A stretch of DNA of 64,000 bases from Candidatus Gastranaerophilales bacterium (lineage in GTDB: Bacteria; Cyanobacteriota; Vampirovibrionia; Gastranaerophilales; Gastranaerophilaceae). This document shows positions 1 through 64,000 of the stretch, in pieces; within the stretch, counting starts at the first letter, position 1; the number at the start of each line of letters is the position of its first letter. Where the stretch lies: the NCBI GenBank assembly GCA_944325865.1, contig CALVBS010000004.1, positions 124,001 through 188,000 of the forward strand. Reading direction: 5' to 3'. The notes under the pieces were generated by a model that was not told the origin of the DNA, searched no databases, and saw only the letters and a program-made list of their open reading frames with translations. The position numbers were made by a program, and so were the translations under genes.

Positions 1-442
1 TAATAATTCGTTTTCCTTCATCAGGATTATATTTTTCAATAGTCCCGTCTTTATATTCAGTCTGAATAATTTCATGCCCGTTCTGTTCTATGACATTTGA
101 ACTTTTGACATTTTTACTGTTTTCATTAAGTCCGTTTATAAATTTAAACAAATCTTCATTTGTAATGGTAAGTTCTTTTTGTTTTCCAAAAAGACTTTCT
201 AAATATTTTTTTGCTTCTCGTTTAGAAAGGTTTGTATTTTTTGCATACTGCTTCAACATATTTTTTAAATTAGAAATTTCTCCGGCATCCAAAATATGAT
301 TACCGTCATCAATGGCATCAAATATTGCAAGCAAATTTTTATCCTTTAGTTGTTCACGTTTTAAGCCGCCTTTTAAATTTTCTAAATCAATTTTACCTGC
401 TTTACCTTTGTTTAATGAAAAATTATTGTAATCAGCCGTCAT
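1..442 (-). CDS. Hypothetical protein with EF-hand-like segment (3' part beyond the window)
   Basis: This gene runs off the left edge, so only its first 147 codons are visible. The start is the ATG at 440-442, preceded by a GGAAAGG ribosome site. Residues 41-55 (FDAIDDGNHILDAGE) resemble a degenerate EF-hand calcium loop, but the spacing from the central Gly to the last Glu is two residues too long for a canonical loop. The visible part has no signal peptide or membrane segment, and residues 128-137 hold a Y-x-D-G-T-type segment. Soluble lysine-rich proteins of this general kind, starting near a short Asn-rich stretch, recur in the window (for example at 29.4 kb). No function can be assigned; calcium binding is only a possibility. 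Confidence 0.6.
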   Translation of the reverse strand, partial: MTADYNNFSLNKGKAGKIDLENLKGGLKREQLKDKNLLAIFDAIDDGNHILDAGEISNLKNMLKQYAKNTNLSKREAKKYLESLFGKQKELTITNEDLFKFINGLNENSKNVKSSNVIEQNGHEIIQTEYKDGTIEKYNPDEGKRII

Positions 443-566
443 ACATACCTTTCCATATTAAGACTTTAAATACACTTCTATTAAACGTATCGGAATTTTT
501 TTATAGAGACTTTAATTAATCGTAACCATTTGTTACATAATTTTACATTCATGCTTTAATTAACAT

Positions 567-1430
567 ATGCAAATTTTTTTAACCGGAATTTTAGTTTTAA
601 TAAGAATATTGTCTAATTCACTAAGTAATGTTTTTCAAAAGAAACTGGCTGAATATGGAGAAAACCCTGTCTGTATAAATTTTATTAACTATCTTCTGCT
701 TGCTTTATTTTGTGTTCCGTTAATATTTCTGACTCATAACCAAACAATTCAAAACGGATTCTGGTTAAACGCACTAATTGGAGGAGTTTGCGGAGCTTTA
801 TGCAATTATTATATGGTTGAAGCACTTAAATACGGCGAACTTTCCGTTCTGGGTCCTATTAATTCTTATAAATCGGTTATAGGACTTATCTTTGCAATAT
901 TCTTACTCGGGGAAATTCCGGACTTTCATGGTCTCTTAGGAGTACTTTTAATTATATTCGGAAGTTATTTTATATTTGATACGCTCAATCCTATCAAAAT
1001 TGCGGAAAGAAAAGATATTCAATACCGTTTTCTGGCTTTATTTTTCTCTGCAATGGAGGCTGTTTTTATAAAAAAAGTAATTCTGCTATCCTCAATAAGG
1101 ATATCTTTTATTGCCAGCTGTTTTCTAGGTGCAATTTTCTCATACATTATTTTCAAACTTACAACTAAAACAAAATTAACTATTCCAAAACCCAAATCAG
1201 CACTACTATATTTATTAACCGCACTCTGCTTTGGTCTAATGACATATACGACTGCGGTTGTATTTAAACGAATTAACGTAGGATACGCATTATCACTTTT
1301 TCAACTATCAGTAATATTAAATCTTTTATTTGGCTGGAAAATATTTAAAGAAAAACATATTTTAAGGAAACTTACAGGCTCTGTTATTATTATATGTGGT
1401 GCCGTACTTGTAATAATTTTCTCCCATTAA
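567..1430 (+). CDS. EamA/DMT-family transporter
   Basis: This 287-residue protein is almost entirely hydrophobic, with about ten predicted membrane helices arranged as two halves (roughly residues 5-137 and 150-285). That is the usual layout of the EamA (drug/metabolite transporter) superfamily. The first half contains LGPINSYKSVIGLIFAIFLL, typical of the EamA repeat, and the second has the matching QLSVILNLLFGWKIFKEK segment. It would sit in the inner membrane and export or import a small metabolite that cannot be named from sequence. No clear Shine-Dalgarno precedes the ATG at 567, so the start is uncertain by a few codons. It is transcribed alone, towards the metal-efflux gene. Confidence 0.85.
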   Translation: MQIFLTGILVLIRILSNSLSNVFQKKLAEYGENPVCINFINYLLLALFCVPLIFLTHNQTIQNGFWLNALIGGVCGALCNYYMVEALKYGELSVLGPINSYKSVIGLIFAIFLLGEIPDFHGLLGVLLIIFGSYFIFDTLNPIKIAERKDIQYRFLALFFSAMEAVFIKKVILLSSIRISFIASCFLGAIFSYIIFKLTTKTKLTIPKPKSALLYLLTALCFGLMTYTTAVVFKRINVGYALSLFQLSVILNLLFGWKIFKEKHILRKLTGSVIIICGAVLVIIFSH

Positions 1431-1445
1431 AGAATTTTATAGGAC

Positions 1446-1500
1446 TTGACAAAATATGAAAAATAATTTATCATAAGTATATACCCCACGGGGGTGTTGT
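1446..1500 (+). promoter_or_regulatory. dmeF promoter with CsoR/RcnR-type operator
   Basis: A -35 box TTGACA (1446-1451) and a -10 box TATCAT (1469-1474) are separated by exactly 17 bases. Just downstream, around the expected transcription start, lies ATACCCCACGGGGGTGT (1481-1497), with ACCCC (1483-1487) mirrored by GGGGT (1491-1495). C/G-tract palindromes flanked by A/T are the known operators of CsoR/RcnR-family repressors, and such a repressor is encoded at 2414-2686. Repression by blocking initiation is the natural inference. Confidence 0.75.
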
Positions 1501-1515
1501 ATCAAAGGAGGATAT

Positions 1516-2445
1516 ATGGACATAAATCATATTAAACAGGCCGAAAAGAAAACTTTTTTAGTCATTGTATTAACTTTAGTGACAATGATAGCGGAAATAG
1601 CTGTCGGATACTTTACTCATTCTATGGCATTATTCGCTGACGGCTGTCATATGGGAACCCATGCACTTGCCCTGTCTTTAACATTTTTCACCTACATTTT
1701 AATAACACGTTTCGCAACCTCGGACAGATTTGCCTTCGGCACAGGGAAATTTAGTACACTATCAGGATTTGCCAGTTCAATTCTCCTTGGATTAACCGGT
1801 ATATTTATTATTTTTGAATCTATAGAACGATTATTTCATCCGGAACAAATCGGCTTTAATGAAGCAATTCTGGTTGCAATAATAGGATTAGTTGTTAACG
1901 CATTATCAATTTTAATTATGGGAGACAACCACGACCATAATCACGGTCATAAGCACAGCCACGACAATGAAGCACACGACCACGATATTGATTCCCATAA
2001 AAAAGAACACAAAGAAGATTTCAACTTCAAAGCTGCATATATGCATATTCTTGCAGATGCTCTGACGTCTATTTTTGCAATAGTAGCATTGCTTGCCGGT
2101 AAATATTTCAACTGGATATTCCTTGACCCTGTTGTAGGATTTATCGGAGGTACAGTAATTTGTATCTGGGCCTATAACCTGATTAAATCAACAACTGCAA
2201 TTCTTGTTGATTGCGAAAATAAAGATACAAAAGCAAAAATAACAGAAACAATCAAAAATGATTGTTCAATAGAAGAACTCCACGTATGGGCTGCATCAGA
2301 AGACAATGTCAATGTTATTGCAAAAGTGGCAATTACAAACACTGAATGCACTGCTGATGATATCAAACACAAAATTGCAGAAACAGCAGCCATAAACAGC
2401 ATAACTGTTGAAATTACTTCAAAAGTTTGCCCAGAAGTGCACTAA
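1516..2445 (+). CDS. dmeF: Cation diffusion facilitator, DmeF-like Co/Ni efflux transporter
   Basis: This 309-residue inner-membrane exporter has six helices and the CDF architecture. Metal-site residues are visible in helix 2 (D42, H45, H49 in ADGCHMGTH) and helix 5 (H177 and D181 in HILAD). Between helices 4 and 5 lies a His-rich loop (138-165, ten His), and a cytoplasmic domain follows. The segments FGTGKFSTLSGFASS and HILADALTSIFAIVALLAG match the DmeF branch, whose characterised members expel Co(II)/Ni(II); Zn or Cd export cannot be excluded. The start is secure because AAAGGAGGA sits six bases before the ATG. The 3' end overlaps the convergent repressor gene by 32 bases. Expression is probably controlled by the operator at 1481-1500. 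Confidence 0.88.
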   Translation: MDINHIKQAEKKTFLVIVLTLVTMIAEIAVGYFTHSMALFADGCHMGTHALALSLTFFTYILITRFATSDRFAFGTGKFSTLSGFASSILLGLTGIFIIFESIERLFHPEQIGFNEAILVAIIGLVVNALSILIMGDNHDHNHGHKHSHDNEAHDHDIDSHKKEHKEDFNFKAAYMHILADALTSIFAIVALLAGKYFNWIFLDPVVGFIGGTVICIWAYNLIKSTTAILVDCENKDTKAKITETIKNDCSIEELHVWAASEDNVNVIAKVAITNTECTADDIKHKIAETAAINSITVEITSKVCPEVH

Positions 2446-2686
2446 ATTCTTCAATTTGCTTGTTTTTGGCAGTTTCATCATCATGTTCAAAAGTTTCTTT
2501 GACACAGTGAGACAAATGACTTGTCAAAATAGCAATATTGACCTTTTTCAAAATTGACTGAGTCGCTGATAACTGTGAACTGACCTCCAGACAATCACGA
2601 TTTTCGTCAATCATTTTCAATATACCGTCAATCTGCCCTTTCGCAGTTTTTAATAATCTTTCAATCTTGGCAGAATCCTGATGCAT
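2414..2686 (-). CDS. CsoR/RcnR-family metal-sensing transcriptional repressor
   Basis: This 90-residue all-helical repressor belongs to the CsoR/RcnR/FrmR family (DUF156). The metal-site pattern is C32, H57, C61, the Cys-His-Cys set seen in Cu(I)-sensing CsoR and in the cyanobacterial Ni sensor InrS; RcnR has His in the last position. H2 lies near the N-terminus, where RcnR also uses a His. Because the neighbour is a DmeF-type exporter, Ni or Co sensing is more likely than Cu. The start follows an AGAAGGAGG ribosome site. Its own promoter contains a second operator (2714-2731), so autoregulation is likely. It is convergent with dmeF, and the two genes overlap by 32 bases. Confidence 0.88.
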   Translation of the reverse strand: MHQDSAKIERLLKTAKGQIDGILKMIDENRDCLEVSSQLSATQSILKKVNIAILTSHLSHCVKETFEHDDETAKNKQIEEFSALLGKLLK

Positions 2687-2708
2687 AAAACCTCCTTCTC
2701 TACTATCT

Positions 2709-2737
2709 TACTATACCACAGTAGGGTGGTAATGAAA
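2709..2737 (-). promoter_or_regulatory. Promoter and operator of the CsoR/RcnR-type gene
   Basis: The inverted repeat TACCAC (2714-2719)/GTGGTA (2726-2731) flanks AGTAGG and resembles the operator in front of dmeF. Read on the minus strand it lies between and over a TTTTCA -35 and a TATAGT -10 with 17-base spacing; the -10 also has an upstream TG. A repressor bound here would block polymerase, which fits autorepression. Confidence 0.65.
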
Positions 2738-2796
2738 AGTTTTGTAATAATAGCAAAATTTATGTTAAAATATAAACAAAAGCAGGGAGAATGAAC

Positions 2797-3978
2797 GTGA
2801 AAAGAGCAGTAATAATTGTAATAGATTCAATGGGTATCGGGGCAATGGATGATTGCAAAGATTTTAACGATATACCTGAATGTAATACATTAAAACATGT
2901 TTGTGAATTTAATAACGGGCTAAATGTTCCAAATCTTGAAAAAATGGGGCTTGGAAATATTCAGGATTTTAAAGGAATTGCAAAATGTAAAACGCCAATC
3001 GCACAATACGGAACTTTAATCGAGAAATCAAAAGGAAAAGATACTACCACAGGTCACTGGGAAATAGCCGGACTGGTCTCTGAAAAACCATTTGCGACTT
3101 ATCCGGAAGGATTTCCTGAAGAACTTATTACAAAGTTTATCAAAGAAACGGGCTGCGGAGGCATTCTTGCAAATAAAGCTGCAAGCGGTACTGCGATAAT
3201 TGAAGCATTAAATGAAGAACATCAAAAAACAAAATTTCCTATAATTTATACATCGGCAGACAGCGTATTTCAAATTGCACTTGATACAGACATAATTCCG
3301 CTTGAAACTCTTTATCAATGGTGTGAAATTGCAAGAAAAATTCTTGATGAGGGGAATTATAATGTATCAAGAGTAATCGCACGCCCTTACAAAATAATTG
3401 ACGGTAAACCAACAAGAATTTCAAAAGACAGAAGAGATTATTCAATGGTGCCTAGACGTACAATATTAAATGAAATAAAAGAAAAAGGCGGAAAAGTAAT
3501 CGGGATAGGTAAAATTGAAGATATTTTTTCTAAATCGGGAATTACGCATGCAATCCATACCGGCTCCAACAAAGAAGGCCTGGAATTAACAGTAAAAGCA
3601 ATCAAAAATAGCCTTGAACTGGGGAAAATAGCATATTCGGATTACACAGAAACAAATACCGAAAACCAACCGATTTTAATTTTTACCAACCTTGTGGATA
3701 CGGATATGCTGTTCGGTCACAGAAATGATGCAAAAGGTTATGGAAAAGCCATTGAAGAAATTGACAGTTATATTCCGGATATTATTAATTCAATGCAGGA
3801 TGATGATATTTTGATAATAACTGCCGACCATGGCTGCGACCCTTGTGTTCCAGGGACAGATCATACAAGAGAAAAAGTTCCTGTACTTGTTTACGGGAAA
3901 AAACTCTGCGGGAAAAACCTCGGAAGTATTACTGGATTTGATTATATAGCAAATTTAATAAAAGACTGGATATTTTAA
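2797..3978 (+). CDS. deoB: Phosphopentomutase
   Basis: This enzyme interconverts ribose-1-phosphate (or deoxyribose-1-phosphate) and the 5-phosphate in nucleoside salvage. About 393 residues is the normal length for DeoB. Alkaline-phosphatase-superfamily features are visible: the N-terminal metal Asp in VIDSMGIG, the phosphorylated Thr in KDTTTGHWE, and the C-terminal metal ligands in TADHGCDP and TDHTRE. I prefer the GTG at 2797 because the GGAG at 2786-2789 lies seven bases before it but only one base before the ATG at 2791. The gene stands alone on the plus strand; the purine-type phosphorylase mtnP is far away at 39 kb. Identification is secure. Confidence 0.95.
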   Translation: MKRAVIIVIDSMGIGAMDDCKDFNDIPECNTLKHVCEFNNGLNVPNLEKMGLGNIQDFKGIAKCKTPIAQYGTLIEKSKGKDTTTGHWEIAGLVSEKPFATYPEGFPEELITKFIKETGCGGILANKAASGTAIIEALNEEHQKTKFPIIYTSADSVFQIALDTDIIPLETLYQWCEIARKILDEGNYNVSRVIARPYKIIDGKPTRISKDRRDYSMVPRRTILNEIKEKGGKVIGIGKIEDIFSKSGITHAIHTGSNKEGLELTVKAIKNSLELGKIAYSDYTETNTENQPILIFTNLVDTDMLFGHRNDAKGYGKAIEEIDSYIPDIINSMQDDDILIITADHGCDPCVPGTDHTREKVPVLVYGKKLCGKNLGSITGFDYIANLIKDWIF

Positions 3979-4000
3979 ATTTTTGTTTTATAATATGTTT

Positions 4001-4016
4001 GTGAACTTTTGTTCAC
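4001..4016. promoter_or_regulatory. Palindrome in front of the ferredoxin gene
   Basis: GTGAAC-TTTT-GTTCAC is a perfect six-base inverted repeat just downstream of a TATAAT hexamer (3989-3994), at the expected transcription start, 33 bases before the ferredoxin start codon. It could be an operator for a dimeric regulator. It resembles CRP/FNR half sites, but the centre is eight bases rather than six wide. The cognate protein is not identifiable here. Confidence 0.45.
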
Positions 4017-4048
4017 GATATGTTGATAAATAATAAGGAGAAAGTAAA

Positions 4049-4225
4049 ATGTCAGTAAAAGTTGAATCTTCATGTATTGCTTGCGGTGCTTGTGAATCAA
4101 TTTGCGACGCAGTATTTAAAGTAGAAGATATCGCAACTGTTGATGAATCAGCAGTAGCAGATAACATGGATTGTGTTAAAGAAGCAGCAGATGCTTGCCC
4201 GGTTGGTGCAATCATTGTTGAATAA
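4049..4225 (+). CDS. Small 4Fe-4S ferredoxin (58 residues)
   Basis: This single-cluster bacterial ferredoxin is an electron carrier for anaerobic redox reactions. Expected cluster ligands are C9, C12, C15 (CIACGAC) and C50 followed by Pro (ACPVGAI). Two extra cysteines, C19 and C42, fall exactly where Thermotoga-type one-cluster ferredoxins form a disulfide (same spacing, shifted by one residue). The protein is very acidic, as usual for this family. The start is fixed by AAGGAGAAAG nine bases upstream. It is a one-gene unit ending at a strong terminator; nothing in the neighbourhood identifies its redox partner. Confidence 0.95.
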   Translation: MSVKVESSCIACGACESICDAVFKVEDIATVDESAVADNMDCVKEAADACPVGAIIVE

Positions 4226-4247
4226 TTAACATTTTCACAATATTAAA

Positions 4248-4281
4248 AACAGACCGAAAATTTTTTCGGTCTGTTTTTTTT
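4248..4281 (+). terminator. Rho-independent terminator after the ferredoxin gene
   Basis: ACAGACCGAAAA pairs with TTTTCGGTCTGT around a two-base centre and is followed by a run of T. It closes the ferredoxin transcript and also lies beyond the end of the convergent gene at 4302. Confidence 0.9.
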
Positions 4282-4301
4282 ACTACTTTTACAAGACTTT
4301 A

Positions 4302-4766
4302 TTAAAATGAACAGGTCATTTGAATTTTTTTCTGCCCTGATGCCAATTCACTGTTTAATGTTGCATAATTAATATCTGCCGGCGGAACAGGTCTATATTG
4401 TTCATCAAGGTAATTGTTTACCGTACATTTTAAATCCTGACTTCCGTTAGATGTTGTAATTTGTCCTCCTGAACTGTTAAGACTGTTGAGGTCATTTACA
4501 ACCTGTTCGGCAAGCTGCCGGTGCATTTGTTCCAGATTATCAACCCTTTGAGATACGTTTGTTAATTCATTACTCAAAGTTACAATTCCGCTGCGGACAT
4601 CGGAAAGACCGCCTTTTGCCTGTGAATCAGAAATAGAATCAAAATTACTCGCAGTTTCCTGAGCATCTATATTTGCGGAATTTGTTCCCGAAATTAACGA
4701 TGCAGAAAAAATCATTCCAACAATTATTACACAAACAGCAAGAGTCATCATCAACATCTTATTCAT
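4302..4766 (-). CDS. Hypothetical single-pass envelope protein with coiled coil
   Basis: This 154-residue protein is of unknown function. Residues 3-27 form one hydrophobic helix (signal anchor or uncleaved signal peptide), so most of the chain is probably periplasmic. Residues 56-95 show a heptad-like pattern (SDVRSGIVTLSNELTNVSQR onward) typical of a short coiled coil, followed by a Ser/Asn/Gly-rich linker and a C-terminal segment with two cysteines (C114 and C152) that could form a disulfide. The start is secure, with AAAGGAGAA ahead of the ATG. It is divergent from mutS2. It lacks a prepilin motif. I do not recognise a family. Confidence 0.7.
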   Translation of the reverse strand: MNKMLMMTLAVCVIIVGMIFSASLISGTNSANIDAQETASNFDSISDSQAKGGLSDVRSGIVTLSNELTNVSQRVDNLEQMHRQLAEQVVNDLNSLNSSGGQITTSNGSQDLKCTVNNYLDEQYRPVPPADINYATLNSELASGQKKIQMTCSF

Positions 4767-4874
4767 ACAAATTTTCTCCTTTTTTTGCTAATTATAACAT
4801 GGCATAAATTTTACAGTTCCATCAAAAAAACGAGATTTAAAGCCATCCGGCTTTTTTGTGCTAACATAAATGAT

Positions 4875-7241
4875 ATGGATATAGTATCAAAAAGTCTCAA
4901 CTCGCTTGAATATGATAAGGTTCTCACGGAACTTGCAAAATTTGCAAAAATCAAACAAAGCCGTGAACTCTGTCTTACACTTCTGCCGTTCGACAATAAA
5001 GAAAAAATAATAACTGAAATTTTATTTACAAGAGAAGCAAAACAAATTCTTGATATGCCGGCCGATATTCCGATTGAATTTGTAGCTGATATTACAGCAA
5101 TTCAAAAGAATTCACTTGCAAGCTACCTAAATGAAGAAGAACTTATTGATACAGCAAAAACAATGCGTACATCTCGGCTGGTTAAAAATTTCCTTAACGA
5201 AAACGGTGAACCTGCCGGTAAACTTAAAGGAATCTCAGAAAGCCTGATTTCAGAAAAAGAAATTGAAGACAGGATTCTAAATACCTTTGATTCTGATATG
5301 CAGATAAAAAAAGATGCAACACCGGAATTAAAAGGACTTTTTGCCTCATTACGGGACACAGAAAAGGCATTAAAAGCAAAAGTTACAGATTTATTAAATT
5401 CCACCGAGTTTACAAAACATCTTCAGGAAACTATTTACACAACTAGAGATGAGAGAATCGTTTTTCAAGTAAAAGCTTCCTCAAAAAGCAAAGTTAAAGG
5501 TATTGTACACGATGTTTCCGCAACAAATAAAACATTTTACATAGAACCTGAAAGCATTGTTCCCATAAACAACAAAATAAGGGAACTGCACGCACAAATT
5601 CACGCAGAATTTGTAAAAATACTTGCAGAATTGACTCAACTTGTTAAACTTCATATTAAAGCGATAAAATATAGTGAAGAAATGCTGGCAAAAATTGATT
5701 TTCATTTTGCCAAAGCCCGCTATGCCGTAAAAATTCAAGCAACAGAACCAGAAATAATTCAAACAAAAGAAATTATTCTTGAAAATATGCGACACCCGCT
5801 TTTAATCGGAGTTGCAGAACACATAGTTGCAAACAATTTTGAAATTGGCAAAGATTACAGGTCAATAATAATCACAGGCTCAAACACCGGCGGTAAAACA
5901 GTCACATTAAAGACAGTAGGACTATTTATATTGCTTGCAAAATCAGGAATGTTTTTACCATGCACTATGGCAAAGATTTATCCGTTCACACAAATTTTTG
6001 CAGATATAGGGGATGCACAAAGTATTCAGCAAAGTCTTTCTACATTTTCATCACATATGACTAACATTATAGAAATAGTCAAAAATTGTGACAGTGAAAC
6101 ATTTATACTACTTGATGAAATTTGTGCCGGTACAGACCCGCAGGAAGGAGCAGTTCTCGCACGGGTCATCCTTGAAAACATAACTTCAAAAGGTGCATAT
6201 TCAACGGTTACGACCCATTACGGAGAACTTAAGGCACTGGAATATTCAGACCCGAACTTTAAAAATGCGTCGGTAGAATTTGATACAGAATCTCTAAAAC
6301 CAACATATAAACTACTTATAGGAATTCCAGGTCTCAGCAATGCTATATCAATATCCTCAACACTCGGGCTGCCAAAAGAAATTACGGATAAGGCAAAAGA
6401 AATCCTAACCTCTGAAAAAGACAATTCCATAGCTGTTGTTGAAAAATTACAGGAGACCCAGCAAAAACTTTCTGAAAACCTGAAAGAAGCAGAAGAATTA
6501 AAGGAAGATTCCGAACTAATAAAAAAAGAATACGAAGAAAATTTATCTGCAATCAAAAAAGATAAAAAGAAAACAATAAAAAGTATAAAAGAAAAATTTA
6601 ACCACGAAATGCTTGACGTAAAAGCTGAAATAAAAAGTATTCTTGAGGAATTAAGAAAAGAAAAATCCGAAAAAATTGCTCGTCGCTCGTATGCAAGACT
6701 GGCAAAACTTGAACAGAATTTCAGAGAAAAAACAGATGATTACGAGGATAAAGAACAGTACGCCGAAATCAACTGGGATAATGTCAAAATTAATGACAAA
6801 TTAATTCTGAAAGATATTCACTCAATAGTGGAAGTGCTTACTCTACCCGATAAACACGGGAGTCTTCTTGTACAAATGGGCAATATAAAAACAAAAATAA
6901 AAAAGAATAAACTTGCTCCCTACGATAAAAATTATGAAAATAAACCTAACGGCTATCGTCCGTCAAACTTTACACCTTTTGAATATAAAAGAATTACTCT
7001 CTCTAACCGGCTTGATATAAGAGGCTACAGAGTAGAAGATGCCCTTGATGAACTTGAACAGTATTTAGATAAAGCAAGCTTGGCAAATCTTACTCCTGTT
7101 ACAATTATACACGGACACGGCACGGGAGCTTTAAAGAGTTCTGTAAGAGATTTTCTTTCAACTTCTCCGTATGTTGCCAAATTCAGACCCGGTGAAGATT
7201 CCGAAGGCGGCGACGGCGTCAGTGTTGTTGATATTAACTAA
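4875..7241 (+). CDS. mutS2: MutS2-type ATPase with C-terminal Smr domain
   Basis: MutS2 proteins act on branched or stalled DNA and, in Bacillus, on collided ribosomes. This 788-residue copy has the usual order: N-terminal core and clamp helices, ATPase with Walker A ITGSNTGGKT and Walker B/signature FILLDEICAGTDPQEGA, a long Lys/Glu-rich coiled coil (about 520-630), a KOW-like segment, and a C-terminal Smr nuclease domain with LDIRG and HGHGTGALK. I place the start at 4875 (MDIVSKSL) because family members begin at this conserved LEYDKVLTELA region. The 30 extra codons upstream (from 4785) lie over the promoter of the divergent gene. There is no mutL or mutS partner nearby. Confidence 0.93.
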   Translation: MDIVSKSLNSLEYDKVLTELAKFAKIKQSRELCLTLLPFDNKEKIITEILFTREAKQILDMPADIPIEFVADITAIQKNSLASYLNEEELIDTAKTMRTSRLVKNFLNENGEPAGKLKGISESLISEKEIEDRILNTFDSDMQIKKDATPELKGLFASLRDTEKALKAKVTDLLNSTEFTKHLQETIYTTRDERIVFQVKASSKSKVKGIVHDVSATNKTFYIEPESIVPINNKIRELHAQIHAEFVKILAELTQLVKLHIKAIKYSEEMLAKIDFHFAKARYAVKIQATEPEIIQTKEIILENMRHPLLIGVAEHIVANNFEIGKDYRSIIITGSNTGGKTVTLKTVGLFILLAKSGMFLPCTMAKIYPFTQIFADIGDAQSIQQSLSTFSSHMTNIIEIVKNCDSETFILLDEICAGTDPQEGAVLARVILENITSKGAYSTVTTHYGELKALEYSDPNFKNASVEFDTESLKPTYKLLIGIPGLSNAISISSTLGLPKEITDKAKEILTSEKDNSIAVVEKLQETQQKLSENLKEAEELKEDSELIKKEYEENLSAIKKDKKKTIKSIKEKFNHEMLDVKAEIKSILEELRKEKSEKIARRSYARLAKLEQNFREKTDDYEDKEQYAEINWDNVKINDKLILKDIHSIVEVLTLPDKHGSLLVQMGNIKTKIKKNKLAPYDKNYENKPNGYRPSNFTPFEYKRITLSNRLDIRGYRVEDALDELEQYLDKASLANLTPVTIIHGHGTGALKSSVRDFLSTSPYVAKFRPGEDSEGGDGVSVVDIN

Positions 7242-7295
7242 ATTGAATATTTATATTTTTGACAAAAATCTTTATTCCAAATAATAAAATAACCC

Positions 7296-7323
7296 TTGTA
7301 GAATTTCCTAAATGTGCTAATAT
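7296..7323 (+). promoter_or_regulatory. Possible promoter of the PepT-like peptidase gene
   Basis: TTGTAG (7296-7301) and TAATAT (7318-7323, preceded by TGC as in extended -10 elements) are 16 bases apart. The -10 lies about 22 bases before the start codon. A second TTGACA at 7259-7264 could also serve with TAATAA at 7282-7287. Confidence 0.45.
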
Positions 7324-7345
7324 ATATATTAACAAGGGAGAGATT

Positions 7346-8506
7346 ATGATTTTAAATGAAATTCGCGAAAAATACGAGCTGGTAGATTTGTTTTGCAATC
7401 TTGCAGAGATTCCGTCACCATCGTTAAAAGAAAAAAAAGTTTCCGATTGGATTATGGAATACTGCAAACATCATAAAATTCCTTGTAAATACGATAATTA
7501 TGAAAATATTTATATAAATATTCCTGCAACCGATTCGACAAAACAACCGCTACTTCTGTCATCACATATGGACGTAATCGGTGATGACTCTCCCGTAAAA
7601 ACTTATCTTGACGGAAATTTTATAAGAGCAGAAGGAAGAACTCTCGGTGCCGATGACAAAGCAGGTGTTGCAAATGCTTTATATCTGGCAAAATGGCTTG
7701 TTGAAAATAATTTAAAACATGGCGGACTTGAAATTATATTCACCAGAGATGAAGAATCCGGAATGTCAGGAATTAAACATGTGGATTTTTCGACAATTAA
7801 ATCAAAATATGTTCTGGTATGCGACAGCGATAGTTTAGGACAGTTGATGACTTCCGGTGCAAGTTATACTCTTGCAACAATAGAGGTGAATTCTTTTAAA
7901 GGCGGACATTCAGGAATAGATATAGCAGACAGAACAAGAGAGAATGCTGCAAAACTAATTGCGGATATTGTTGCTAATCTGCCGCAGGGCGTTTATTACT
8001 CTGAAGATTGCAAAGTCGTAACGTCTTGTAATATCGGGGGAATCATCTCGGGAAATCCTGACGTCACAAATGTCATTAATACTTATGGGAAGGCTACATA
8101 TTCCATAAGAAGTTCCAGCAGAAAATATGAACAGGAACTCAAAGACAGAATGCAGTTTGAAGTTGATGAATTTAACAAAGAATATGACAGTATAGCAAAG
8201 GCTGAATTAACCTTTGAAGAACACCTTCCTCCGTTTGAAAAAGTTGAGGATGAATATATTCCGATACTTTTTGAAACCGCAGCCAGAAAAGTCGGTGTTA
8301 CTCCGGAAATTTCATCATTCCATGCAGGTGCCGAAACTCATATCTATGCAAATAATAAAAATGCTGACGGACAACCTTTTGCCCCATATCTTGCTGGCTT
8401 AGCAACCGTATGTAATATGCATTCAAAAGAAGAATATCTCGATTATAAAACACTTCTTAAAGGTCAGGAACTTCTGCAGGAATTTTTCAGAAGTTATAAT
8501 AAATAA
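7346..8506 (+). CDS. Peptidase T-like M20-family metallopeptidase
   Basis: This 386-residue, probably cytosolic, zinc aminopeptidase belongs to the M20 family, PepT-like branch; relatives release N-terminal residues from di- and tripeptides. Conserved metal and catalytic positions are visible: LLSSHMDVIG (His and Asp), LGADDKAGVA (bridging Asp), FTRDEESGMSG (catalytic Glu-Glu pair), VCDSDS (Asp) and SSFHAGAETHIY near the end. The dimerisation domain sits between, around GGHSGIDIADRTRENA. The start at 7346 follows AAGGGAG and matches where the family begins; an upstream in-frame extension to 7259 overlaps the promoter. The natural substrate cannot be told from sequence. Confidence 0.87.
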   Translation: MILNEIREKYELVDLFCNLAEIPSPSLKEKKVSDWIMEYCKHHKIPCKYDNYENIYINIPATDSTKQPLLLSSHMDVIGDDSPVKTYLDGNFIRAEGRTLGADDKAGVANALYLAKWLVENNLKHGGLEIIFTRDEESGMSGIKHVDFSTIKSKYVLVCDSDSLGQLMTSGASYTLATIEVNSFKGGHSGIDIADRTRENAAKLIADIVANLPQGVYYSEDCKVVTSCNIGGIISGNPDVTNVINTYGKATYSIRSSSRKYEQELKDRMQFEVDEFNKEYDSIAKAELTFEEHLPPFEKVEDEYIPILFETAARKVGVTPEISSFHAGAETHIYANNKNADGQPFAPYLAGLATVCNMHSKEEYLDYKTLLKGQELLQEFFRSYNK

Positions 8507-8581
8507 CAGGTTTATAAAAAAGCATTTTCCATTTTATTGTAATCTTATATTTTAAGTGATAAACTTTTCATGTAGCAGTTA

Positions 8582-8604
8582 GGGGGGTCCACCCCGGGGG
8601 CAGT
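8582..8604 (+). other. GC-rich hairpin in the thrS leader
   Basis: In an otherwise AT-rich 170-base gap there is GGGGGGTCCACCCCGGGGG. GGGG-TCCA-CCCC can fold as a hairpin, and CCCCGGGG is itself a palindrome, so alternative pairings exist. A CCGG-AATCTG-CCGG hairpin follows at about 8641. I see no T-box consensus, anticodon-like specifier or terminator, so its role in thrS control is open. Confidence 0.4.
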
Positions 8605-8675
8605 GGTTTATTTAAGTGTTGTTAATTAAACCGGAATCTGCCGGACAACCAAAAGGACATGAAAGGTTATTAAAA

Positions 8676-10481
8676 ATGGAAAAAAACAAAGAAACTTTGA
8701 GCGTTTTAAGACACTCAACATCTCACATTATGGCACAGGCTGTTCAGAAGCTCTTTCCTTCGGCAAAGTTGGCTATCGGACCTTCTACGGACACCGGTTT
8801 TTACTATGATTTTGATTTAACAGACGGTCACGCTTTTACAGAAGATGATCTCCACAAAATCGAAGAAGAGATGAAAAACATCATTAAACAAAATCTTACT
8901 TTTGAAAGATACGTTATTCCTGATGTTGACAAACAGATTGAAGAATTCAAAAATGAAGGCGAAATCTACAAGGCAGAACTTCTGGAAGAACACAGAAATG
9001 ACAATCCGACATTGTATCTGACAAAAGATAAAGACGGAAATGTGTTATTTAACGACCTTTGTGCAGGTCCGCACATTCCTAACACTTCTTATATAAAAGG
9101 TAATGCAATAAAATTATTGAAAGTTGCAGGAGCTTACTGGCGAGGCAACGAAAAGAATAAAATGCTACAGAGAATTTACGCAACGGCATTCTGGACAAAA
9201 GAAGATCTGGCTGATTATCTTCATTTTCTGGAAGAAGCAGAAAAACGCGACCACAGAAAACTTGGAGCTAAACTTGATTTATTCTCTGTCAGAGAAGAAA
9301 TCGGAGGCGGACTTGTCTTGTGGCATCCAAACCTTGCCGTTGTCAGAGAAGAAATTGAAAACTACTGGAGAACAGAACACAGAAAACGCGGTTACGTCAT
9401 TGTTAATACCCCGCAGATTGCTAAATCAAAACTTTGGGAATTATCCGGACATATTGACCACTACAAAGAAAATATGTTCTTTATACAAAAAGATAATGAA
9501 GATGACGAACAATATATTGTTAAACCAATGAACTGTCCGTTCCATATTCTTATTTATCAGGCAAACCGATACTCTTACCGTTCACTTCCGTTAAGAATGG
9601 CAGAACTTGGTACGGTTTACAGAAAAGAAAAATCCGGAGCATTATCAGGATTAACCAGAGTTCAGGGCTTTACACAGGATGATGCCCATATATTCTGCAC
9701 ACCTGAACAGTTAGTTGATGAAATCAATGAAATTATTGATTTTGTTGCCGATACAATGGCATTATTCAATATGAAATTTGACGTCGAACTTTCAACACGT
9801 CCTGAAAGTTATGTGGGCGAGATTGAAAACTGGAACAGAGCAGAAGCCGGTTTAAAAGAAGCCATGGAAAGACGCGGGATGAAATACGAAATTAATGAAG
9901 GTGACGGGGCTTTCTACGGTCCTAAAATCGACTTTAAAGTTAAAGATGCAATCGGCAGGACATGGCAGTGTGCAACAATTCAGCTTGATTTCAACCTCCC
10001 TGAACGATTCGGCATTAAATATCAGGACAAAGACGGTTCTATGAAAACTCCTGTAATGCTGCACCGTGTTATCTTTGGCTCTATGGAAAGATTCCACGGG
10101 ATTTTGATTGAACATTATGCCGGAGCATTCCCGACATGGCTTGCCCCTACACAGGTTGCAATAGTTCCGATTTCAAATGAAAAACATGCAGACTTTGCAG
10201 CAGAAGTTTATAAGAAAATGCGGGCGGCAGGCATCAGAGCAAAACTTGATGACCGCTCTGAATCTATGAATTATAAAATCAGAGAAAGCTTGCAGGATAA
10301 GAAAATACCTTATGTTGTTGTAATCGGCGATAAGGAAATCGAAGCTAATTCTGTTGCAGTTCGTGCAAGAGGAATCGGGCAGGTTGGTACAATGAGTGTT
10401 GACGATTTTATTTCAAAAATCGAAGAAGAGATTCACTCACGCCGTGCAGAATCTTTTGCTAAAGAACCGGCAAAAGTATAA
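8676..10481 (+). CDS. thrS: Threonyl-tRNA synthetase lacking the TGS domain
   Basis: This enzyme charges tRNA-Thr. The 601-residue protein starts directly at the editing domain (RHSTSHIMAQAV, with the HxxxH pair, and DLCAGPHI). It then has the class II catalytic core, with zinc ligands expected in MNCPFHILIY (Cys), TQDDAHIFC (His) and the His of IEHYAGAFP, and a C-terminal anticodon domain from about residue 490. The N-terminal TGS domain found in E. coli ThrS is absent; the in-frame stretch upstream (from a stop at 8613) is only 20 codons and does not encode one. The ATG at 8676 is preceded by GAAAGG. The gene is followed by a terminator. Confidence 0.95.
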   Translation: MEKNKETLSVLRHSTSHIMAQAVQKLFPSAKLAIGPSTDTGFYYDFDLTDGHAFTEDDLHKIEEEMKNIIKQNLTFERYVIPDVDKQIEEFKNEGEIYKAELLEEHRNDNPTLYLTKDKDGNVLFNDLCAGPHIPNTSYIKGNAIKLLKVAGAYWRGNEKNKMLQRIYATAFWTKEDLADYLHFLEEAEKRDHRKLGAKLDLFSVREEIGGGLVLWHPNLAVVREEIENYWRTEHRKRGYVIVNTPQIAKSKLWELSGHIDHYKENMFFIQKDNEDDEQYIVKPMNCPFHILIYQANRYSYRSLPLRMAELGTVYRKEKSGALSGLTRVQGFTQDDAHIFCTPEQLVDEINEIIDFVADTMALFNMKFDVELSTRPESYVGEIENWNRAEAGLKEAMERRGMKYEINEGDGAFYGPKIDFKVKDAIGRTWQCATIQLDFNLPERFGIKYQDKDGSMKTPVMLHRVIFGSMERFHGILIEHYAGAFPTWLAPTQVAIVPISNEKHADFAAEVYKKMRAAGIRAKLDDRSESMNYKIRESLQDKKIPYVVVIGDKEIEANSVAVRARGIGQVGTMSVDDFISKIEEEIHSRRAESFAKEPAKV

Positions 10482-10499
10482 GTAAAAATAACCTGAAAA

Positions 10500-10525
10500 A
10501 AGACCGCGTGATGCGGTCTTTTTTT
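10500..10525 (+). terminator. Terminator after thrS
   Basis: AAGACCGC, a GTGAT loop and GCGGTCTT are followed by a T run, giving a standard Rho-independent hairpin. It overlaps the last bases of the convergent HTH gene. Confidence 0.9.
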
Positions 10526-10739
10526 ATATCTTTGTTTTTGGAACATAAATAATTTTATAATCTAATGCATCCAGTATAATTTCAAATTCTCTCAATGTAA
10601 CTGTATTATTTTTCAACTTTTGTGATAAATTTTGTATTGAAAAATTTTTACCTTTTTTATCCGCTATGACTCTTGCAAGCTGGGTTAGAGTCATATCTTT
10701 GTCTATTAAAAGTTTTCGGATATCATTGCAAATGCTCAT
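10524..10739 (-). CDS. Small HTH regulator divergent from a prepilin gene
   Basis: This 71-residue protein fits a single Cro/CI-like helix-turn-helix. Helix 2 and the turn lie around TLTQLARVIADKKG, the recognition region around SIQNLSQKLKNN, and a short C-terminal part follows (EFEIILDALDYKIIYVPK). It resembles the HTH protein at 24827-25054 in its second half (xLSxKLKxxxxTxxExxxIxDxLxY). It has no ligand domain. It lies back to back with the prepilin gene at 10837 across 97 bases that contain palindromes over the promoter, so it is probably a local repressor of that gene; this is an inference from position and size. Confidence 0.75.
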   Translation of the reverse strand: MSICNDIRKLLIDKDMTLTQLARVIADKKGKNFSIQNLSQKLKNNTVTLREFEIILDALDYKIIYVPKTKI

Positions 10740-10766
10740 TATTCAAGAATACACCAAGATTTAATC

Positions 10767-10806
10767 ATATTGACAATATTAAAAATATAATTTATATTTA
10801 AATATA
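10767..10806 (+). promoter_or_regulatory. Prepilin promoter with two palindromes
   Basis: TTGACA (10770-10775) and TATATT (10793-10798) are 17 bases apart. The -35 lies inside a perfect palindrome ATATTG-A-CAATAT (10767-10779), and the -10 inside the perfect 14-base palindrome TATATTTAAATATA (10793-10806). On the other strand TTGTCA-17-TGTATT can drive the HTH gene, so the two -35 boxes overlap. This suits shared control by the HTH protein. Confidence 0.6.
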
Positions 10807-10836
10807 TAATTTAAAATTCAATTTTTGGAGATATCT

Positions 10837-11520
10837 ATGATAAATCAAAAATATAAAACTAAAACAGGTTTTACATTAGCTGAAGTACTGATTACACTTG
10901 GTATAATCGGTGTGGTTGCGGCAATGACTTTGCCCGCAGTTATAACGAATGTTCAAAAGAAAGTGGCAGAAAATCAACTTAAGGTATTTAACTCAACAAT
11001 AAACAATGCTTTCAGAATGGCACAGGTTGAGCATGGCGGGAATTTTCAGGATTGGATAAAATCCGGAAGTTATTCGTTTGCTGATATGAAAGCCTGGCTG
11101 GAAGAATACCTATTCCCTTATATTAAATATCAGGATGTAAGCGATTGTCAAACAGAAGCAGTAGTTGGCGGAATTAACAATGTTCAGCAGGGAATTTGTT
11201 TCCATCTGGTGAATGGTGGTTTAATATGGATGCATATAGATGGGAATGGCGGTGATTTAATTTATTATGTTAATGGAAAAATGCAACCAAATCCAAGAAA
11301 TGGGTTTGGCTTTCAGTTTGCAAAATATAGTTCCGACGGCAATCATTCCAGAAAAAGTTTGAATTTTATTGAACCTTATACCTTTAACTGGAACGGAAAT
11401 AAAGCAAGTTTGACAGGCGGCGGCACCTGGGGATGTTATAAAGGGTGTACAAACTGTGCTTACTGCACCAAATTAATCCAGCTTAATAACTGGGAAATTC
11501 CCGACGATTATCCGTGGTAG
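10837..11520 (+). CDS. Prepilin-like protein (HTH-paired, copy 1)
   Basis: This 227-residue pilin or pseudopilin-like protein has an 11-residue basic leader (MINQKYKTKTG), then the cleavage/methylation motif FTLAEVLITLGIIGVVAAMT with Glu at +5. The N-terminal helix would sit in the inner membrane and then in a fibre. The C-terminal part has a DGNGGD...PNPRNGFGFQF segment related to the DxNGxxxPN motif of its paralogues. It also has a Cys-rich end (CYKGCTNCAYC) and finishes with NNWEIPDDYPW, a tail shared with other copies. The start at 10837 follows TTGGAG. It is a single-gene unit with its own promoter. Its partner HTH gene is divergent. Confidence 0.88.
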   Translation: MINQKYKTKTGFTLAEVLITLGIIGVVAAMTLPAVITNVQKKVAENQLKVFNSTINNAFRMAQVEHGGNFQDWIKSGSYSFADMKAWLEEYLFPYIKYQDVSDCQTEAVVGGINNVQQGICFHLVNGGLIWMHIDGNGGDLIYYVNGKMQPNPRNGFGFQFAKYSSDGNHSRKSLNFIEPYTFNWNGNKASLTGGGTWGCYKGCTNCAYCTKLIQLNNWEIPDDYPW

Positions 11521-11615
11521 AAATAAGTGCAACAATAACGTCTTTAACTCTTTTCGCATTTTATTTTTTAATACGAAAGCACTGCCGGCCTAAATACTTT
11601 TTACTTGCATAATAA

Positions 11616-12413
11616 TTATAAAATATTATCCAGAAAATATTCGTAAATGTTTTTTACAGTTGCATTGACTTTATTTCGTATATGTTCGTTAGGGTATGAC
11701 TGGCTATTAAAATATTCCATATCATCTCTCAACATATGGTATGTATCTATTTTATACTTATTTGCAGCAGAACCGCTTAATTTTGAAAGGTCATCCTCCG
11801 CATATACAAGAACTCTGAACAAGTCATACACAGAGTCTAAATTTTGCTCAACCGAAGTCATAGGATTTGAATATGGCATTTCATTAATATCATTTATGTC
11901 CTTTAAAATTTTTACCAGTTTGTTTTGTTTTTCAACATTCAGATTAGAAAAAGCTTCAAGAGGCTTGGTGGCATTATTTAATTCATACTGAGCAAATTCA
12001 AGTATTGCAAATCGTTCACCTTCAGGTCTTCCTGCCGTAAGTTTCAAGGTACGTTTAATAAAATCTTTAGGCGGAGTTTTACCGGCCTCTTCAGATTCAA
12101 TTAAAAACACCTCTTTCAAAATTCCTTCTTTATTTGTGGAATCTTGTTCTTTTCTCAGAGAATCCAGCATCTCTTTAATATCATATTCATCAAATTTTCT
12201 GCGTCTGCTTTCTCTGATTTTCCGTAAAAAATTAATACAATTTTCTTCTATATAATCAGCACCTTTTACCAGCCCGCAAAATGGAACAGCTAAGCCTTTT
12301 TGATTATACAAAGAAACATCAATACGATTTTCTTCACCTGTATCAAACTTTTGCAGCTGTACATTGTTTGCCTGTTGAATATATGGAGTTTTGTTTAATG
12401 AACTTATTTTCAT
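11616..12413 (-). CDS. Hypothetical protein
   Basis: This 265-residue soluble, highly charged protein is of unknown function. It starts MKISSLNKTPY, with an Asn/Gln-rich N-terminus like other short-named proteins of this genome, then a segment VPFCGLVKGADYIEENC, a basic stretch (RESRRRKFDEYD) and an all-helical remainder. There is no signal peptide, membrane helix or recognisable enzyme motif. I chose the ATG at 12413. The longer in-frame version from 12518 would read through the transcription terminator of the gene before it, so it is unlikely. It is convergent with the prepilin gene at 10837. Confidence 0.6.
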   Translation of the reverse strand: MKISSLNKTPYIQQANNVQLQKFDTGEENRIDVSLYNQKGLAVPFCGLVKGADYIEENCINFLRKIRESRRRKFDEYDIKEMLDSLRKEQDSTNKEGILKEVFLIESEEAGKTPPKDFIKRTLKLTAGRPEGERFAILEFAQYELNNATKPLEAFSNLNVEKQNKLVKILKDINDINEMPYSNPMTSVEQNLDSVYDLFRVLVYAEDDLSKLSGSAANKYKIDTYHMLRDDMEYFNSQSYPNEHIRNKVNATVKNIYEYFLDNIL

Positions 12414-12482
12414 ATTTCCATTGAGAATAAGCGTACTGAACATAAAAAATTGCCTTATTTTTGGTGTTACTTTACAAAATTT

Positions 12483-12518
12483 AAAAAAGCGGTCTTTTAA
12501 TAAAAAACCGCTTTTCAT
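12483..12518 (-). terminator. Terminator after the 64-residue gene
   Basis: On the minus strand AAAAGCGGT is followed by a loop and ACCGCTTTTTT, a clear Rho-independent hairpin just after the stop at 12523. It separates this gene from the hypothetical gene at 11616. Confidence 0.85.
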
Positions 12519-12522
12519 TTAT

Positions 12523-12717
12523 CTATTTAGTTTCTGTTTTTGTCTGCTCTTTAGCCGAGCCTGATTTGGTAAATGTATCTGTTTTAGGACTTCTAACCAG
12601 TTTGTCCGGTGATTTTGAAGAAAGTTCATAATCTTTCTTCACTCTGGATGCTTCTCCCAGCGGTAAAGCTTTTTCGGCCTTGCCAAAGCCGAGCTTTAAC
12701 ATAATTCCATCTAACAT
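12523..12717 (-). CDS. Small hypothetical protein (64 residues)
   Basis: This is a short, Lys/Ser/Thr-rich, probably disordered protein beginning MLDGIMLKLGFGKAEK. A possible amphipathic N-terminal helix (residues 1-17) precedes a polar tail. A good ribosome site (AAGGGGGAG) lies ahead of the ATG, and a terminator follows directly, so it is likely expressed. It lies 30 bases after the flavodiiron gene on the same strand and may be the last gene of the PerR-rubredoxin-rubrerythrin-flavodiiron cluster. I recognise no family. Confidence 0.55.
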   Translation of the reverse strand: MLDGIMLKLGFGKAEKALPLGEASRVKKDYELSSKSPDKLVRSPKTDTFTKSGSAKEQTKTETK

Positions 12718-12747
12718 GTTTGAGTCTCCCCCTTGATTATTTAAACA

Positions 12748-13938
12748 CTAAACCAAATGATAAGAACTAAATTTAGTATATATTATTTCTACCATTTCGT
12801 CAAGCTTTTTAAAATCGTTACTATCAGGCTTCCCTTTTACAAGCAGAGGTTCAATAACATCCAGTTTCAAGCCGGAAAGCATTTCACCAAGTTTTCCAAA
12901 AAGGTTGCCGCCCCAGCCGTAAGATCCTACAAATGATGCAATTTTTGCTTTCGGTCTTAATAAATTTGCAAGATATGCTACATTTGCAGCCATAGGATGA
13001 GGACTTGCAAGAACCATTGAGCTTCCCAGAATTATAGCAGTAGCGTCAACAAGTCCCATAGCCAAATCACCTAAATCGCCGGTAACTATATCAAATTTTT
13101 CTGTTTTTATACCCTTCGCATTTAATTTTTCGACAAGATAGTCAATCATTTCTTCCGTACTTCCATACATTGACACATAAGGAAGAAGAACCAGATTTTT
13201 ACCTTCATCAGCTGTCCAATCTGCATACAAATCAAGAATAAATTTAGGATTTTTGTAAATAGGGCCATGGCTAGGAAGAATCATGTCAGGATTCAAATCC
13301 TTAACCTGTTGGGTATATTTTTTACATACGCCCCGGAAAGGCATCATAATTTCTGCATAATAACGCTTTGCAGAATGCTCAAGCTCTTTTGAATCCGGTG
13401 CAAAAATTTCGTCTTCCTTAAATGTATAATGTGCTCCCAAAAAGTCACATGTACACAAAAGGTTATCTTCAACAAGATATGTAAACATTGTATCAGGCCA
13501 GTGAACACCCGGAGCAATCATAAATCTCAAAGTTTTATCTCCGAGAGATAGTTCATCATCATTTTTTATCACCTGAATTTTACTTTCATCAACATGAAGC
13601 ATTTCAATAATATTGTTTTTACAAACTGCATTTGTTACAACCATCGCTTCAGGGTATTTTTCCAACAAGGCAGGAATAGAACCTGAATGGTCTTGTTCAC
13701 CATGGTTTGCAATTATATAATCAACATTTGTTATATTATTTTCGTCTAAATTTTTAAGATATAAATCCGTTTTTTTAGGGTACATAGTATCTATAAGAGC
13801 AACTTTCTCACTACCTTTAACGAGGTAAGAATTATAAGTTGTTCCGTGTTCAAGAGGTATTAATTCATCAAAAATTTTTCTTTCACAGTCATTCAAACCG
13901 CAATAGTAAACGCTATTTTTTATTTCTTTAAATTTCAT
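12748..13938 (-). CDS. fprA: Flavodiiron protein (FprA family)
   Basis: This enzyme reduces O2 (or NO) to harmless products using electrons from rubredoxin, a standard oxygen defence in anaerobes. The 396-residue chain has a metallo-beta-lactamase-like diiron domain with ligands visible in NHGEQDHSGS (HxExDH), APGVHWPD (His), TCDFLGAH (Asp) and PSHGPIY (His). A flavodoxin domain for FMN follows from about residue 250 (LLPYVSMYGSTEEM). It lacks a fused rubredoxin; a separate one is encoded at 14561. It is downstream of rubrerythrin on the same strand (62-base gap) and probably part of a PerR-controlled unit. Confidence 0.95.
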   Translation of the reverse strand: MKFKEIKNSVYYCGLNDCERKIFDELIPLEHGTTYNSYLVKGSEKVALIDTMYPKKTDLYLKNLDENNITNVDYIIANHGEQDHSGSIPALLEKYPEAMVVTNAVCKNNIIEMLHVDESKIQVIKNDDELSLGDKTLRFMIAPGVHWPDTMFTYLVEDNLLCTCDFLGAHYTFKEDEIFAPDSKELEHSAKRYYAEIMMPFRGVCKKYTQQVKDLNPDMILPSHGPIYKNPKFILDLYADWTADEGKNLVLLPYVSMYGSTEEMIDYLVEKLNAKGIKTEKFDIVTGDLGDLAMGLVDATAIILGSSMVLASPHPMAANVAYLANLLRPKAKIASFVGSYGWGGNLFGKLGEMLSGLKLDVIEPLLVKGKPDSNDFKKLDEMVEIIYTKFSSYHLV

Positions 13939-14000
13939 AATTATATCTTCTCCTAATCTCTTAAAAAAGGCTTTGCTTATAGCAAAGCCAGTATTTCAAT

Positions 14001-14543
14001 TTAATAATTTTTAGCTTTCATAAAGAAATATGCTTTAGGGTGTTTGCATACAGGACATAATTCAGGGGCATTTTCTGATATTACGGTATGACCGCAATTT
14101 GAGCATTCCCACTCAACAGCCTCCGGTCTGCTAAACACGATATCATTTTTTATATTCTCCAATAATTTTCTGTATCTTTCTTCATGTTCTTTTTCGATTT
14201 TGCCTACTAATGTAAACAAAGCCGCTAGTTGTTCAAAACCTTCCTCTTTGGCTTCTCTTGCGAATTGGGCATACATTTCTGTCCATTCGTAATTCTCACC
14301 GTTGGCTGCATCCTCAAGGTTTGCAAGAGTTTCAGGGACTTTTCCGTCATGGAGAAATTTAAACCAAATTTTTGCATGTTCTTTTTCATTATTTGCGGTT
14401 TCTTCAAAAATTTTACTTATTTGAACAAACCCCTCTTTCTTTGCTTGAGAAGCATAATAGGTATATTTGTTTCTTGCCTCGGATTCTCCTGCAAATGCCG
14501 TACGGAGGTTTCTTTCAGTTTTTGAACCTTTTAATTCAGCCAT
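14001..14543 (-). CDS. rbr: Rubrerythrin (copy 1)
   Basis: Rubrerythrin is a peroxide-scavenging protein of anaerobes. The 180 residues comprise a ferritin-like four-helix diiron domain (ligand motifs [23 protein letters not shown] and [10 protein letters not shown]) and a C-terminal rubredoxin-like FeS4 domain with CSNCG and CPVCKH. It lies between the rubredoxin gene (17 bases upstream) and fprA on the minus strand, so electron carrier and two terminal oxidoreductases are grouped. A second rubrerythrin, with the same architecture but its own promoter region, lies at 51102. Confidence 0.95.
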
Positions 14544-14560
14544 TCTTAAAATCCTTTCTT

Positions 14561-14698
14561 TTATTGTTTTTCGAACATGTCTTTACCAACTCCGCAAAGA
14601 GGGCAAACATAATCATCCGGTAATTCTTCAAACGGAATATTATCATTTTCAGCCGGATCATAAACATATCCGCAAACAGTACAAACAAATTTTTCCAT
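14561..14698 (-). CDS. Rubredoxin (45 residues)
   Basis: Rubredoxin is a small electron carrier with one Fe(Cys)4 site. The ligands are C6 and C9 ([12 protein letters not shown]) and C32 and C35 ([13 protein letters not shown]). The length is normal for the loop-shortened rubredoxins near rubrerythrin. The start is preceded by AAAAAGGAGAAAA. It sits between the PerR-like regulator (13 bases upstream) and rubrerythrin, and most likely feeds electrons to rubrerythrin and the flavodiiron protein. Confidence 0.95.
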
Positions 14699-14711
14699 AA
14701 TTTTCTCCTTT

Positions 14712-15086
14712 TTAATTTTTACAGTTTTTACAAATACCATGAATTATTATATCATGAGAAGATACAATAAAACCTGTCTCGTCTTCTATTTTTTTGACTA
14801 TATCAGGAGCGATATCGCAGCTGACATCAAAAACTTTTTTACAATTATCACAAATAAAATGATAATGAGCATGAGTATTATGGTCATAATGCGAGGATGA
14901 TTCCAGACCGTCAATTTTTTTAATTAAACCGTTTTCGGCAAGCTGGTTCAAATTTCTGTATAAAGTTGCAAGACTTATTTTAGAATCTTCCTTTTTAAGG
15001 ATTTCATAAATATATTCAGCAGTCGGATGAACCACATTGCTCTTCAATGTATCTAAGATTATTTCCCTTTGTTTTGAATAATTCAT
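14712..15086 (-). CDS. perR: Fur-family regulator, PerR-like
   Basis: This 124-residue Fur-family repressor has an N-terminal winged helix ([13 protein letters not shown], then [19 protein letters not shown]) and a C-terminal dimerisation and metal domain. Metal residues are visible in [12 protein letters not shown]. Structural-zinc cysteines lie in ICDNCKK and GICKNCKN. Leading a rubredoxin-rubrerythrin-flavodiiron cluster argues for a peroxide-sensing PerR rather than an iron-sensing Fur. It is slightly shorter than typical Fur at the N-terminus. A palindrome in its promoter (15097-15110) suggests autoregulation of the whole cluster. Confidence 0.88.
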
Positions 15087-15095
15087 AAAAAATCC

Positions 15096-15115
15096 TAATT
15101 GATAACAATTCTTAT
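15096..15115 (-). promoter_or_regulatory. Possible PerR/Fur box
   Basis: AATTG-ATAA-CAATT (15097-15110) is a perfect 5-4-5 inverted repeat in TAATTGATAACAATTCTTA, 10 bases before the perR start codon. The AT-rich ATAAxxATT-type content is compatible with PerR/Fur operators, but it is not a full match to the classic box. Confidence 0.5.
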
Positions 15116-15217
15116 TTTATCTTCTAAAAGCTTTATTGTCAATACTCTTAGTTTTATACTTAATAATTTGTTTCAAAGCAACAGCAATTTTTTACTGGAA
15201 TTTGTTTTATATAATAT

Positions 15218-15496
15218 ATGGTTAGCAGTGTGAATACGGTTCAGAATAATTCAATGAAAAACAGCGAACTGAATATCGGTGTTATTGTTCCTCCGAACAA
15301 AATAGAAAAACCGGTACTGTATTCTGACGCCGATGCATCAAAACAATTCAAACAACTCAAAACTGATATTTATACCAAACAAAAGCACTATTCATTTGAA
15401 GATACAAAAAAAACACCTAAACTGATTACATGGGGAGGCATTATGGCTGCACTTGGAGCCGCGGGATTATTTATATTTGCAAAACTAAAAAAATAA
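15218..15496 (+). CDS. Hypothetical protein with C-terminal membrane anchor
   Basis: This 92-residue protein is of unknown function. Its first 65 residues are polar (MVSSVNTVQNNSMKNSE onward). Residues 71-89 (ITWGGIMAALGAAGLFIFA) form one hydrophobic helix, followed by a basic tail KLKK. It looks like a small tail-anchored protein with its N-terminal part in the cytoplasm. The start is weakly supported, with no strong Shine-Dalgarno. It stands between the PerR gene, which is divergent, and ssb. I recognise no family. Confidence 0.55.
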   Translation: MVSSVNTVQNNSMKNSELNIGVIVPPNKIEKPVLYSDADASKQFKQLKTDIYTKQKHYSFEDTKKTPKLITWGGIMAALGAAGLFIFAKLKK

Positions 15497-15588
15497 GAAT
15501 ATTTTACATTTCTTTAAAATATTTTAAAACTATGTAAACGTTTCATTTTTTATTGTAATATGTTGAAAGATATAAGAAAGAGGTACTG

Positions 15589-15924
15589 ATGAATACAGCA
15601 GTTTTAGTGGGACGTGTAGGCAGAGATGCTGAAATAAAATATTTTGAATCTGGCAAAGTGAAAGCAAACTTTTCCGTTGCCGTAAACAGATGGGATTCAA
15701 AAACAAAATCAGAAGTCACAGATTGGTTTAATGTTGACGTTTGGGATAAACAGGCAGAATTTGCCGGAGAATATGTAAAAAAGGGGATTCAGGTTGCTGT
15801 TGACGGCAGAATCGCACAAAATAAATGGACGGATAAAGCAACAGGAAACGAAAGAGAAAATTTCCTTATCGTTGCAAACAGTATTAGATTATTGGGTTCA
15901 AAAAGAGACGCTGAAGTATTATGA
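15589..15924 (+). CDS. ssb: Single-stranded DNA-binding protein, short form
   Basis: This 111-residue OB-fold protein has the SSB signature (MNTAVLVGRVGRDAEIKYFE, NFSVAVNR, WFNVDVWDKQAEFAGEYVKKG). The chain ends right after the OB fold (GSKRDAEVL). The disordered linker and acidic DDxxPF tip used by E. coli SSB to recruit partners are missing. Short SSBs without that tip are known in Cyanobacteria, which fits the suggested lineage. The ribosome site is AGAAAGAGG. The stop codon overlaps the start of the DUF1537 kinase (ATGA), so the two are translationally linked. Confidence 0.93.
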   Translation: MNTAVLVGRVGRDAEIKYFESGKVKANFSVAVNRWDSKTKSEVTDWFNVDVWDKQAEFAGEYVKKGIQVAVDGRIAQNKWTDKATGNERENFLIVANSIRLLGSKRDAEVL

Positions 15925-17228
15925 TGATTAATTCGGATACAATAGGAATTATTGCCGATGACCTGACAGGTGCAAATGATACGGCATTACAATTTCAACA
16001 ACAGGGAGCAACTACCCAGATTCTTCTTGATACGGAAGAAGAACCTTTGAATTTGAAAAACACCCAAACCTGGGCTATTTCTACCGAGTCCAGAAATATT
16101 GAGCCTCACGAGGCTTATGAAAAAGTTAAACTTGCAACTGAATTTTTTAAAGAAAAAATTAATCCGGATTACTTCTATAAAAAAATTGATTCAACAATTA
16201 GAGGAAATATTGCGGTTGAAGTCCTTGCAATGCTTGAAGTTTTGGAATGGGATGCTGCTGTTATTATTCCTGCATTTCCCGCAGAATCAAGAGTTACCGT
16301 CGGAGGTTATCATCTTTTGAAAGGTGTGCCTATTGAAAGAACAGAAATGGCAAGAGATCCGTATTCACCTATTTTTGAATCACATATTCCGACACTTTTA
16401 AAATCACAGCTTGATACAGCAAACAAAGATCTTGTAGGCTCTATTGAACTTTCAACTGTTATGAAAGGAGCCGGACCTATACTTGTAAAACTGAAAGAAC
16501 TTATCTCCCAAGGTAAAAAACTTATTGTTGCAGATGCAATGTCAACAGTTGATATTGAGCAGGTGATGCTTGCAATCAGTAAAACCGATTATAATATACT
16601 TCCTACAGGAACTGCCGCTGCAGCAAGAATATTAAGATATTTATGGATGCCTGACAGCGAACCTCAGCATTTTTCAAAAACAATACCGGAACTTCCGAAA
16701 TTTGTTGTTTCAGGTAGTGCCACTCAAATTACGGCAAACCAAATTGATAAACTTGACGAAAGTGATGAATTTGAAAATACATTCATACTCAGCCTTGACA
16801 TGAAAACCGTACTCGATGGAGTTTCAGACACTCTGGTTGAACGTGTAATAAATAACCTCGGCAACAATAATATTGTAGTTGTACACACGTCTCATTTAAT
16901 TAAGAATTTCGACGGTTTTTCGGAAGATTCACTCAATGCAGAATTAACAAGAACATCGCTTGCAAATGTTATTACCGATTTTCTTGCTGAATTGACACGG
17001 AGAGTTGTAGAAAAAAAAGATGTTATTTTAATAACTCTCGGCGGGGAAACTTCTTACAAATGCTGTGAAGCAATAGGTGCAAACCAGCTTCAACTGATTG
17101 ATGAAGTGGCTCCGGCAATAGCTTTAAGTATGGACCATAATGCCAGATGGATTGTTACAAAATCTGGCAACCTCGGGGGAGTCAATACTTTAATTGATAT
17201 TTTGAAATATTTTGAACAACATGAATAA
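15921..17228 (+). CDS. Four-carbon acid sugar kinase family protein (DUF1537; OtnK/DtnK-like)
   Basis: This 435-residue kinase belongs to the family shown to phosphorylate four-carbon sugar acids such as D-threonate or D-erythronate. The N-terminal domain has the hallmark IADDLTGANDTA and KIDSTIRGN. The C-terminal nucleotide-binding domain has ITLGGETSYKCCEAIG. It overlaps ssb by four bases, and the following pdxA overlaps it by eight. In characterised systems a DUF1537 kinase next to a PdxA-type dehydrogenase makes a D-threonate catabolic pair. Here the exact substrate cannot be told, and a contribution to pyridoxal phosphate precursor supply is also possible. Confidence 0.87.
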   Translation: MMINSDTIGIIADDLTGANDTALQFQQQGATTQILLDTEEEPLNLKNTQTWAISTESRNIEPHEAYEKVKLATEFFKEKINPDYFYKKIDSTIRGNIAVEVLAMLEVLEWDAAVIIPAFPAESRVTVGGYHLLKGVPIERTEMARDPYSPIFESHIPTLLKSQLDTANKDLVGSIELSTVMKGAGPILVKLKELISQGKKLIVADAMSTVDIEQVMLAISKTDYNILPTGTAAAARILRYLWMPDSEPQHFSKTIPELPKFVVSGSATQITANQIDKLDESDEFENTFILSLDMKTVLDGVSDTLVERVINNLGNNNIVVVHTSHLIKNFDGFSEDSLNAELTRTSLANVITDFLAELTRRVVEKKDVILITLGGETSYKCCEAIGANQLQLIDEVAPAIALSMDHNARWIVTKSGNLGGVNTLIDILKYFEQHE

Positions 17229-18147
17229 ATATTCGGAAAAAATTGCAATAACCACAGGCGACCCTAACGGTATCGGTGCTGAAATAACAATAAAAGCACT
17301 TAATAAACTTGATTTGCCGCCGGAAAAATTTGTGATTATTTCAAATAACAATATTTTGAATTTTTACGGGAATTTAAATAAAAACTATGAACTGCTGAAT
17401 ATTCCTTATAATAGTGAAATCAAACCTGGCAGTGCAACCAAAGAAGGCGGAGAATTTTCATTTCAATCTTTAAAAAAAGTTTGTGAAATAAAGCCCAGGG
17501 CAATAGTAACAGCTCCGGTTGCAAAAAATGCCTTACATCTTGCAGGTCATATCTATAACGGTCAAACAGAAGTTTTACAAAAATTTCTTGCACACAATAA
17601 TCAGCATGCAGAAATGCTTTTTGTTGCCGGAGATTTCAGAGTCCTGCTTTTGACAAGACACTGTGCCTTAAAAGATATTAATTTAACCAAAGAACTTGTG
17701 GTCGAAAAAATTCTTAATTTGAGAGAATTTTTCAAAACACAATTAAATATTAGCAACCCGAAATTTGCATTGTGCGGTTTTAATCCACATGCCGGAGAGG
17801 ACGGGATATTAGGGAAAGAAGAGGTTGAAATATTAAATCCTGCGGTTGAAGAATTGCGTGAATTTGGTGTTAATATAACTAATCCTCTGCCGGCAGACAC
17901 TTTATTCGTAAAAGCAGGAAAAGCATATTATTCTAAAAATAAAATGCCTTATGACTGTTATATAGCAAATTATCATGATCAGGGATTAATCCCGATAAAA
18001 ACCGTTGCTGGAGATAAAACCGTTAATATGACAATAGGACTCGATATAATAAGAACATCACCAGGTCACGGTACAGCATTTGACATTGCCGGCAAAAATA
18101 TCGCAGACGAAAATGGCATGATATCAGCAATTACGGAAGTATTGTAA
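17221..18147 (+). CDS. pdxA: PdxA-family 4-phosphohydroxythreonine (or phospho-threonate) dehydrogenase
   Basis: This 308-residue NAD-dependent, metal-dependent oxidative decarboxylase shows the family motifs TTGDPNGIGAE, NPHAGEDG, LPADTLF, YHDQGLIPIK and RTSPGHGTAFDIAG. True PdxA works in pyridoxal phosphate synthesis; the close PdxA2 paralogue oxidises 4-phospho-D-threonate. Overlap with a DUF1537 kinase favours PdxA2, but no other pdxA is visible here, so one protein may serve both. The ATG at 17221 overlaps the end of the kinase gene; a TTG at 17212 is a less likely start. The gene is convergent with aroE, five bases apart. Confidence 0.88.
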   Translation: MNKYSEKIAITTGDPNGIGAEITIKALNKLDLPPEKFVIISNNNILNFYGNLNKNYELLNIPYNSEIKPGSATKEGGEFSFQSLKKVCEIKPRAIVTAPVAKNALHLAGHIYNGQTEVLQKFLAHNNQHAEMLFVAGDFRVLLLTRHCALKDINLTKELVVEKILNLREFFKTQLNISNPKFALCGFNPHAGEDGILGKEEVEILNPAVEELREFGVNITNPLPADTLFVKAGKAYYSKNKMPYDCYIANYHDQGLIPIKTVAGDKTVNMTIGLDIIRTSPGHGTAFDIAGKNIADENGMISAITEVL

Positions 18148-18152
18148 GTTAT

Positions 18153-18992
18153 TTACAGATTTTCCAGTGCCGCAATTTTCATTGTATTAAAATCCGGAGT
18201 TCTACCGAACCAGATTTCTTGAGCGGAAACCGCCTGATAAATAAGCATATCCAGTCCGTTTATAGTCTCCAGACCAAGATTTTCCGCAAGCTTTAATAAA
18301 ATCGTTTTTTTCGGGTTATAAATAACATCATACACAACAGCACTTTCCGGTAAGGTTTTCAAAACATTTTCCTCAATCGGAGTCATATCTGCAGAACGGC
18401 CAAGCATACCTATTGGAGTCGTATTAACAAGCATATCATATTTTGATAAGTCTCTGACAGAATCAATCTGATGGGATTCAAATTCTATATTAGGGAACTT
18501 TCTTCTCATATAAGCCATATAATCCATAGCATTCGGAATATTTCTTGTATAAACACCAATATACTTAACCCCCAGTTCAGACAAAGCTAAAACCGCAGCA
18601 CGGCTGGCTCCGCCTGTACCAAGAAGTGCAATATTTTTACCTTTTAAATCTATTGAAGAAGGAATTGCTTTTTTAAATCCCATTGCATCGGTATTATATC
18701 CCTTAAAAGTTTTATCGGGATTAATTTTTACTGTATTAACCGCACCTGCAATATCTGCATACTTATCAACTTCCTGAACAAAAAGGGAAATAGGAAGCTT
18801 TAGAGGTATTGTTACGTTAAAACCTCCAAAATTTTCTCTCTTAAAAAATTTTACTCTTTCGACCAAATCTTCGGGATCGGTTTCCAGAATATCATAAGTT
18901 GCGTCAACTCCAAGACTTTTAAATCCTGCCTTATGAATAACGGCAGAAAGTGAATGCCCCAAAGGATAACCTATTAACCCGAATTTATTCAT
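18153..18992 (-). CDS. aroE: Shikimate dehydrogenase
   Basis: AroE reduces 3-dehydroshikimate to shikimate with NADPH in aromatic amino acid synthesis. The 279-residue length is normal. Substrate-site residues are visible in IGYPLGHSLSAVIH (the two serines), in FNVTIPLKL (catalytic Lys) and GYNTDAMGF (catalytic Asp). The dinucleotide-binding loop is LLGTGGASRA, and QAVSAQEIWFG closes the protein. It is the last gene of the minus-strand run lptC-lptA-TPR-dprA-topA-aroE. AroQ, another enzyme of the pathway, is encoded separately at 44555. Confidence 0.95.
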   Translation of the reverse strand: MNKFGLIGYPLGHSLSAVIHKAGFKSLGVDATYDILETDPEDLVERVKFFKRENFGGFNVTIPLKLPISLFVQEVDKYADIAGAVNTVKINPDKTFKGYNTDAMGFKKAIPSSIDLKGKNIALLGTGGASRAAVLALSELGVKYIGVYTRNIPNAMDYMAYMRRKFPNIEFESHQIDSVRDLSKYDMLVNTTPIGMLGRSADMTPIEENVLKTLPESAVVYDVIYNPKKTILLKLAENLGLETINGLDMLIYQAVSAQEIWFGRTPDFNTMKIAALENL

Positions 18993-19021
18993 ACCTTATT
19001 CTCCATATCTTAAATTGTTTA

Positions 19022-21340
19022 TTATAAATTTTCGTTTTCATTCTGCGGCTGTTCTTCAACAACACGTTTATATCCGCATGAACGATTAGAACACTCTATG
19101 GTAGTGCCTTTTTTCAAAACTTTTTTTACTAACAAGGCACCACAATCCGGACATTCCTCACCTGTCGGCTCATTCCAGAGAACAAAATCACAATCAGGAT
19201 ATCTGTTGCAGCCGAAAAATACGGTTCCACGTTTTGATTTTCTTTCAACAATTACACCTTCTCCGCATTTTGGACATTTGACACCGGTAGAGCGGCGATA
19301 TGGTTTACGGAATTTACATCCTTCATTTGTACATTCCATATATTTTCCGTAAGGCCCTGTTTTAAATACCATATCCGAACCGCATTTTTCACATTTTTCA
19401 TCACAGTTTTCGGATTCTGCGGACTGATTTTGAACATTTTCAGACATTGCATTCAATGACATTACCGTTTTGCATTCAGGATATCCGGAACAGCCAAGGA
19501 ATTGGTTTCCCTGACGACTTGTACGCACAAGCATCGGCTTGCCGCAGTTCGGACACATTACATTTGTTTCAATCCGAACACGTTCTCCATTTTTCATAGC
19601 ATCATTGACAACACTGATAAACGGGCCGTAAAAATCCTCTAAAACTTTATTCCAAACAGCTTTTTTCTCTGCAATCTGGTCCAATTTAGTTTCCATGCCC
19701 GCAGTGAATTTATAATCCATAACATCAGTAAATTGTGCTACAAGCTGTTTACATACCGTTCTGCCCAATAATGTCGGAGCCAGAGCCTTATCAAGTTTTT
19801 CAACATACCCTCTGGTTTGAATTTTTGTAATAATTGAGGCATAGGTGGACGGACGACCGATACCGTATTCCTCCAGAGCCTTAACAAGTGTAGCTTCAGA
19901 ATATCTTGGAGGCGGCTGAGTAAAATGCTGCTTCGGGGTGACTTTTCTGCAGGTTAAAATATCGTCCTTATTCAAATCAGGAATTTTTTCTTTTGGAGCA
20001 TTATCTTCTTCATCTGTTTCGTTGTATAGTTTCAAAAAACCATCAAAAGTGACCTTGCTTGTACTTGCCCTGAGGGTATAATCACCCGCAGAAATTTCAA
20101 CAGCCTTATTAGCAACCGTTGCATTTGTCATTTGAGAAGACATAAACTTATTCCAGATTAATTTATATAATCTGTACTGTTCATTTGAAAGATACTGCTT
20201 TATACTGTCCGGAGTTCTCTCAGGATAAGACGGACGAATAGCTTCGTGAGCATCCTGAACATTTTGTTTTCCTTTTGCATAAACATTCGGCTTTTCCGGA
20301 TAGTACTTTTCACCGTAATTCTTCAGAATAAAATCTTTTGCCATTGCTTGAGCGTCATCAGAAATTCTGGTACTATCGGTTCTCATATAAGTAATCAAAC
20401 CAACCGCACCGTTTTCAAGTTCAATACCTTCATATAGCTTCTGTGCAATCTGCATTGTTTTTTGTACACCGTAGCCGAGCTTTGAACTTGCTTCCCTTTG
20501 AAGAGTTGAAGTTATAAAAGGAGCCGTCGGCTTACGTTTTGTTTCTTTATTTGTTATTTTGGAAACCTTGTATTCCGTAGATTTATCAGCAAGAAATTCA
20601 ACTATCTTATTTGCTTCTTCCTCGTTTGGAATCTCTATCTTTTTATCTTTATATTTTGAAAGTTCGGCCTCAAACACTCCGCCGTCTTTTTCCAGTTCTG
20701 TATGTATAGACCAGTATTCAACAGGAACGAATGCTTCGATTTCTTCTTCTCTTTCGCAGATCATTCTAAGAGCTACAGACTGAACTCGGCCGGCTGAAAG
20801 ATGATAATTACCGAGCCTTTTCCACAGAACCGGACTTAACTTATAGCCTACAAGTTTATCAAGAATCTGTCTTGTCTGCTGTGCCTTTACCCTATCCATA
20901 TCAATAGCCCGCGGATGTTCAACCGCATATTTTACGGCCTTTGGAGTAATTTCGTTAAACTCAATTCTGTAAACCTTGTCATCAGGCACATCAAGCACCT
21001 GTCTAACATGCCATGCAATAGCCTCTCCCTCACGATCAGGGTCGGAGGCAAGGAAAATTTTATCACTTTTTTTTGATAAATCATTTAATTTAGTAACAAC
21101 TTTTTTCTTTTCAGGAATAATAACAAATGACGGCTGAAACCCGTTGTTAACATCAAACCCGAGAACATTTTGCGGCAAATCTCTGATATGCCCGAAACTT
21201 GCTTCAATAGTATAGCTATCCCCGAGAATTTTTCTTATAGTTTTTGATTTTGCGGGAGACTCAACTATAACTAAAGCTTTTTCTTTTTTAGATGATGTTT
21301 TTTTTGCAGGTTTTTCTGCTGCTGCAGCTGACTTTGCCAT
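19022..21340 (-). CDS. topA: DNA topoisomerase I
   Basis: TopA relaxes negative supercoils by single-strand passage. In this 772-residue protein the Toprim domain begins at residue 21 (KALVIVESPAKSKTI) with FLASDPDREGEAIAWH. The active tyrosine lies in GLITYMRTDSTRIS. The body has the typical RVQSVALRMI and PPRYSEATLVKALEE segments. Three C-terminal four-Cys zinc-ribbon repeats follow (CPNCGKPM, CEKCGSDM, CPKCGEGV), plus a last CPDCGALL repeat. The N-terminus carries an extra Lys/Ala-rich stretch. It follows dprA by seven bases, a common pairing in bacteria. Confidence 0.96.
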   Translation of the reverse strand: MAKSAAAAEKPAKKTSSKKEKALVIVESPAKSKTIRKILGDSYTIEASFGHIRDLPQNVLGFDVNNGFQPSFVIIPEKKKVVTKLNDLSKKSDKIFLASDPDREGEAIAWHVRQVLDVPDDKVYRIEFNEITPKAVKYAVEHPRAIDMDRVKAQQTRQILDKLVGYKLSPVLWKRLGNYHLSAGRVQSVALRMICEREEEIEAFVPVEYWSIHTELEKDGGVFEAELSKYKDKKIEIPNEEEANKIVEFLADKSTEYKVSKITNKETKRKPTAPFITSTLQREASSKLGYGVQKTMQIAQKLYEGIELENGAVGLITYMRTDSTRISDDAQAMAKDFILKNYGEKYYPEKPNVYAKGKQNVQDAHEAIRPSYPERTPDSIKQYLSNEQYRLYKLIWNKFMSSQMTNATVANKAVEISAGDYTLRASTSKVTFDGFLKLYNETDEEDNAPKEKIPDLNKDDILTCRKVTPKQHFTQPPPRYSEATLVKALEEYGIGRPSTYASIITKIQTRGYVEKLDKALAPTLLGRTVCKQLVAQFTDVMDYKFTAGMETKLDQIAEKKAVWNKVLEDFYGPFISVVNDAMKNGERVRIETNVMCPNCGKPMLVRTSRQGNQFLGCSGYPECKTVMSLNAMSENVQNQSAESENCDEKCEKCGSDMVFKTGPYGKYMECTNEGCKFRKPYRRSTGVKCPKCGEGVIVERKSKRGTVFFGCNRYPDCDFVLWNEPTGEECPDCGALLVKKVLKKGTTIECSNRSCGYKRVVEEQPQNENENL

Positions 21341-21347
21341 TTATATT

Positions 21348-22433
21348 CTATATCCTCTTATATCTGTCACCGGTTACCTGTTTTATTATGCCTTTAAGCT
21401 CCATTGTTGTCAAGGTTGTCAGTAATTCATCAATATCTATTTTTGTTTCAAGTGCAATCTCATCGGCATTTTTTTCTTCAACCTCTATTGCATCAAGGAT
21501 TTTTTCTTCTGTTGATGAAAGTCCCTCCAGATTAATTTTTAATTGCTCGGCGGGTTTAATTTCCCAGTTAAGTGCTTCAAGAATATCCTGTGCCTGTGTA
21601 ACAAGTGTTGCACCGTTTTTCAATAATTTATAAATCCCTTCTGTATTCGGATTTGAGATAAGACCCGGAATACACATAAGCTCTCTGCCCTGTTCAAGAC
21701 AGAGGTTAGCTGTTATTAACGCTCCGCTTTTGAGAGATGCTTCCGCAACAAGTGTTCCGTATGAAAGACCGGAAACAATCCTGTTTCTTTGAGGAAATCT
21801 GAATTTCAACGGCTGAAATGTCGGATAATATTCCGTTACAACGGCTCCCCCGCCTTTCTCTATTTTTTCATAAAGATTTTTGTTTGAAGTCGGATAAATA
21901 AAATCAAAGCCGCTTGCAATAACGCCGATTGTTTTTAAGTTGTTTTCAAGTGCTGCTGTATGGGCTGATGTATCAATTCCTGCAGCAAGCCCTGATACAA
22001 TACAAATATCCGTTCCAACGAGTTCTGAAATTATTTTGTTAACAGCATCTTTGGCATGATAAGTTGACTTTCTTGAACCTACAACGGCAACCGTGCGTTC
22101 AAGATTACACCCGAACAAATCCCCTTTATAATATAAAACAGCAGGTGGATCCTCAATTTGTTTCAACATTTTTGGATATTTGTCATCTTCCAGCGTAACA
22201 TAGTTAATCCCGCGATTTTCAACACCATATAAAGCCTTTTCAGGGTCAATTTTATCCCGTTCGCGTAAAAATGTTTCAGCTTTTTTAACACTCAATCCGT
22301 CAATTTGTGATAGTTCATGCATATCTGCATTAAAAGCTTCCTCTATATCTCCGAAATAATTATAGAGTCTGTGAATAAAATTTCCGTCAATATTTTCTAT
22401 AGCCGAAAACGCAAGCCAGAATTTATTTTTCAT
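21348..22433 (-). CDS. dprA: DNA processing protein DprA
   Basis: DprA loads RecA onto incoming single-stranded DNA during natural transformation. The 361 residues comprise a helical N-terminal SAM-like region (to about 75), the Rossmann core with VAVVGSRKS and SGLAAGIDTSAH, and GLSYGTLVAEASLKSGALIT. A C-terminal winged helix (about 300-361) completes the family's standard architecture. The gene overlaps the upstream TPR gene by 11 bases and lies 7 bases before topA. Together with the abundant prepilins it hints at competence, but pili here may have other uses. Confidence 0.95.
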   Translation of the reverse strand: MKNKFWLAFSAIENIDGNFIHRLYNYFGDIEEAFNADMHELSQIDGLSVKKAETFLRERDKIDPEKALYGVENRGINYVTLEDDKYPKMLKQIEDPPAVLYYKGDLFGCNLERTVAVVGSRKSTYHAKDAVNKIISELVGTDICIVSGLAAGIDTSAHTAALENNLKTIGVIASGFDFIYPTSNKNLYEKIEKGGGAVVTEYYPTFQPLKFRFPQRNRIVSGLSYGTLVAEASLKSGALITANLCLEQGRELMCIPGLISNPNTEGIYKLLKNGATLVTQAQDILEALNWEIKPAEQLKINLEGLSSTEEKILDAIEVEEKNADEIALETKIDIDELLTTLTTMELKGIIKQVTGDRYKRI

Positions 22434-23202
22434 TTTCCGATTTCTTTTTAATTCTCTCTACAAGTTTTGCAATATTATTTTTTTCTTCTTCCGGAATACC
22501 CATATCCATATAATCTTCAAAGTATTCCACAGCATCCTCGTAATCGCCGCGGGCAAGAAATAGTATCGCAACTTTTTTATAAGCCTGATAAAATCCGTCA
22601 TCCCTTGCGATTGTTTTTAAATAATTTGAAATAGCTTTGTCAATTTCATCATTTGCTTCGTAAGCTTGAGCCAGATAAAAATATATCCACTGGTTATCTT
22701 CTTTGTACTCAAGAACATTTTCAAAATTTTCAATGGCCGGAGCATAATTTCCAAGTTCAAAATGTACTTTGCCTAAATCATAATAAGCATCATAATTTTC
22801 CGGCTGAACTTCCAAAACTTTTTCCAGTTCGTCAATAGCTAAATCAAGCCTTGAATCTTCCATATAAAATCTTGCAAGAAAATGTCTGATAACCATATTA
22901 TCAGGAATTTCATATTCACCTTGCAACAAGAGTTCAATACCATTTCCGAAGTCTTTATTTTTATAATAAATATCTGCAAGGTTTATATAAAGTTCCGGAG
23001 CCTTTGGATCCAATTCTATAGCTTTTAAAAAATTATCTTCAGCCTTTTCCGAATTGCCTATAGCATTATAACAAAGTCCTATGGTATTATACACCTCAAC
23101 AGTCGGCTTTTCCGTTTCAAGAACTGAACTAAAAATATCTATTGCTTTTTCATATTCGCCTTTATTATATAATTCAACTGCGTTTTTAATTTTGTCGCTC
23201 AT
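22423..23202 (-). CDS. TPR-repeat protein
   Basis: This 259-residue soluble protein is built of about seven tetratricopeptide repeats. Repeated AxxxYxxAIxxF and YYDLGKVHFELGNYAPAIEN patterns are visible from residue 5 to about 245, and the tail is Lys-rich. TPR proteins are protein-interaction scaffolds, so no specific role can be read from sequence. It has no signal peptide. Position between lptA (3-base gap) and dprA (11-base overlap) shows tight co-transcription and co-translation rather than functional connection. Confidence 0.88.
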   Translation of the reverse strand: MSDKIKNAVELYNKGEYEKAIDIFSSVLETEKPTVEVYNTIGLCYNAIGNSEKAEDNFLKAIELDPKAPELYINLADIYYKNKDFGNGIELLLQGEYEIPDNMVIRHFLARFYMEDSRLDLAIDELEKVLEVQPENYDAYYDLGKVHFELGNYAPAIENFENVLEYKEDNQWIYFYLAQAYEANDEIDKAISNYLKTIARDDGFYQAYKKVAILFLARGDYEDAVEYFEDYMDMGIPEEEKNNIAKLVERIKKKSENEK

Positions 23203-23205
23203 TTT

Positions 23206-24186
23206 TTATAATCCTAACCCCATGCTTCCTTCTTCGCTCTGGCCATTGCCAATATTCCTGATAACACTTCTTGTGTTTCCTTCCGCATGGAAATCTTTAG
23301 GATTAAGAACCATTTTAATTTTATCGGCATAAATTGTTCTTACACCCTGTGTAATGCTGGAACGTCCATTAAAATAAATATCATTAGGTTTACCTGTAGT
23401 TTTATCCGGATAAACTGTTACTTTAGGCCCTACTGCATAATAATCCTGATACCAGATTCTGACGTTTCCACTCGCACTGAATACATTTTTATCCTGAACA
23501 TATTCCTGAACTGCTGATTTCAAAATAAGTTTCGTTCCGTCTTCCATTAAAACATTTGATGTAGTATTACCGTTTGCCGTCAACATTTTTGAGGCAGCAT
23601 CATAGAAAAATTTATCAGCAAAAGATTCGTTATTTTCCTGCTTAACCTGAGCATTTCCAATTAACTCCAGATTTTTCAAATCACCGTTTTTATCGGTTTT
23701 TATAATTGCTTTATTTGAAAAAGTTTCAATTTCTTTGTATTTGATGGTAACAGTCCCTGTCGCAGTCATTATACCAGTTTTGGTATCATACTCCTGAACA
23801 TCCGAATTGATTACGACTATCGGAGTTTTTCCGTCGAAAACAACTGACTGGGTATCCCCCTCCGCTCTTACAATTTTTGTTATGAGAGAAACTTTCAGAA
23901 TATTTGCTTTAACTTCTCTTTTTTTATTTTTTTTCACTTCATAAGCATAAGGTTTATCATAAAAAGTAGCTGTATCAAGTTTCTGCTCACCGGTCATATT
24001 AATATCAGCAGAATCTCCGACAACTTTCAAATCATCAACTGAAACTTTTACATCTCCGTTAAATTTGATTTTATTATCGGATTCCGAAAAACTCTGGGTT
24101 TTAGATTCAATTACCAGATCGGAAGCATGAACCGCCACACCGGCTGATAGTAATATTAAAGTTAAAGCCGCTAATATTTTCTTCAT
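23206..24186 (-). CDS. lptA: LptA/OstA-like lipopolysaccharide transport protein
   Basis: This periplasmic bridge protein is of the Lpt LPS-export machinery. The 326 residues begin with a signal peptide (about 1-21, ending VAVHA). OstA-type beta-jellyroll repeats follow (NKIKFNGDVKVSVDDLKVVG; GIMTATGTVTIKY; NVFSASGNVRIWYQDYYAVG). It is longer than E. coli LptA (185) and looks like two or more OstA domains in tandem, as is common in Cyanobacteria and relatives. It shares one base with the lptC stop codon (TAATG). Its presence supports an LPS-type outer membrane. Confidence 0.85.
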   Translation of the reverse strand: MKKILAALTLILLSAGVAVHASDLVIESKTQSFSESDNKIKFNGDVKVSVDDLKVVGDSADINMTGEQKLDTATFYDKPYAYEVKKNKKREVKANILKVSLITKIVRAEGDTQSVVFDGKTPIVVINSDVQEYDTKTGIMTATGTVTIKYKEIETFSNKAIIKTDKNGDLKNLELIGNAQVKQENNESFADKFFYDAASKMLTANGNTTSNVLMEDGTKLILKSAVQEYVQDKNVFSASGNVRIWYQDYYAVGPKVTVYPDKTTGKPNDIYFNGRSSITQGVRTIYADKIKMVLNPKDFHAEGNTRSVIRNIGNGQSEEGSMGLGL

Positions 24187-24782
24187 TATTTCTCCTTAGA
24201 GTCGTACATTTTTGAAACCGCATTACCCGTAATTTTAAATTTATCATATTCCGGACTTATTTCAACTTCATTTGCAGTCGCAAGAAATTGCCCGTGTCGT
24301 GTAATTCTTACGTTGCCTTTTGCTATAACAGGATTTTCTCTCCCCGTCCATGTAAGTCTGTCCGCCTCAAGCATTATCCCGTCTTTTATAACAATCCTTG
24401 TATCATTATACATAATAATTTGAGTTTTTTTAGAATTATAAGTTCCCTTTGAAGATTCAAAACTCATAGAGACTTCATTATTGTCGTCATAAAAGTTTCC
24501 TATACAATTATCAAGAAGAGCAACACCGTTAATGCTGTCATAAGTTCCTGTTTCACCGTAAATCTCCCAGTATTTTTTATCATCCTTTGTTTCTGTCAAA
24601 ATTATACCGTTGATAAGGGCTTCCTGTCTGTCCTGATCTGTTGAAAGCTGACTTCTGTTGAAGTTGTGGGTAATTATACCTGCAGAAATAAATGCCCACA
24701 AAAGTATTCCAATAAAACTAGCGAAGGCAAGCAGATAAGCTTTCTTTTTTCTACTGAGATCTCTCCATTTCATAATTCGCAT
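24186..24782 (-). CDS. lptC: LptC-like LPS export protein
   Basis: This 198-residue inner-membrane anchored protein has one helix at about residues 16-37 (AYLLAFASFIGILLWAFISAG), then a periplasmic beta-jellyroll domain with repeated YGETGTYDSINGVALLDN and SSKGTYNSKKTQIIMYND patterns of the LptC/OstA fold. LptC passes LPS from the LptBFG transporter to LptA, which is encoded next and overlaps by one base. The start could be the first Met (24782) or the third codon after it (MKWRDLSRKKK, 24773). It heads the minus-strand run ending in aroE. Confidence 0.82.
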   Translation of the reverse strand: MRIMKWRDLSRKKKAYLLAFASFIGILLWAFISAGIITHNFNRSQLSTDQDRQEALINGIILTETKDDKKYWEIYGETGTYDSINGVALLDNCIGNFYDDNNEVSMSFESSKGTYNSKKTQIIMYNDTRIVIKDGIMLEADRLTWTGRENPVIAKGNVRITRHGQFLATANEVEISPEYDKFKITGNAVSKMYDSKEK

Positions 24783-24826
24783 GCTAGCACAAATAATTTG
24801 TACTGTAATCTTTTTGTTATGAATTA

Positions 24827-25054
24827 TTAATTTTTGCGTTTTTGTACTATTAGATCATACCCGAGAATATCACAGATTAATTTTAATTCTTTAAATGTAA
24901 GATGCTGACGTTTCAGTTTGCATGAAAAAGCCGAGGCTTTGGTATTTTTACCAAGCTTTTCGTTTAATCGCTCATTTAAAGTTTTTTGCAATACATATTC
25001 ACGGTTTAAAAGAAATTTTACAAGCTGAAAATCATCAAAATCATTTATTATCAT
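24827..25054 (-). CDS. Small HTH regulator divergent from a prepilin gene
   Basis: This 75-residue protein is a short Cro-like helix-turn-helix with no ligand domain. Its second half (ASAFSCKLKRQHLTFKELKL, then ICDILGYDLIV) parallels the HTH protein at 10524. The first half has a longer, more charged N-terminus. It lies back to back with the prepilin gene at 25167 across 112 bases. That gap holds a strong promoter and a perfect 18-base inverted repeat at the expected transcription start. It is likely the local repressor of that prepilin, inferred from arrangement. Confidence 0.7.
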   Translation of the reverse strand: MIINDFDDFQLVKFLLNREYVLQKTLNERLNEKLGKNTKASAFSCKLKRQHLTFKELKLICDILGYDLIVQKRKN

Positions 25055-25072
25055 TATTTAATTATCGCAGGG

Positions 25073-25141
25073 TTGACTTACTGTATCAAAAAAGTTATAC
25101 TGAATTGCAAATAATCAAATTAGTTTGATTATTTGCAATTC
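25073..25141 (+). promoter_or_regulatory. Strong prepilin promoter with an 18-base perfect inverted repeat
   Basis: TTGACT (25073-25078) and TATACT (25096-25101) are 17 bases apart. Immediately after the -10, GAATTGCAAATAATCAAA (25102-25119) pairs perfectly with TTTGATTATTTGCAATTC (25124-25141) around TTAG. It spans the expected start of transcription and ends 25 bases before the ATG, so it can act as an operator in DNA or as a 5' hairpin in RNA. No T run follows, so it is not a terminator. Confidence 0.8.
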
Positions 25142-25166
25142 ATAGTACACAGTTGGAGGTTGTATA

Positions 25167-25880
25167 ATGTGGAGAAAACAAGGATTTACTTTAGCGGAAG
25201 TATTAATAACACTTGGTATAATCGGGGTAGTTGCAGCTCTGACATTGCCGTCATTGATACAAAAGAATAATAATAAAGTAGTAGAGACGCGGTTAAAGAA
25301 ATTTTATTCGACGATGAATCAAGCGATAATGATGGCAGAGGTTGATTATGGAGATAAGAAGATCTGGTATGAAGATGTAGCCGGAGCAGAAATAGACAAA
25401 GACGGAAACATCGTTCCAGGTAGTTCACAAGCTGAGAAATGGTTTAGAAAATATTTGGCTCCATACCTGCAAACAACTAAAATAGAAACGGTTTCTTCTG
25501 GCTCTAGGAAAGGGGCATTAATTATTTATTTTCCAGATGGCAGTGCAGTAAGAACTCAGCCTGATCATACGCGAGACTGGCATTTTTTCCCTGGAAATCC
25601 TGATAAATGTTTAAGTCAAGAAGGAGGTTCCATACACAATGTAAACGGGAAATGTGTATTTGTTTTTAACTTTTATCCTAATAGTAAAGAAGAGGGTTGG
25701 AAATATCATTATAATAAAGGTATGGAGCCATATAAAGCAGGCTGGGACGGAGATATCAAAAAGCTTTACAGCGGTGCACAGTATTCATGCAGTGGGGCTG
25801 AAAAGAACTACTGCACTGCATTAATCCAAATGAATAACTGGACAATTCCTGACGATTACCCGTATAAAGTAAGCTATTAA
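25167..25880 (+). CDS. Prepilin-like protein (HTH-paired, copy 2)
   Basis: This 237-residue prepilin-like protein has a six-residue leader MWRKQG followed by FTLAEVLITLGIIGVVAALT; the leader cut would be after Gly. The hydrophobic helix is followed by KKFYSTMNQAIMMAEVDYGD, closely matching the copy at 50071. The C-terminus has CSGAEKNYCTALIQMNNWTIPDDYP, the same Cys pair and NxWxIPDDYP tail as copy 1. This copy lacks the DxNGxxxPN motif. The ATG follows TTGGAGG. It has its own promoter with a large palindrome and a divergent HTH partner; dapA follows 92 bases later. Confidence 0.88.
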   Translation: MWRKQGFTLAEVLITLGIIGVVAALTLPSLIQKNNNKVVETRLKKFYSTMNQAIMMAEVDYGDKKIWYEDVAGAEIDKDGNIVPGSSQAEKWFRKYLAPYLQTTKIETVSSGSRKGALIIYFPDGSAVRTQPDHTRDWHFFPGNPDKCLSQEGGSIHNVNGKCVFVFNFYPNSKEEGWKYHYNKGMEPYKAGWDGDIKKLYSGAQYSCSGAEKNYCTALIQMNNWTIPDDYPYKVSY

Positions 25881-25972
25881 CTTCAACGTTCTTAATAAAT
25901 AACGATTATTATAAATGTTTAAGATATAATTAAACATAAATAGTCTTAGTTTTTAAGAAAGAGGTAATTTAT

Positions 25973-26866
25973 ATGGCTATCAGATATGACGCAGGGGAAG
26001 TCATAACGGCTATGGTTACGCCGTTTAACAGTAAGAGAGAAATTGATTACAACAAAGTGGAAGAGCTTTCAAAATACCTTATTGCAAACGGAACGGATAC
26101 TATTCTTGTTGCAGGCACTACAGGCGAAGGTCCTACTCTTACTCATGAAGAAGAAATTGAAGTTTTAAGTACGGTGAAAAGAGCTGTTGCCAATAAAGCA
26201 AAAGTTATCATGAATGCAGGCTCAAATTCTACAGAAACCGCGGTTATGACAACAAAACTGGCACTGAAAGAGGATGTTGATGCAGTCCTTTCTGTTGTTC
26301 CTTATTACAACAAACCTAATCAAAAAGGCATGTATGAACATTTTGCCGCTGTTGCAAAAAGTGCAGATTTACCGGTAATTATTTATAATATTCCTTCCCG
26401 CACAGGTGTCAATATGCTTCCGGAAACGGTTGCAAAACTTGCAAATGATTTTCCGAATATAGTAGCCATAAAACAGAGTTTTCCTGATATGGATGCCGTT
26501 ACTGAAATGAAAATTAAATGTCCTGAAGATTTTTCAGTATATTCGGGTGATGACAGTCTGACACTGCCAATGCTTTCCCTCGGAGCACGAGGAGTTATTT
26601 CTGTTGCTTCTCATATATTTGGTTCGGAATTAAAATCAATGATCAGAAACTATAAAACAGGGGAATTTTTGGCTGCACTAAATATGCATAAAAAATTATA
26701 CCCGTCGTTTAGAAAGTTCTTTATGGCTCCGAATCCCGTTCCGGTTAAAGCTGCACTGGCCCATAAAGGGATTATTGAAGAATTTGTAAGACGTCCGCTC
26801 ATTGAATTGACGGAAGATGAAAAAGCAGACTTGTTTAAAGTTCTGGATGCAGTGCACGAAGATTAG
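25973..26866 (+). CDS. dapA: 4-Hydroxy-tetrahydrodipicolinate synthase
   Basis: DapA condenses pyruvate and aspartate semialdehyde in lysine/diaminopimelate synthesis. The 297-residue TIM barrel shows GTTGEGPTLTHEE near the pyruvate site, the active-site Tyr in IIYNIPSRTG, and the Schiff-base Lys in NIVAIKQSFPD. YSGDDSLTLPMLSLGARGVI and the final APNPVPVKAAL are also typical. The ribosome site AGAAAGAGG precedes the ATG. It stands alone, followed by a modest terminator and then secD. Confidence 0.96.
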   Translation: MAIRYDAGEVITAMVTPFNSKREIDYNKVEELSKYLIANGTDTILVAGTTGEGPTLTHEEEIEVLSTVKRAVANKAKVIMNAGSNSTETAVMTTKLALKEDVDAVLSVVPYYNKPNQKGMYEHFAAVAKSADLPVIIYNIPSRTGVNMLPETVAKLANDFPNIVAIKQSFPDMDAVTEMKIKCPEDFSVYSGDDSLTLPMLSLGARGVISVASHIFGSELKSMIRNYKTGEFLAALNMHKKLYPSFRKFFMAPNPVPVKAALAHKGIIEEFVRRPLIELTEDEKADLFKVLDAVHED

Positions 26867-26887
26867 CCCGAAAAGGCTATCTTTTTA
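26861..26887 (+). terminator. Probable terminator after dapA
   Basis: GAT-TAGCC, a CGAAAA loop and GGCTA-TC are followed by TTTTTATT. The stem is short with one bulge and overlaps the dapA stop codon, so termination may be partial. Confidence 0.65.
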
Positions 26888-26943
26888 TTAGTGTATTTTG
26901 AGTAAAGTAAAAAGAAAAAGTACAGATAAAAGAGGATAAAAAA

Positions 26944-28251
26944 GTGAAAAACAAAATTATTATGTTTTGGGTAATTGTACTTATTGTAATAGCATCAATA
27001 ATTACAATTTTCGTAAAACCGACAAAATTGGGACTTGATCTGGTCGGCGGATCAAGACTTGTACTGGAAGCACAGCCGACTCAATCAGTAGTTGAAATAA
27101 CACCGGAGGTTATGAATCGATTGCAGTTTGCAATCGAAAGCCGTGTTAACAAACTCGGTGTTGCAGAAACAGTTGTTCAGCAAACAGGCGATAAAAGATT
27201 ACTTGTTGAAATCCCTAACGTTACAGACTTGAAAGAAGCAAAAGCATTCTTAGGTGAAACAGCACAGCTTGAATTTAAAAAAGAAGCTGTTAATAAAGAC
27301 GGTGTAACAGAATGGGTAGAAACAGGCCTTACAGGTCAGGATCTTGCGAAATCTACACTAACAACCGATTCAGTAGGCCACTGGGTAGTTTCTCTTGAAT
27401 TTAAAGCTGAAGGTTCAAAGAAATTCGCAGACTTAACAAAAGAATTAGTCGGAAAACCTATGGCAATATTCTTTAACGGAGACCTCGTTTCAGCACCTAA
27501 CGTTAATGAAGCAATATACGGCGGTAAAGCACAAATATCCGGCGGTGACAGCGGATTTGCATATGAAGAAGCCGAACGTATGGTTAACCTGTTGAATGCA
27601 GGAGCATTGCCGGTTCCGGCCAAAATAGTTGAAGAAAATACCGTCGGACCTACTCTTGGTGCAGACAGTATCGCAAAATCAAAAGTTGCCGGTATTATCG
27701 GTCTTGGATTTGTAATGCTGTTTATGCTTGCCTACTATAGATTACCTGGGCTTATTGCCGACGTAGCTTTGATTATATACAGTTTGATTCTGTTTGCTCT
27801 GTTTAAGGCTATCCCTGTAACCTTAACTCTCGCTGGTATTGCAGGTTTCATTTTGAGTATAGGTATGGCAGTTGATGCAAATATTCTTATTTTTGAAAGA
27901 ACCAAAGAAGAATTAAGAGCCGGTAGAAACTTATTTACCGCAATTAATTCAGGATTTGACAGAGCCTTTACAAGTATTTTCGACTCTAACATGACTACAA
28001 TTATTACGTGTACAATTCTTTATCTTTTGGGTACAAGTATTGTTAAAGGATTTGCACTAACACTTGCCCTAGGTGTAATTGTATCAATGTTTAGTGCAAT
28101 TACAATTACCAAAAACTTTATGCATTTGATATTTGGTACCGGAGAATTAAAATATCCGCAATTATTTGGTCTGCGTAAAGATGAAATAGGTAAAGGTTTT
28201 GAAGTTACAGAAACAAAACGTGAAAATGCCCGTTTCGGTATTTTAGATTAG
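26944..28251 (+). CDS. secD: Protein translocase subunit SecD
   Basis: SecD uses the proton gradient to help pull exported proteins through SecYEG. The 435-residue protein has one N-terminal helix, a periplasmic P1 region containing LGLDLVGGSRLVLEA, and a compact head domain. Five C-terminal helices follow, with the family signature GMAVDANILIFERTKEELRAG. It is shorter than E. coli SecD, like cyanobacterial and Firmicute types. The start is a GTG- or ATG-proximal site after AGAGGATAAAAAA. SecF follows after 20 bases, forming the usual secDF pair. Confidence 0.96.
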   Translation: MKNKIIMFWVIVLIVIASIITIFVKPTKLGLDLVGGSRLVLEAQPTQSVVEITPEVMNRLQFAIESRVNKLGVAETVVQQTGDKRLLVEIPNVTDLKEAKAFLGETAQLEFKKEAVNKDGVTEWVETGLTGQDLAKSTLTTDSVGHWVVSLEFKAEGSKKFADLTKELVGKPMAIFFNGDLVSAPNVNEAIYGGKAQISGGDSGFAYEEAERMVNLLNAGALPVPAKIVEENTVGPTLGADSIAKSKVAGIIGLGFVMLFMLAYYRLPGLIADVALIIYSLILFALFKAIPVTLTLAGIAGFILSIGMAVDANILIFERTKEELRAGRNLFTAINSGFDRAFTSIFDSNMTTIITCTILYLLGTSIVKGFALTLALGVIVSMFSAITITKNFMHLIFGTGELKYPQLFGLRKDEIGKGFEVTETKRENARFGILD

Positions 28252-28271
28252 GAAAATAAGAGGTATATAAA

Positions 28272-29264
28272 ATGACAACGGATAATATAGCAAAACACAT
28301 AATTGATATAGTAAAACACAGATTTATATGGCTCTGTGTATCTGCAATACTGCTTTTACCCGGAACGGCCGCATTAATTTATTCGGCAATTCATAATGAA
28401 AATCATGTTCCGCTGAAAGTAGGTATTGATTACACCGGAGGTACAATCCTTCAATACGGCGTTAAAGAAAACATTTCTAATTCATCATTATCTAAAACTC
28501 GTGTTGATTTACAGTCTATTGGAATTGACAATCCTTATATTCAAATATTGCACGCAAACGGAGACAGTCAAGATGGTATAAACAATATTATTTCTATCCG
28601 CACCAAATTTATCGGAGAAGATCAGGATACTGTTAATAAGATAACAGAGGCTCTTTCAAAAGATTATGAAAATCCTGAATTAATATCAGTAAGTTCTGTC
28701 GGCCCGACACTCGGGAATGAACTGTTTAAAAATTCACTACTTGCAATTACACTTGCTTTTTTGGGAATTGTTGCTTACCTGACAATCAGATTCAAATTTG
28801 ATTATGCTCTTGCTGCGATTCTCGGTATTGCACATGATGTTCTGTTTGTAGTAGGAGCATTTTCACTGCTTGGCATCTTCTATGATGTACAAATAGATGG
28901 ATTATTTATTACTGCAATACTGACAGTAGTAGGGTTTTCTGTACATGATACCATCGTTGTATTTGACAGAATCAGAGAAAATTTGAGATATTATTCAAAG
29001 AAAATGTCTTTTGGTGAAATTGCTAATGCTTCAGTTAATCAGACACTTGCTAGAAGTATTAACACATCATTAACCACTTTACTTACTTTACTTGCATTGT
29101 ATTTCTTCGGCGGAGTTACAACAAAGGACTTTGTACTTGCAATGATTTTAGGTATCGCAATAGGTACTTATTCAAGTATATTCTTCTGCTCAGTTCTTGT
29201 TGATATCTGGGAAGATCATAAAAACAATAAAACTCCTGCAGAAAAAACAACAGCTGCAATTTAA
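28272..29264 (+). CDS. secF: Protein translocase subunit SecF
   Basis: This is the partner of SecD in the inner membrane. The 330 residues have a first helix around 17-35, then VGIDYTGGTILQYG in the small periplasmic domain. Five C-terminal helices carry AHDVLFVVGAF and the signature HDTIVVFDRIREN. The tail is Lys-rich (DHKNNKTPAEK). The ribosome site is AAGAGG. A strong terminator at 29287-29316 ends the secDF unit. Confidence 0.96.
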   Translation: MTTDNIAKHIIDIVKHRFIWLCVSAILLLPGTAALIYSAIHNENHVPLKVGIDYTGGTILQYGVKENISNSSLSKTRVDLQSIGIDNPYIQILHANGDSQDGINNIISIRTKFIGEDQDTVNKITEALSKDYENPELISVSSVGPTLGNELFKNSLLAITLAFLGIVAYLTIRFKFDYALAAILGIAHDVLFVVGAFSLLGIFYDVQIDGLFITAILTVVGFSVHDTIVVFDRIRENLRYYSKKMSFGEIANASVNQTLARSINTSLTTLLTLLALYFFGGVTTKDFVLAMILGIAIGTYSSIFFCSVLVDIWEDHKNNKTPAEKTTAAI

Positions 29265-29286
29265 TATCATATAGAATTAAATAATT

Positions 29287-29316
29287 AAAAACCCTCCCCA
29301 CATCAGGAGGGTTTTT
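29287..29316 (+). terminator. Terminator after secF
   Basis: AAAACCCTCC and GGAGGGTTTTT pair around CCACATCA, giving a textbook Rho-independent hairpin 22 bases after the secF stop. Confidence 0.92.
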
Positions 29317-29403
29317 AATTTATAAGATTTATTACAAACAAATCGACATAAAGCAAAATTTTTTATTCAGCATCATTAAAATAACATCGAAAAGGAGATT
29401 TCT

Positions 29404-29838
29404 ATGCAAATTTCAAAAATATCAAATAATCAAAACAGTTTTCCGAGTTTTCAGATGAGATACAAATCACCATGCCTCTGGAATAAAGAATTATTATCAT
29501 ATGTTGCAAGCTCAAATCTTGTAAAAGAAATTGATGCAAAATACCCTAAAGCCTCCGTAAAAATGAAGTCATCACTGCCGCTCACGCAAAGACTTCAGTA
29601 TGGTTCTGCAGGTGTTGAATTCGACCTCGGTAACGGGCAAAAATTCAGTATTAATGCTGACAAAACAAATTTAAATACCTTTGATGAATATTATGATTTA
29701 TTTACTAAAGCAGGTCAGAAAGTTTACAATACAAAACTTGAAACTATAGAAAACGAACTCGCAAATATTCCGAATAAAACCGGAAAATCAAATTCTTTTC
29801 TCGGTATCATAAGAAACTTTGCCGGCCTAAACAAATAA
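29404..29838 (+). CDS. Hypothetical protein
   Basis: This 144-residue soluble protein is of unknown function, beginning MQISKISNNQNSFPSFQM. Such a short Asn/Ser/Phe-rich start is also seen at 12413 (MKISSLNKTPY) and may mark a lineage-specific group. The rest is mixed alpha/beta with GVEFDLGNGQKFSINAD in the middle and a helical C-terminus. No membrane segment or catalytic motif is seen. The ribosome site AAAGGAGA is strong, and a terminator follows, so it is a monocistronic gene. I cannot name a family. Confidence 0.6.
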   Translation: MQISKISNNQNSFPSFQMRYKSPCLWNKELLSYVASSNLVKEIDAKYPKASVKMKSSLPLTQRLQYGSAGVEFDLGNGQKFSINADKTNLNTFDEYYDLFTKAGQKVYNTKLETIENELANIPNKTGKSNSFLGIIRNFAGLNK

Positions 29839-29861
29839 AGGTAAACTTAAATAAACACGCT

Positions 29862-29902
29862 GAAACATATATCAAAAAATGATATATGTTTCTATTTTTT
29901 TT
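29862..29902 (+). terminator. Terminator after the 144-residue hypothetical gene
   Basis: GAAACATATATC (29862-29873) pairs perfectly with GATATATGTTTC (29881-29892) and is followed by TATTTTTTTT. It overlaps the stop codon of the convergent HTH gene. Confidence 0.9.
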
Positions 29903-30101
29903 CCGGAACAAATTCCAGTATATCATTAATATCACATTTAAAATAAATACATAATTTATTTATTATATCCAGACCAACATTAGTCCTTTTATTATGTATT
30001 ATTTCAGAAAGTATTGATGTGCTAATACCGGTAGCACGATGAACAGCGATTGCCGTAGTATCATTATCCCAGAGTAACTGTCGTAATTTAATTTTAATCA
30101 T
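29892..30101 (-). CDS. Small Cro/CI-type HTH regulator divergent from a prepilin gene
   Basis: This 69-residue protein is a clear single Cro/CI-type domain: TTAIAVHRATGISTSILSEI (helices 2-3) followed by HNKRTNVGLDIINKLCIYF and DINDILEFVPE. The length and ending are typical of the YozG-like small XRE regulators. It is of a different subtype from the HTH proteins at 10524 and 24827. It lies back to back with the prepilin gene at 30228 across 126 bases that contain a 17-spaced promoter and inverted repeats, so local repression is the likely job. Confidence 0.82.
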   Translation of the reverse strand: MIKIKLRQLLWDNDTTAIAVHRATGISTSILSEIIHNKRTNVGLDIINKLCIYFKCDINDILEFVPEKK

Positions 30102-30129
30102 TTTACTATTATAAAATGTCAGTATTTTT

Positions 30130-30200
30130 TATTGACAATACATTTAAAATATTATATTATCATTCATGATTTTAAATATATTTATATTATTTTAAATCAT
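30130..30200 (+). promoter_or_regulatory. Prepilin promoter with inverted repeats
   Basis: TTGACA (30132-30137) and TATTAT (30155-30160) are 17 bases apart. The -35 sits in a palindrome TATTG-A-CAATA (30130-30140), the same core as in front of the copy at 10837. Downstream, ATGATTTTAAAT and ATTTTAAATCAT (30166-30200) form an imperfect inverted repeat around the transcription start. Confidence 0.6.
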
Positions 30201-30227
30201 TTTACTAAGAAATAATAAGGACATTTT

Positions 30228-30944
30228 ATGAACAATAAAAAGTTGAAAAAGAGCTGCACCCAAAAAACTGTAGCATTTACTCTTGCCGAAGTTTTAATCA
30301 CTCTCGGGATTATCGGAATTGTTGCGGCTATGACTTTACCTGCGGTTATAAATGATACAAAAAATAAAGAACTTGAGGTTGGTTTTAAAAAAGGATATTC
30401 CATAATTTCTCAAGCAGTTATGAGAATGCAAAGTGAAGAAGGAATGATTGCAAATACTAATAATTATGGAATGGGGAAATTTGTTCCTGTTTTTATAAAA
30501 TATTTTAACGGAGGAAAAGACTGCGACCTGCATGGTTGCGAAAGCTATGAATGGGGATCCTCTGATATTGATAATCAATTATCTCAAAACTACCAGATTT
30601 TCAGTAAAAAGAGATATGCCGGCAGCGGGTATTTTGATGAAGGTCAATACATAATGTCTGACAGCATGTTTTTAATGATTGAAAATAATTCGGCAGCCGG
30701 AAATTCAATTCTTATCTCTATTGATGTGAACGGCTTTTATAAAAAACCAAATGTATGGGGATATGATTTATTCACATTCCAGATAGATCAGGAAAGCGGA
30801 AAAGTTTTGCCAATGGGAGCTCCCGGTACGAGATGGACAAACCATGCGACATACTGTTCTACCACAAGCGACAATAGAGTAAATGGAGCCAGTTGTGCTT
30901 ATAAAGCATTTACGGAAAAAGATTATTTTAAAAATCTGCCTTAA
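30228..30944 (+). CDS. Prepilin-like protein (HTH-paired, copy 3)
   Basis: This 238-residue prepilin-like protein has a 16-residue basic leader (MNNKKLKKSCTQKTVA) followed by FTLAEVLITLGIIGIVAAMT. The cut would be after Ala rather than Gly. The C-terminal half holds SIDVNGFYKKPNVWGYDLF, the DxNGxxxPNxxGxDxF motif shared with other copies and suggestive of a metal-binding or structural loop. Several cysteines (CDLHGC; YC...SC) may form disulfides. The ribosome site is ATAAGGA. It is convergent with the MacB-like permease, one base apart. It has its own promoter and divergent HTH gene. Confidence 0.88.
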   Translation: MNNKKLKKSCTQKTVAFTLAEVLITLGIIGIVAAMTLPAVINDTKNKELEVGFKKGYSIISQAVMRMQSEEGMIANTNNYGMGKFVPVFIKYFNGGKDCDLHGCESYEWGSSDIDNQLSQNYQIFSKKRYAGSGYFDEGQYIMSDSMFLMIENNSAAGNSILISIDVNGFYKKPNVWGYDLFTFQIDQESGKVLPMGAPGTRWTNHATYCSTTSDNRVNGASCAYKAFTEKDYFKNLP

Positions 30945-30945
30945 A

Positions 30946-32175
30946 CTATTCATATCTCAAAGCGTCAATCGGATTTAACAGAGAAGCTTTATAAGCCGGA
31001 TAATATCCGAAAAGCACACCTATAGCTCCTGAAAATCCCAGAGATAACGCAATGGAAAAACCGGAAATAGATATACTCATATCCGAAAACAGACGAATCG
31101 ACTGTGCTCCAAGAATTCCTACAATTACACCTATAATTCCGCCAATAACAGATAATAAAAATGATTCAATTAAAAATTGAATTCTTATATCACTTGCCTT
31201 CGCACCGATTGCCATACGAATACCGATTTCCTTTGTTCGTTCCGTGACCGAAACAAGCATAATGTTCATAATCCCTATACCGCCGACAAGCAATGAAACA
31301 GATGCGATTGCACCAAGAAGTATTGACATAGTACGAGCTGAAGATTTTATTGTTTCCTGCATTTCTGCAAGGTTTCTAATTTCAAAATCCTTTTCTTGAT
31401 TTTTACCAAGATTATGGCGTTTTGTTAAAATCTCATCAATATCGGTTTGAGCAACCTCCATTGATTCAGAATTTTGGGCCTTCACGTTAATCATCTTAAT
31501 TGAACCGGGAAAATCAGTACCAAAAACTTTTTTCTGAGCGGTTGTTATAGGAATAAAAACTAAATCATCCTGATCCATTCCCATACCGCTCTGGCCTTTT
31601 GTTTTCAATATAGCAATAATTTTAAATGGAACATTTCCGATTCTCATTGTTTTATTAATAGGATCCATATCGCCAAAAAGTTCTGTTGCAACGGTATTTC
31701 CCACTATCGCAACTTTTGTATTATTTTTAATATCTTCAGGAATAAAATTTCTCCCGTCAAGGATTTCATAATTTCTTATTAACAGATAAGAAGCAGTGGT
31801 GCCTCCGATAGTGGTTGACCAGTTCTGATTGCCGTAGGTAAGCTGTGCAGTTCCTGATGAATAAGGAGCAACAGCCATAATTCCACGTGCATTTTTTTGA
31901 ATAGCTTCTGCATCTTTTAAAGTTAAGGATGGTTTTGTACCGAGTCCCATTCTAACACCGCCGGAATTTGCCGAGGCAGAACGAATCATAAGAAGATTAC
32001 TCCCCATAGATTCCATATCCTTTGCAATTCTTTTACTTGCACCTGAACCTACAGCAAGCATTATTATGACAGCACTTACACCTATAATAATACCAAGACT
32101 GGTAAGCATTGAACGCATTTTGTTAATTTTTAAAGAACGTACAGCCATTATAAAAGTTGATTTAAAATCAATCAT
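30946..32175 (-). CDS. MacB-type ABC transporter permease (FtsX family)
   Basis: This 409-residue inner-membrane permease has one N-terminal helix (about 20-45, SMLTSLGIIIGVSAVIIMLA), a large periplasmic MacB core domain, and three C-terminal helices containing the FtsX motif (TERTKEIGIRMAIGAKASDI). Unlike E. coli MacB, the ATPase is a separate gene, which overlaps by four bases upstream. With the adaptor at 32900 and TolC at 34057 it forms a complete MacAB-TolC-like tripartite exporter; substrates of such systems include peptides, macrolides and siderophores, so this one is undefined. Confidence 0.93.
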   Translation of the reverse strand: MIDFKSTFIMAVRSLKINKMRSMLTSLGIIIGVSAVIIMLAVGSGASKRIAKDMESMGSNLLMIRSASANSGGVRMGLGTKPSLTLKDAEAIQKNARGIMAVAPYSSGTAQLTYGNQNWSTTIGGTTASYLLIRNYEILDGRNFIPEDIKNNTKVAIVGNTVATELFGDMDPINKTMRIGNVPFKIIAILKTKGQSGMGMDQDDLVFIPITTAQKKVFGTDFPGSIKMINVKAQNSESMEVAQTDIDEILTKRHNLGKNQEKDFEIRNLAEMQETIKSSARTMSILLGAIASVSLLVGGIGIMNIMLVSVTERTKEIGIRMAIGAKASDIRIQFLIESFLLSVIGGIIGVIVGILGAQSIRLFSDMSISISGFSIALSLGFSGAIGVLFGYYPAYKASLLNPIDALRYE

Positions 32176-32900
32176 AACTTGTACTCCTCTATTCTTTTTG
32201 TAACAGGATGAGGGTTAGGGTTAATTTCATCAGAAATAATATTACCGTCCTTAAATCTTACAATACGCTTGCAATATTCGGCAATATCAGGTTCGTGAGT
32301 AACAAGAACAATCGTCTTTCCCATTTGTTCATTAAGATTAACAAAGAATTCCATCACTTCAATACTGGTTCTTGTATCAAGGTTACCGGTAGGTTCATCT
32401 GCAAGAATAAGCGGTGGATCGTTTACTATTGCACGGGCTATTGCAACTCTCTGCTGCTGCCCTCCGGACATTTGATTAGGCATATGGTCTTCTCTTTTTT
32501 CAAGTCCGACAATTTTCAAGGCATGCTTTGCCCGCTTAATCCTTTCTTCTTCAGGAATTCCTTTATAAATCATAGGAAGCTCCACATTTTCAAGTGCAGT
32601 TGTTCTTGAAATAAGGTTAAACCCCTGAAATACGAACCCCATTTTAAGATTTCTGACCTCTGCCAGAGAATTTGTATCAAGAGACAACATATCAATACCA
32701 TCAAGAAAATAGCTTCCGGAATTAGGTTTATCAAGGGTTCCCAGCATATTCATAAATGTTGATTTTCCGGAGCCCGAAGTTCCCATAATTGCGACAAACT
32801 CTCCTTGCTCAATGCTCAATGATACATCATTCAAGGCATTAAAACTGTCTTCACCTGTTTGATAAGTTTTTATAGCATGTTTTACTTCTATAAGGCTCAT
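32172..32900 (-). CDS. MacB/LolD-type ABC transporter ATPase
   Basis: This 242-residue ATPase drives the permease at 30946. Walker A is GTSGSGKST, the signature is [15 protein letters not shown], Walker B is [12 protein letters not shown], and the switch His is in VTHEPDI. Length and sequence fit the LolD/MacB/FtsE group. The start shares one base with the end of the adaptor gene, and the end overlaps the permease by four bases, so the three are translated as a unit. Confidence 0.95.
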
Positions 32901-34060
32901 TAGAACATCCTCGGACCTCTTCTACTATTTTGACTGCTTTTCTTTACATTAGAAGAACCTGTAATTATTTTATCGCCTTCTTTTAATTCATCTGAAATTA
33001 CTTCGACTTTGGAATCGTTGCTTGCTCCTGTTTGTATTTCCACCCGTTTAGGTTTGTTATTCTTTTCAAGCACCCATATTCCTTGAGTTTTATATCTTGT
33101 ACCATCAGTGTTAGGATTATATTTCAAAGCAAGGCTCGGAGCACAAAGGACATTTTCACTCTTGTCAGTAATAATTGAAACATTAGCAGTCATACCCGGA
33201 ATAAGTTTTAAATCTTCGTTATTAACATTAACAATCACGGTATATGTTACAACATTAGACACAGTTGTCGGAGAAATTCTAACCTGCGTAACTTTTCCTT
33301 GAAAAACACTGTCCTGATATCCGTCAAGAGTATATGTAACATCCTGTCCGACAGCGACCTTACCTATATCAGCTTCTGAAACACTTACCTCAATTTGCAT
33401 TTTTGTCAAATCCTGTGCGATTGTAAATAATTCCGGAGCCTGAAAACTTGCTGCTACAGGCTGTCCAACGTCAATTTCTCTTGAAACGATTGTACCGTCA
33501 ACAGGAGCTATAATCTTTGTATAACCCAAGTTTGTTTCTGCCGTTGATAGGCTGGCTCTTGACTGAGTAACTTGAGCTTTGGCAGCGGCAACCTGAGCCA
33601 GATTAGATAAATAATCACTTTCAGCCTGATCCAGTTCACTTTTTGCTATAAAATTTTTCGAATATAGATTTTTATAACGAACATAAGTTTTTCTAGCCAT
33701 TTCCGTAACAGCTTGCAATCTAGCCACATTTGCCTCTGCATTTGCTACGGATGCTCTCTGCTGCTCTACAGTTGCCTGAAATGTTCGAGGGTCAATCTGT
33801 GCAAGCAGCTGTCCTTTTTTTACCTGGGAATTAAAATCAACATAAATACTCTCTATCAAACCTGACACCGTTGAACCGACAGAAACCGTATTCACCGGAT
33901 TAATTGTACCGGAAGCCTCAACGACCTGTGTTATGGTACATCTTTTAAGCTTTTTGGTTTCATAAGTGACATGGTTTTTCATCAGGTAATGAATTATACC
34001 TGCACCAGAAAATACTATTATTAATATACAAATAACAAAGTATCTTTTTTTTATTTTCAT
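32900..34060 (-). CDS. MacA-like periplasmic adaptor (HlyD family)
   Basis: This 386-residue adaptor of the tripartite efflux pump has an N-terminal membrane helix (about 6-26). A lipoyl half follows (GSTVSGLIESIYVDFNSQVK), then an alpha-helical hairpin (about 95-185, Ala/Gln-rich), the second lipoyl half (IIAPVDGTIVSREIDVGQPV), and beta-barrel and membrane-proximal domains. The C-terminus is basic (RRGPRMF). It overlaps the TolC gene by four bases and the ATPase by one. It joins the inner-membrane permease to TolC. Confidence 0.93.
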   Translation of the reverse strand: MKIKKRYFVICILIIVFSGAGIIHYLMKNHVTYETKKLKRCTITQVVEASGTINPVNTVSVGSTVSGLIESIYVDFNSQVKKGQLLAQIDPRTFQATVEQQRASVANAEANVARLQAVTEMARKTYVRYKNLYSKNFIAKSELDQAESDYLSNLAQVAAAKAQVTQSRASLSTAETNLGYTKIIAPVDGTIVSREIDVGQPVAASFQAPELFTIAQDLTKMQIEVSVSEADIGKVAVGQDVTYTLDGYQDSVFQGKVTQVRISPTTVSNVVTYTVIVNVNNEDLKLIPGMTANVSIITDKSENVLCAPSLALKYNPNTDGTRYKTQGIWVLEKNNKPKRVEIQTGASNDSKVEVISDELKEGDKIITGSSNVKKSSQNSRRGPRMF

Positions 34061-35517
34061 GATTTTTGATCCTCAACTGTTACGGTTATTTCCTGCGGCA
34101 GAGCAATTAAACGCTCCAAATCCGATCTTGAAACATTATAATTATATACGGCCTGCACATAGGAGTTTTGGGCATTATTATAATTAACTTTTGCATCCTG
34201 AAGTTCAATGTAATCACCAAGTCCAACAGAATATCTGCCGTCTGCCAGTTCTAAGTTTTCAAGTGTCTGCCTTACTTTTACCGCAAGCAGCGGTATTTGT
34301 TTTTCGTACTGCTTCATATTAACATATGCATCCTGAATATCAAAATACATATTTTGTTTAGCCATTTCAAGAGTATTTACGGCTAAATCAACCTGTAATT
34401 TACCGCTGTCGATTTCATATTTTTTACCGAGAATATTCACGGAACTGCTAATGTTAACACCGACATTCAAAGAATTTGTATTATTCAAATCCCTGTAACC
34501 GTATCCGACCGAACCTGATATTTCAGGATAATACTCTCTTTTAATATAAAGGAGTGACTGTTTCATAGCCTCAATAGTAGCTTCATAAGCTTTCAAATCC
34601 GGACGGTTTTTGTTTGCTTCTTCAACACATTGTTCAAAAGTATATGGAAACGGGTGGAATTTATAATTTTCAATAACATCAAGTTTTTCAACACCCATTG
34701 TAAGGGTTGCATCGGAAACAGGGTTAGGGGCTTTGCTTAGATCAGTTTTTTCTGAAATTTTTTGCAGATTAACAGGTATTTCTGTTTTCTTAAAATTAAA
34801 GGTCTCTGTATTTTCTATCTCATATTCAGGAGTATATGCAACATACATTGCATTATTCAATGCAATAATTGCATTTTGATAAGCTCTTTCAGATTGAACA
34901 AGGGTAACTTTAGAATCACTCAAATAAACTTCGGCATTAACAAGATCAATTTTGGAGCGAATACCTTCATCAAAATATGCCTTTGTCCTCTGGTAGTTTC
35001 TTTCATTAATCTGAACATTTGCCCTGTTTATATCAACTGTCGCCTTGGCTGCGAGAACCGCATAGTAATAATTTTTTACTCCGTAAATAGTATCAAGAAC
35101 TACATTATCAAAAGTGTAAAGTGCCGCAATTTTATTAAACTTCTGCATTTTTATTCTTGCATTTGTTTTGCCGAAGTTCCAGATTAACTGATTTAAAGAG
35201 GCCTCTGCACTGTAATAATCCTGATTTCTTGTGTACCGATTTGTTTTATTCCCGCTATAATTATAACCGGCACCAACACCAATAGTCGGAAAAAATGCAG
35301 ACTTGGCAAGCCCTAAATCCGCCTTTGAAATTCTATAGTTATAATGAGCCTGCTTTATGAGAGGACTATTTTTTAATGCAATTTTAATACAATCAGATAT
35401 TGTAAGCTTTGCCCCTTTTTCAATTACAGCATATTTTTCTGCACCGTAAGAGAAATTTGTGGCTAAGAAAACCGCACAGAGAATAAGGTAAATCTTTATA
35501 ATATTGCAGATTTTCAA
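34057..35517 (-). CDS. TolC-like outer-membrane efflux protein
   Basis: This 486-residue outer-membrane channel has a signal peptide (about 1-25, ending FSYGA) and two OEP-type repeats rich in coiled helix (ISDCIKIALKNSPLIKQAHY; FEQCVEEANKNRPDLKAYEA). It provides the exit duct for the MacA/MacB genes that follow with overlapping codons. It is the first gene of the four-gene exporter unit. A longer-than-usual inter-repeat linker (about residues 235-300) is seen. The gap to the upstream trkH is 106 bases. Confidence 0.93.
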   Translation of the reverse strand: MKICNIIKIYLILCAVFLATNFSYGAEKYAVIEKGAKLTISDCIKIALKNSPLIKQAHYNYRISKADLGLAKSAFFPTIGVGAGYNYSGNKTNRYTRNQDYYSAEASLNQLIWNFGKTNARIKMQKFNKIAALYTFDNVVLDTIYGVKNYYYAVLAAKATVDINRANVQINERNYQRTKAYFDEGIRSKIDLVNAEVYLSDSKVTLVQSERAYQNAIIALNNAMYVAYTPEYEIENTETFNFKKTEIPVNLQKISEKTDLSKAPNPVSDATLTMGVEKLDVIENYKFHPFPYTFEQCVEEANKNRPDLKAYEATIEAMKQSLLYIKREYYPEISGSVGYGYRDLNNTNSLNVGVNISSSVNILGKKYEIDSGKLQVDLAVNTLEMAKQNMYFDIQDAYVNMKQYEKQIPLLAVKVRQTLENLELADGRYSVGLGDYIELQDAKVNYNNAQNSYVQAVYNYNVSRSDLERLIALPQEITVTVEDQKS

Positions 35518-35623
35518 AGAAGAAATCCTCAGTTATTTATCTCTCATTATATAAACGATTAAAGCATATTAATTGTTCATTTTAATCATCCTGATAGCCG
35601 AAATGTATATATAGAGTGATATT

Positions 35624-37093
35624 CTATTTTTCTTTAAAACTCCAAAAGTCAGGCTGTAACAAGACTACAAACGGAATAATTTCCAACCTGCCCACAAGCA
35701 TCCAGACAATCATTAAAATTTTAGATACAATATGTAACGATGAAAATCCACCCATCGGACCAGTTACCGAATCAAAACCCGGGCCTATATTTCCGAGAGC
35801 TGTTATTGAACCTGCCAAGCCAATTATCGAACTTTGTTCAATTATAGCTATAACAATAGCTCCTATAGCAAAAATTATAAAATAATAGATTATAAAAATT
35901 ACAATTTGTCTTAAAATATCAGACGAAATATTGGTATTGTCAATTTTTACATTCAAAACTGCATTCGGATGTAAAATTCTAACCAATTCGGCCTTTAAAG
36001 CTCTAAACAGCAAAAGCCACCGAGTCATCTTTATACCACCACCGGCAGAACTTGCACAAGACCCCATAAACATAACGATAAACAATAATATCTTAGAAGT
36101 CAAATCCCACTGAACAAAATCAACACTTGCACTCCCGGTTGATGTTGAAATACTTATAACCTGATAAAGAGAATGAGTAATTCCCTGAAAAACAGAGTAA
36201 CCGCTGTTAATAACCAAAGCCAAAGTTATTAAGCCACTCATTAATAAAACCATAAATAAGTATAATTTAAATTCCTCACTCTTAAAAAATAATGAAACAT
36301 TTCTTTTCTTTATAACATTATATAAAAGGTTAAAACTTGTACCTGCAAAAAACATAAAAATCAGCATAATCCATGTAATCAAATTAGAATTATACCCCAT
36401 TGTACTTAAAGAATTTGGAGAGAAACCTCCGGCCGCGAGGGTTGACATTGAATTACACACAGCATCAAAAGGATTCATTCCGGCTAGAATCAAAAGAAGC
36501 ATACAAATAACCGTTAATAACAGATATATCTTCCAAAGTGCTGATGCAGTATTTCTGATTCGTGGAGTAAGTTTATCCTCTGTAGGTCCCGGAGCTTCAG
36601 CAAAAAACATCTGGCGTCCGGCTACTGCGAATTGCGGAAGAATCGCAATAAATAAAACTATTATCCCTAAACCTCCTAACCATTGAACGAATGACCTCCA
36701 GAAGAAAAATGCTTGCGGATACTCATAGCTGGTTAAAATTGTAGCTCCGGTAGTAGTAATACCAGATACTGATTCAAACAAAGCATCCACAGGTCCCAGC
36801 CCATAAAATAAATAAGGAATTGCAACTATAATTGCAAACATAATCCATGATACCGTTACTATAAATAAAGCCTCTGCTTTTTTTATATCATTCATATTTT
36901 CAAGTTCAGATGTACCCTTTACACAATACTTCAGAATAATACTCAATATCCAAGCAATTAAACCTGTTACAATAAATGGAAGAATTGATTTATAATCATG
37001 AAAAATTAGTGCTACAACTATAGGAAAAATTAATGCTAAATTAAGATAACCAAGCACTATACTTAAAGCATTAGCTATATATGTCAATCTCAT
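35624..37093 (-). CDS. trkH: TrkH-type potassium uptake channel subunit
   Basis: This 489-residue K+ transporter membrane subunit is built of four M1-P-M2 repeats. The four selectivity loops are visible: SGITTTGAT, STLAAGGFSP, STSTGSASVDF and LGNIGPGFDSVTGP; each has the expected central Gly. It overlaps the regulatory trkA gene by four bases, forming a standard Trk system in which TrkA binds nucleotides and gates the channel. Confidence 0.95.
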   Translation of the reverse strand: MRLTYIANALSIVLGYLNLALIFPIVVALIFHDYKSILPFIVTGLIAWILSIILKYCVKGTSELENMNDIKKAEALFIVTVSWIMFAIIVAIPYLFYGLGPVDALFESVSGITTTGATILTSYEYPQAFFFWRSFVQWLGGLGIIVLFIAILPQFAVAGRQMFFAEAPGPTEDKLTPRIRNTASALWKIYLLLTVICMLLLILAGMNPFDAVCNSMSTLAAGGFSPNSLSTMGYNSNLITWIMLIFMFFAGTSFNLLYNVIKKRNVSLFFKSEEFKLYLFMVLLMSGLITLALVINSGYSVFQGITHSLYQVISISTSTGSASVDFVQWDLTSKILLFIVMFMGSCASSAGGGIKMTRWLLLFRALKAELVRILHPNAVLNVKIDNTNISSDILRQIVIFIIYYFIIFAIGAIVIAIIEQSSIIGLAGSITALGNIGPGFDSVTGPMGGFSSLHIVSKILMIVWMLVGRLEIIPFVVLLQPDFWSFKEK

Positions 37094-38439
37094 AAACTAT
37101 CTCCAACACTAAAGAATTCTTTAATACTCCCCGCATCTTCAGATGTAGTAAAAATAATCATTATGTCGCCTGACTTCAACTCGGTCATACCATATGGAAT
37201 AATAACATGTCCTCGGCGTTGAATAGTTCCTACAATAGCAGGTGACGGGAATTTTAAATCCATAATTTTTTTACCGTCAAATTCTGGACGAACCCTTATT
37301 TCAAGAACTTCTCCAAGCCCCTGCTCAACAGTTGCCAGAATATCCACATTATTCTCTGCCAAATCATTTTTAACTTCACTTATTGCAGAATTTTTCGGAG
37401 ATATTGCAACATCAATACCGACTTTTTCAAACAAAGGAATATTTAACACTTTTGCGACTCTTGCAACAACTCGTTTTACTCCTAATTGTTTTGAAAGAAG
37501 AGAACATAAAAGATTTTTTTCATCATTGTTGGTAACACTTATAACAACATCGGCAGACCCGATTTCTTCTTCATCCAGAAGTTTCAGATTGGTACCGTCA
37601 CCGTTTATAACAAGAGTATTCTTCAAATGCTGGGTAATATACTCACATCTTTCATAACTTTTCTCAATAATTTTAGTTTTAATTTTCAACATTTCAAGAT
37701 TCTGAGCAAGCATTAATCCGACAGTACCGCCTCCAATTATTGCCGCATTCTTAACAATTTCTTTTTCATGGAAAAAAGTACCTGCAAGGATGTCAAGAGA
37801 ATGAGAAGTTCCCATAAAAATAATTTTATCGTCAGGCAGAATTTCCGTTTCACCGTTTGGAATAAACAGCTCGCTGTTTCTGGTAATACCCACAATCAGA
37901 GTATCATGAGTAAAATTACAATCTTTAACTTTTTTACCTACAATACTTAAATTAGGCTTAACTTTATATTCCATAAGCCTTGCCTTACCATCCGCAAAGT
38001 TTTCCACATCCAGAGCTTCCGCAACGGTCACAATTCTGAATATATCCTGCATAAGAAGCTCTTCTGGCCAAATAATATAATCAATAAAGAAATCTCCGCA
38101 ATTCAAATTATTTTTCTCAAAACAGAGAGTATTTTTATATTCTTCTCTACTGACAAAACAAATAGTCCTGATACCGCTTATTTTTTTAGCCGTAAGGCAG
38201 GCAACTATATTGGCTTCATCAATAGCGGTACAGGCAATAAAGACATCTGCATTTTGAATATCAGCATTTTTCAAAACACCAATATCACAGACATTCCCTC
38301 CGACAAAACTTATATCCAGCTTATTAAATTCATCAGTTTTATTTTCTTCTTTATCAATAATAGTAATATCATGGTCTTCAAAAAATTCCGTAGCAAGAAG
38401 ACATCCTATTTCAGTAGCTCCGAATATTATTATTTTCAT
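37090..38439 (-). CDS. trkA: TrkA potassium transport regulatory subunit
   Basis: This 449-residue cytosolic ring protein has two tandem RCK units (TrkA_N plus TrkA_C). The first Rossmann loop reads IIFGATEIGCLLA and has lost the canonical GxGxxG. The second, AIIGGGTVGLMLAQ, is intact, so nucleotide binding may be asymmetric. The last 80 residues form the second TrkA_C ligand domain. I chose the ATG at 38439; an upstream TTG two codons earlier is less likely. It precedes trkH with a four-base overlap. Confidence 0.93.
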   Translation of the reverse strand: MKIIIFGATEIGCLLATEFFEDHDITIIDKEENKTDEFNKLDISFVGGNVCDIGVLKNADIQNADVFIACTAIDEANIVACLTAKKISGIRTICFVSREEYKNTLCFEKNNLNCGDFFIDYIIWPEELLMQDIFRIVTVAEALDVENFADGKARLMEYKVKPNLSIVGKKVKDCNFTHDTLIVGITRNSELFIPNGETEILPDDKIIFMGTSHSLDILAGTFFHEKEIVKNAAIIGGGTVGLMLAQNLEMLKIKTKIIEKSYERCEYITQHLKNTLVINGDGTNLKLLDEEEIGSADVVISVTNNDEKNLLCSLLSKQLGVKRVVARVAKVLNIPLFEKVGIDVAISPKNSAISEVKNDLAENNVDILATVEQGLGEVLEIRVRPEFDGKKIMDLKFPSPAIVGTIQRRGHVIIPYGMTELKSGDIMIIFTTSEDAGSIKEFFSVGDSL

Positions 38440-38480
38440 AATCAAAAACCTATTATTTTATACATATCCCTTTCTTTACC

Positions 38481-38747
38481 CTACAAAGCACCGAGAACAG
38501 CATTAATCAGCCCTTGAATAACCTGAAGAACTATCAACGCAATAATAGGAGAAAAATCTATTCCGCCGATTGGTGGAATAAATCTTCTAAAAATTCTGAG
38601 ATATGCATCCGCTATTATAATAATAGTTATCCATGGCTGCTTTTCACGATCTAAATTCGGTATCCAGCTTATCAGTATCCTGACTAAAATAATAAGATAC
38701 AATAAAGCAAATACATTATTTACACCGTTAATTATACCATACATCAT
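38481..38747 (-). CDS. YggT-family membrane protein
   Basis: This 88-residue protein has two membrane helices (about 5-27 and 62-84) joined by a loop with SWIPNLDREKQPW and FRRFIPPIGGIDFSPIIALI, the family signature. YggT proteins are linked to osmotic tolerance and, in Cyanobacteria and plastids (YlmG/CCB3), to membrane protein organisation. The gene lies between mtnP (12 bases upstream) and trkA (41 bases downstream); the osmotic link to the K+ system may be meaningful. Confidence 0.9.
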   Translation of the reverse strand: MMYGIINGVNNVFALLYLIILVRILISWIPNLDREKQPWITIIIIADAYLRIFRRFIPPIGGIDFSPIIALIVLQVIQGLINAVLGAL

Positions 38748-38759
38748 CGCAAAATTTCC

Positions 38760-39563
38760 CTATGATTGTGATTTAGATTTTGTTAAGGCACACTCACAAT
38801 TTTGTCTCTGTGCCGGAATCTTTTCTATCATATTAAATAACAAACTCTTCAGCTTAGAAAGATTTGAATTAAACACTTCAATAACCTCATGATGAGATAC
38901 AGGCGGAACATCTCCTACAAGACCTGCATCGTAATCGGTTATTAAAGAAATATTCAAAGGACACATATCAGCTTCTTTCACAAGATAAGCTTCAGGGAAA
39001 GCTGTCATATTAATAACTTCCCAGCCCTGATTTGTAAAGAATTTTGATTCAGCCTTTGTCGAAAATCTAGGACCGTTAATTACAACAACAGTACCTGTTT
39101 CATGAACTGTTATCCCGAGTTCCTTACCGGTTTTAATGGCAAGCTCTCTGAGTTCAGGGCAATAAGTTTCGGCAGCAGAAGGATGTGTAACAACAGGTCC
39201 CTCAAAGAAAGTTGATTTTCTGCCGTCAGTCCAGTCAATAAACTGGTCACAAATCACAAAATCACCCGGTTTAACATGTTTTTGCAAACTTCCGGCAGCA
39301 CATGGTGAAATTACCCTTTCTACACCGATTGATTTCATTGCCCATACATTTGCTCTGTAATTAATTAAATGAGGCAATATCGTGTGATTTCTGCCGTGTC
39401 TTGGCATAAAAGCAACCTTGTGTTCACCGATTTGTCCTATAAACAAATTATCACTTGGCATACCGTATGGAGTTTCAACTTTAACCTCTTCAATATTGTC
39501 CAGAAATTTATAAAAACCGGAACCGCCAAACACACCAATAGTTGCTAATTTTTTTTCACACAT
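38760..39563 (-). CDS. mtnP: S-methyl-5'-thioadenosine phosphorylase
   Basis: This enzyme cleaves methylthioadenosine from polyamine synthesis to adenine and methylthioribose-1-phosphate. The 267-residue PNP-type enzyme shows IGVFGGSGFYKF (phosphate loop), PRHGRNHTILPHLINYRANV, SPCAAGSLQ, VINGPRFSTKAES and VINMTAFPEAYLVKEADM. Distinguishing MTA from purine nucleosides relies on these family motifs, so broader purine activity is possible. A Cys-containing tail (RQNCECAL) follows. It heads the minus-strand run mtnP-yggT-trkA-trkH. Confidence 0.92.
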   Translation of the reverse strand: MCEKKLATIGVFGGSGFYKFLDNIEEVKVETPYGMPSDNLFIGQIGEHKVAFMPRHGRNHTILPHLINYRANVWAMKSIGVERVISPCAAGSLQKHVKPGDFVICDQFIDWTDGRKSTFFEGPVVTHPSAAETYCPELRELAIKTGKELGITVHETGTVVVINGPRFSTKAESKFFTNQGWEVINMTAFPEAYLVKEADMCPLNISLITDYDAGLVGDVPPVSHHEVIEVFNSNLSKLKSLLFNMIEKIPAQRQNCECALTKSKSQS

Positions 39564-39890
39564 ATTAAAAATTTCCTTTCAAAGTTTACAAAATTTTTAC
39601 AAATAATACAAATTATATAACAAAAAATTTTTATGTACAAGACATAAAAATTACACAAATATTGTCAAAAATACACTCAAGATTAAAAATTTACATTTGG
39701 CGAAAAGCTTTACGTTGCAAAGCTTTTCGGATAGGCTCATCTTCATTTTTTTTGTTTAAGGGTTGAAATTTCAAATTTTTGTAATACGATGAATGTATAA
39801 TTTTTATATTCTTAAGAGTTAAAACTTGACACTAAAGAGAGAGTGAACTTGCTTTTAAGGATTTCCAATTTACAACCAGAGGATTACATT
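39564..39890. other. Gene-free interval with a strong hairpin
   Basis: This 327-base gap separates mtnP from the transglycosylase gene. CGAAAAGCTTT (39701-39711) pairs perfectly with AAAGCTTTTCG (39719-39729) around ACGTTGC. Thirteen bases later comes a run of eight T, too distant for a standard terminator. A TATAAT hexamer at 39796-39801 probably belongs to the transglycosylase promoter. I see no coding sequence. Confidence 0.5.
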
Positions 39891-40544
39891 TTGAAGAAAT
39901 TATTACTATTCACTATTACGTTAGTGTTGATGTCTTGTGTGCAGGCTCAGGCCGCAGACGTTAATACAGTAAAGGCGACAATAGTAAAACATGCTATTGA
40001 AATGGGTGTAGATCCAGCTATTGCCTTAAGTATTGCAAAAACCGAATCCGGTTACAGACATCAGGCACGAAGCAGTCATGGTGCGGTAGGAGTTTTTCAA
40101 CTTATGCCATCCACGGCAAGAAGAATGGGACTTAATCCTTATTCTTTAAATGACAACATTAAAGGCGGCATTATGTATTATAAAATGATGTACAAAATGT
40201 TCGGCTCTATGGAATTAGCTCTTGCTGCTTACAATGCGGGACCGGGAAATGTAAAAAAATACAAAGCCGTACCTCCGTACAGTGAAACAAAGAGATTTGT
40301 AAGTAAGATAATGACAGATTATCATCATCTTAAAGCAAATCCGGATCCTGCAATGAAAGCTGCTGCGGAAAAGAAAAATCCGCCAAAAGTCACGGCAACA
40401 CCTTCTGCTAATCAGCTAAACAAAACACCGCAGCAGGTATCTGCTCCGGTTGCAGCTAAAGAAAACGAAATAACATCTAAAGTTGAAACCGTTGACGAAA
40501 CACCTATAGAACTCGAAATGGAAGCTACAGCATTAGCTATATAA
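39891..40544 (+). CDS. Lytic transglycosylase (SLT domain)
   Basis: This exported enzyme cleaves peptidoglycan glycan strands. I choose the TTG at 39891: AGAGGA lies seven bases before it, and it gives a clean signal peptide (KKLLLFTITLVLMSCVQAQA, cut near residue 20); a GTG at 39843 would bury this peptide. The SLT domain follows with the catalytic Glu in AKTESGYRHQA and SSHGAVGVFQLMPSTARRMG, and AAYNAGPGNVKKY at the end. A Pro/Thr-rich tail of about 70 residues follows. It is one of the E-S-GAVG-NAGPGNV family 1 enzymes; its role in cell-wall turnover or in making room for flagella or pili is open. Confidence 0.9.
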   Translation: MKKLLLFTITLVLMSCVQAQAADVNTVKATIVKHAIEMGVDPAIALSIAKTESGYRHQARSSHGAVGVFQLMPSTARRMGLNPYSLNDNIKGGIMYYKMMYKMFGSMELALAAYNAGPGNVKKYKAVPPYSETKRFVSKIMTDYHHLKANPDPAMKAAAEKKNPPKVTATPSANQLNKTPQQVSAPVAAKENEITSKVETVDETPIELEMEATALAI

Positions 40545-40572
40545 TAAATTTCGATTTCCGGTAATGATTATT

Positions 40573-40606
40573 AAAAAAGAGACACTTTTAAAAGTGTCTC
40601 TTTTTT
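40573..40606 (+). terminator. Terminator after the transglycosylase gene
   Basis: AAAAAAGAGACACTTT and AAAGTGTCTCTTTTTT form a perfect 16-base inverted repeat around TA, ending in T residues. Confidence 0.93.
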
Positions 40607-40695
40607 GTTAAGAAATTATCCTAAAAGATATTTGCCAATTTTTAATTTATAGTATTATATATATTATAGAAGAGTATTTGATAAGGGGGATATGA

Positions 40696-43278
40696 ATGAA
40701 AAAATTTATAATAACTCTGGCAATTTTATTCGCCGGTACAGTTGTCTTTGCCACAGAATCGGTTTTTACATTAGATAACGGGCAGACCGTTGTAATAAAA
40801 GAAGTTCGAACAAACCCTATAGTCACAATGGACACATGGATTAGAACAGGTTCAATAAATGAAGATGACACAAATAACGGAGTTGCACACTTTTTGGAAC
40901 ATCTGTTCTTCAAAGGTTCAAAAAATCATGCACCCGGTGAATTTGACAAACTTCTTGAATCAAAAGGGGCAACAACCAATGCTGCAACGAGCAAAGACTT
41001 TACACATTATTACATAACAATCCCTTCAAAATATTTTGAAGAAGCACTTGAATTGCATGCAGATATGCTTATGAACCCTCTTATCCCTCGAAAAGAACTT
41101 GAAAAGGAAAGAAAAGTTGTACTTGAAGAAATTTCAAAAGACGAAAATTCTCCTAACCATGTGGTTTATGATAATCTGGTGAGCCTTTTATATACTGACC
41201 ACCCTTATAAGAGAAAAGTTATAGGCAAAAAAAATATTATTGAAACAATCCACAGGGATGAAATTTTAAATTTTTATAACACCTGGTACACACCATCCAA
41301 TATGGTAACTGTAATCGCAGGCGATATTGATACTCAAAAAGCACTTGAATTAATCAAAAAAAATTTTAGCGGAAACGAAACAAAAGCACCAAAAATAAAA
41401 TATCCGAAAGAAAAGCAGCTTACGCAACAGGCAAGAAAAGTTGCATATCTTCCGAGTGAATCCGCTTATATGCTGATAGGATTCAGAAGTGTCGATATTA
41501 ATAAACATGATGCATATGCACTTGATGTCCTTGCGGCAATTTTAGGTGACGGACGCTCGTCAATTTTTTATCAGGAAATCAAAGACAAATTACAGCTTGC
41601 TTATTCCATTTCAGCTATAAATTCGACATCAAAAGACGACGGAATTTTCTATATCTCTGCAAATTTTACACCTGATAAACTTTCAAAACTTGAAACAAAA
41701 ATTTTTGAAGAAATAAACAAAATCAAAAAAGACGGAGTAACTCCTGGGCAGGTAAGCCTTGCTCAAAATATCATAGAACGTGACACCTACTATCAAAGAG
41801 AATCAATCTCTAACATAGCACAGGAAATAGGCTATACAATGGTTACATCAGATAACAATATAAAAATTTATGATAACTATGTTGAAAATATTAAAAACGT
41901 AACTCCTGCAGATGTAAAAAGAGTTGCAAACAAATATCTCGGTATAGAAAAATCAGCAGTTTCGATAGTTTTACCGGAATCGGCAAAGGAAGTTGAGATA
42001 TCTGACATAACACAGCCTGCACCGGAGGCTAAACTTATAAGTGAGAATAAAAACACAGGCAAATACGAACTTTCAAACGGAGCAACATTGCTATTGACTC
42101 CTAACACCACCAATGAAATTGTTGCAATAAATATTTTTGCAAAAGGCGGAAACTTTTTGCAGGATAAATACGGAGTATCATCCCTCACAGCTTCGGTAAT
42201 GCTAAAAGGGACAAAAAAATACTCCCCGACCGAACTTGCACAGATACTTGAAGATAACGGTATAAAAATAGTTCCGGGAGTTCGTTCTGACGCATTCTCA
42301 GTAACTGTTTTAACCACCAAAAATGAATATGAAAAAACGCTTTCTCTTTTGAATGAAATAATTAACAATGCAACATTCAGCAACTATGAAATTGAAAAAG
42401 CAAAAAATGATGCTCTCAACAACATAAAAAAATCAAGAGACATACCATTACAAGTTGCAATAGAAGAATATAAAAATCTTATATTTGAAAATTCTCCATA
42501 TACAAATTCCACAAAACTTTTTGAAAAAAATATTCCGGCTATTTCAAGAGAAGAAATTCTTGCATTTTATAACAGAATTTTTAATCCGAAAAATATAACA
42601 ATTTCTATCAATGGGGATGTTAATAAAGATTTGACGGTAAAAGAATTTTCAAATATGTTCAAATCAACAGATACTGAAAAATTCTCACTCGCATCACACA
42701 AAAATGAGATTACACCGCTTGCATCGGCAAAAACCAGCACAAAAATAGATTCGGATACTAATACAGACTGGATATTTTTAGGCTGGCAGGTTGCCGGCTC
42801 CGATAACCAGAAAGACTATGCAACACTGCAGGTAATTGATTCACTTCTTGGTTCCGGAATGAGTTCAAGACTGTTTAAAAATCTCAGAGATCAGGAAGGA
42901 CTTGCCTATCAGCTGGGTTCAAGTTACTCTGCAAATGCATTAAAAGGAGCCTTCTTAGTCTATATAGGAACAAATCCTGCGACACTTGAGAAATCAAAAG
43001 AAATGCTGAAAGCAGAAATTCAAAAACTGAAAACTGAATTTGTCGGCACAAAAGAACTAAGAGAAGCAAAAGACAAACTGCTGGGGCAATTTATAATTTC
43101 TCAAGAAACGAATTTGGACAAAGCTTCAACAGTCGGCTGGTTTGAAACCGTCGGATTGGGTTATGATTTTCCTGACAATTACGAAGAATTAATAAATTCC
43201 GTAACTGAAGGCGACATAATTGAAGTTGCAAATAAATATTTCAATTCTAATTACGTACTTTCAATAGTCAGGAAATAA
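40696..43278 (+). CDS. Exported two-domain M16-family zinc peptidase
   Basis: This 860-residue protein has a signal peptide (1-19) and two tandem M16 units. The N-terminal unit carries the inverted zinc motif HFLEH (H65, E68, H69), and the third ligand is probably in VVLEEISKDEN. The C-terminal unit (about 450-860) has the same fold but no HxxEH, so it is the non-catalytic half that closes the chamber. The R/Y substrate motif is visible near the end (LFKNLRDQEGLAYQLGSSYS). Such pitrilysin-like enzymes degrade peptides in the periplasm. The ribosome site AAGGGGG precedes the ATG. It stands alone. Confidence 0.92.
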   Translation: MKKFIITLAILFAGTVVFATESVFTLDNGQTVVIKEVRTNPIVTMDTWIRTGSINEDDTNNGVAHFLEHLFFKGSKNHAPGEFDKLLESKGATTNAATSKDFTHYYITIPSKYFEEALELHADMLMNPLIPRKELEKERKVVLEEISKDENSPNHVVYDNLVSLLYTDHPYKRKVIGKKNIIETIHRDEILNFYNTWYTPSNMVTVIAGDIDTQKALELIKKNFSGNETKAPKIKYPKEKQLTQQARKVAYLPSESAYMLIGFRSVDINKHDAYALDVLAAILGDGRSSIFYQEIKDKLQLAYSISAINSTSKDDGIFYISANFTPDKLSKLETKIFEEINKIKKDGVTPGQVSLAQNIIERDTYYQRESISNIAQEIGYTMVTSDNNIKIYDNYVENIKNVTPADVKRVANKYLGIEKSAVSIVLPESAKEVEISDITQPAPEAKLISENKNTGKYELSNGATLLLTPNTTNEIVAINIFAKGGNFLQDKYGVSSLTASVMLKGTKKYSPTELAQILEDNGIKIVPGVRSDAFSVTVLTTKNEYEKTLSLLNEIINNATFSNYEIEKAKNDALNNIKKSRDIPLQVAIEEYKNLIFENSPYTNSTKLFEKNIPAISREEILAFYNRIFNPKNITISINGDVNKDLTVKEFSNMFKSTDTEKFSLASHKNEITPLASAKTSTKIDSDTNTDWIFLGWQVAGSDNQKDYATLQVIDSLLGSGMSSRLFKNLRDQEGLAYQLGSSYSANALKGAFLVYIGTNPATLEKSKEMLKAEIQKLKTEFVGTKELREAKDKLLGQFIISQETNLDKASTVGWFETVGLGYDFPDNYEELINSVTEGDIIEVANKYFNSNYVLSIVRK

Positions 43279-43326
43279 CAACTTCAGACATAAATTATAA
43301 CAGCGGCAAATCCACAAAATTAAGTA

Positions 43327-43355
43327 TTCACTTTTGTAAAGAAAAATTCTATAAT
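43327..43355 (+). promoter_or_regulatory. Probable promoter of the gene at 43413
   Basis: TTCACT (43327-43332) and TATAAT (43350-43355) are 17 bases apart. The -10 is perfect. ACATGTTT occurs twice just downstream (about 43368 and 43383) and could be a direct-repeat binding site. Confidence 0.55.
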
Positions 43356-43412
43356 GTTTACATAAAAACATGTTTATTATTACATGTTTGGTAAGATAGG
43401 ACGGATTGTAAA

Positions 43413-44057
43413 TTGCTAAATAATTATGAAAGTTTTGATAATTCCGAAACCGCATCCAGAAAATCTGCTTTAATTCTGGAAAGAGTAGGACTTGTCTCAA
43501 CACATATGTACAAACAGTTTCTGGATTACCAGCACGCAACAATCAACACAAATGAAATATTTTCAAGAATGATTGATAACCTGCAGGAAGTTGCAGAAAT
43601 TTTAAAAGAAGCATTTGCATCAAGAGGAGTTACTACCCAGAATATTTATGTTGACTTTGACCAGCAGAAATCAGTAGTCTTTATAAATATCCTCTGGCAC
43701 AAAATAAGTTTTACAACCCGCTGCAATTTTCAGCCGCAGGCTTTATACAGAGAGAATGGTAACCACCTTTTCTCCGGAAGAATTATGGCAATCAGGGGAA
43801 ATTACAATGAAATTATGGCAGGAGTAAAAGACCACGAAGAAGAAATGGGAAGACTGCTTGATAATGAAGTTGCCTCATTGTTTGTTCCGGCAGAACAAAG
43901 CCAGAGTTCTATTTTAAAAATAAAGCACCTCTCAAACAGAGAACTTTATCTCAATCAGGTTGATGCTCCGCGAGAATTTGCACTAAAAGTTGTAGAAACA
44001 ATCTGCGGCGGAGGTTTCTATCACGAAGAGGGGGCAAGAAAAAGTTTTAATATTTAG
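43413..44057 (+). CDS. Hypothetical protein
   Basis: This 214-residue soluble protein is of unknown function. The only plausible start giving full length is the TTG at 43413, preceded by AGGACGGA; the next in-frame ATG would remove 31 residues. The first 80 residues are helical, followed by a beta-rich centre (NIYVDFDQQKSVVFINILWH) and a C-terminus with CGGGFYHEEG. No signal peptide or membrane helix is seen. Its 3' end overlaps the convergent small gene by four bases. I recognise no family. Confidence 0.65.
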   Translation: MLNNYESFDNSETASRKSALILERVGLVSTHMYKQFLDYQHATINTNEIFSRMIDNLQEVAEILKEAFASRGVTTQNIYVDFDQQKSVVFINILWHKISFTTRCNFQPQALYRENGNHLFSGRIMAIRGNYNEIMAGVKDHEEEMGRLLDNEVASLFVPAEQSQSSILKIKHLSNRELYLNQVDAPREFALKVVETICGGGFYHEEGARKSFNI

Positions 44058-44305
44058 TCGGTGGAAATTTTAGAAGAAACTTCCGCAACAATTCTTGCAA
44101 TATCAAAACCGCCGATAGCAACTTCCAAAATAAGCGGACTATGGATTAAAACTGTTTCGCTGTATTCCATCGTATCAACGTTTATAACGTTGAACTGTAT
44201 AAAATCTTCACCGGCATAGACAAGCTTTCCGTATTCACCGCCTGTAGCCCAACGGATAAACATATATTGATTTTCGTATTCTTTTAGTTTCTCTACTAAT
44301 CTCAT
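44054..44305 (-). CDS. Small hypothetical protein
   Basis: This 83-residue protein starts MRLVEKLKEYENQYMFIRW. The ATG at 44305 is preceded by GAGGA at good spacing; a second ATG four codons upstream is less well placed. The middle is beta-rich (GKLVYAGEDFIQFNVINVDT) with a short N-terminal helix, an outline compatible with a small barrel such as an Sm-like fold, but I see no defining motif. A promoter TTGACT-16-TAAAAT lies upstream on the minus strand. It overlaps the convergent gene at 43413 by four bases. Its function is unknown. Confidence 0.6.
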   Translation of the reverse strand: MRLVEKLKEYENQYMFIRWATGGEYGKLVYAGEDFIQFNVINVDTMEYSETVLIHSPLILEVAIGGFDIARIVAEVSSKISTD

Positions 44306-44376
44306 ATAAATCCTCATCCCTATAATAATATATTTTAGTCATTTTTTCACGTAAGTCAATAGAACATATTAAGCAT

Positions 44377-44475
44377 AAAAAAAAGCTATACGTCTTTGTA
44401 TAGCTTGAACAATAATCTTGGGAGGAGATTTGGGGATAGTTGTACATGCATGATAATTCAAGCATGTTTTTTTTG
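44377..44475. ncRNA. Candidate structured small RNA (strand unresolved)
   Basis: This intergenic stretch holds two terminator-like hairpins facing apart. AAGCTATAC-GTCTTT-GTATAGCTT (44383-44406) has a T run if read on the minus strand. ACATGC...GCATGT (44444-44467) is followed by eight T on the plus strand. Between them GGGAGGAGATTTGGGG (44420-44435) reads on the minus strand as CCCC...CTCCTCCC, an anti-Shine-Dalgarno-like C-rich motif typical of regulatory RNAs. No convincing ORF is present. Neither flanking gene needs both terminators, so an independent small transcript is likely; strand and promoter are uncertain. Confidence 0.45.
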
Positions 44476-44554
44476 TTACATGTGTACTAATAAAATTTAA
44501 TAAAAATTTACAATTACTTGATTTTATAATATACTGTATGCAAGGAGAAGTTAA

Positions 44555-44986
44555 ATGAAAATACTTGTGATAAACGGTGTAAATATGAATATGCTTGGAA
44601 TTCGTGAACCTGAAAAATACGGAACCATGACATTAAAAGATTTGGAAAAAGAATTATATGCATATTCATTTGAACTTGGCGTTGACATAGAAACCTTCCA
44701 GAGCAATCACGAGGGAGAAATTGTAGAAAAGATTCATTCAGCATATAAACATGCAGACGGTATAGTTATAAATCCAGGAGCTTATACACACACAAGTATT
44801 GCAATAAGAGATGCTCTGGCATCTGTTTCCGTTCCTGCCGTAGAAGTGCATATGACAAACATTCATGCCAGAGAGGATTTTAGACATAATTCAGTTATTG
44901 CTCCTGTATGTACGGCACAAATCAGCGGGTTTGGAGCTGATGGCTACAAACTTGCACTGAAAGGACTGACAAAAATATTAACTTAA
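44555..44986 (+). CDS. aroQ: Type II 3-dehydroquinate dehydratase
   Basis: AroQ makes 3-dehydroshikimate in the shikimate pathway; its product is the substrate of AroE (18153). The 143-residue flavodoxin-like subunit shows LVINGVNMNMLGIREPEKYG (flexible lid with catalytic Arg/Tyr), QSNHEGEIVEKI, INPGAYTHTSIAIRDAL and VEVHMTNIHARE with the catalytic His. The ribosome site CAAGGAGAAG lies seven bases before the ATG. TATAAT-like hexamers at about 44525 mark the promoter. Confidence 0.96.
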   Translation: MKILVINGVNMNMLGIREPEKYGTMTLKDLEKELYAYSFELGVDIETFQSNHEGEIVEKIHSAYKHADGIVINPGAYTHTSIAIRDALASVSVPAVEVHMTNIHAREDFRHNSVIAPVCTAQISGFGADGYKLALKGLTKILT

Positions 44987-45002
44987 TTCCGGCACCAATT
45001 TT

Positions 45003-45902
45003 TTAGATTTCTTTTTTCGGCTCTCTTACAAAATATGCAAGTCGCCAAAGAATATAATCTTTTACCAGTGTATTAATCGGGTAGGAAATATGTTTTTGCA
45101 ATATATTTACAATTCCGATTAAAAACTGTTGAGTATATGTAAATTCCTCATCAGTAACAGGTTCACCTTTTATAAATTTAATAAAAATTGAATACATATA
45201 ATCCTTATCATTTGCAAAATCTTTTATAATATTGTCAAATAAAATTGTAAGAACCATCTTCAACTGATAAGCTCTGTTTTGGGATGAAACCCCTTCCGGA
45301 GAAATTCTGTAAAACGAAAGAATTTCAGGATAATTAGCAAATTTACAGTGTTCGCTCATATCAGCCCAGAACTTTAAATCTTCCGCATGTAAAGCCCCTT
45401 CATTATATCTTATATTGTATTTCTCGATTATTGACTTACGCATCATTACTGCAGAATTACTAATACAATTACCGACATATCTGACAAAAAGTGTTGTATC
45501 ATCAGGTTCGGTCGGCACAGGATACCACTTGTCATCAGGCATAATTTTATAATAAGAACCTAAAACGCCGACATCAGGATGTTCATCAAGGTATGCCACC
45601 TGTTTTTCAAGCCTGTCCGGAGTACACCAGTCGTCACTGTCCAGACGTGCAAGATACTCGTATTTTGCTTCATCTATCAAACGGTTTGATGTCCCTATTA
45701 TTTTCAAATTTTTCTCATTTTTTAAATATCTTATTCTTTCATCTTTATAGGATAAAATAACATCTTCAGCATTGTTTGTGGAAGCATCATTGATTATAAG
45801 AAATTCAAAATCTCGATAAGTCTGATTAAGAATCGACTCTATAGCCGTTCTCAAATCAGACTCTTTTGTATTATAAACCGGCATTATAACTGAAATTGTC
45901 AC
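45003..45902 (-). CDS. Glycosyltransferase family 2
   Basis: This 299-residue GT-A glycosyltransferase has the N-terminal nucleotide-sugar motif ISVIMPVYNTKESDL, the metal DxD-type site in LARLDSDDWCTPDRLE, and AEDLKFWADMSE for the acceptor region. There is no membrane helix; the C-terminal 80 residues are variable. It starts with GTG at 45902, only 20 bases after the stop of the poly-G prepilin gene and on the same strand. It is therefore probably co-transcribed with that pilin, and pilin or surface glycan modification is a reasonable but unproven role. Confidence 0.88.
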   Translation of the reverse strand: MTISVIMPVYNTKESDLRTAIESILNQTYRDFEFLIINDASTNNAEDVILSYKDERIRYLKNEKNLKIIGTSNRLIDEAKYEYLARLDSDDWCTPDRLEKQVAYLDEHPDVGVLGSYYKIMPDDKWYPVPTEPDDTTLFVRYVGNCISNSAVMMRKSIIEKYNIRYNEGALHAEDLKFWADMSEHCKFANYPEILSFYRISPEGVSSQNRAYQLKMVLTILFDNIIKDFANDKDYMYSIFIKFIKGEPVTDEEFTYTQQFLIGIVNILQKHISYPINTLVKDYILWRLAYFVREPKKEI

Positions 45903-45922
45903 GTTAGATTGATCCCATATGA

Positions 45923-46723
45923 TTATCTACAATAAAATGTCTGCATATTATAGACTTGACAGCTCTGTCCGTTCCAATAAACACTATTAGGACATCTTCC
46001 CTGACTATCAGCCTGACCGCGTAATGAATTACATTCTTCTGCAGTTTTACAACCAGCAGGATCGTCAACCGAACATGTACTGATATACTCAAGATCTGAT
46101 GTTACATCAGACAAAACACCGCTTCCTGAAAATCTGAATTTGTACAAATCTTTTCTAACTGTATTAGGATTTTTGCCGCCATTTACATCCGCAACAATCG
46201 CAAATGATGCCATTGTTGTATCATCAGGTAAAAGTCCATAAGTCATTCCATCAGGGGTTGAAAACATATAAGGAACATCTTCCCATTTAAATTGCGATTT
46301 ATCTTCTTTGCCTTGAATAATATAATCCTCAGGCATTGTTTCAGGTTTCAACCCTAAGGTAGTATCAACATTAATATTGAAAGCCTTCTTGTGTTCATTT
46401 GTTATACAGGCCTCATCTTTACAAGAATTAAACATAGGTAAATCTTTAACTTCATAAACCTGTGAGTCAGCCATCATTTTTTTATAACCATTAGCCAGAA
46501 TAGATTTTGATTTTGCATACTCTGTCTCTAAAACCTTGTCCTGTGTATTGTTAATAACAAGCGGAAGAGTCAATGCCGCAACAACACCAATAACACCCAG
46601 AGTAATTAAAACTTCTGCCAGTGTAAATGCATTATACTGTTTAACATTAGTCGTAAAGCCTTGCTGTGAAAGGGTACTAGAAAGCCCCCCCCCCGAAAGC
46701 ATAGTCATATCAATGCTTTTCAT
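45923..46723 (-). CDS. Prepilin-like protein with a poly-G tract in its leader (in frame)
   Basis: This 266-residue prepilin-like protein has the motif FTLAEVLITLGVIGVVAALT after an unusually long 32-residue leader. The leader begins MKSIDMTMLSGGGLSSTLSQ, and its Gly-Gly-Gly is coded by ten G (46685-46694). With ten G the frame runs through to the prepilin; nine or eleven would not. The start at 46723 follows GGAGG. A further in-frame ATG at 46756 lies at the expected transcription start and is not used. The body has ADVNGGKNPN and four or more C-terminal cysteine pairs (CSVDDPAGC, QSC, FYC). There is no HTH gene nearby. A glycosyltransferase follows in the same transcript. Confidence 0.87.
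   Translation of the reverse strand: MKSIDMTMLSGGGLSSTLSQQGFTTNVKQYNAFTLAEVLITLGVIGVVAALTLPLVINNTQDKVLETEYAKSKSILANGYKKMMADSQVYEVKDLPMFNSCKDEACITNEHKKAFNINVDTTLGLKPETMPEDYIIQGKEDKSQFKWEDVPYMFSTPDGMTYGLLPDDTTMASFAIVADVNGGKNPNTVRKDLYKFRFSGSGVLSDVTSDLEYISTCSVDDPAGCKTAEECNSLRGQADSQGRCPNSVYWNGQSCQVYNMQTFYCR
46685..46694 (-). repeat. Ten-G homopolymer in prepilin leader (ON frame)
   Basis: Ten consecutive C on the plus strand are ten G in the coding strand, 9-12 codons after the start. In such an AT-rich genome this run is exceptional and is a classic substrate for slipped-strand mispairing. It encodes residues of the leader that prepilin peptidase would remove, so changes by three bases would be silent in the mature pilin, while changes by one or two would stop expression. 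Confidence 0.85.
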
Positions 46724-46761
46724 CCCGTAAATCCTCCGTAATATAATTAATTCCATTTATA

Positions 46762-46790
46762 ATTATAACATATTATCGAATAGTTTTCAA
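46762..46790 (-). promoter_or_regulatory. Promoter of the poly-G prepilin gene
   Basis: On the minus strand TTGAAA (46790-46785) and TATAAT (46767-46762) are 17 bases apart. The expected start of transcription near 46755 gives a leader of about 30 bases before the ATG at 46723. No palindrome is seen in it, unlike promoters of HTH-paired copies. Confidence 0.75.
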
Positions 46791-46906
46791 CCCTGCATAT
46801 TTATTCAGCATTACTTACTTAATTAGCTGCATAACAATATATTTGCAGAATTACAAAAACCGCAAAACTGTTTATAATTAAATATACTCAATCCTATTTT
46901 TGAGAC

Positions 46907-47287
46907 CTAGCCTGCCTGATGAAATTCTTTACAATAAGCATCGGCAATCAACGTAGATTTTTCATACGCCTCTTTGTCGCCTTGTTTGGTAAGCACATCA
47001 AGCGATAAATCAAAAATTTTATTATATTCTTTGGCAATTTCAGGATTTTTTAACATAGCATTCACGTCCTTTTCGACTTCGCTTAACTGCAAAGCTTTAG
47101 ATTTTGCATCAATAACTTGAGAGCGTCCGATAATGGCTTCAGGTGATTTTGAAAGAGTTTCCGAGGTCGTCACCGAGGTCTGCTCATTTTTCGGTTCAAC
47201 AACAGGCTGTGATTCTTTTTTAGGTTCTTGTATTGTCGGATAAGTCGGTTTGTTTAATCCGGCTGCATTATTGTTGATTTCTCTCAT
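46907..47287 (-). CDS. Hypothetical protein
   Basis: This 126-residue soluble protein has a disordered Pro/Glu/Lys/Thr-rich first half (about 1-50, TYPTIQEPKKESQPVVEPK) and a helical second half (about 60-126, with ALQLSEVEKDVNAMLKNPEI and a single Cys near the end). The ribosome site AAAGGAGGAC is strong and the ATG at 47287 secure. There is no signal peptide or membrane helix. It is separated from the prepilin gene by 180 bases and is divergent from the sensor-kinase-like gene. I cannot assign a function. Confidence 0.6.
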   Translation of the reverse strand: MREINNNAAGLNKPTYPTIQEPKKESQPVVEPKNEQTSVTTSETLSKSPEAIIGRSQVIDAKSKALQLSEVEKDVNAMLKNPEIAKEYNKIFDLSLDVLTKQGDKEAYEKSTLIADAYCKEFHQAG

Positions 47288-47460
47288 AATGACGTCCTCC
47301 TTTATCTTTAAAGTTGTTTTCTCTTTAATCCGTTTATTGCTTTAAAACATCAAAAAAAATTTTTTTGCTATTTTGTAAAAAAAAAATTACAAAAATTAAT
47401 ATAAAAAATTCGCTCAAAATTTTTTATGTTATCATTTAGTATATAACATAACGGAATTGA

Positions 47461-48603
47461 ATGCAACTTATGAATTTACTTAACTTATTTAATACAATTA
47501 ACCCTAAAGAGGTTCTAAAATACTTGCCTGACGCTGTTTTTATAGTCAGCGAATCCGACGGAAAAATACTGCAAATAAATGATAAAGCTGCAAGAATTTT
47601 TGAACTCGACAGAGAAGAACTTGAAAATTTAACTTTTGATAAAATTGTTATCAAGGGTTTGGAATTAGCATATCAGTCATCAATGAAAGATGTGCCGGTA
47701 ATCGGCGGAGCCACGGTCAATAATGATGAATTTTTTGTGGAATTAAATGCCACATTACTTGATGATATGTATTTTATTACGATTCGCGATGTAACAGCAA
47801 TGACAAACGTTCTTATTAATGCGGAAAAAACCGGAAGGCTAAACAAAGATAAAAATATTATGCTGGCCAAGCTTGCTAATGATTTCAAATCTCCGGTACA
47901 GTCAATTCTCGGATTTTCGCAGGCTCTATCAGACGGACTGGGCGGAGATATTACAGAAAAACAACAAAAATACGTAAAAATTATTAACAAAAATGCATCT
48001 GATTTGTATGAATTTTTGGACAAATTTTTTGAATATACCAATGTTGAATCTTCTCTGTATGACAAATCTTTCCAGGTATTCGATATTGAACACCTTATTC
48101 AGTCAGTTATAAAAACTTTCGATACGGCAATTAAACATAAAAACTTATCGGTTCAGCTTAATTGCGATGAAAAGCTGAATAAAGCTGTTTACAGCGACGA
48201 AAGTGTTTTGAAAACCATTTTAAAAAATATCATTGAACTTTCCATAAATTTAACCGAACTTGGTTCAATCAATGTCGAATTGAGCAATCCGGAGCTTTCT
48301 TTTGTTGAACAGTCAGGTTTAAAGCTTATTAAAAATGCAAATGAAACATCTTATATGCAAATTACAATAACCGACAACGGTATCGGGCTTAAGGAGAGTG
48401 AACTTGAAGGTATATTTGAACCTTATTCACAATTAGATAAAATTAACAAAAAAAATCTTGTCAGAACTTTCAGTCTCGGAACAGTAAAAGAGTTGTTAAA
48501 GTATCTTAAAGGTACTGTCTGGATTGAAACAGAAATTATGAAAGGAACAATTTTTAACATAATAATACCTGTTGAAAAGGGAGTTATAAATCAGGATGAG
48601 TAA
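47461..48603 (+). CDS. PAS-containing degenerate histidine kinase
   Basis: This 380-residue protein has an N-terminal PAS domain (about 15-115, DAVFIVSESDGKILQINDKA), a HisKA-like helical hairpin (about 125-200) and a HATPase domain (about 215-372). The phosphoacceptor His is replaced by Asn140 in LANDFKSPVQSILGFSQAL, where functional kinases have HDLK or HELR. In the ATPase domain the N box (N256) and G1 (TDNGIGL) remain, but the Gly-rich G2 loop has become VRTFSLGTVKEL. There is no transmembrane helix and no response regulator nearby. It overlaps the following ABC ATPase gene by eight bases. It probably acts as a sensor or scaffold rather than a kinase. Confidence 0.82.
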   Translation: MQLMNLLNLFNTINPKEVLKYLPDAVFIVSESDGKILQINDKAARIFELDREELENLTFDKIVIKGLELAYQSSMKDVPVIGGATVNNDEFFVELNATLLDDMYFITIRDVTAMTNVLINAEKTGRLNKDKNIMLAKLANDFKSPVQSILGFSQALSDGLGGDITEKQQKYVKIINKNASDLYEFLDKFFEYTNVESSLYDKSFQVFDIEHLIQSVIKTFDTAIKHKNLSVQLNCDEKLNKAVYSDESVLKTILKNIIELSINLTELGSINVELSNPELSFVEQSGLKLIKNANETSYMQITITDNGIGLKESELEGIFEPYSQLDKINKKNLVRTFSLGTVKELLKYLKGTVWIETEIMKGTIFNIIIPVEKGVINQDE

Positions 48604-49612
48604 TGTTGTATTAAATGGGGTTAGGAAAATCTATGACAAAAAAGTTGTTATAGATAATATTGATTTGGAAATAAAAGATAAAGAGTTTATTGTGCTTGTC
48701 GGAGCTTCAGGCTGCGGTAAATCAACAATTCTAAGAATGATTGCCGGACTCGAAGATATTACTGGCGGCGAAATTCTGATTGGTGACAAAAAGGTTAACA
48801 ACATTCCGCCTAAGGACAGAGATATTGCTTTTGTATTCCAGAGTTATGCACTTTATCCGCATATGACGGTCAAAGAAAACATTGCCTTTGGCTTGAAGAT
48901 GAGAAAAGTTGACAAGAACGAAATTGAAAAGAAAGTGAAGGAAGCAGCAGAAATTCTTGACCTGACAGAATATCTGGACAGAAAACCTAAACAGTTATCC
49001 GGCGGACAGCGTCAGAGAGTTGCTCTTGGACGTGCTATTGTACGCAACCCGAAAGTATTTTTAATGGACGAACCTCTCTCAAACCTCGATGCCAAACTGC
49101 GTGTACAAATGCGTTCCGAAATAAAAAAATTGCACGAGAAACTTCAGACAACATTTATTTATGTAACTCACGACCAGACAGAGGCTTTGACAATGGGTGA
49201 TAGAATTGTTGTGCTGGATAAAGGAGTTATACAACAGGTTGCAAGTCCTGATGAAATCTACAACAATCCGCAAAATACTTTTGTAGCCGGATTTGTAGGC
49301 TCTCCGCAGATGAACTTTATTGACGGAGAAAATTTATCTCCGGACTATGCAGGCAAAACTGCCGGCATAAGACCGGAAAAAATGACCTCATACCTGTTTG
49401 ACTCTTCTGATGCCGATACTATTAAACTTACTGCAGATGTTGATATGACAGAACTTCTGGGAAGCGAAAAAATTATTTATTTTAATATCGGTCAGAATAA
49501 ATGTTCTGCAAAACTGCCGGCTGATTTCAGTATTGATAAAACCATTAATATAAGTATAAAACGTCAGGATATTTACCTGTTTGACAGGGAAACCGGCAAG
49601 CGAATCAATTAA
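48596..49612 (+). CDS. MalK/UgpC-type ABC transporter ATPase
   Basis: This 338-residue sugar-importer type ATPase has Walker A GASGCGKST, Q-loop FQSYALYPHM, signature LSGGQRQRVALGRAI, Walker B VFLMDEPLSNLD and switch YVTHDQTEA. A C-terminal TOBE/regulatory domain follows (about 240-338), shorter than in MalK. No permease or binding protein is encoded within the window, so it is an orphan that may serve several importers, as MsmK does. It overlaps the degenerate histidine kinase by eight bases and the convergent XRE gene by four. Confidence 0.93.
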   Translation: MSNVVLNGVRKIYDKKVVIDNIDLEIKDKEFIVLVGASGCGKSTILRMIAGLEDITGGEILIGDKKVNNIPPKDRDIAFVFQSYALYPHMTVKENIAFGLKMRKVDKNEIEKKVKEAAEILDLTEYLDRKPKQLSGGQRQRVALGRAIVRNPKVFLMDEPLSNLDAKLRVQMRSEIKKLHEKLQTTFIYVTHDQTEALTMGDRIVVLDKGVIQQVASPDEIYNNPQNTFVAGFVGSPQMNFIDGENLSPDYAGKTAGIRPEKMTSYLFDSSDADTIKLTADVDMTELLGSEKIIYFNIGQNKCSAKLPADFSIDKTINISIKRQDIYLFDRETGKRIN

Positions 49613-49926
49613 TCAATCAAAGCTTTTGTAATTTTATAAATATCCTGCAATCTGTCCCGGCTAACAGGTTTAATTCGTTCCACAATTCCTTTATATAAAT
49701 CTTCATTATCTTGCTGATGCTCAAAGTCAAATAAATCTTTTATTTTACAATTTAAAGCATTTGCAATTTTTTCAATATTTTCAGGGGATGGAAAACACCG
49801 GCCGGTTTCAATATTACTTAAATTACGCGTAGCAATATTTATTATTTCAGCAAGCTCATCCTGCTTCATGCTCTTAGATTTTCGTAATTCTTGTATTCTG
49901 CGTCCCAGAAGTTTTTTTAATTCCAC
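49609..49926 (-). CDS. XRE-family regulator divergent from a prepilin gene
   Basis: This 105-residue protein has an N-terminal XRE helix-turn-helix (about 6-62: IQELRKSKSMKQDELAEI, NLSNIETGRCFPSPENIEKI) and a helical C-terminal tail (about 70-105) with DLYKGIVERIKPVSRDRLQD, possibly for dimerisation. It is longer than the other three prepilin-linked HTH proteins. It faces away from the prepilin gene at 50071 across 144 bases containing a 17-spaced promoter and direct repeats, and it probably controls it. Confidence 0.85.
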   Translation of the reverse strand: MELKKLLGRRIQELRKSKSMKQDELAEIINIATRNLSNIETGRCFPSPENIEKIANALNCKIKDLFDFEHQQDNEDLYKGIVERIKPVSRDRLQDIYKITKALID

Positions 49927-49990
49927 AATATGTACCTCTAATTTAAGAGTACCCTATTTTAAATATTTTTAAACGATGTAATAATAGGTA

Positions 49991-50044
49991 TTGACAGAAT
50001 ATAAGATGTAACATATCATGTAATTAGATATAGCATGTCAATTA
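49991..50044 (+). promoter_or_regulatory. Prepilin promoter with direct repeats
   Basis: TTGACA (49991-49996) and TATCAT (50014-50019) are 17 bases apart. CATGTAATTA and CATGTCAATTA, at about 50017 and 50034, form a direct repeat spaced about 17 bases, covering the -10 and the transcription start. These are candidate sites for the divergent XRE protein. Confidence 0.55.
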
Positions 50045-50070
50045 AATAGTATTTATAGATAAGGAGCAGC

Positions 50071-50721
50071 ATGGATAAATTCGCTTTTACGCTTGCAGAA
50101 GTTTTAATCACACTAGGAATAATAGGAATCGTTGCGGCTATGACACTGCCTACAATCATACAAAAACAATATCAAAAAGAAGCTTCCTCAAGGTTAAAGA
50201 AATTTTATAGTGCAATGTCACAGGCTATTTTATTATCAGAGGTTGATAACGGTCCCTTAGAATACTGGGATAAAAAAAGCAGCATTATGAATGATGATGG
50301 AAGTTATAACTCAACCGCAAATGATATGTTAGCAGAAGAGTATTTTGATAAATATTTTGCAAAATATTTAAAAATTGCCTCAAAAGGCTACTTAAATGAA
50401 GACTCAAGAAAACGATTTCAAACAATTTTTGCTGACGGCTCTTCCGCAAACTGGGGAAATGGTGGATGCATTGATATAACTTATGATGTTAACGGCGGCA
50501 AAAACCCTAATTTACTCGGATTTGACAGATTCCCTTTCACAATATGCCATGATAAAAAGCCTGCATTTACTTCTTATACAAAAAATAGTATAAAATCCAG
50601 AGATGTTGCCGTTGAAAAGTGTAAAACAACTCCTCAATACTGTGTTGTTGTTCTGGAATTTGATAACTGGGAGTTTAAATCTGATTATCCATGGCCGACA
50701 GTAAAAAAAGGCGTTTATTAA
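50071..50721 (+). CDS. Prepilin-like protein (HTH-paired, copy 4)
   Basis: This 216-residue prepilin-like protein has the shortest leader of the set (MDKFA), then FTLAEVLITLGIIGIVAAMT, with cleavage after Ala. After the helix comes LKKFYSAMSQAILLSEVDNG, nearly the same as copy 2. The C-terminal part has ITYDVNGGKNPNLLGFDRF, the shared DxNGxxxPNxxGxDxF motif, then a Cys pair (EKCKTTPQYC) and DNWEFKSDYPW. The ribosome site is AAGGAG. It is a monocistronic gene with divergent XRE partner. Confidence 0.88.
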   Translation: MDKFAFTLAEVLITLGIIGIVAAMTLPTIIQKQYQKEASSRLKKFYSAMSQAILLSEVDNGPLEYWDKKSSIMNDDGSYNSTANDMLAEEYFDKYFAKYLKIASKGYLNEDSRKRFQTIFADGSSANWGNGGCIDITYDVNGGKNPNLLGFDRFPFTICHDKKPAFTSYTKNSIKSRDVAVEKCKTTPQYCVVVLEFDNWEFKSDYPWPTVKKGVY

Positions 50722-50764
50722 ATTCATTCAGGAGTAACTTACCATTACAATACAAATTTAACAC

Positions 50765-50929
50765 TTAACCACAATCAGAATCATCTTTTTTCTCAATCCA
50801 GATAATAGTTATATTTTCCGGTTTTAAAAAAGGATTTCTGGGTTCCCTATTTAAATATGGATTTTGGGCCATTTTATCGTAATTATTTATTTTTTCATAA
50901 AGCTTTTTGGTATAATTGAGTAAGTTCAT
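50765..50929 (-). CDS. Small protein (54 residues)
   Basis: A short open reading frame starts MNLLNYTKKLYEKINNYDKM and has GGGAGGA eight bases before its ATG, a very good ribosome site. The middle is Asn/Pro-rich (AQNPYLNREPRNPFLKP) and it ends TIIWIEKKDDSDCG. There is no membrane helix or leader. It sits alone in the 381-base gap between the prepilin gene and the second rubrerythrin gene, so it is not obviously part of any operon. I do not recognise it; peptide status needs the ribosome site as main evidence. Confidence 0.5.
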   Translation of the reverse strand: MNLLNYTKKLYEKINNYDKMAQNPYLNREPRNPFLKPENITIIWIEKKDDSDCG

Positions 50930-51101
50930 GGAAATTTCCTCCCGACTATTACCTGACTATATTATGAAATTTTTATCAAGCAGAATAATCCCCGCAAAGA
51001 ACAATTTTTAAACTAAAATATTACCCGTTAGGATATCCTGTAATCTAATTGTTAATCTTGTTATTCAATTCTAAAATTAACGGTTGAAAAAGGAGAGTAA
51101 T

Positions 51102-51674
51102 ATGAAAAAATTACAGGGTACAAAAACCGAACAAAACCTCATTAACGCGTTTGCCGGAGAATCACAGGCAAGAAACAGATATACGATTTTCGCAAAAATT
51201 GCAAAAAAAGAAGGTTATGAGCAAATCTCTCAAATTTTTCTTGATACAGCAGAAAACGAAAGAGAACATGCGAAATTATTCTATGAATATATTGGAAATA
51301 CAGAAGGCCATGTTGATGCTTATTATCCGTTTGAATACGGAACTACCGAGGAAAATCTTGAAAGCGGTATAAAAGGAGAAAGAGAAGAATGGGAAACGGT
51401 TTACCGGCAGGGTGAGGAGGATGCTAAGGAAGAAGGGTTCAATGAGATTGCTGAAACATTTAAACACATCAGAGTTGTAGAACAGCATCATTCCGAAAGG
51501 TATGCAGCATTACTTAAAAACATAAAAGAAAATACCGTATTTTCCAAAGAAACCGAACAAATATGGGTTTGCAGAAAATGCGGCTACCTTGCAACCTCAA
51601 AATCCGCACCTGAAAAATGTCCGCTCTGCGAGCATCCGAAAGCTTATTTTGAAATCAAATGCGAAAAATTTTAA
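51102..51674 (+). CDS. rbr: Rubrerythrin (copy 2)
   Basis: This 190-residue peroxide reductase has a ferritin-like diiron domain (AFAGESQARNRY; AENEREHAKLF; VVEQHHSERY) and a rubredoxin-like domain with CRKCGYL and CPLCEHPKAYF. It resembles the copy at 14001 but differs in the middle loop (residues 65-95), which is longer. The start at 51102 follows AAGGAGAG; an in-frame ATG six codons upstream is less likely. The upstream gap contains AATTGTTA...CAATT, which partly recalls the palindrome in front of perR, so shared PerR control is possible. Confidence 0.95.
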   Translation: MKKLQGTKTEQNLINAFAGESQARNRYTIFAKIAKKEGYEQISQIFLDTAENEREHAKLFYEYIGNTEGHVDAYYPFEYGTTEENLESGIKGEREEWETVYRQGEEDAKEEGFNEIAETFKHIRVVEQHHSERYAALLKNIKENTVFSKETEQIWVCRKCGYLATSKSAPEKCPLCEHPKAYFEIKCEKF

Positions 51675-51682
51675 TATTACCT

Positions 51683-51714
51683 TGCCGGAACTATATTGTT
51701 CCGGCAGACTTTTT
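51683..51714 (+). terminator. Terminator after rubrerythrin copy 2
   Basis: TGCCGGAAC (51683-51691), TATATT and GTTCCGGCA (51698-51706) form a strong stem followed by GACTTTTT. Confidence 0.9.
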
Positions 51715-51805
51715 AAATTCAATATAACCGTTACAAAATGATACGATTTTAATTTTACTGTTGGCTTTTATGTGCATTGGGCATATAATCGGAATAGGGA
51801 TGAGT

Positions 51806-54800
51806 ATGAGCAAAAAAACACCGATATTTATAACTTTATCACTTATAGTTTTATACGGCATATATTATTTTGGGATACCGGCTGTTTTAAATACATCAAA
51901 AGCCGTACACTTTATAAAGCATACTATTGAAAGCTCTACCGGTTATAAAATCGGATTTAAAAATCTTACATTCAAAATGGGCTATACTCCTTCAATTTGG
52001 ATTAGAGCCGATGAATTTGCTATTTTGAATAAGGATAACTCCAAAGCACTTTGTATAAATAATTCAAAAATTAAAATCGCATTATTTCCTCTTTTATTTA
52101 AAAATTTGGAAATAAAACATTTCAGTTCAGACAACTCAGTTGCAAATATGTCTGTGGATAAAAATTCTCAAATAAAACTCGGGGACTATCCGCTTCAGTT
52201 CAAATCTGAACGACAAATTAACCTGAATAAAGTTTCAGTACTTTTGCATAATTACAAAATTAATGTAAGAGAAAATATCCAGAATAAAGATATTGTGATT
52301 GACGGAGAACTACTTAATATAGATGAATACGTAAAAGATAAGCATCTAAAAGCGGAAGTAAAATCTCTTATTACTGTTGATAATAAAACATCCAAAATTA
52401 ATCTTGATACCGAACTTAAGCTGCCTTTAGGTAAATTGGACGAAAATAAGTTATCTCTAAATGCTGACATAAAAGATTTGGATTTATCAGTTTTCAGTGC
52501 TTATATAAAATCAATTTCCAAAAATAAATACACTACAACAAAAGGTCTTTTGAACTTTACTGCCCAAACAAAAGTTAAAGGCGATAAACATAAGCAAATT
52601 ATTTCAACTCTTATTCTTGATAATTTCGGGATAATGAATAAGGATCTGGCACAGTCAAGTTACTGTGATGGCATCTTAACAATAAAAAGCGACATAGAAA
52701 CTTTAAGAAACGGGATACATATTAACAGTTTATCAGTTAAGGCTCCGCAGGTTGATGTTTCGGCAAACGGTGATGTTACCAGACTGAACGAGAAAATTCC
52801 GTATCTTAATGTAAAAACAGTCATCAACCCGTCCAGAACAGAAAAAGCAATCCCTATACTCCCTGGATACGAAAACCTGTTACCGGAATTTAACTTTTAT
52901 AAATTAAAAAAATACATCATTTATGCAGACGCCATAGGACATCTGGATATAATCGGAAAAGCTAATGCTCCGGAAATGTTCGGTGATATTTTGCTTTCCG
53001 ACGCATATCTTATAAAAAGAATTCCTAATACAAAAGAAGGTGCCCGAATAAAACTTTCACTGAACAAACAAATTATGCATCTGGATGCCTGGGTTGAAAC
53101 AGATCCAAATCAGGAAGTAACCGTTATAGGAGACTTCAAGCTTTTCATAAACAGACGATCTGATTTACATATAAAAAGTACAAAGAATATAAGTCTTGAA
53201 AAGGCTATTGTCGTTGTTAATCCGCTACATGAAATATTAAAATTTGAACTTGGTCCGGTACCAATGATGACCCTAAGCGGATATGGAAATATGGATTTAC
53301 GCACATCAGGAACAAAAGCTGAACCGCACGCCTGGGGAACAATGAAGTTTCATAAAGCTTCCGCTGCTTTTAACGACATACATCATGTCGAGTTGAAAAA
53401 TATGGAAGGGGATTTGCAGTTTAATGACAGAGATGTAACTTTTAAAACAACAAAAGCAACATTAAACAGCCTGCCGGTAAAAGTTAGCGGAACATGTTCA
53501 CTTGCCGGAGGTATGGATTTTATAGCGATAGCAAACGGTCAAGATTTAATCAATTATATGAAGGCCATAAAAAGCTCTCCAATGCTTAAAGAACTTCAAG
53601 AAGTTGTTGCCCCTGTAGAATATGCACTAGGACAGGCAGATTTATACCTGAATCTTACCGGCACAATGAAAAGCGGTGATGAAATAATCTTTAACCAAAA
53701 TTTATTTGCAAAAGGTTATCTTGATTTACATGCAGCAACAATGACTGTTAAAGATTTTCCTGCTGTATTTAAAAAGATTTCCGGCAGAATAAATTTTGAA
53801 AATAATGACGGGGATTTTGATGTTGTAACAACCGTCGGTAATTCATTGATAAAGACGAACGGTACAATTAAAAATGAAATAATAAATGCCAATGCCTCAT
53901 CCGATAAATTTAATGTTGGAGACGGACTTGATATTGCGGTTAAATTGGATTCCAGAATTCCGAACATAAAAGATTTGAAATCGGTAAATACGGCATTTAC
54001 CGCTCACTATAAAGGTAAAGCAGATAATGTAATCCACTTTGACGGCTTAACGGTGAACGGAAAAATTTATAATAACAGAGGTTCAAAACAGGCACTGATT
54101 CTTAGCAATAACGGGACCTTCAATCTTAAAAATCTTCATTTGACACTTTCACCGTTAAAAGGAACATTTAAAAACAGTCCGTTTACTGCTGAAAATGTTG
54201 AAATTCATAATATGTTCTCAGGTAAAGAAATTATCAGCGGAAACTTCAATATCAGAAACTTTGACCTTGCAAATTTAAATGATCAGAGCTTTTTCCATGA
54301 AATATATCCGCAATATAAAGACGAACTGAAAGACTTTACACGATTTAACGGTAAAATAAATCTTGCTTCACGAATAAAAAATAATAAAATCAGATTATTT
54401 ACACAACTTAATGACACAAACTTTGTTTACAGACCAAAACATATAAGAGTATCCGTTCAAAACGGAAATATACTCCTTAATGACAATAATCTAAACTTAA
54501 ATAATATCAATTCATTTGTCGGAAGAATGCCTTTATATTTGAATGGAAGAATTACAAATGTTCAAAAAAATCCTTCTGCAGATATTTATATAAATGCAAA
54601 ACCTACACAGGAATTCTTTGATCAGTTCTTCAACAACAAATCCGTTTATCCGATAAAACTTAAAGGTGACGTAAATTGTACCTCCAGACTCCGCGGACCG
54701 TTGGATAACCTGAAACTGAAAGCAGAACTTAAACTTGATGAAGAATCAAGCCTGTATTATATGGGAGCCATCATAGGAGATGCCGAGAATCCGGTAAGAA

Positions 54801-56269
54801 TAAATCTTGATAGTACTTATACTCCGAAATATGTAAAAATAAACCAGTTTAAATATGACAAAATTATCACATCTCAAAATAATAAACAATTCCCGAATAC
54901 ACAGCTTACCGCAAACGGAACAATCGGTTTTATTGATAAAAATAACGTAAGTTTCAATAACTTTAAAGTTAAAACACACAATCCGACCGACGCAAAAATA
55001 TTCAATATTATATTTAAAAAACCTCTAATGAAACAGGGGGTATTTACTTCAGACCTTACTATTAACGGAACAGCACTTGCACCAAGGATTCTAGGCCAGC
55101 TTGATGTTACAAGTATTGATGTTCCGTTCTTTGATGCAACAGTCAACGATATACATTTTGATTTTAAAAAAGATTTTGTAAATATTAGCTCAAAAGGAAA
55201 TATCTTAACAAATAATATTACACTTAAAGCATTAATGAAAAATAACCTTGTAATGCCTCTTGTATTTGAAGATATAAAACTTCATTTTGATAATCTGGAC
55301 TTGAACAAAATAACACAATCCCTTCAGGATTATGATGCTGATTTATACAAACAACAGATTGCAACCGAAAATCAAATGAAGGAATTTAATCCTGAAAATA
55401 TTATTATTAAAAAAGCAGAAATTACAGCAGATACTATTCTCTTAAAAGCAATAGAAGCAAGTACATTTAAAGCCATAGCCAGTATGAACAAATCATTGGT
55501 TTTTGATGTCAAAAACTATGAATTTACCCTTGCACAGGGAAATGTTTCCGGTAATCTTCAATATAATCTTTTGACAAAAGATTTAAGTTTGTATTCACAA
55601 ATAAATAATGCTAATGCTCAAATAATTTCTGAATCTCTGTTTGACTTAAAAGGACAGCTTTACGGAACGGTAAACGGGGATATGACATTCAAATGCGATG
55701 GGAAAAGCCAGCCGTCCTGCTTAAGTTCATTATCAGGGGAAGGGAAATTTGAAGTTGCTCAGGGCAGAATGCCGAAATTAGGCTCTTTAGAATATCTTTT
55801 AAAAGCTGCAAACCTTGCAAAAGGAGGGATTACAGGATTATCAATCAACGGTATTATTGACCTTATAACCCCTTTAAAAACAGGGGAATTCGACAGCATA
55901 AGCGGCAGTTATATAATAAAAGACGGTATTGCTCAGGATATTAATATTTACTCAAAAGGCAATGCATTGAATCTATACTTAACAGGCTCATACAATGTAG
56001 TAACATCCGTAGCCGACATGATAGTTTTTGGAACCCTTTCAAATAACATTACAAATGTATTCGGACGCATTAAAAACGCATCTTTGAATACATTATTGAA
56101 CACTATTCCACTGTTAAACAAAAATGAAATATCTCCTGAACTGGAAGCAGAGCTTAGCAAAATTCCTAATTATAATACCGGTAAAAATATTTTCAGAATA
56201 TTTGCCGTTGACATCGACGGCGACATCAACGGCATTAATTATGTTAAAAGCTTTAAGTGGGTAAAATAA
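51806..56269 (+). CDS. Giant AsmA-like envelope protein
   Basis: This 1487-residue protein has one N-terminal membrane helix (about residues 5-25, PIFITLSLIVLYGIYYFGI), then an entirely periplasmic, beta-rich body of repeated blocks of about 100 residues, as in AsmA/YhdP/TamB-type proteins. The C-terminal 200 residues, with LSGEGKFEVAQGRMPKLGSL and the TGEFDSISGSYIIKDGIAQD segment, match the AsmA-like C-terminal domain. Such proteins form long grooves thought to carry phospholipids to the outer membrane. The ATG at 51806 is preceded by AGGGA; earlier in-frame starts lie before it but lack a good site. It is monocistronic. Confidence 0.85.
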   Translation: MSKKTPIFITLSLIVLYGIYYFGIPAVLNTSKAVHFIKHTIESSTGYKIGFKNLTFKMGYTPSIWIRADEFAILNKDNSKALCINNSKIKIALFPLLFKNLEIKHFSSDNSVANMSVDKNSQIKLGDYPLQFKSERQINLNKVSVLLHNYKINVRENIQNKDIVIDGELLNIDEYVKDKHLKAEVKSLITVDNKTSKINLDTELKLPLGKLDENKLSLNADIKDLDLSVFSAYIKSISKNKYTTTKGLLNFTAQTKVKGDKHKQIISTLILDNFGIMNKDLAQSSYCDGILTIKSDIETLRNGIHINSLSVKAPQVDVSANGDVTRLNEKIPYLNVKTVINPSRTEKAIPILPGYENLLPEFNFYKLKKYIIYADAIGHLDIIGKANAPEMFGDILLSDAYLIKRIPNTKEGARIKLSLNKQIMHLDAWVETDPNQEVTVIGDFKLFINRRSDLHIKSTKNISLEKAIVVVNPLHEILKFELGPVPMMTLSGYGNMDLRTSGTKAEPHAWGTMKFHKASAAFNDIHHVELKNMEGDLQFNDRDVTFKTTKATLNSLPVKVSGTCSLAGGMDFIAIANGQDLINYMKAIKSSPMLKELQEVVAPVEYALGQADLYLNLTGTMKSGDEIIFNQNLFAKGYLDLHAATMTVKDFPAVFKKISGRINFENNDGDFDVVTTVGNSLIKTNGTIKNEIINANASSDKFNVGDGLDIAVKLDSRIPNIKDLKSVNTAFTAHYKGKADNVIHFDGLTVNGKIYNNRGSKQALILSNNGTFNLKNLHLTLSPLKGTFKNSPFTAENVEIHNMFSGKEIISGNFNIRNFDLANLNDQSFFHEIYPQYKDELKDFTRFNGKINLASRIKNNKIRLFTQLNDTNFVYRPKHIRVSVQNGNILLNDNNLNLNNINSFVGRMPLYLNGRITNVQKNPSADIYINAKPTQEFFDQFFNNKSVYPIKLKGDVNCTSRLRGPLDNLKLKAELKLDEESSLYYMGAIIGDAENPVRINLDSTYTPKYVKINQFKYDKIITSQNNKQFPNTQLTANGTIGFIDKNNVSFNNFKVKTHNPTDAKIFNIIFKKPLMKQGVFTSDLTINGTALAPRILGQLDVTSIDVPFFDATVNDIHFDFKKDFVNISSKGNILTNNITLKALMKNNLVMPLVFEDIKLHFDNLDLNKITQSLQDYDADLYKQQIATENQMKEFNPENIIIKKAEITADTILLKAIEASTFKAIASMNKSLVFDVKNYEFTLAQGNVSGNLQYNLLTKDLSLYSQINNANAQIISESLFDLKGQLYGTVNGDMTFKCDGKSQPSCLSSLSGEGKFEVAQGRMPKLGSLEYLLKAANLAKGGITGLSINGIIDLITPLKTGEFDSISGSYIIKDGIAQDINIYSKGNALNLYLTGSYNVVTSVADMIVFGTLSNNITNVFGRIKNASLNTLLNTIPLLNKNEISPELEAELSKIPNYNTGKNIFRIFAVDIDGDINGINYVKSFKWVK

Positions 56270-56278
56270 CGGAACGAT

Positions 56279-57052
56279 TTAATAATCCATATCCCAGCCG
56301 TTTTCAATAACTCTGGCTCCGCATCCATCACCTGTTGTATGTTTAGAAGGTCCGCAGCTGTTATTTTTTTTCCAGTAACCGCTGTCATCATGATTATTAA
56401 ACATTGAATACTTCATACTGCCTTTAGGCACTAAATGACCTGTTGATGTTAAGTCAAACCAGAAAATATCGCGTCCGTACTTATTTGGTTTTGCAGTCCC
56501 GTTTATGTCAAACCTGAAATAACCTTGCAACATATAATCTCCTGTTGTTTCATCCGCAATATTTTCATATAAAGGAACACCTCTTGATTTTTTCCAGAAT
56601 CTGAAATAATGATTTATTGCACTGCCGTCAGGTAAAATCAAATAATAGTGTCCTTTTGAATTATTATCATCACGCCCGTCCAGCATATATGTTTTTAAAT
56701 CTTCAGTCGGCAAAAACTCTTTTGCCCCGAGAGCTTTATTAAGCTCATTAAAAAATGTTTCACATCCGTAATCTGCAGGATAATGACCTTCTTCACATTG
56801 AGCCCAGGTTATCGACTGAAACAAAGATGTGTCCTCAAGACTATCGGCCATTTCTGATGCCATTATATACGTAAATCTCTGCTCTAAAAAAGAAACTGCT
56901 TTTTTTAATTTTACTGTATAAACAAAATTGTTATAACTGTGAATAAATGCCGGAAGAGTCATAGCTGCAACTATTCCGATTATGCCGAGCGTTATAAGAA
57001 CTTCCGCAAGCGTAAATGCGGACTTTCTCTTTTTGAGTAAATCCTCCGGCAC
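56279..57052 (-). CDS. Prepilin-like protein downstream of a poly-G tract (frame broken from the upstream start)
   Basis: This 257-residue prepilin-like protein, read from a GTG at 57052, has leader MPEDLLKKRKSA then FTLAEVLITLGIIGIVAAMT. It carries the DINGTAKPNKYGRDIFWFDL motif and ends CGARVIENGWDMDY. A better start exists at 57182: AAAGGAGAG lies five bases before that ATG, but ten G at 57143-57152 put it out of frame, giving a stop after 15 codons. Removal of one G would fuse it without interruption to this gene, giving a 55-residue leader. A weaker internal site (GGGAGG ten bases before the GTG) may still allow expression, so OFF is not certain. Confidence 0.82.
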   Translation of the reverse strand: MPEDLLKKRKSAFTLAEVLITLGIIGIVAAMTLPAFIHSYNNFVYTVKLKKAVSFLEQRFTYIMASEMADSLEDTSLFQSITWAQCEEGHYPADYGCETFFNELNKALGAKEFLPTEDLKTYMLDGRDDNNSKGHYYLILPDGSAINHYFRFWKKSRGVPLYENIADETTGDYMLQGYFRFDINGTAKPNKYGRDIFWFDLTSTGHLVPKGSMKYSMFNNHDDSGYWKKNNSCGPSKHTTGDGCGARVIENGWDMDY

Positions 57053-57134
57053 ATTCGTGCCACCTCCCTTACCATGGAGGCTTTTAGATTTTATATTTTC
57101 CGAACCACCTAAAAACTCAAGCGGAGAGCTTAAA

Positions 57135-57182
57135 TTACCTTGCCCCCCCCCCGAAAAAGCTTACTATACTTAACTTTTGCAT
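57135..57182 (-). other. Short open frame from the upstream start of the phase-variable prepilin
   Basis: Starting at the ATG at 57182, which has the strongest ribosome site of the locus, the frame reads MQKLSIVSFFGGGAR and stops. After one G less in the tract the same start would run through QGNLSSPLEFLGGSEN and on to the prepilin with no stop. This is the aborted form of the gene rather than an independent peptide. Confidence 0.75.
57143..57152 (-). repeat. Ten-G homopolymer in prepilin leader (OFF frame)
   Basis: Ten consecutive C on the plus strand (ten G in the coding strand), ten codons after the ATG at 57182. Nine (or twelve) G would restore the frame; eleven gives a 17-codon ORF. The same ten-G length and the following Leu-Ser-Ser codons also appear in the prepilin at 46.7 kb, so the arrangement is unlikely to be chance. 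Confidence 0.85.
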
Positions 57183-57239
57183 ATTTACTCTCCTTTTTTA
57201 TTATATATACTTAAATTGTAAACTATTTTTATAGAAATT

Positions 57240-57446
57240 TCAAGGTACAGGGTCATATCCGCCTTCGTGTAATGGATGGCATTTAGAAATTCTCTTTATA
57301 CCTAGCCAGCCGCCTTTTAATACACCGTATTTAATTATTGCCTGACGGGTATATTCAGAACATGTCGGATAAAAACGGCACACCGGCGGCGTATGCCTTG
57401 ATATTTTTTGATATATTCCAATTAGAAATAATATAAATTTCTTCAT
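57240..57446 (-). CDS. yidD: YidD membrane protein insertion factor
   Basis: This 68-residue protein has an N-terminal amphipathic or membrane helix ([16 protein letters not shown]) and the strongly conserved family motif [15 protein letters not shown], followed by [23 protein letters not shown]. YidD aids YidC-mediated insertion and is usually next to yidC/rnpA; here it lies three bases after flhA, which is unusual. It is followed 57 bases later by the poly-G prepilin gene on the same strand. Confidence 0.95.
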
Positions 57447-57449
57447 TTA

Positions 57450-59546
57450 CTATAATTCCGTCATTGCACTATCACCAATAGTATCAACAGCCTCAACCTT
57501 GATATCGGTAATCAATTCTGAATAAGAAATTACGACAATAGTCGGAATATGGCGTTCCAAAAGCTGGTATAAAGGAAGCCTTATTCTCGGAGAACAAAGT
57601 ATTACCGGCTGATGACCGCATGCCTGCTGTGCTCTAATCATTGTTGTTGCTGCACTTTCAATAAGTTCCTGCACCTGCATAGGATTCAAAAGAAACATTG
57701 TACCGAGCTCGGTTCTCTGACAGCTGTCATCAAGAATTTTCTCCCAGTCAGGAGAAAGCGTAAGAGCATACAGAACCTTATCATCCCCAACATTAGAAAG
57801 ACAGATTTGACGTCCGAGTGCTGCACGGAGACGTTCCGACAAAATATCAGGTTCTTTAGAAAATCTAGCATAATCACAAAGTCTTTCAAAGACAAATATA
57901 ATATCCTTAATTGAAACCTTTTCCCTGATAAGGTTAACAAAAATCTTTCTTAAATCACTTGTAGAAATAATAGTCGGAACAAGGTCGTTAACAAGAGTAG
58001 GGTCTTGAGAACGAACAAGTTCCATAAGCTTAAGTACATCTGTTTTTGTCATAACTTCATCAACGTGTTTTCTAACACATTCCTGCAAATGTGTAACTAT
58101 AACATCAGTTGAATCTATAGCAGTAACAGAACGGGCAGCTTTGGCATCATCCGGAGAAATCCAGTATGCCTGAGTCTGATATGTAGGATCAATACCGATA
58201 ATTGCATCTTCAGGAACCTCTTTTCTCACAGCATCCCACTGATCGGCAATAACCATTAAACGCCCCGGATATACATAACCGGTAGCTACAGTATTACCAC
58301 GAATTGAAATCATATATTCATTGGCATCAAGTGCTGATGAATCCATAATTCTTATATTAGGAAGAATATACCCCAATTCATCCGTAACTCTTTGACGGAG
58401 TGCCGCAATTTTGGCAAGCAGCTGTCCTTCCTGATCAGGATCAGCAATTACAAGCAGATTTGAACCTACCTGTAAACTCAAAACATCAACCCCCAAACGT
58501 TCATACATTCTGTTCGGGTTAACCAAATCCTGCATGTTTTGTCTGACACTTTCCAGCTGCCCCAACTGAGACTGTACATCCGCGTTGATTAATACAGAGA
58601 ATCCGGCAACAAATAAGCCGATGGCAAATACCGTAAACGGAAGCCATGGCAATCCTGTCCAGTGCCCTGTCAGAGCGAGCAGAACCAGAAATCCGGCAGC
58701 AAAGAACAGTGCATTTGGTTTACTCATAATCTGTCCGGCAACGTCAGAACCTAATGATGCACTCTGAGCAGAGGAACGGGTCATAAATACGCCGGCTGCG
58801 ATTGACATCAGAAGAGACGGAACCTGTGAGGCCAAACCATCACCGATAGTAAGGATTGTATATTTTGAAACTGCATCTGCAAGCTGCATCTGATTCATTA
58901 AACATCCGATACACAATCCTCCGACAATGTTAATAATTACGATAATAATACCTGCAATAGTATCCCCTTTTACGAACTTCATCGCACCGTCCATACTACC
59001 GAAAAGGTTTGACTCTCTCTGCAAATCTTCACGTTTTTTTGTCGCTTCTTCCGGAGAAATTAAACCGGCATTAAAGTCAGCATCAATAGTCATCTGCTTA
59101 CCAGGCATAGCATCCAATGCAAATCTTGCCGCAACTTCTGCGATACGTTCAGCACCTTTTGTAATTACCATAAACTGAACAATCGTAATAATAAGAAATA
59201 TAACACCCCCAACAATCATATTTCCGCCGGTGACGAATGTTCCGAACGCATGAATAACTTCTCCGGCCTCCCCTTTTGCAAGGATAAGCCTTGTTGAAGC
59301 AATAGATAAACAAAGCCGGAACATTGTACCGATAAGAATTATTGAAGGGAATGAGGACAGTTCCAGAGTTTTTTGTACATAAAGAGCAAACATCAAAAGA
59401 ACTATTCCCAGAGTAATATTCAAACATATACAAATATTAACAATCCAATTAGGCAGCTCAACAAGAAGTATGACAATCAGGAACAATACAAAGATTGCCA
59501 TAAAAACTTCACTTAACGGATTTCCTGAACTTTGCCCCTGTGCCAT
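57450..59546 (-). CDS. flhA: Flagellar export protein FlhA
   Basis: This 698-residue gate protein of the flagellar type III export apparatus has eight N-terminal helices containing the FHIPEP signature (FALDAMPGKQMTIDADFNAG) and GDGLASQVPSLLMSIAAGVF. A large cytosolic nonameric-ring domain follows from about 330 (ISIRGNTVATGYVYPGRLMV; IGIDPTYQTQAYWISP). The start shares its base with the fliH stop. flhA normally pairs with flhB and fliI; neither is within the window. Confidence 0.95.
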   Translation of the reverse strand: MAQGQSSGNPLSEVFMAIFVLFLIVILLVELPNWIVNICICLNITLGIVLLMFALYVQKTLELSSFPSIILIGTMFRLCLSIASTRLILAKGEAGEVIHAFGTFVTGGNMIVGGVIFLIITIVQFMVITKGAERIAEVAARFALDAMPGKQMTIDADFNAGLISPEEATKKREDLQRESNLFGSMDGAMKFVKGDTIAGIIIVIINIVGGLCIGCLMNQMQLADAVSKYTILTIGDGLASQVPSLLMSIAAGVFMTRSSAQSASLGSDVAGQIMSKPNALFFAAGFLVLLALTGHWTGLPWLPFTVFAIGLFVAGFSVLINADVQSQLGQLESVRQNMQDLVNPNRMYERLGVDVLSLQVGSNLLVIADPDQEGQLLAKIAALRQRVTDELGYILPNIRIMDSSALDANEYMISIRGNTVATGYVYPGRLMVIADQWDAVRKEVPEDAIIGIDPTYQTQAYWISPDDAKAARSVTAIDSTDVIVTHLQECVRKHVDEVMTKTDVLKLMELVRSQDPTLVNDLVPTIISTSDLRKIFVNLIREKVSIKDIIFVFERLCDYARFSKEPDILSERLRAALGRQICLSNVGDDKVLYALTLSPDWEKILDDSCQRTELGTMFLLNPMQVQELIESAATTMIRAQQACGHQPVILCSPRIRLPLYQLLERHIPTIVVISYSELITDIKVEAVDTIGDSAMTEL

Positions 59547-60394
59547 CAGACTTCTTTCAATGCCTCATAAATTACCGACAACTGAGTTTCAATCGTCGCA
59601 TCCACTATACCGTTTGCTGTAGTAACCAAGCAGCCGCCTTCCGTAACTTCTTCATCCGCCAGAACCGAAACCTTAGCATCAAGTCCCGCCAAATTAAGAA
59701 TTTCCGGAACCTGCTGTTTTACGACATCGGCCTGAACAGGATTGACCCTTAGAGAAATTTTGTTTTCATCTTTTGACAGGCCTTTTAATACATCTACAAT
59801 AGTATTTATTAAAACCTGCGAATCTTCTTCAATTTCTTTTTTAATGATTTTTTGTGCAATATCAACACTTATCTGCAGAATATCAGGTGCAATCTGTTCG
59901 TAAACAGCCTGAGGAGCACTCATAAACATTTCAAAACTCTCACGTACCTGTTGAATTTCAGCCCGTGCCTGCTCCAATCCGGCCTGATAACCCTCATTTC
60001 TTGCGGCTTCTCTAATCGAATCAGCTTCCTCTCTCGCTCTTGATACAAGATTTCTGTCATCAACCCTTCTGAAACCCCGTCTTCTGTCACCTTTTCGACG
60101 TTCTTCCCGCTGTGTAAAGTCAATATTATCAAGACTAAATAAATCAATATCTTCCGGCTCAGCCGATACAGGCTGTTCCTGAGACTTAGTTTCAGAATTT
60201 AAACTTTGACTATCTGCAACATTTTCCTGTTGAGGAGGGGATAACATTTCATCAGAAACAATGTCAGCATTATTTTGTTCAACATCTTCACTGGCAGGCA
60301 CATCAAAAGTTTCCGCAGATATTTCTTCAGTCTGCAAAACCTCCTCCGGCACATTCCCCGATTCCCTGTTAAGCTTTTTCTTCTTAATAATCAT
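59546..60394 (-). CDS. fliH: FliH-like flagellar export regulator
   Basis: FliH holds and regulates the FliI ATPase. The 282-residue protein has a disordered acidic first part (about 1-85, Glu/Asp/Ser/Gln-rich) and a basic spot RREERRKGDRRRGFRRVDDR. A long helix follows (REEADSIREAARNEGYQAGL, with the Gly-rich spacing of FliH), and a C-terminal domain ends TEGGCLVTTANGIVDATIET, matching the FliH/YscL family. It overlaps flhA by one base. Its expected partner fliI does not follow, so the ATPase must be encoded elsewhere. Confidence 0.85.
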   Translation of the reverse strand: MIIKKKKLNRESGNVPEEVLQTEEISAETFDVPASEDVEQNNADIVSDEMLSPPQQENVADSQSLNSETKSQEQPVSAEPEDIDLFSLDNIDFTQREERRKGDRRRGFRRVDDRNLVSRAREEADSIREAARNEGYQAGLEQARAEIQQVRESFEMFMSAPQAVYEQIAPDILQISVDIAQKIIKKEIEEDSQVLINTIVDVLKGLSKDENKISLRVNPVQADVVKQQVPEILNLAGLDAKVSVLADEEVTEGGCLVTTANGIVDATIETQLSVIYEALKEV

Positions 60395-60406
60395 GATTTA
60401 ACAATA

Positions 60407-61483
60407 TTATACACCATTTTGGATATAGGAGGCAACAATCTTTGCAATTCTCGGGGACATTTCATAATATTCATCTTCAAGAGCATTAAAAACTAATCGT
60501 CGCACATACTGCCTTTCCATTTGAAGCATTTGCTCAAGTTTAGGCTTGCTGTAATTTTCAACAACAGTTTTTAAATTTGCAACGAGACGTTTTTTATTAA
60601 CTTCTGTTGCTCCTGGAATATTATCAGCAATTTCATCAAGACATTTCATTGTTAAAGTCGGGTCAACCTGTTCTTCAAGGTTATCGACATACATGTATTT
60701 AATAACGGTTCCGGCAACATCCTGATCAAACCGTTCCAAAATTGATTGAACTTTTTCTTCATCGACACGTTTAAGCAGCAGTGCAAGAGAAACCAGTTTT
60801 AAAAGTTTAGGCGGAGCATATTTATCATTTTTAGCGGCAGGCACACCACCAGTACCTTGTGCTGCAGGTAAATTATTCTGTGCAGGTTGAACAGCACCGC
60901 CTGCTTGTGGCTGTTGAGGAAGGTTTTGTGCAGCGGCCTGCTGTGCTTGCTGAGCCTGTTGTGCCTGTTCAACTTCACCATTCTGCTGCATTTCCTGCAT
61001 CATTGAATCGATATTTGACTGTTTTGAGGCAAATTCCATTAAACCTTCATCAATAAGCCCCTTATCCTTTAGTTCGGCTATTGAATCAAGATATGCTTTT
61101 TTTACATGATGTTCTATCAGCTGAAGAATCTGATCTTGCGGCAATTCTTGTTTAAAAGTCTGCTTTGCTATTTCAAAAATAGTAAAGGCAATCTTCTGCA
61201 TAATAGGATCCCAGTATTGCTGCGGGATTCCCGAACGAATAAGGTCAACAGATTTATGATACGACCATTCTGCGATAATCTGGGTTATCATAACTGCCTG
61301 ATCGGCATTAAAATTTAACTCTGTATCATTATAAAGAGCTTCGCCGGCAAGCATTGAAAAATTCAAAAGAGTATTTGTAACATAGGCCCTCTGACTTGCA
61401 TTAAAATCCTTAGGCACCAGTTCTGTTGCCTGCGATGCCAAATTTTGTGCAAAACCTTTGTAGTCAAAACCTTGTATAGCCAT
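60407..61483 (-). CDS. Divergent FliG-like protein (position of fliG)
   Basis: This 358-residue soluble protein sits between fliF and fliH, where fliG normally lies, but it lacks the typical FliG opening (a GxxKAAILLLxLG-like start). Residues 1-165 form a helical domain (NFSMLAGEALYNDTELNFNA). Residues 170-225 are a Gln/Ala/Pro-rich linker (EQAQQAQQAQQAAAQN). Residues 235-358 form a second helical domain (LLKLVSLALLLKRVDEEKVQ, SILERFDQDVAGTVIKYMYV) that resembles FliG-type repeats. It may be a lineage-specific switch protein for the C-ring. No other family suggests itself. FliF is 17 bases upstream. Confidence 0.6.
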   Translation of the reverse strand: MAIQGFDYKGFAQNLASQATELVPKDFNASQRAYVTNTLLNFSMLAGEALYNDTELNFNADQAVMITQIIAEWSYHKSVDLIRSGIPQQYWDPIMQKIAFTIFEIAKQTFKQELPQDQILQLIEHHVKKAYLDSIAELKDKGLIDEGLMEFASKQSNIDSMMQEMQQNGEVEQAQQAQQAQQAAAQNLPQQPQAGGAVQPAQNNLPAAQGTGGVPAAKNDKYAPPKLLKLVSLALLLKRVDEEKVQSILERFDQDVAGTVIKYMYVDNLEEQVDPTLTMKCLDEIADNIPGATEVNKKRLVANLKTVVENYSKPKLEQMLQMERQYVRRLVFNALEDEYYEMSPRIAKIVASYIQNGV

Positions 61484-61500
61484 TTTCTTTTATACCCGTT

Positions 61501-63153
61501 TTATCTGCTTTGTTCAATCCAGCTCTTTATTTTATCTGCCGTAACTTCACTGTCTGCACTGTCAATATTTCCGGAAATAGTTTCAAGAGCATTAACCATT
61601 TCCTGCGGAGAACGAATTGCAATATATTCTCTGTTCTGCTGCTCAAGTAATCCTTGTGCAAGTTCATCCTGTTTTGATTGAAGTTGTGCAGCCCTGACAT
61701 TAACATCAGAAAGTTCTCTATCCTGCTCGGCTTCTTTTTGACGTAAGCGTTCTACTTCCATAGCATTAGCTTCCTGAATCTGGCGGACTTTATCAGAAAC
61801 GGCTTTAAATACAATCACAAGACCAATCGCACTCAAAGCAACCGCTAGCCACCAAGGATTACCGCTTTCATCAGGTTTCGGAAGATTTACCGGTCTGTCG
61901 GAAGCCAGATAAGGATCTACCGTATCCGAGAATACGATTGCAACATTATCGGGATCAACTTTCGGGCTTGCTGCATGTGCGACAAGCTCTTTCAAATCGT
62001 CTTCGGTAATCTCAGGAGGAAGCACACTTCTTTCAAGAGTAACCGCAATAGAAATTTCTTCAATCATACCAGGCTTTAAGTACTCATTAAGCTGTGTTTT
62101 ACTGACACCATACTGAGTTTCAGTTGCAGAACGCGAGTAGCTTCTTTCCTGACTTGAATCCATTCCGCCGCCGGCAATTCCGTTTGGAACATAAACACTT
62201 ACTGCATTTAAATTTCTGTTACTGTCACGGGTTTCATCACCAAGGCCCTCGGTAAATGACTGCTCATTGACAGAGGCTTTTCTGTCAGGATCATAATCCG
62301 TACTGTACTTTTCTGCAGGTGCCTGACGAAGGAAAGTGCTGACGGTTGCAACATAATTACCTTTCCCGATTAATCTGTCCAACTGAATCTGAACTTTTTG
62401 CTGCATATATTTATCGTTTTCTTCAATTTTTGCAAGCATTTCATCAGAAGCATTCATTATACTATGATAAACATTACCGTTTGTATCGGTAATTGAAATA
62501 TTTTCAGCCTCTAATCCGGAAACACTGCCAAGAAGAAGATTTGTAACTGCCTTTACTTTTAACTGATCTAATTTTTCACCCGACGGCATTACAATCTGAA
62601 CTGTTGCAGTAACAGGTTTCTGCATTGAGGTAAACATTGTTTGTTCCGGAATTGAGATAAAGACAGAGGCATTTTCAATCGGAGGAATCTTTCTTATTAA
62701 TCTTGACAATTCCCCGTTGATTGCTCTAACCAGTCTTATTCTTTTATCTTCTTTTGTTGAGGTAAAATCACCTTTATCAAAAATTTCAAGCCCTGTATTT
62801 TGATCCATCAAACCGCTTTTAACAATAGCAAGAAGAGCCTGATCCCGCTGAGTCATTGTATATTCTTTTAAAAAAATAGTAGATTTAGTACCATCAAGTT
62901 TTCTGCTTGCGACAATACCTTCGCGTGCAAGGAGAGCTTGAATTTCTATTGCTTTACCCAAATTATCGGTAGTCAATAAATCCAGAGGTTCTTTGATAAC
63001 TTTTTCACTTACAACCCTTGCGGCCCCGTTAGAAGACCCGCTGCCCGATACTGCAACAATCGATATGGTAAGGATAAGAGCTATTACCAGTACAGCTCCG
63101 CCTATAATTCCGTATAATAAAGGTTTATTTTGTAAAATCTTTTGAAAATCCAT
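61501..63153 (-). CDS. fliF: Flagellar MS-ring protein FliF
   Basis: FliF builds the MS-ring that anchors the flagellar basal body. The 550 residues have an N-terminal helix (about 12-34), the YscJ/FliF ring-building modules RBM1-2 (ALLAREGIVASRKLDG; ELSRLIRKIPPIENASVFIS) and RBM3, with a long insertion of Ser/Asn. A second helix follows at about 435-455 (WWLAVALSAIGLVIVF), and a C-terminal cytosolic tail with coiled coil (VERLRQKEAEQDRELSDVNV) ends RSPQEMVNALETIS...IKSWIEQS, the part that binds FliG. The start follows CGGGGACGATATG. FliE is upstream, the FliG-like gene downstream. Confidence 0.94.
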   Translation of the reverse strand: MDFQKILQNKPLLYGIIGGAVLVIALILTISIVAVSGSGSSNGAARVVSEKVIKEPLDLLTTDNLGKAIEIQALLAREGIVASRKLDGTKSTIFLKEYTMTQRDQALLAIVKSGLMDQNTGLEIFDKGDFTSTKEDKRIRLVRAINGELSRLIRKIPPIENASVFISIPEQTMFTSMQKPVTATVQIVMPSGEKLDQLKVKAVTNLLLGSVSGLEAENISITDTNGNVYHSIMNASDEMLAKIEENDKYMQQKVQIQLDRLIGKGNYVATVSTFLRQAPAEKYSTDYDPDRKASVNEQSFTEGLGDETRDSNRNLNAVSVYVPNGIAGGGMDSSQERSYSRSATETQYGVSKTQLNEYLKPGMIEEISIAVTLERSVLPPEITEDDLKELVAHAASPKVDPDNVAIVFSDTVDPYLASDRPVNLPKPDESGNPWWLAVALSAIGLVIVFKAVSDKVRQIQEANAMEVERLRQKEAEQDRELSDVNVRAAQLQSKQDELAQGLLEQQNREYIAIRSPQEMVNALETISGNIDSADSEVTADKIKSWIEQSR

Positions 63154-63221
63154 ATCGTCCCCGAGGTCTGTTTTATTTTAGTATTCCCTATTTATTACCA
63201 AGTCGTAGTGATGTTTTAAAT

Positions 63222-63560
63222 TTATACCTGAATCTGCATTACTTTGTCATAGGCCTGTATAACTTTACCCACGGCAGTTGTTGCAATATTAACGGTAATT
63301 TCGGATTTGGCCATTGCTGTCATAACATCGTGGATATCAATATTGTTATTTCCAGACATTACGTCTTTTAACAGGTTATCCGGAGCATTGAGTTCCTGAT
63401 TAAAATTCTCCACAAGCCCTGAAAAAACAGCTTTGAAATCTCCTGTCGCAGGAGTTTCCATTCTTTCCATTCTTGCGGACGGAATACCATATAGTCCGGA
63501 ATCAAGCTTTGTATGCTGGATTCTGGCTGGTAAATTGTAACTCGGATAAAAATCTCCCAT
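63222..63560 (-). CDS. fliE: Flagellar rod adaptor protein FliE
   Basis: FliE joins the MS-ring to the rod. The 112-residue length is normal for the family. The C-terminal half has the FliE signature (VFSGLVENFNQELNAPDNLL; IDIHDVMTAMAKSEITVNIA; VGKVIQAYDKVMQIQV). The N-terminal 40 residues are variable with Tyr/Pro/Arg. The ribosome site AATAGGAGG precedes the ATG at 63560. It is the first gene in the flagellar run, with fliF following after 68 bases. Confidence 0.92.
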   Translation of the reverse strand: MGDFYPSYNLPARIQHTKLDSGLYGIPSARMERMETPATGDFKAVFSGLVENFNQELNAPDNLLKDVMSGNNNIDIHDVMTAMAKSEITVNIATTAVGKVIQAYDKVMQIQV

Positions 63561-63659
63561 AATTTAATGACCTCCTATTTTATTCTATCTTATTAATATA
63601 TGTTTTGTTAAGCGTTTCAGCCAAAAATCATCCGTTTGACCGAGAAAAACAGATAAAAT

Positions 63660-63710
63660 TAGACCATACCGACTAACACGATATGGTCTTAATGATTTTT
63701 TTTTGAAAGT
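63660..63710. terminator. Probable terminator hairpin between fliE and the dCMP deaminase gene
   Basis: AGACCATA and TATGGTCT pair around CCGACTAACACGA. The plus-strand side is followed by TTAATGATTTTTTTT and the minus-strand side by AATTTTATC. The minus-strand deaminase transcript would be the natural target. Confidence 0.55.
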
Positions 63711-63743
63711 CATGCTGATAATTTCAATACAAACTTTAAAATA

Positions 63744-64000
63744 TTATTCCGCCTCAAGTTCACGTCTGATGTCATCAACTGTTACATGAAGAATCGGAGA
63801 ATTTTCGTCCTTTCTCAATACAACATTTTTTATTCCGGATTGAACAATGAACCTTTTACACAAAATACAAATAAAGTTATGCCCCCAGATATACATAGTT
63901 GCATCTTTACATCTGTCCTGACCTGCCTGAATTATTGCATTCTGTTCCGCATGAATTGAACGACAGGTTTCGTATCTTGTTCCGGATTGAATATTATGCT
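63744..64000 (-). CDS. dCMP deaminase-like protein (5' part beyond the window)
   Basis: Only the last 85 codons are visible; the gene enters from the right edge. The zinc deaminase motif is clear: SIHAEQNAIIQAG with metal His and proton-shuttling Glu, then NFICILCKRFIVQSGI with two Cys ligands (Ile replaces the usual Pro before the first). Relatives of the deoxycytidylate deaminase group (ComEB-like) make dUMP for thymidylate synthesis. It ends with DDIRRELEAE. A terminator-like hairpin follows before fliE. Confidence 0.8.
   Translation of the reverse strand, partial: HNIQSGTRYETCRSIHAEQNAIIQAGQDRCKDATMYIWGHNFICILCKRFIVQSGIKNVVLRKDENSPILHVTVDDIRRELEAE

Follow-up and report, generated by a model that had tools for sequence, protein, structure and literature searches.

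Poly-G tracts in Gastranaerophilales prepilin leaders suggest that a large set of pilins is switched ON and OFF by slipped-strand mispairing

Introduction

Pathogens provide the best-known cases of phase variation through slippage of repeats. In Neisseria, about 11 dispersed paralogous opa genes encode surface proteins, each of which is switched singly by slippage of CTCTT repeats in the coding sequence of the leader peptide (PMC3745409). A related arrangement is found in Bifidobacterium breve, in which a short ORF precedes the ORF of a sortase-pilus pilin at the loci bbr_0113 and bbr_1889, with a G10/G11 tract between the two; the state in the genome sequence is OFF, and the mixture of tract lengths changes in the mouse gut (PMC9187656). 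Campylobacter genomes contain many poly-G contingency genes, with a median of 20 in C. jejuni, and in draft genomes the proportion of them that is ON nearly equals what neutral drift would give (PMC6321876). A literature search on Gastranaerophilales (Melainabacteria) retrieved no report of phase variation by repeat slippage and nothing relevant on pili, pilin or homopolymers.

Here, a prepilin gene with a poly-G leader is described that lies in a 64,000-nucleotide stretch of Candidatus Gastranaerophilales DNA, referred to as the window, together with its relatives in the source genome and the family. As with Opa, many dispersed paralogues are present, and every one of them has its own leader containing a repeat prone to slippage. 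In contrast to Opa, which is an outer-membrane protein with a CTCTT pentamer, these genes encode N-methyl prepilins with poly-G tracts, are mostly OFF, and belong to uncultured gut commensals of a cyanobacterial lineage. While the two B. breve loci encode sortase-dependent LPXTG pili, type IV-type prepilins are concerned here, at 13 loci in the source genome and at as many as tens of loci in related genomes; the LPXTG motif is absent from the window pilin sequence. The difference from Campylobacter lies in an ON share of about 10% and in the dominance of prepilins and of a shared leader design. The system in the window is like those of Opa, B. breve and Campylobacter in its working, and it belongs to neither the Opa family nor the family of sortase pili.

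Genomes and definitions

The source genome (G000) comprises 2.03 Mb in 14 contigs. One genome per species was used, and tract lengths (n, number of G) are given as assembled. All listed tracts were taken for G011 and G003, most of those of G004, and samples for G033, G021, G024, G010, G031, and G027. Start codons were picked by rule, with the double-ATG leaders L049 and L179 being ambiguous. A pilin ORF was regarded as intact when it comprised at least 150 residues after the cleavage motif, and OFF copies that ran off the end of the retrieved sequence were left out of this count.

The prepilin gene of the window

The features of the gene and of a second tract gene in the window are compiled in Table 1.

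Table 1. Positions of leader and prepilin features in the window
Feature	Position	Strand	Remark
Shine-Dalgarno sequence AAAGGAGAG of the leader	57188..57196	-	read directly
Short ORF MQKLSIVSFFGGGAR followed by a stop, 15 codons, product of the assembled G10 state	57135..57182	-	sequence reading
G10 tract, in-frame length plus one G (offset +1, OFF)	57143..57152	-	
Conserved leader element AAGCTCTCCGCTT directly 3' of the tract, with complementarity to GGAGAG in the Shine-Dalgarno sequence	57119..57131	-	
Leader insertion of a dispersed palindromic repeat (GCCTCC...GGGAGGTGGCACGAATGTGCCGGAGG), with GTG 57052 inside it	57043..57081	-	
Prepilin coding sequence counted from GTG; start is ATG 57182 if the leader is in frame	56279..57052	-	
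N-terminal methylation / prepilin cleavage motif KSA/FTLAEVLITLG	56957..57034	-	G000:C4:180957-181034
Second G10 tract, in frame (ON) as assembled	46685..46694	-	
Gene of the second poly-G prepilin, MKSIDMTMLSGGGLSSTLSQQG...AFTLAEVLITLG; leader and pilin share one frame in the assembly	45923..46723	-	

The leader starts with the ATG at 57182-57180, and its spacing of Shine-Dalgarno sequence, ATG, and tract is common to 13 prepilin leaders of the source genome. An earlier note on this DNA had read the Shine-Dalgarno sequence, the start codon, the ten-G tract, and the stop after 15 codons from the letters alone, and every coordinate checks. Its further reading, that a tract of nine G would open the frame, is borne out by 43 open codons down to the GTG, followed by KSAFTLAEVLITLG / FTLAEVLITLG and the end of the gene at 56279. 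The placement of the tract in the leader also holds, as the ten G lie upstream of the prepilin cleavage motif.

The prepilin sequence matches the N_methyl family PF07963 over the cut-off (E 3e-6) and matches this family only. Its structural model (pLDDT 69) has an N-terminal helix of 52 residues, and the top PDB match, the pilin FimA, is not significant (E 0.11). An A24 prepilin peptidase is encoded in the source genome (PF01478, over cut-off). Poly-G leaders, each in the +1 frame, also precede homologues of the window pilin in G006 (two) and G007, which share 34-36% identity with it. In the homologues of G003 (L087) and G012 (L088), the leader has the form of an upstream ORF, and the remaining examined homologues are without a poly-G leader.

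The element AAGCTCTCCGCTT occurs in seven exact copies in the source genome, six of them behind a G tract. A role as a required anti-Shine-Dalgarno sequence was rejected: several G011 leaders are without any such element, which is thus not universal.

G runs in the source genome

The window contains two G10 runs, compared with a mean of 0.34 matches to G8 in shuffled sequences. The second, in-frame tract was overlooked in the earlier note, as were the genome- and family-wide occurrence of the leader and the repeat around the internal GTG. In the whole source genome, 18 G runs of length 10-12 and none of length 8 or 9 are present, while a first-order model of this genome predicts about 0.3 runs of at least 10 G and about 8 runs of 8-9 G. 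Prepilin gene leaders account for 13 of the 18 runs, each lying 29-33 nt downstream of an ATG that is preceded by a strong Shine-Dalgarno sequence; the total number of N-methyl prepilins in this genome is 72.

The genome encodes MutS, and loss of mismatch repair was accordingly rejected as the source of slippage; compared with organisms that lack mismatch repair, slippage may therefore be slower. Tracts also occur in long autotransporter-like repeat proteins, namely a G10 tract in the source genome (L022, G000:C5:202555-202564) and a G17 tract in G011 (L125).

Reading frames and ON/OFF states

For the genomes other than G003, reading back from the pilin reaches the tract without a stop codon in about 131 of 137 cases, and the leaders are up to 218 codons long. 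When the other two frames were read over the same stretches, leaders of at least 20 codons were open in 1 of 140. The open pilin frame and the closed other frames indicate that the leader is selected as coding sequence in the frame of the pilin.

As assembled, 13 of 130 fused leaders are ON and 117 are OFF, 85 of the latter in the +1 and 32 in the -1 frame. Compared with an expected ON share of 1/3, this yields p ~5e-10, a value that is only a guide as related copies were counted as independent. The short ORFs of the 117 OFF leaders have a median length of 16 codons, and the pilin ORF is intact in 110 of the 116 OFF copies that could be assessed. The residue preceding the F of the cleavage motif is A in 78 and G in 52 of the 130 leaders.

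The OFF copies of a genome tend to lie on the same side of the in-frame length. OFF copies are mostly offset by +1 in Scatousia, G021, and G024, and by -1 in G033 (17 of 21). Within Scatousia, tracts of n=10, 11, 12, and 13 all occur in the +1 frame, in 5, 47, 14, and 2 copies, respectively, and a preferred tract length alone is therefore no explanation for this offset. In G033, the majority with n=10 is OFF and a minority with n=11 is ON; in G021, n=13 is OFF and n=12 is ON. The source genome itself contains the paralogues L024 (n=11, OFF) and L025 (n=10, ON), the leaders of which are about 83% identical. Such ON/OFF differences of one G between close paralogues are predicted by slippage. Neutral slippage also predicts that about 1/3 of the copies are ON and that both OFF frames are equally frequent, so that a common OFF direction per genome requires additional selection or a shared history of the cassettes. 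Our preferred but unproven explanation of the mostly-OFF, same-sided bias is selection for an OFF state with ON one slip away, combined with shared cassette ancestry.

A probable slippage switch and its alternatives

From the sequence comparisons, a large prepilin repertoire with most copies OFF appears likely to be switched ON and OFF by slipped-strand mispairing. A type IV-type prepilin would carry a hypermutable G tract in its translated leader, and slipped-strand mispairing would alter this tract reversibly by one G. With one tract length, leader and pilin would form a single frame, and after expression the leader would be cut off by the prepilin peptidase, leaving the mature pilin unchanged; with other tract lengths, translation would end after about 15-17 codons. 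For the window gene, the earlier suggestion of a phase-variable pilin is thus supported by comparison as far as a slippage-type ON/OFF leader in its OFF state is concerned, because L024 and L025 differ by one G and the leaders are open in the frame of the pilin. The part of this suggestion that does not stand is a start-site switch, in which the pilin is translated from the internal GTG 57052 while the tract is out of frame. This GTG is preceded by GGGAGG and lies in the pilin frame; nevertheless, both belong to the palindromic repeat, of which the source genome contains at least 8 copies that deviate at no more than 2 positions, some of them away from prepilins. In addition, the stretch between tract and motif is devoid of ATG, GTG, and TTG in 81 of the 130 leaders, which renders a start-site switch very unlikely. 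The repeat was also observed as GCCTCC..GGGAGGTGGCACG..GTGCCGGAGG at L322-L328, in pilin leaders and elsewhere.

A second alternative leaves the DNA unchanged: if the out-of-frame state were the normal one, slippage of RNA polymerase or ribosomal frameshifting could yield some full-length pilin. Polymerases slip on G runs, and the genus retains its +1 frame over four tract lengths as if the frame were selected; inside the genus, a programmed frameshift would account for the one-sided OFF bias. However, the opposite OFF direction in G033 is not compatible with any single programmed frameshift, and several genomes have in-frame copies that differ by one G from OFF paralogues. Programmed frameshifting was therefore discarded as a general account, and programmed recoding of the window gene is regarded as improbable. 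Assembled homopolymer lengths can also be wrong, and at one locus of B. breve the annotated length corresponds to a minority of the population (PMC9187656), so that the true tract of the window might be in frame. Yet the same OFF frame recurs in many genomes from different assemblies and with tracts of 10-13 G, and random error would explain neither the opposite offsets of different genera (+1 and -1) nor the recurring minority of ON copies; there is little chance that an assembly error explains the OFF state. Finally, the predominance of OFF copies could mean that these are decaying pseudogenes or a silent archive. This is hardly credible, since each copy has kept its own Shine-Dalgarno sequence and ATG, the long leaders are open in the pilin frame, and nearly all assessable OFF copies encode an intact pilin, which argues against pseudogenes.

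With slipped-strand switching as the preferred reading, the window gene is one of 13 poly-G prepilins in the source genome, with many more in relatives. Each cell probably displays a small and changing subset of a large pilin repertoire, because most assembled copies are OFF and about 1 in 10 is ON. If this is true, a genome of these uncultured gut bacteria encodes from 13 to dozens of pilins, which switch independently of one another and are mostly OFF, and genome annotation misses or truncates many surface proteins of Gastranaerophilales. The system would then also be a test case for the evolution of large contingency repertoires, for which adhesion to shifting surfaces, immune escape, and pilus-using phages may be relevant.

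The leader in surface-polysaccharide genes

Poly-G tracts are also found in front of genes for Stealth-type capsule proteins (L172, L190), RgpF (L155, L213), DUF4422 proteins (L016), PIG-L (L248), and FkbM methyltransferases (L231), at or near the 5' end. The RgpF leaders are 85% (G011) and 94% (G003) identical to a prepilin leader, compared with 0.62 and 0.67 in shuffled controls. The resemblance of the DUF4422 leader of the source genome to prepilin leaders is not above that of shuffles.

Tracts in a separate upstream ORF

A different arrangement prevails in G003, in which leader and pilin are separate in 37 of the 43 leaders examined. Here, the tract lies in an ORF of its own, and the pilin follows with its own Shine-Dalgarno sequence and ATG about 163 nt past the tract. 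About 37 near-identical poly-G upstream ORFs with a predicted anti-Shine-Dalgarno sequence and a predicted hairpin are found among L120-L217 of this genome. With n=11, as in most copies, the ORF has 16 codons and ends about 60 nt before a conserved hairpin (28 copies aligned). With n=12, it has 33-49 codons, and its end falls in the range from 7 nt upstream to 44 nt downstream of the hairpin start in the copies that could be scored, with L187 (GTG start) and L198 (shifted geometry) as exceptions. RNAalifold predicts pairing of a conserved CCUCCG in the ORF with CGGAGG of the pilin Shine-Dalgarno sequence as well as pairing of the hairpin arms; these pairs are nearly invariant, and covariation therefore adds little support.

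In nearly all examined copies of G003, only the n=12 frame would take ribosomes over CCUCCG to the hairpin. It has tentatively to be considered that the tract is the switch of a phase-variable translational or transcriptional attenuator for the second, pilin-encoding cistron, a possibility suggested by these predicted structures and ORF ends. Among 146 genomes of the family, a strict pattern for the upstream-ORF form matched in G003 and once in G007, and L088 of G012 was recognized as this form by eye; an upstream-ORF cassette as a family-wide design was rejected on this basis. If true, the upstream-ORF version would be a new way for a slippery tract to control a gene, and the fused leaders and those of G003 would represent a portable slippage module with two uses that is shared with glycan genes.

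Distribution in the genus and family

The pattern SD-ATG-N18-34-G9 is present in 12 of 13 genomes of the genus Scatousia, with 7 to more than 140 raw matches each, and the reversed pattern used as a control is near zero in the genus genomes. Matches of the pattern scan came from Candidatus Scatousia and other Gastranaerophilales MAGs; one match in Burkholderiales (L046) is not a leader. Runs of G10 occur in 21 of 24 sampled genera of Gastranaerophilaceae. They are sparse in the other families of the order except for the MAG G051, which has 42 matches on one strand.

Some peculiarities were noticed in individual genomes. The ends of the G004 contigs C8, C10, C15, C16, C42, and C43 lie no more than tens of bases from a G tract, which looks as though repeated leaders or mixed tract lengths had broken the assembly. 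The same genome has prepilin leaders of 100-200 codons that consist of repeat-like peptides (SLVKGGGTVVPEG and similar; L127, L232, L235, L242) and are all open in frame, so repeat insertions seem to be tolerated by these leaders. In G027, which belongs to another genus, a different repeated element with G12-G13 tracts and no link to prepilins is found at L251, L257, L263, and L275.
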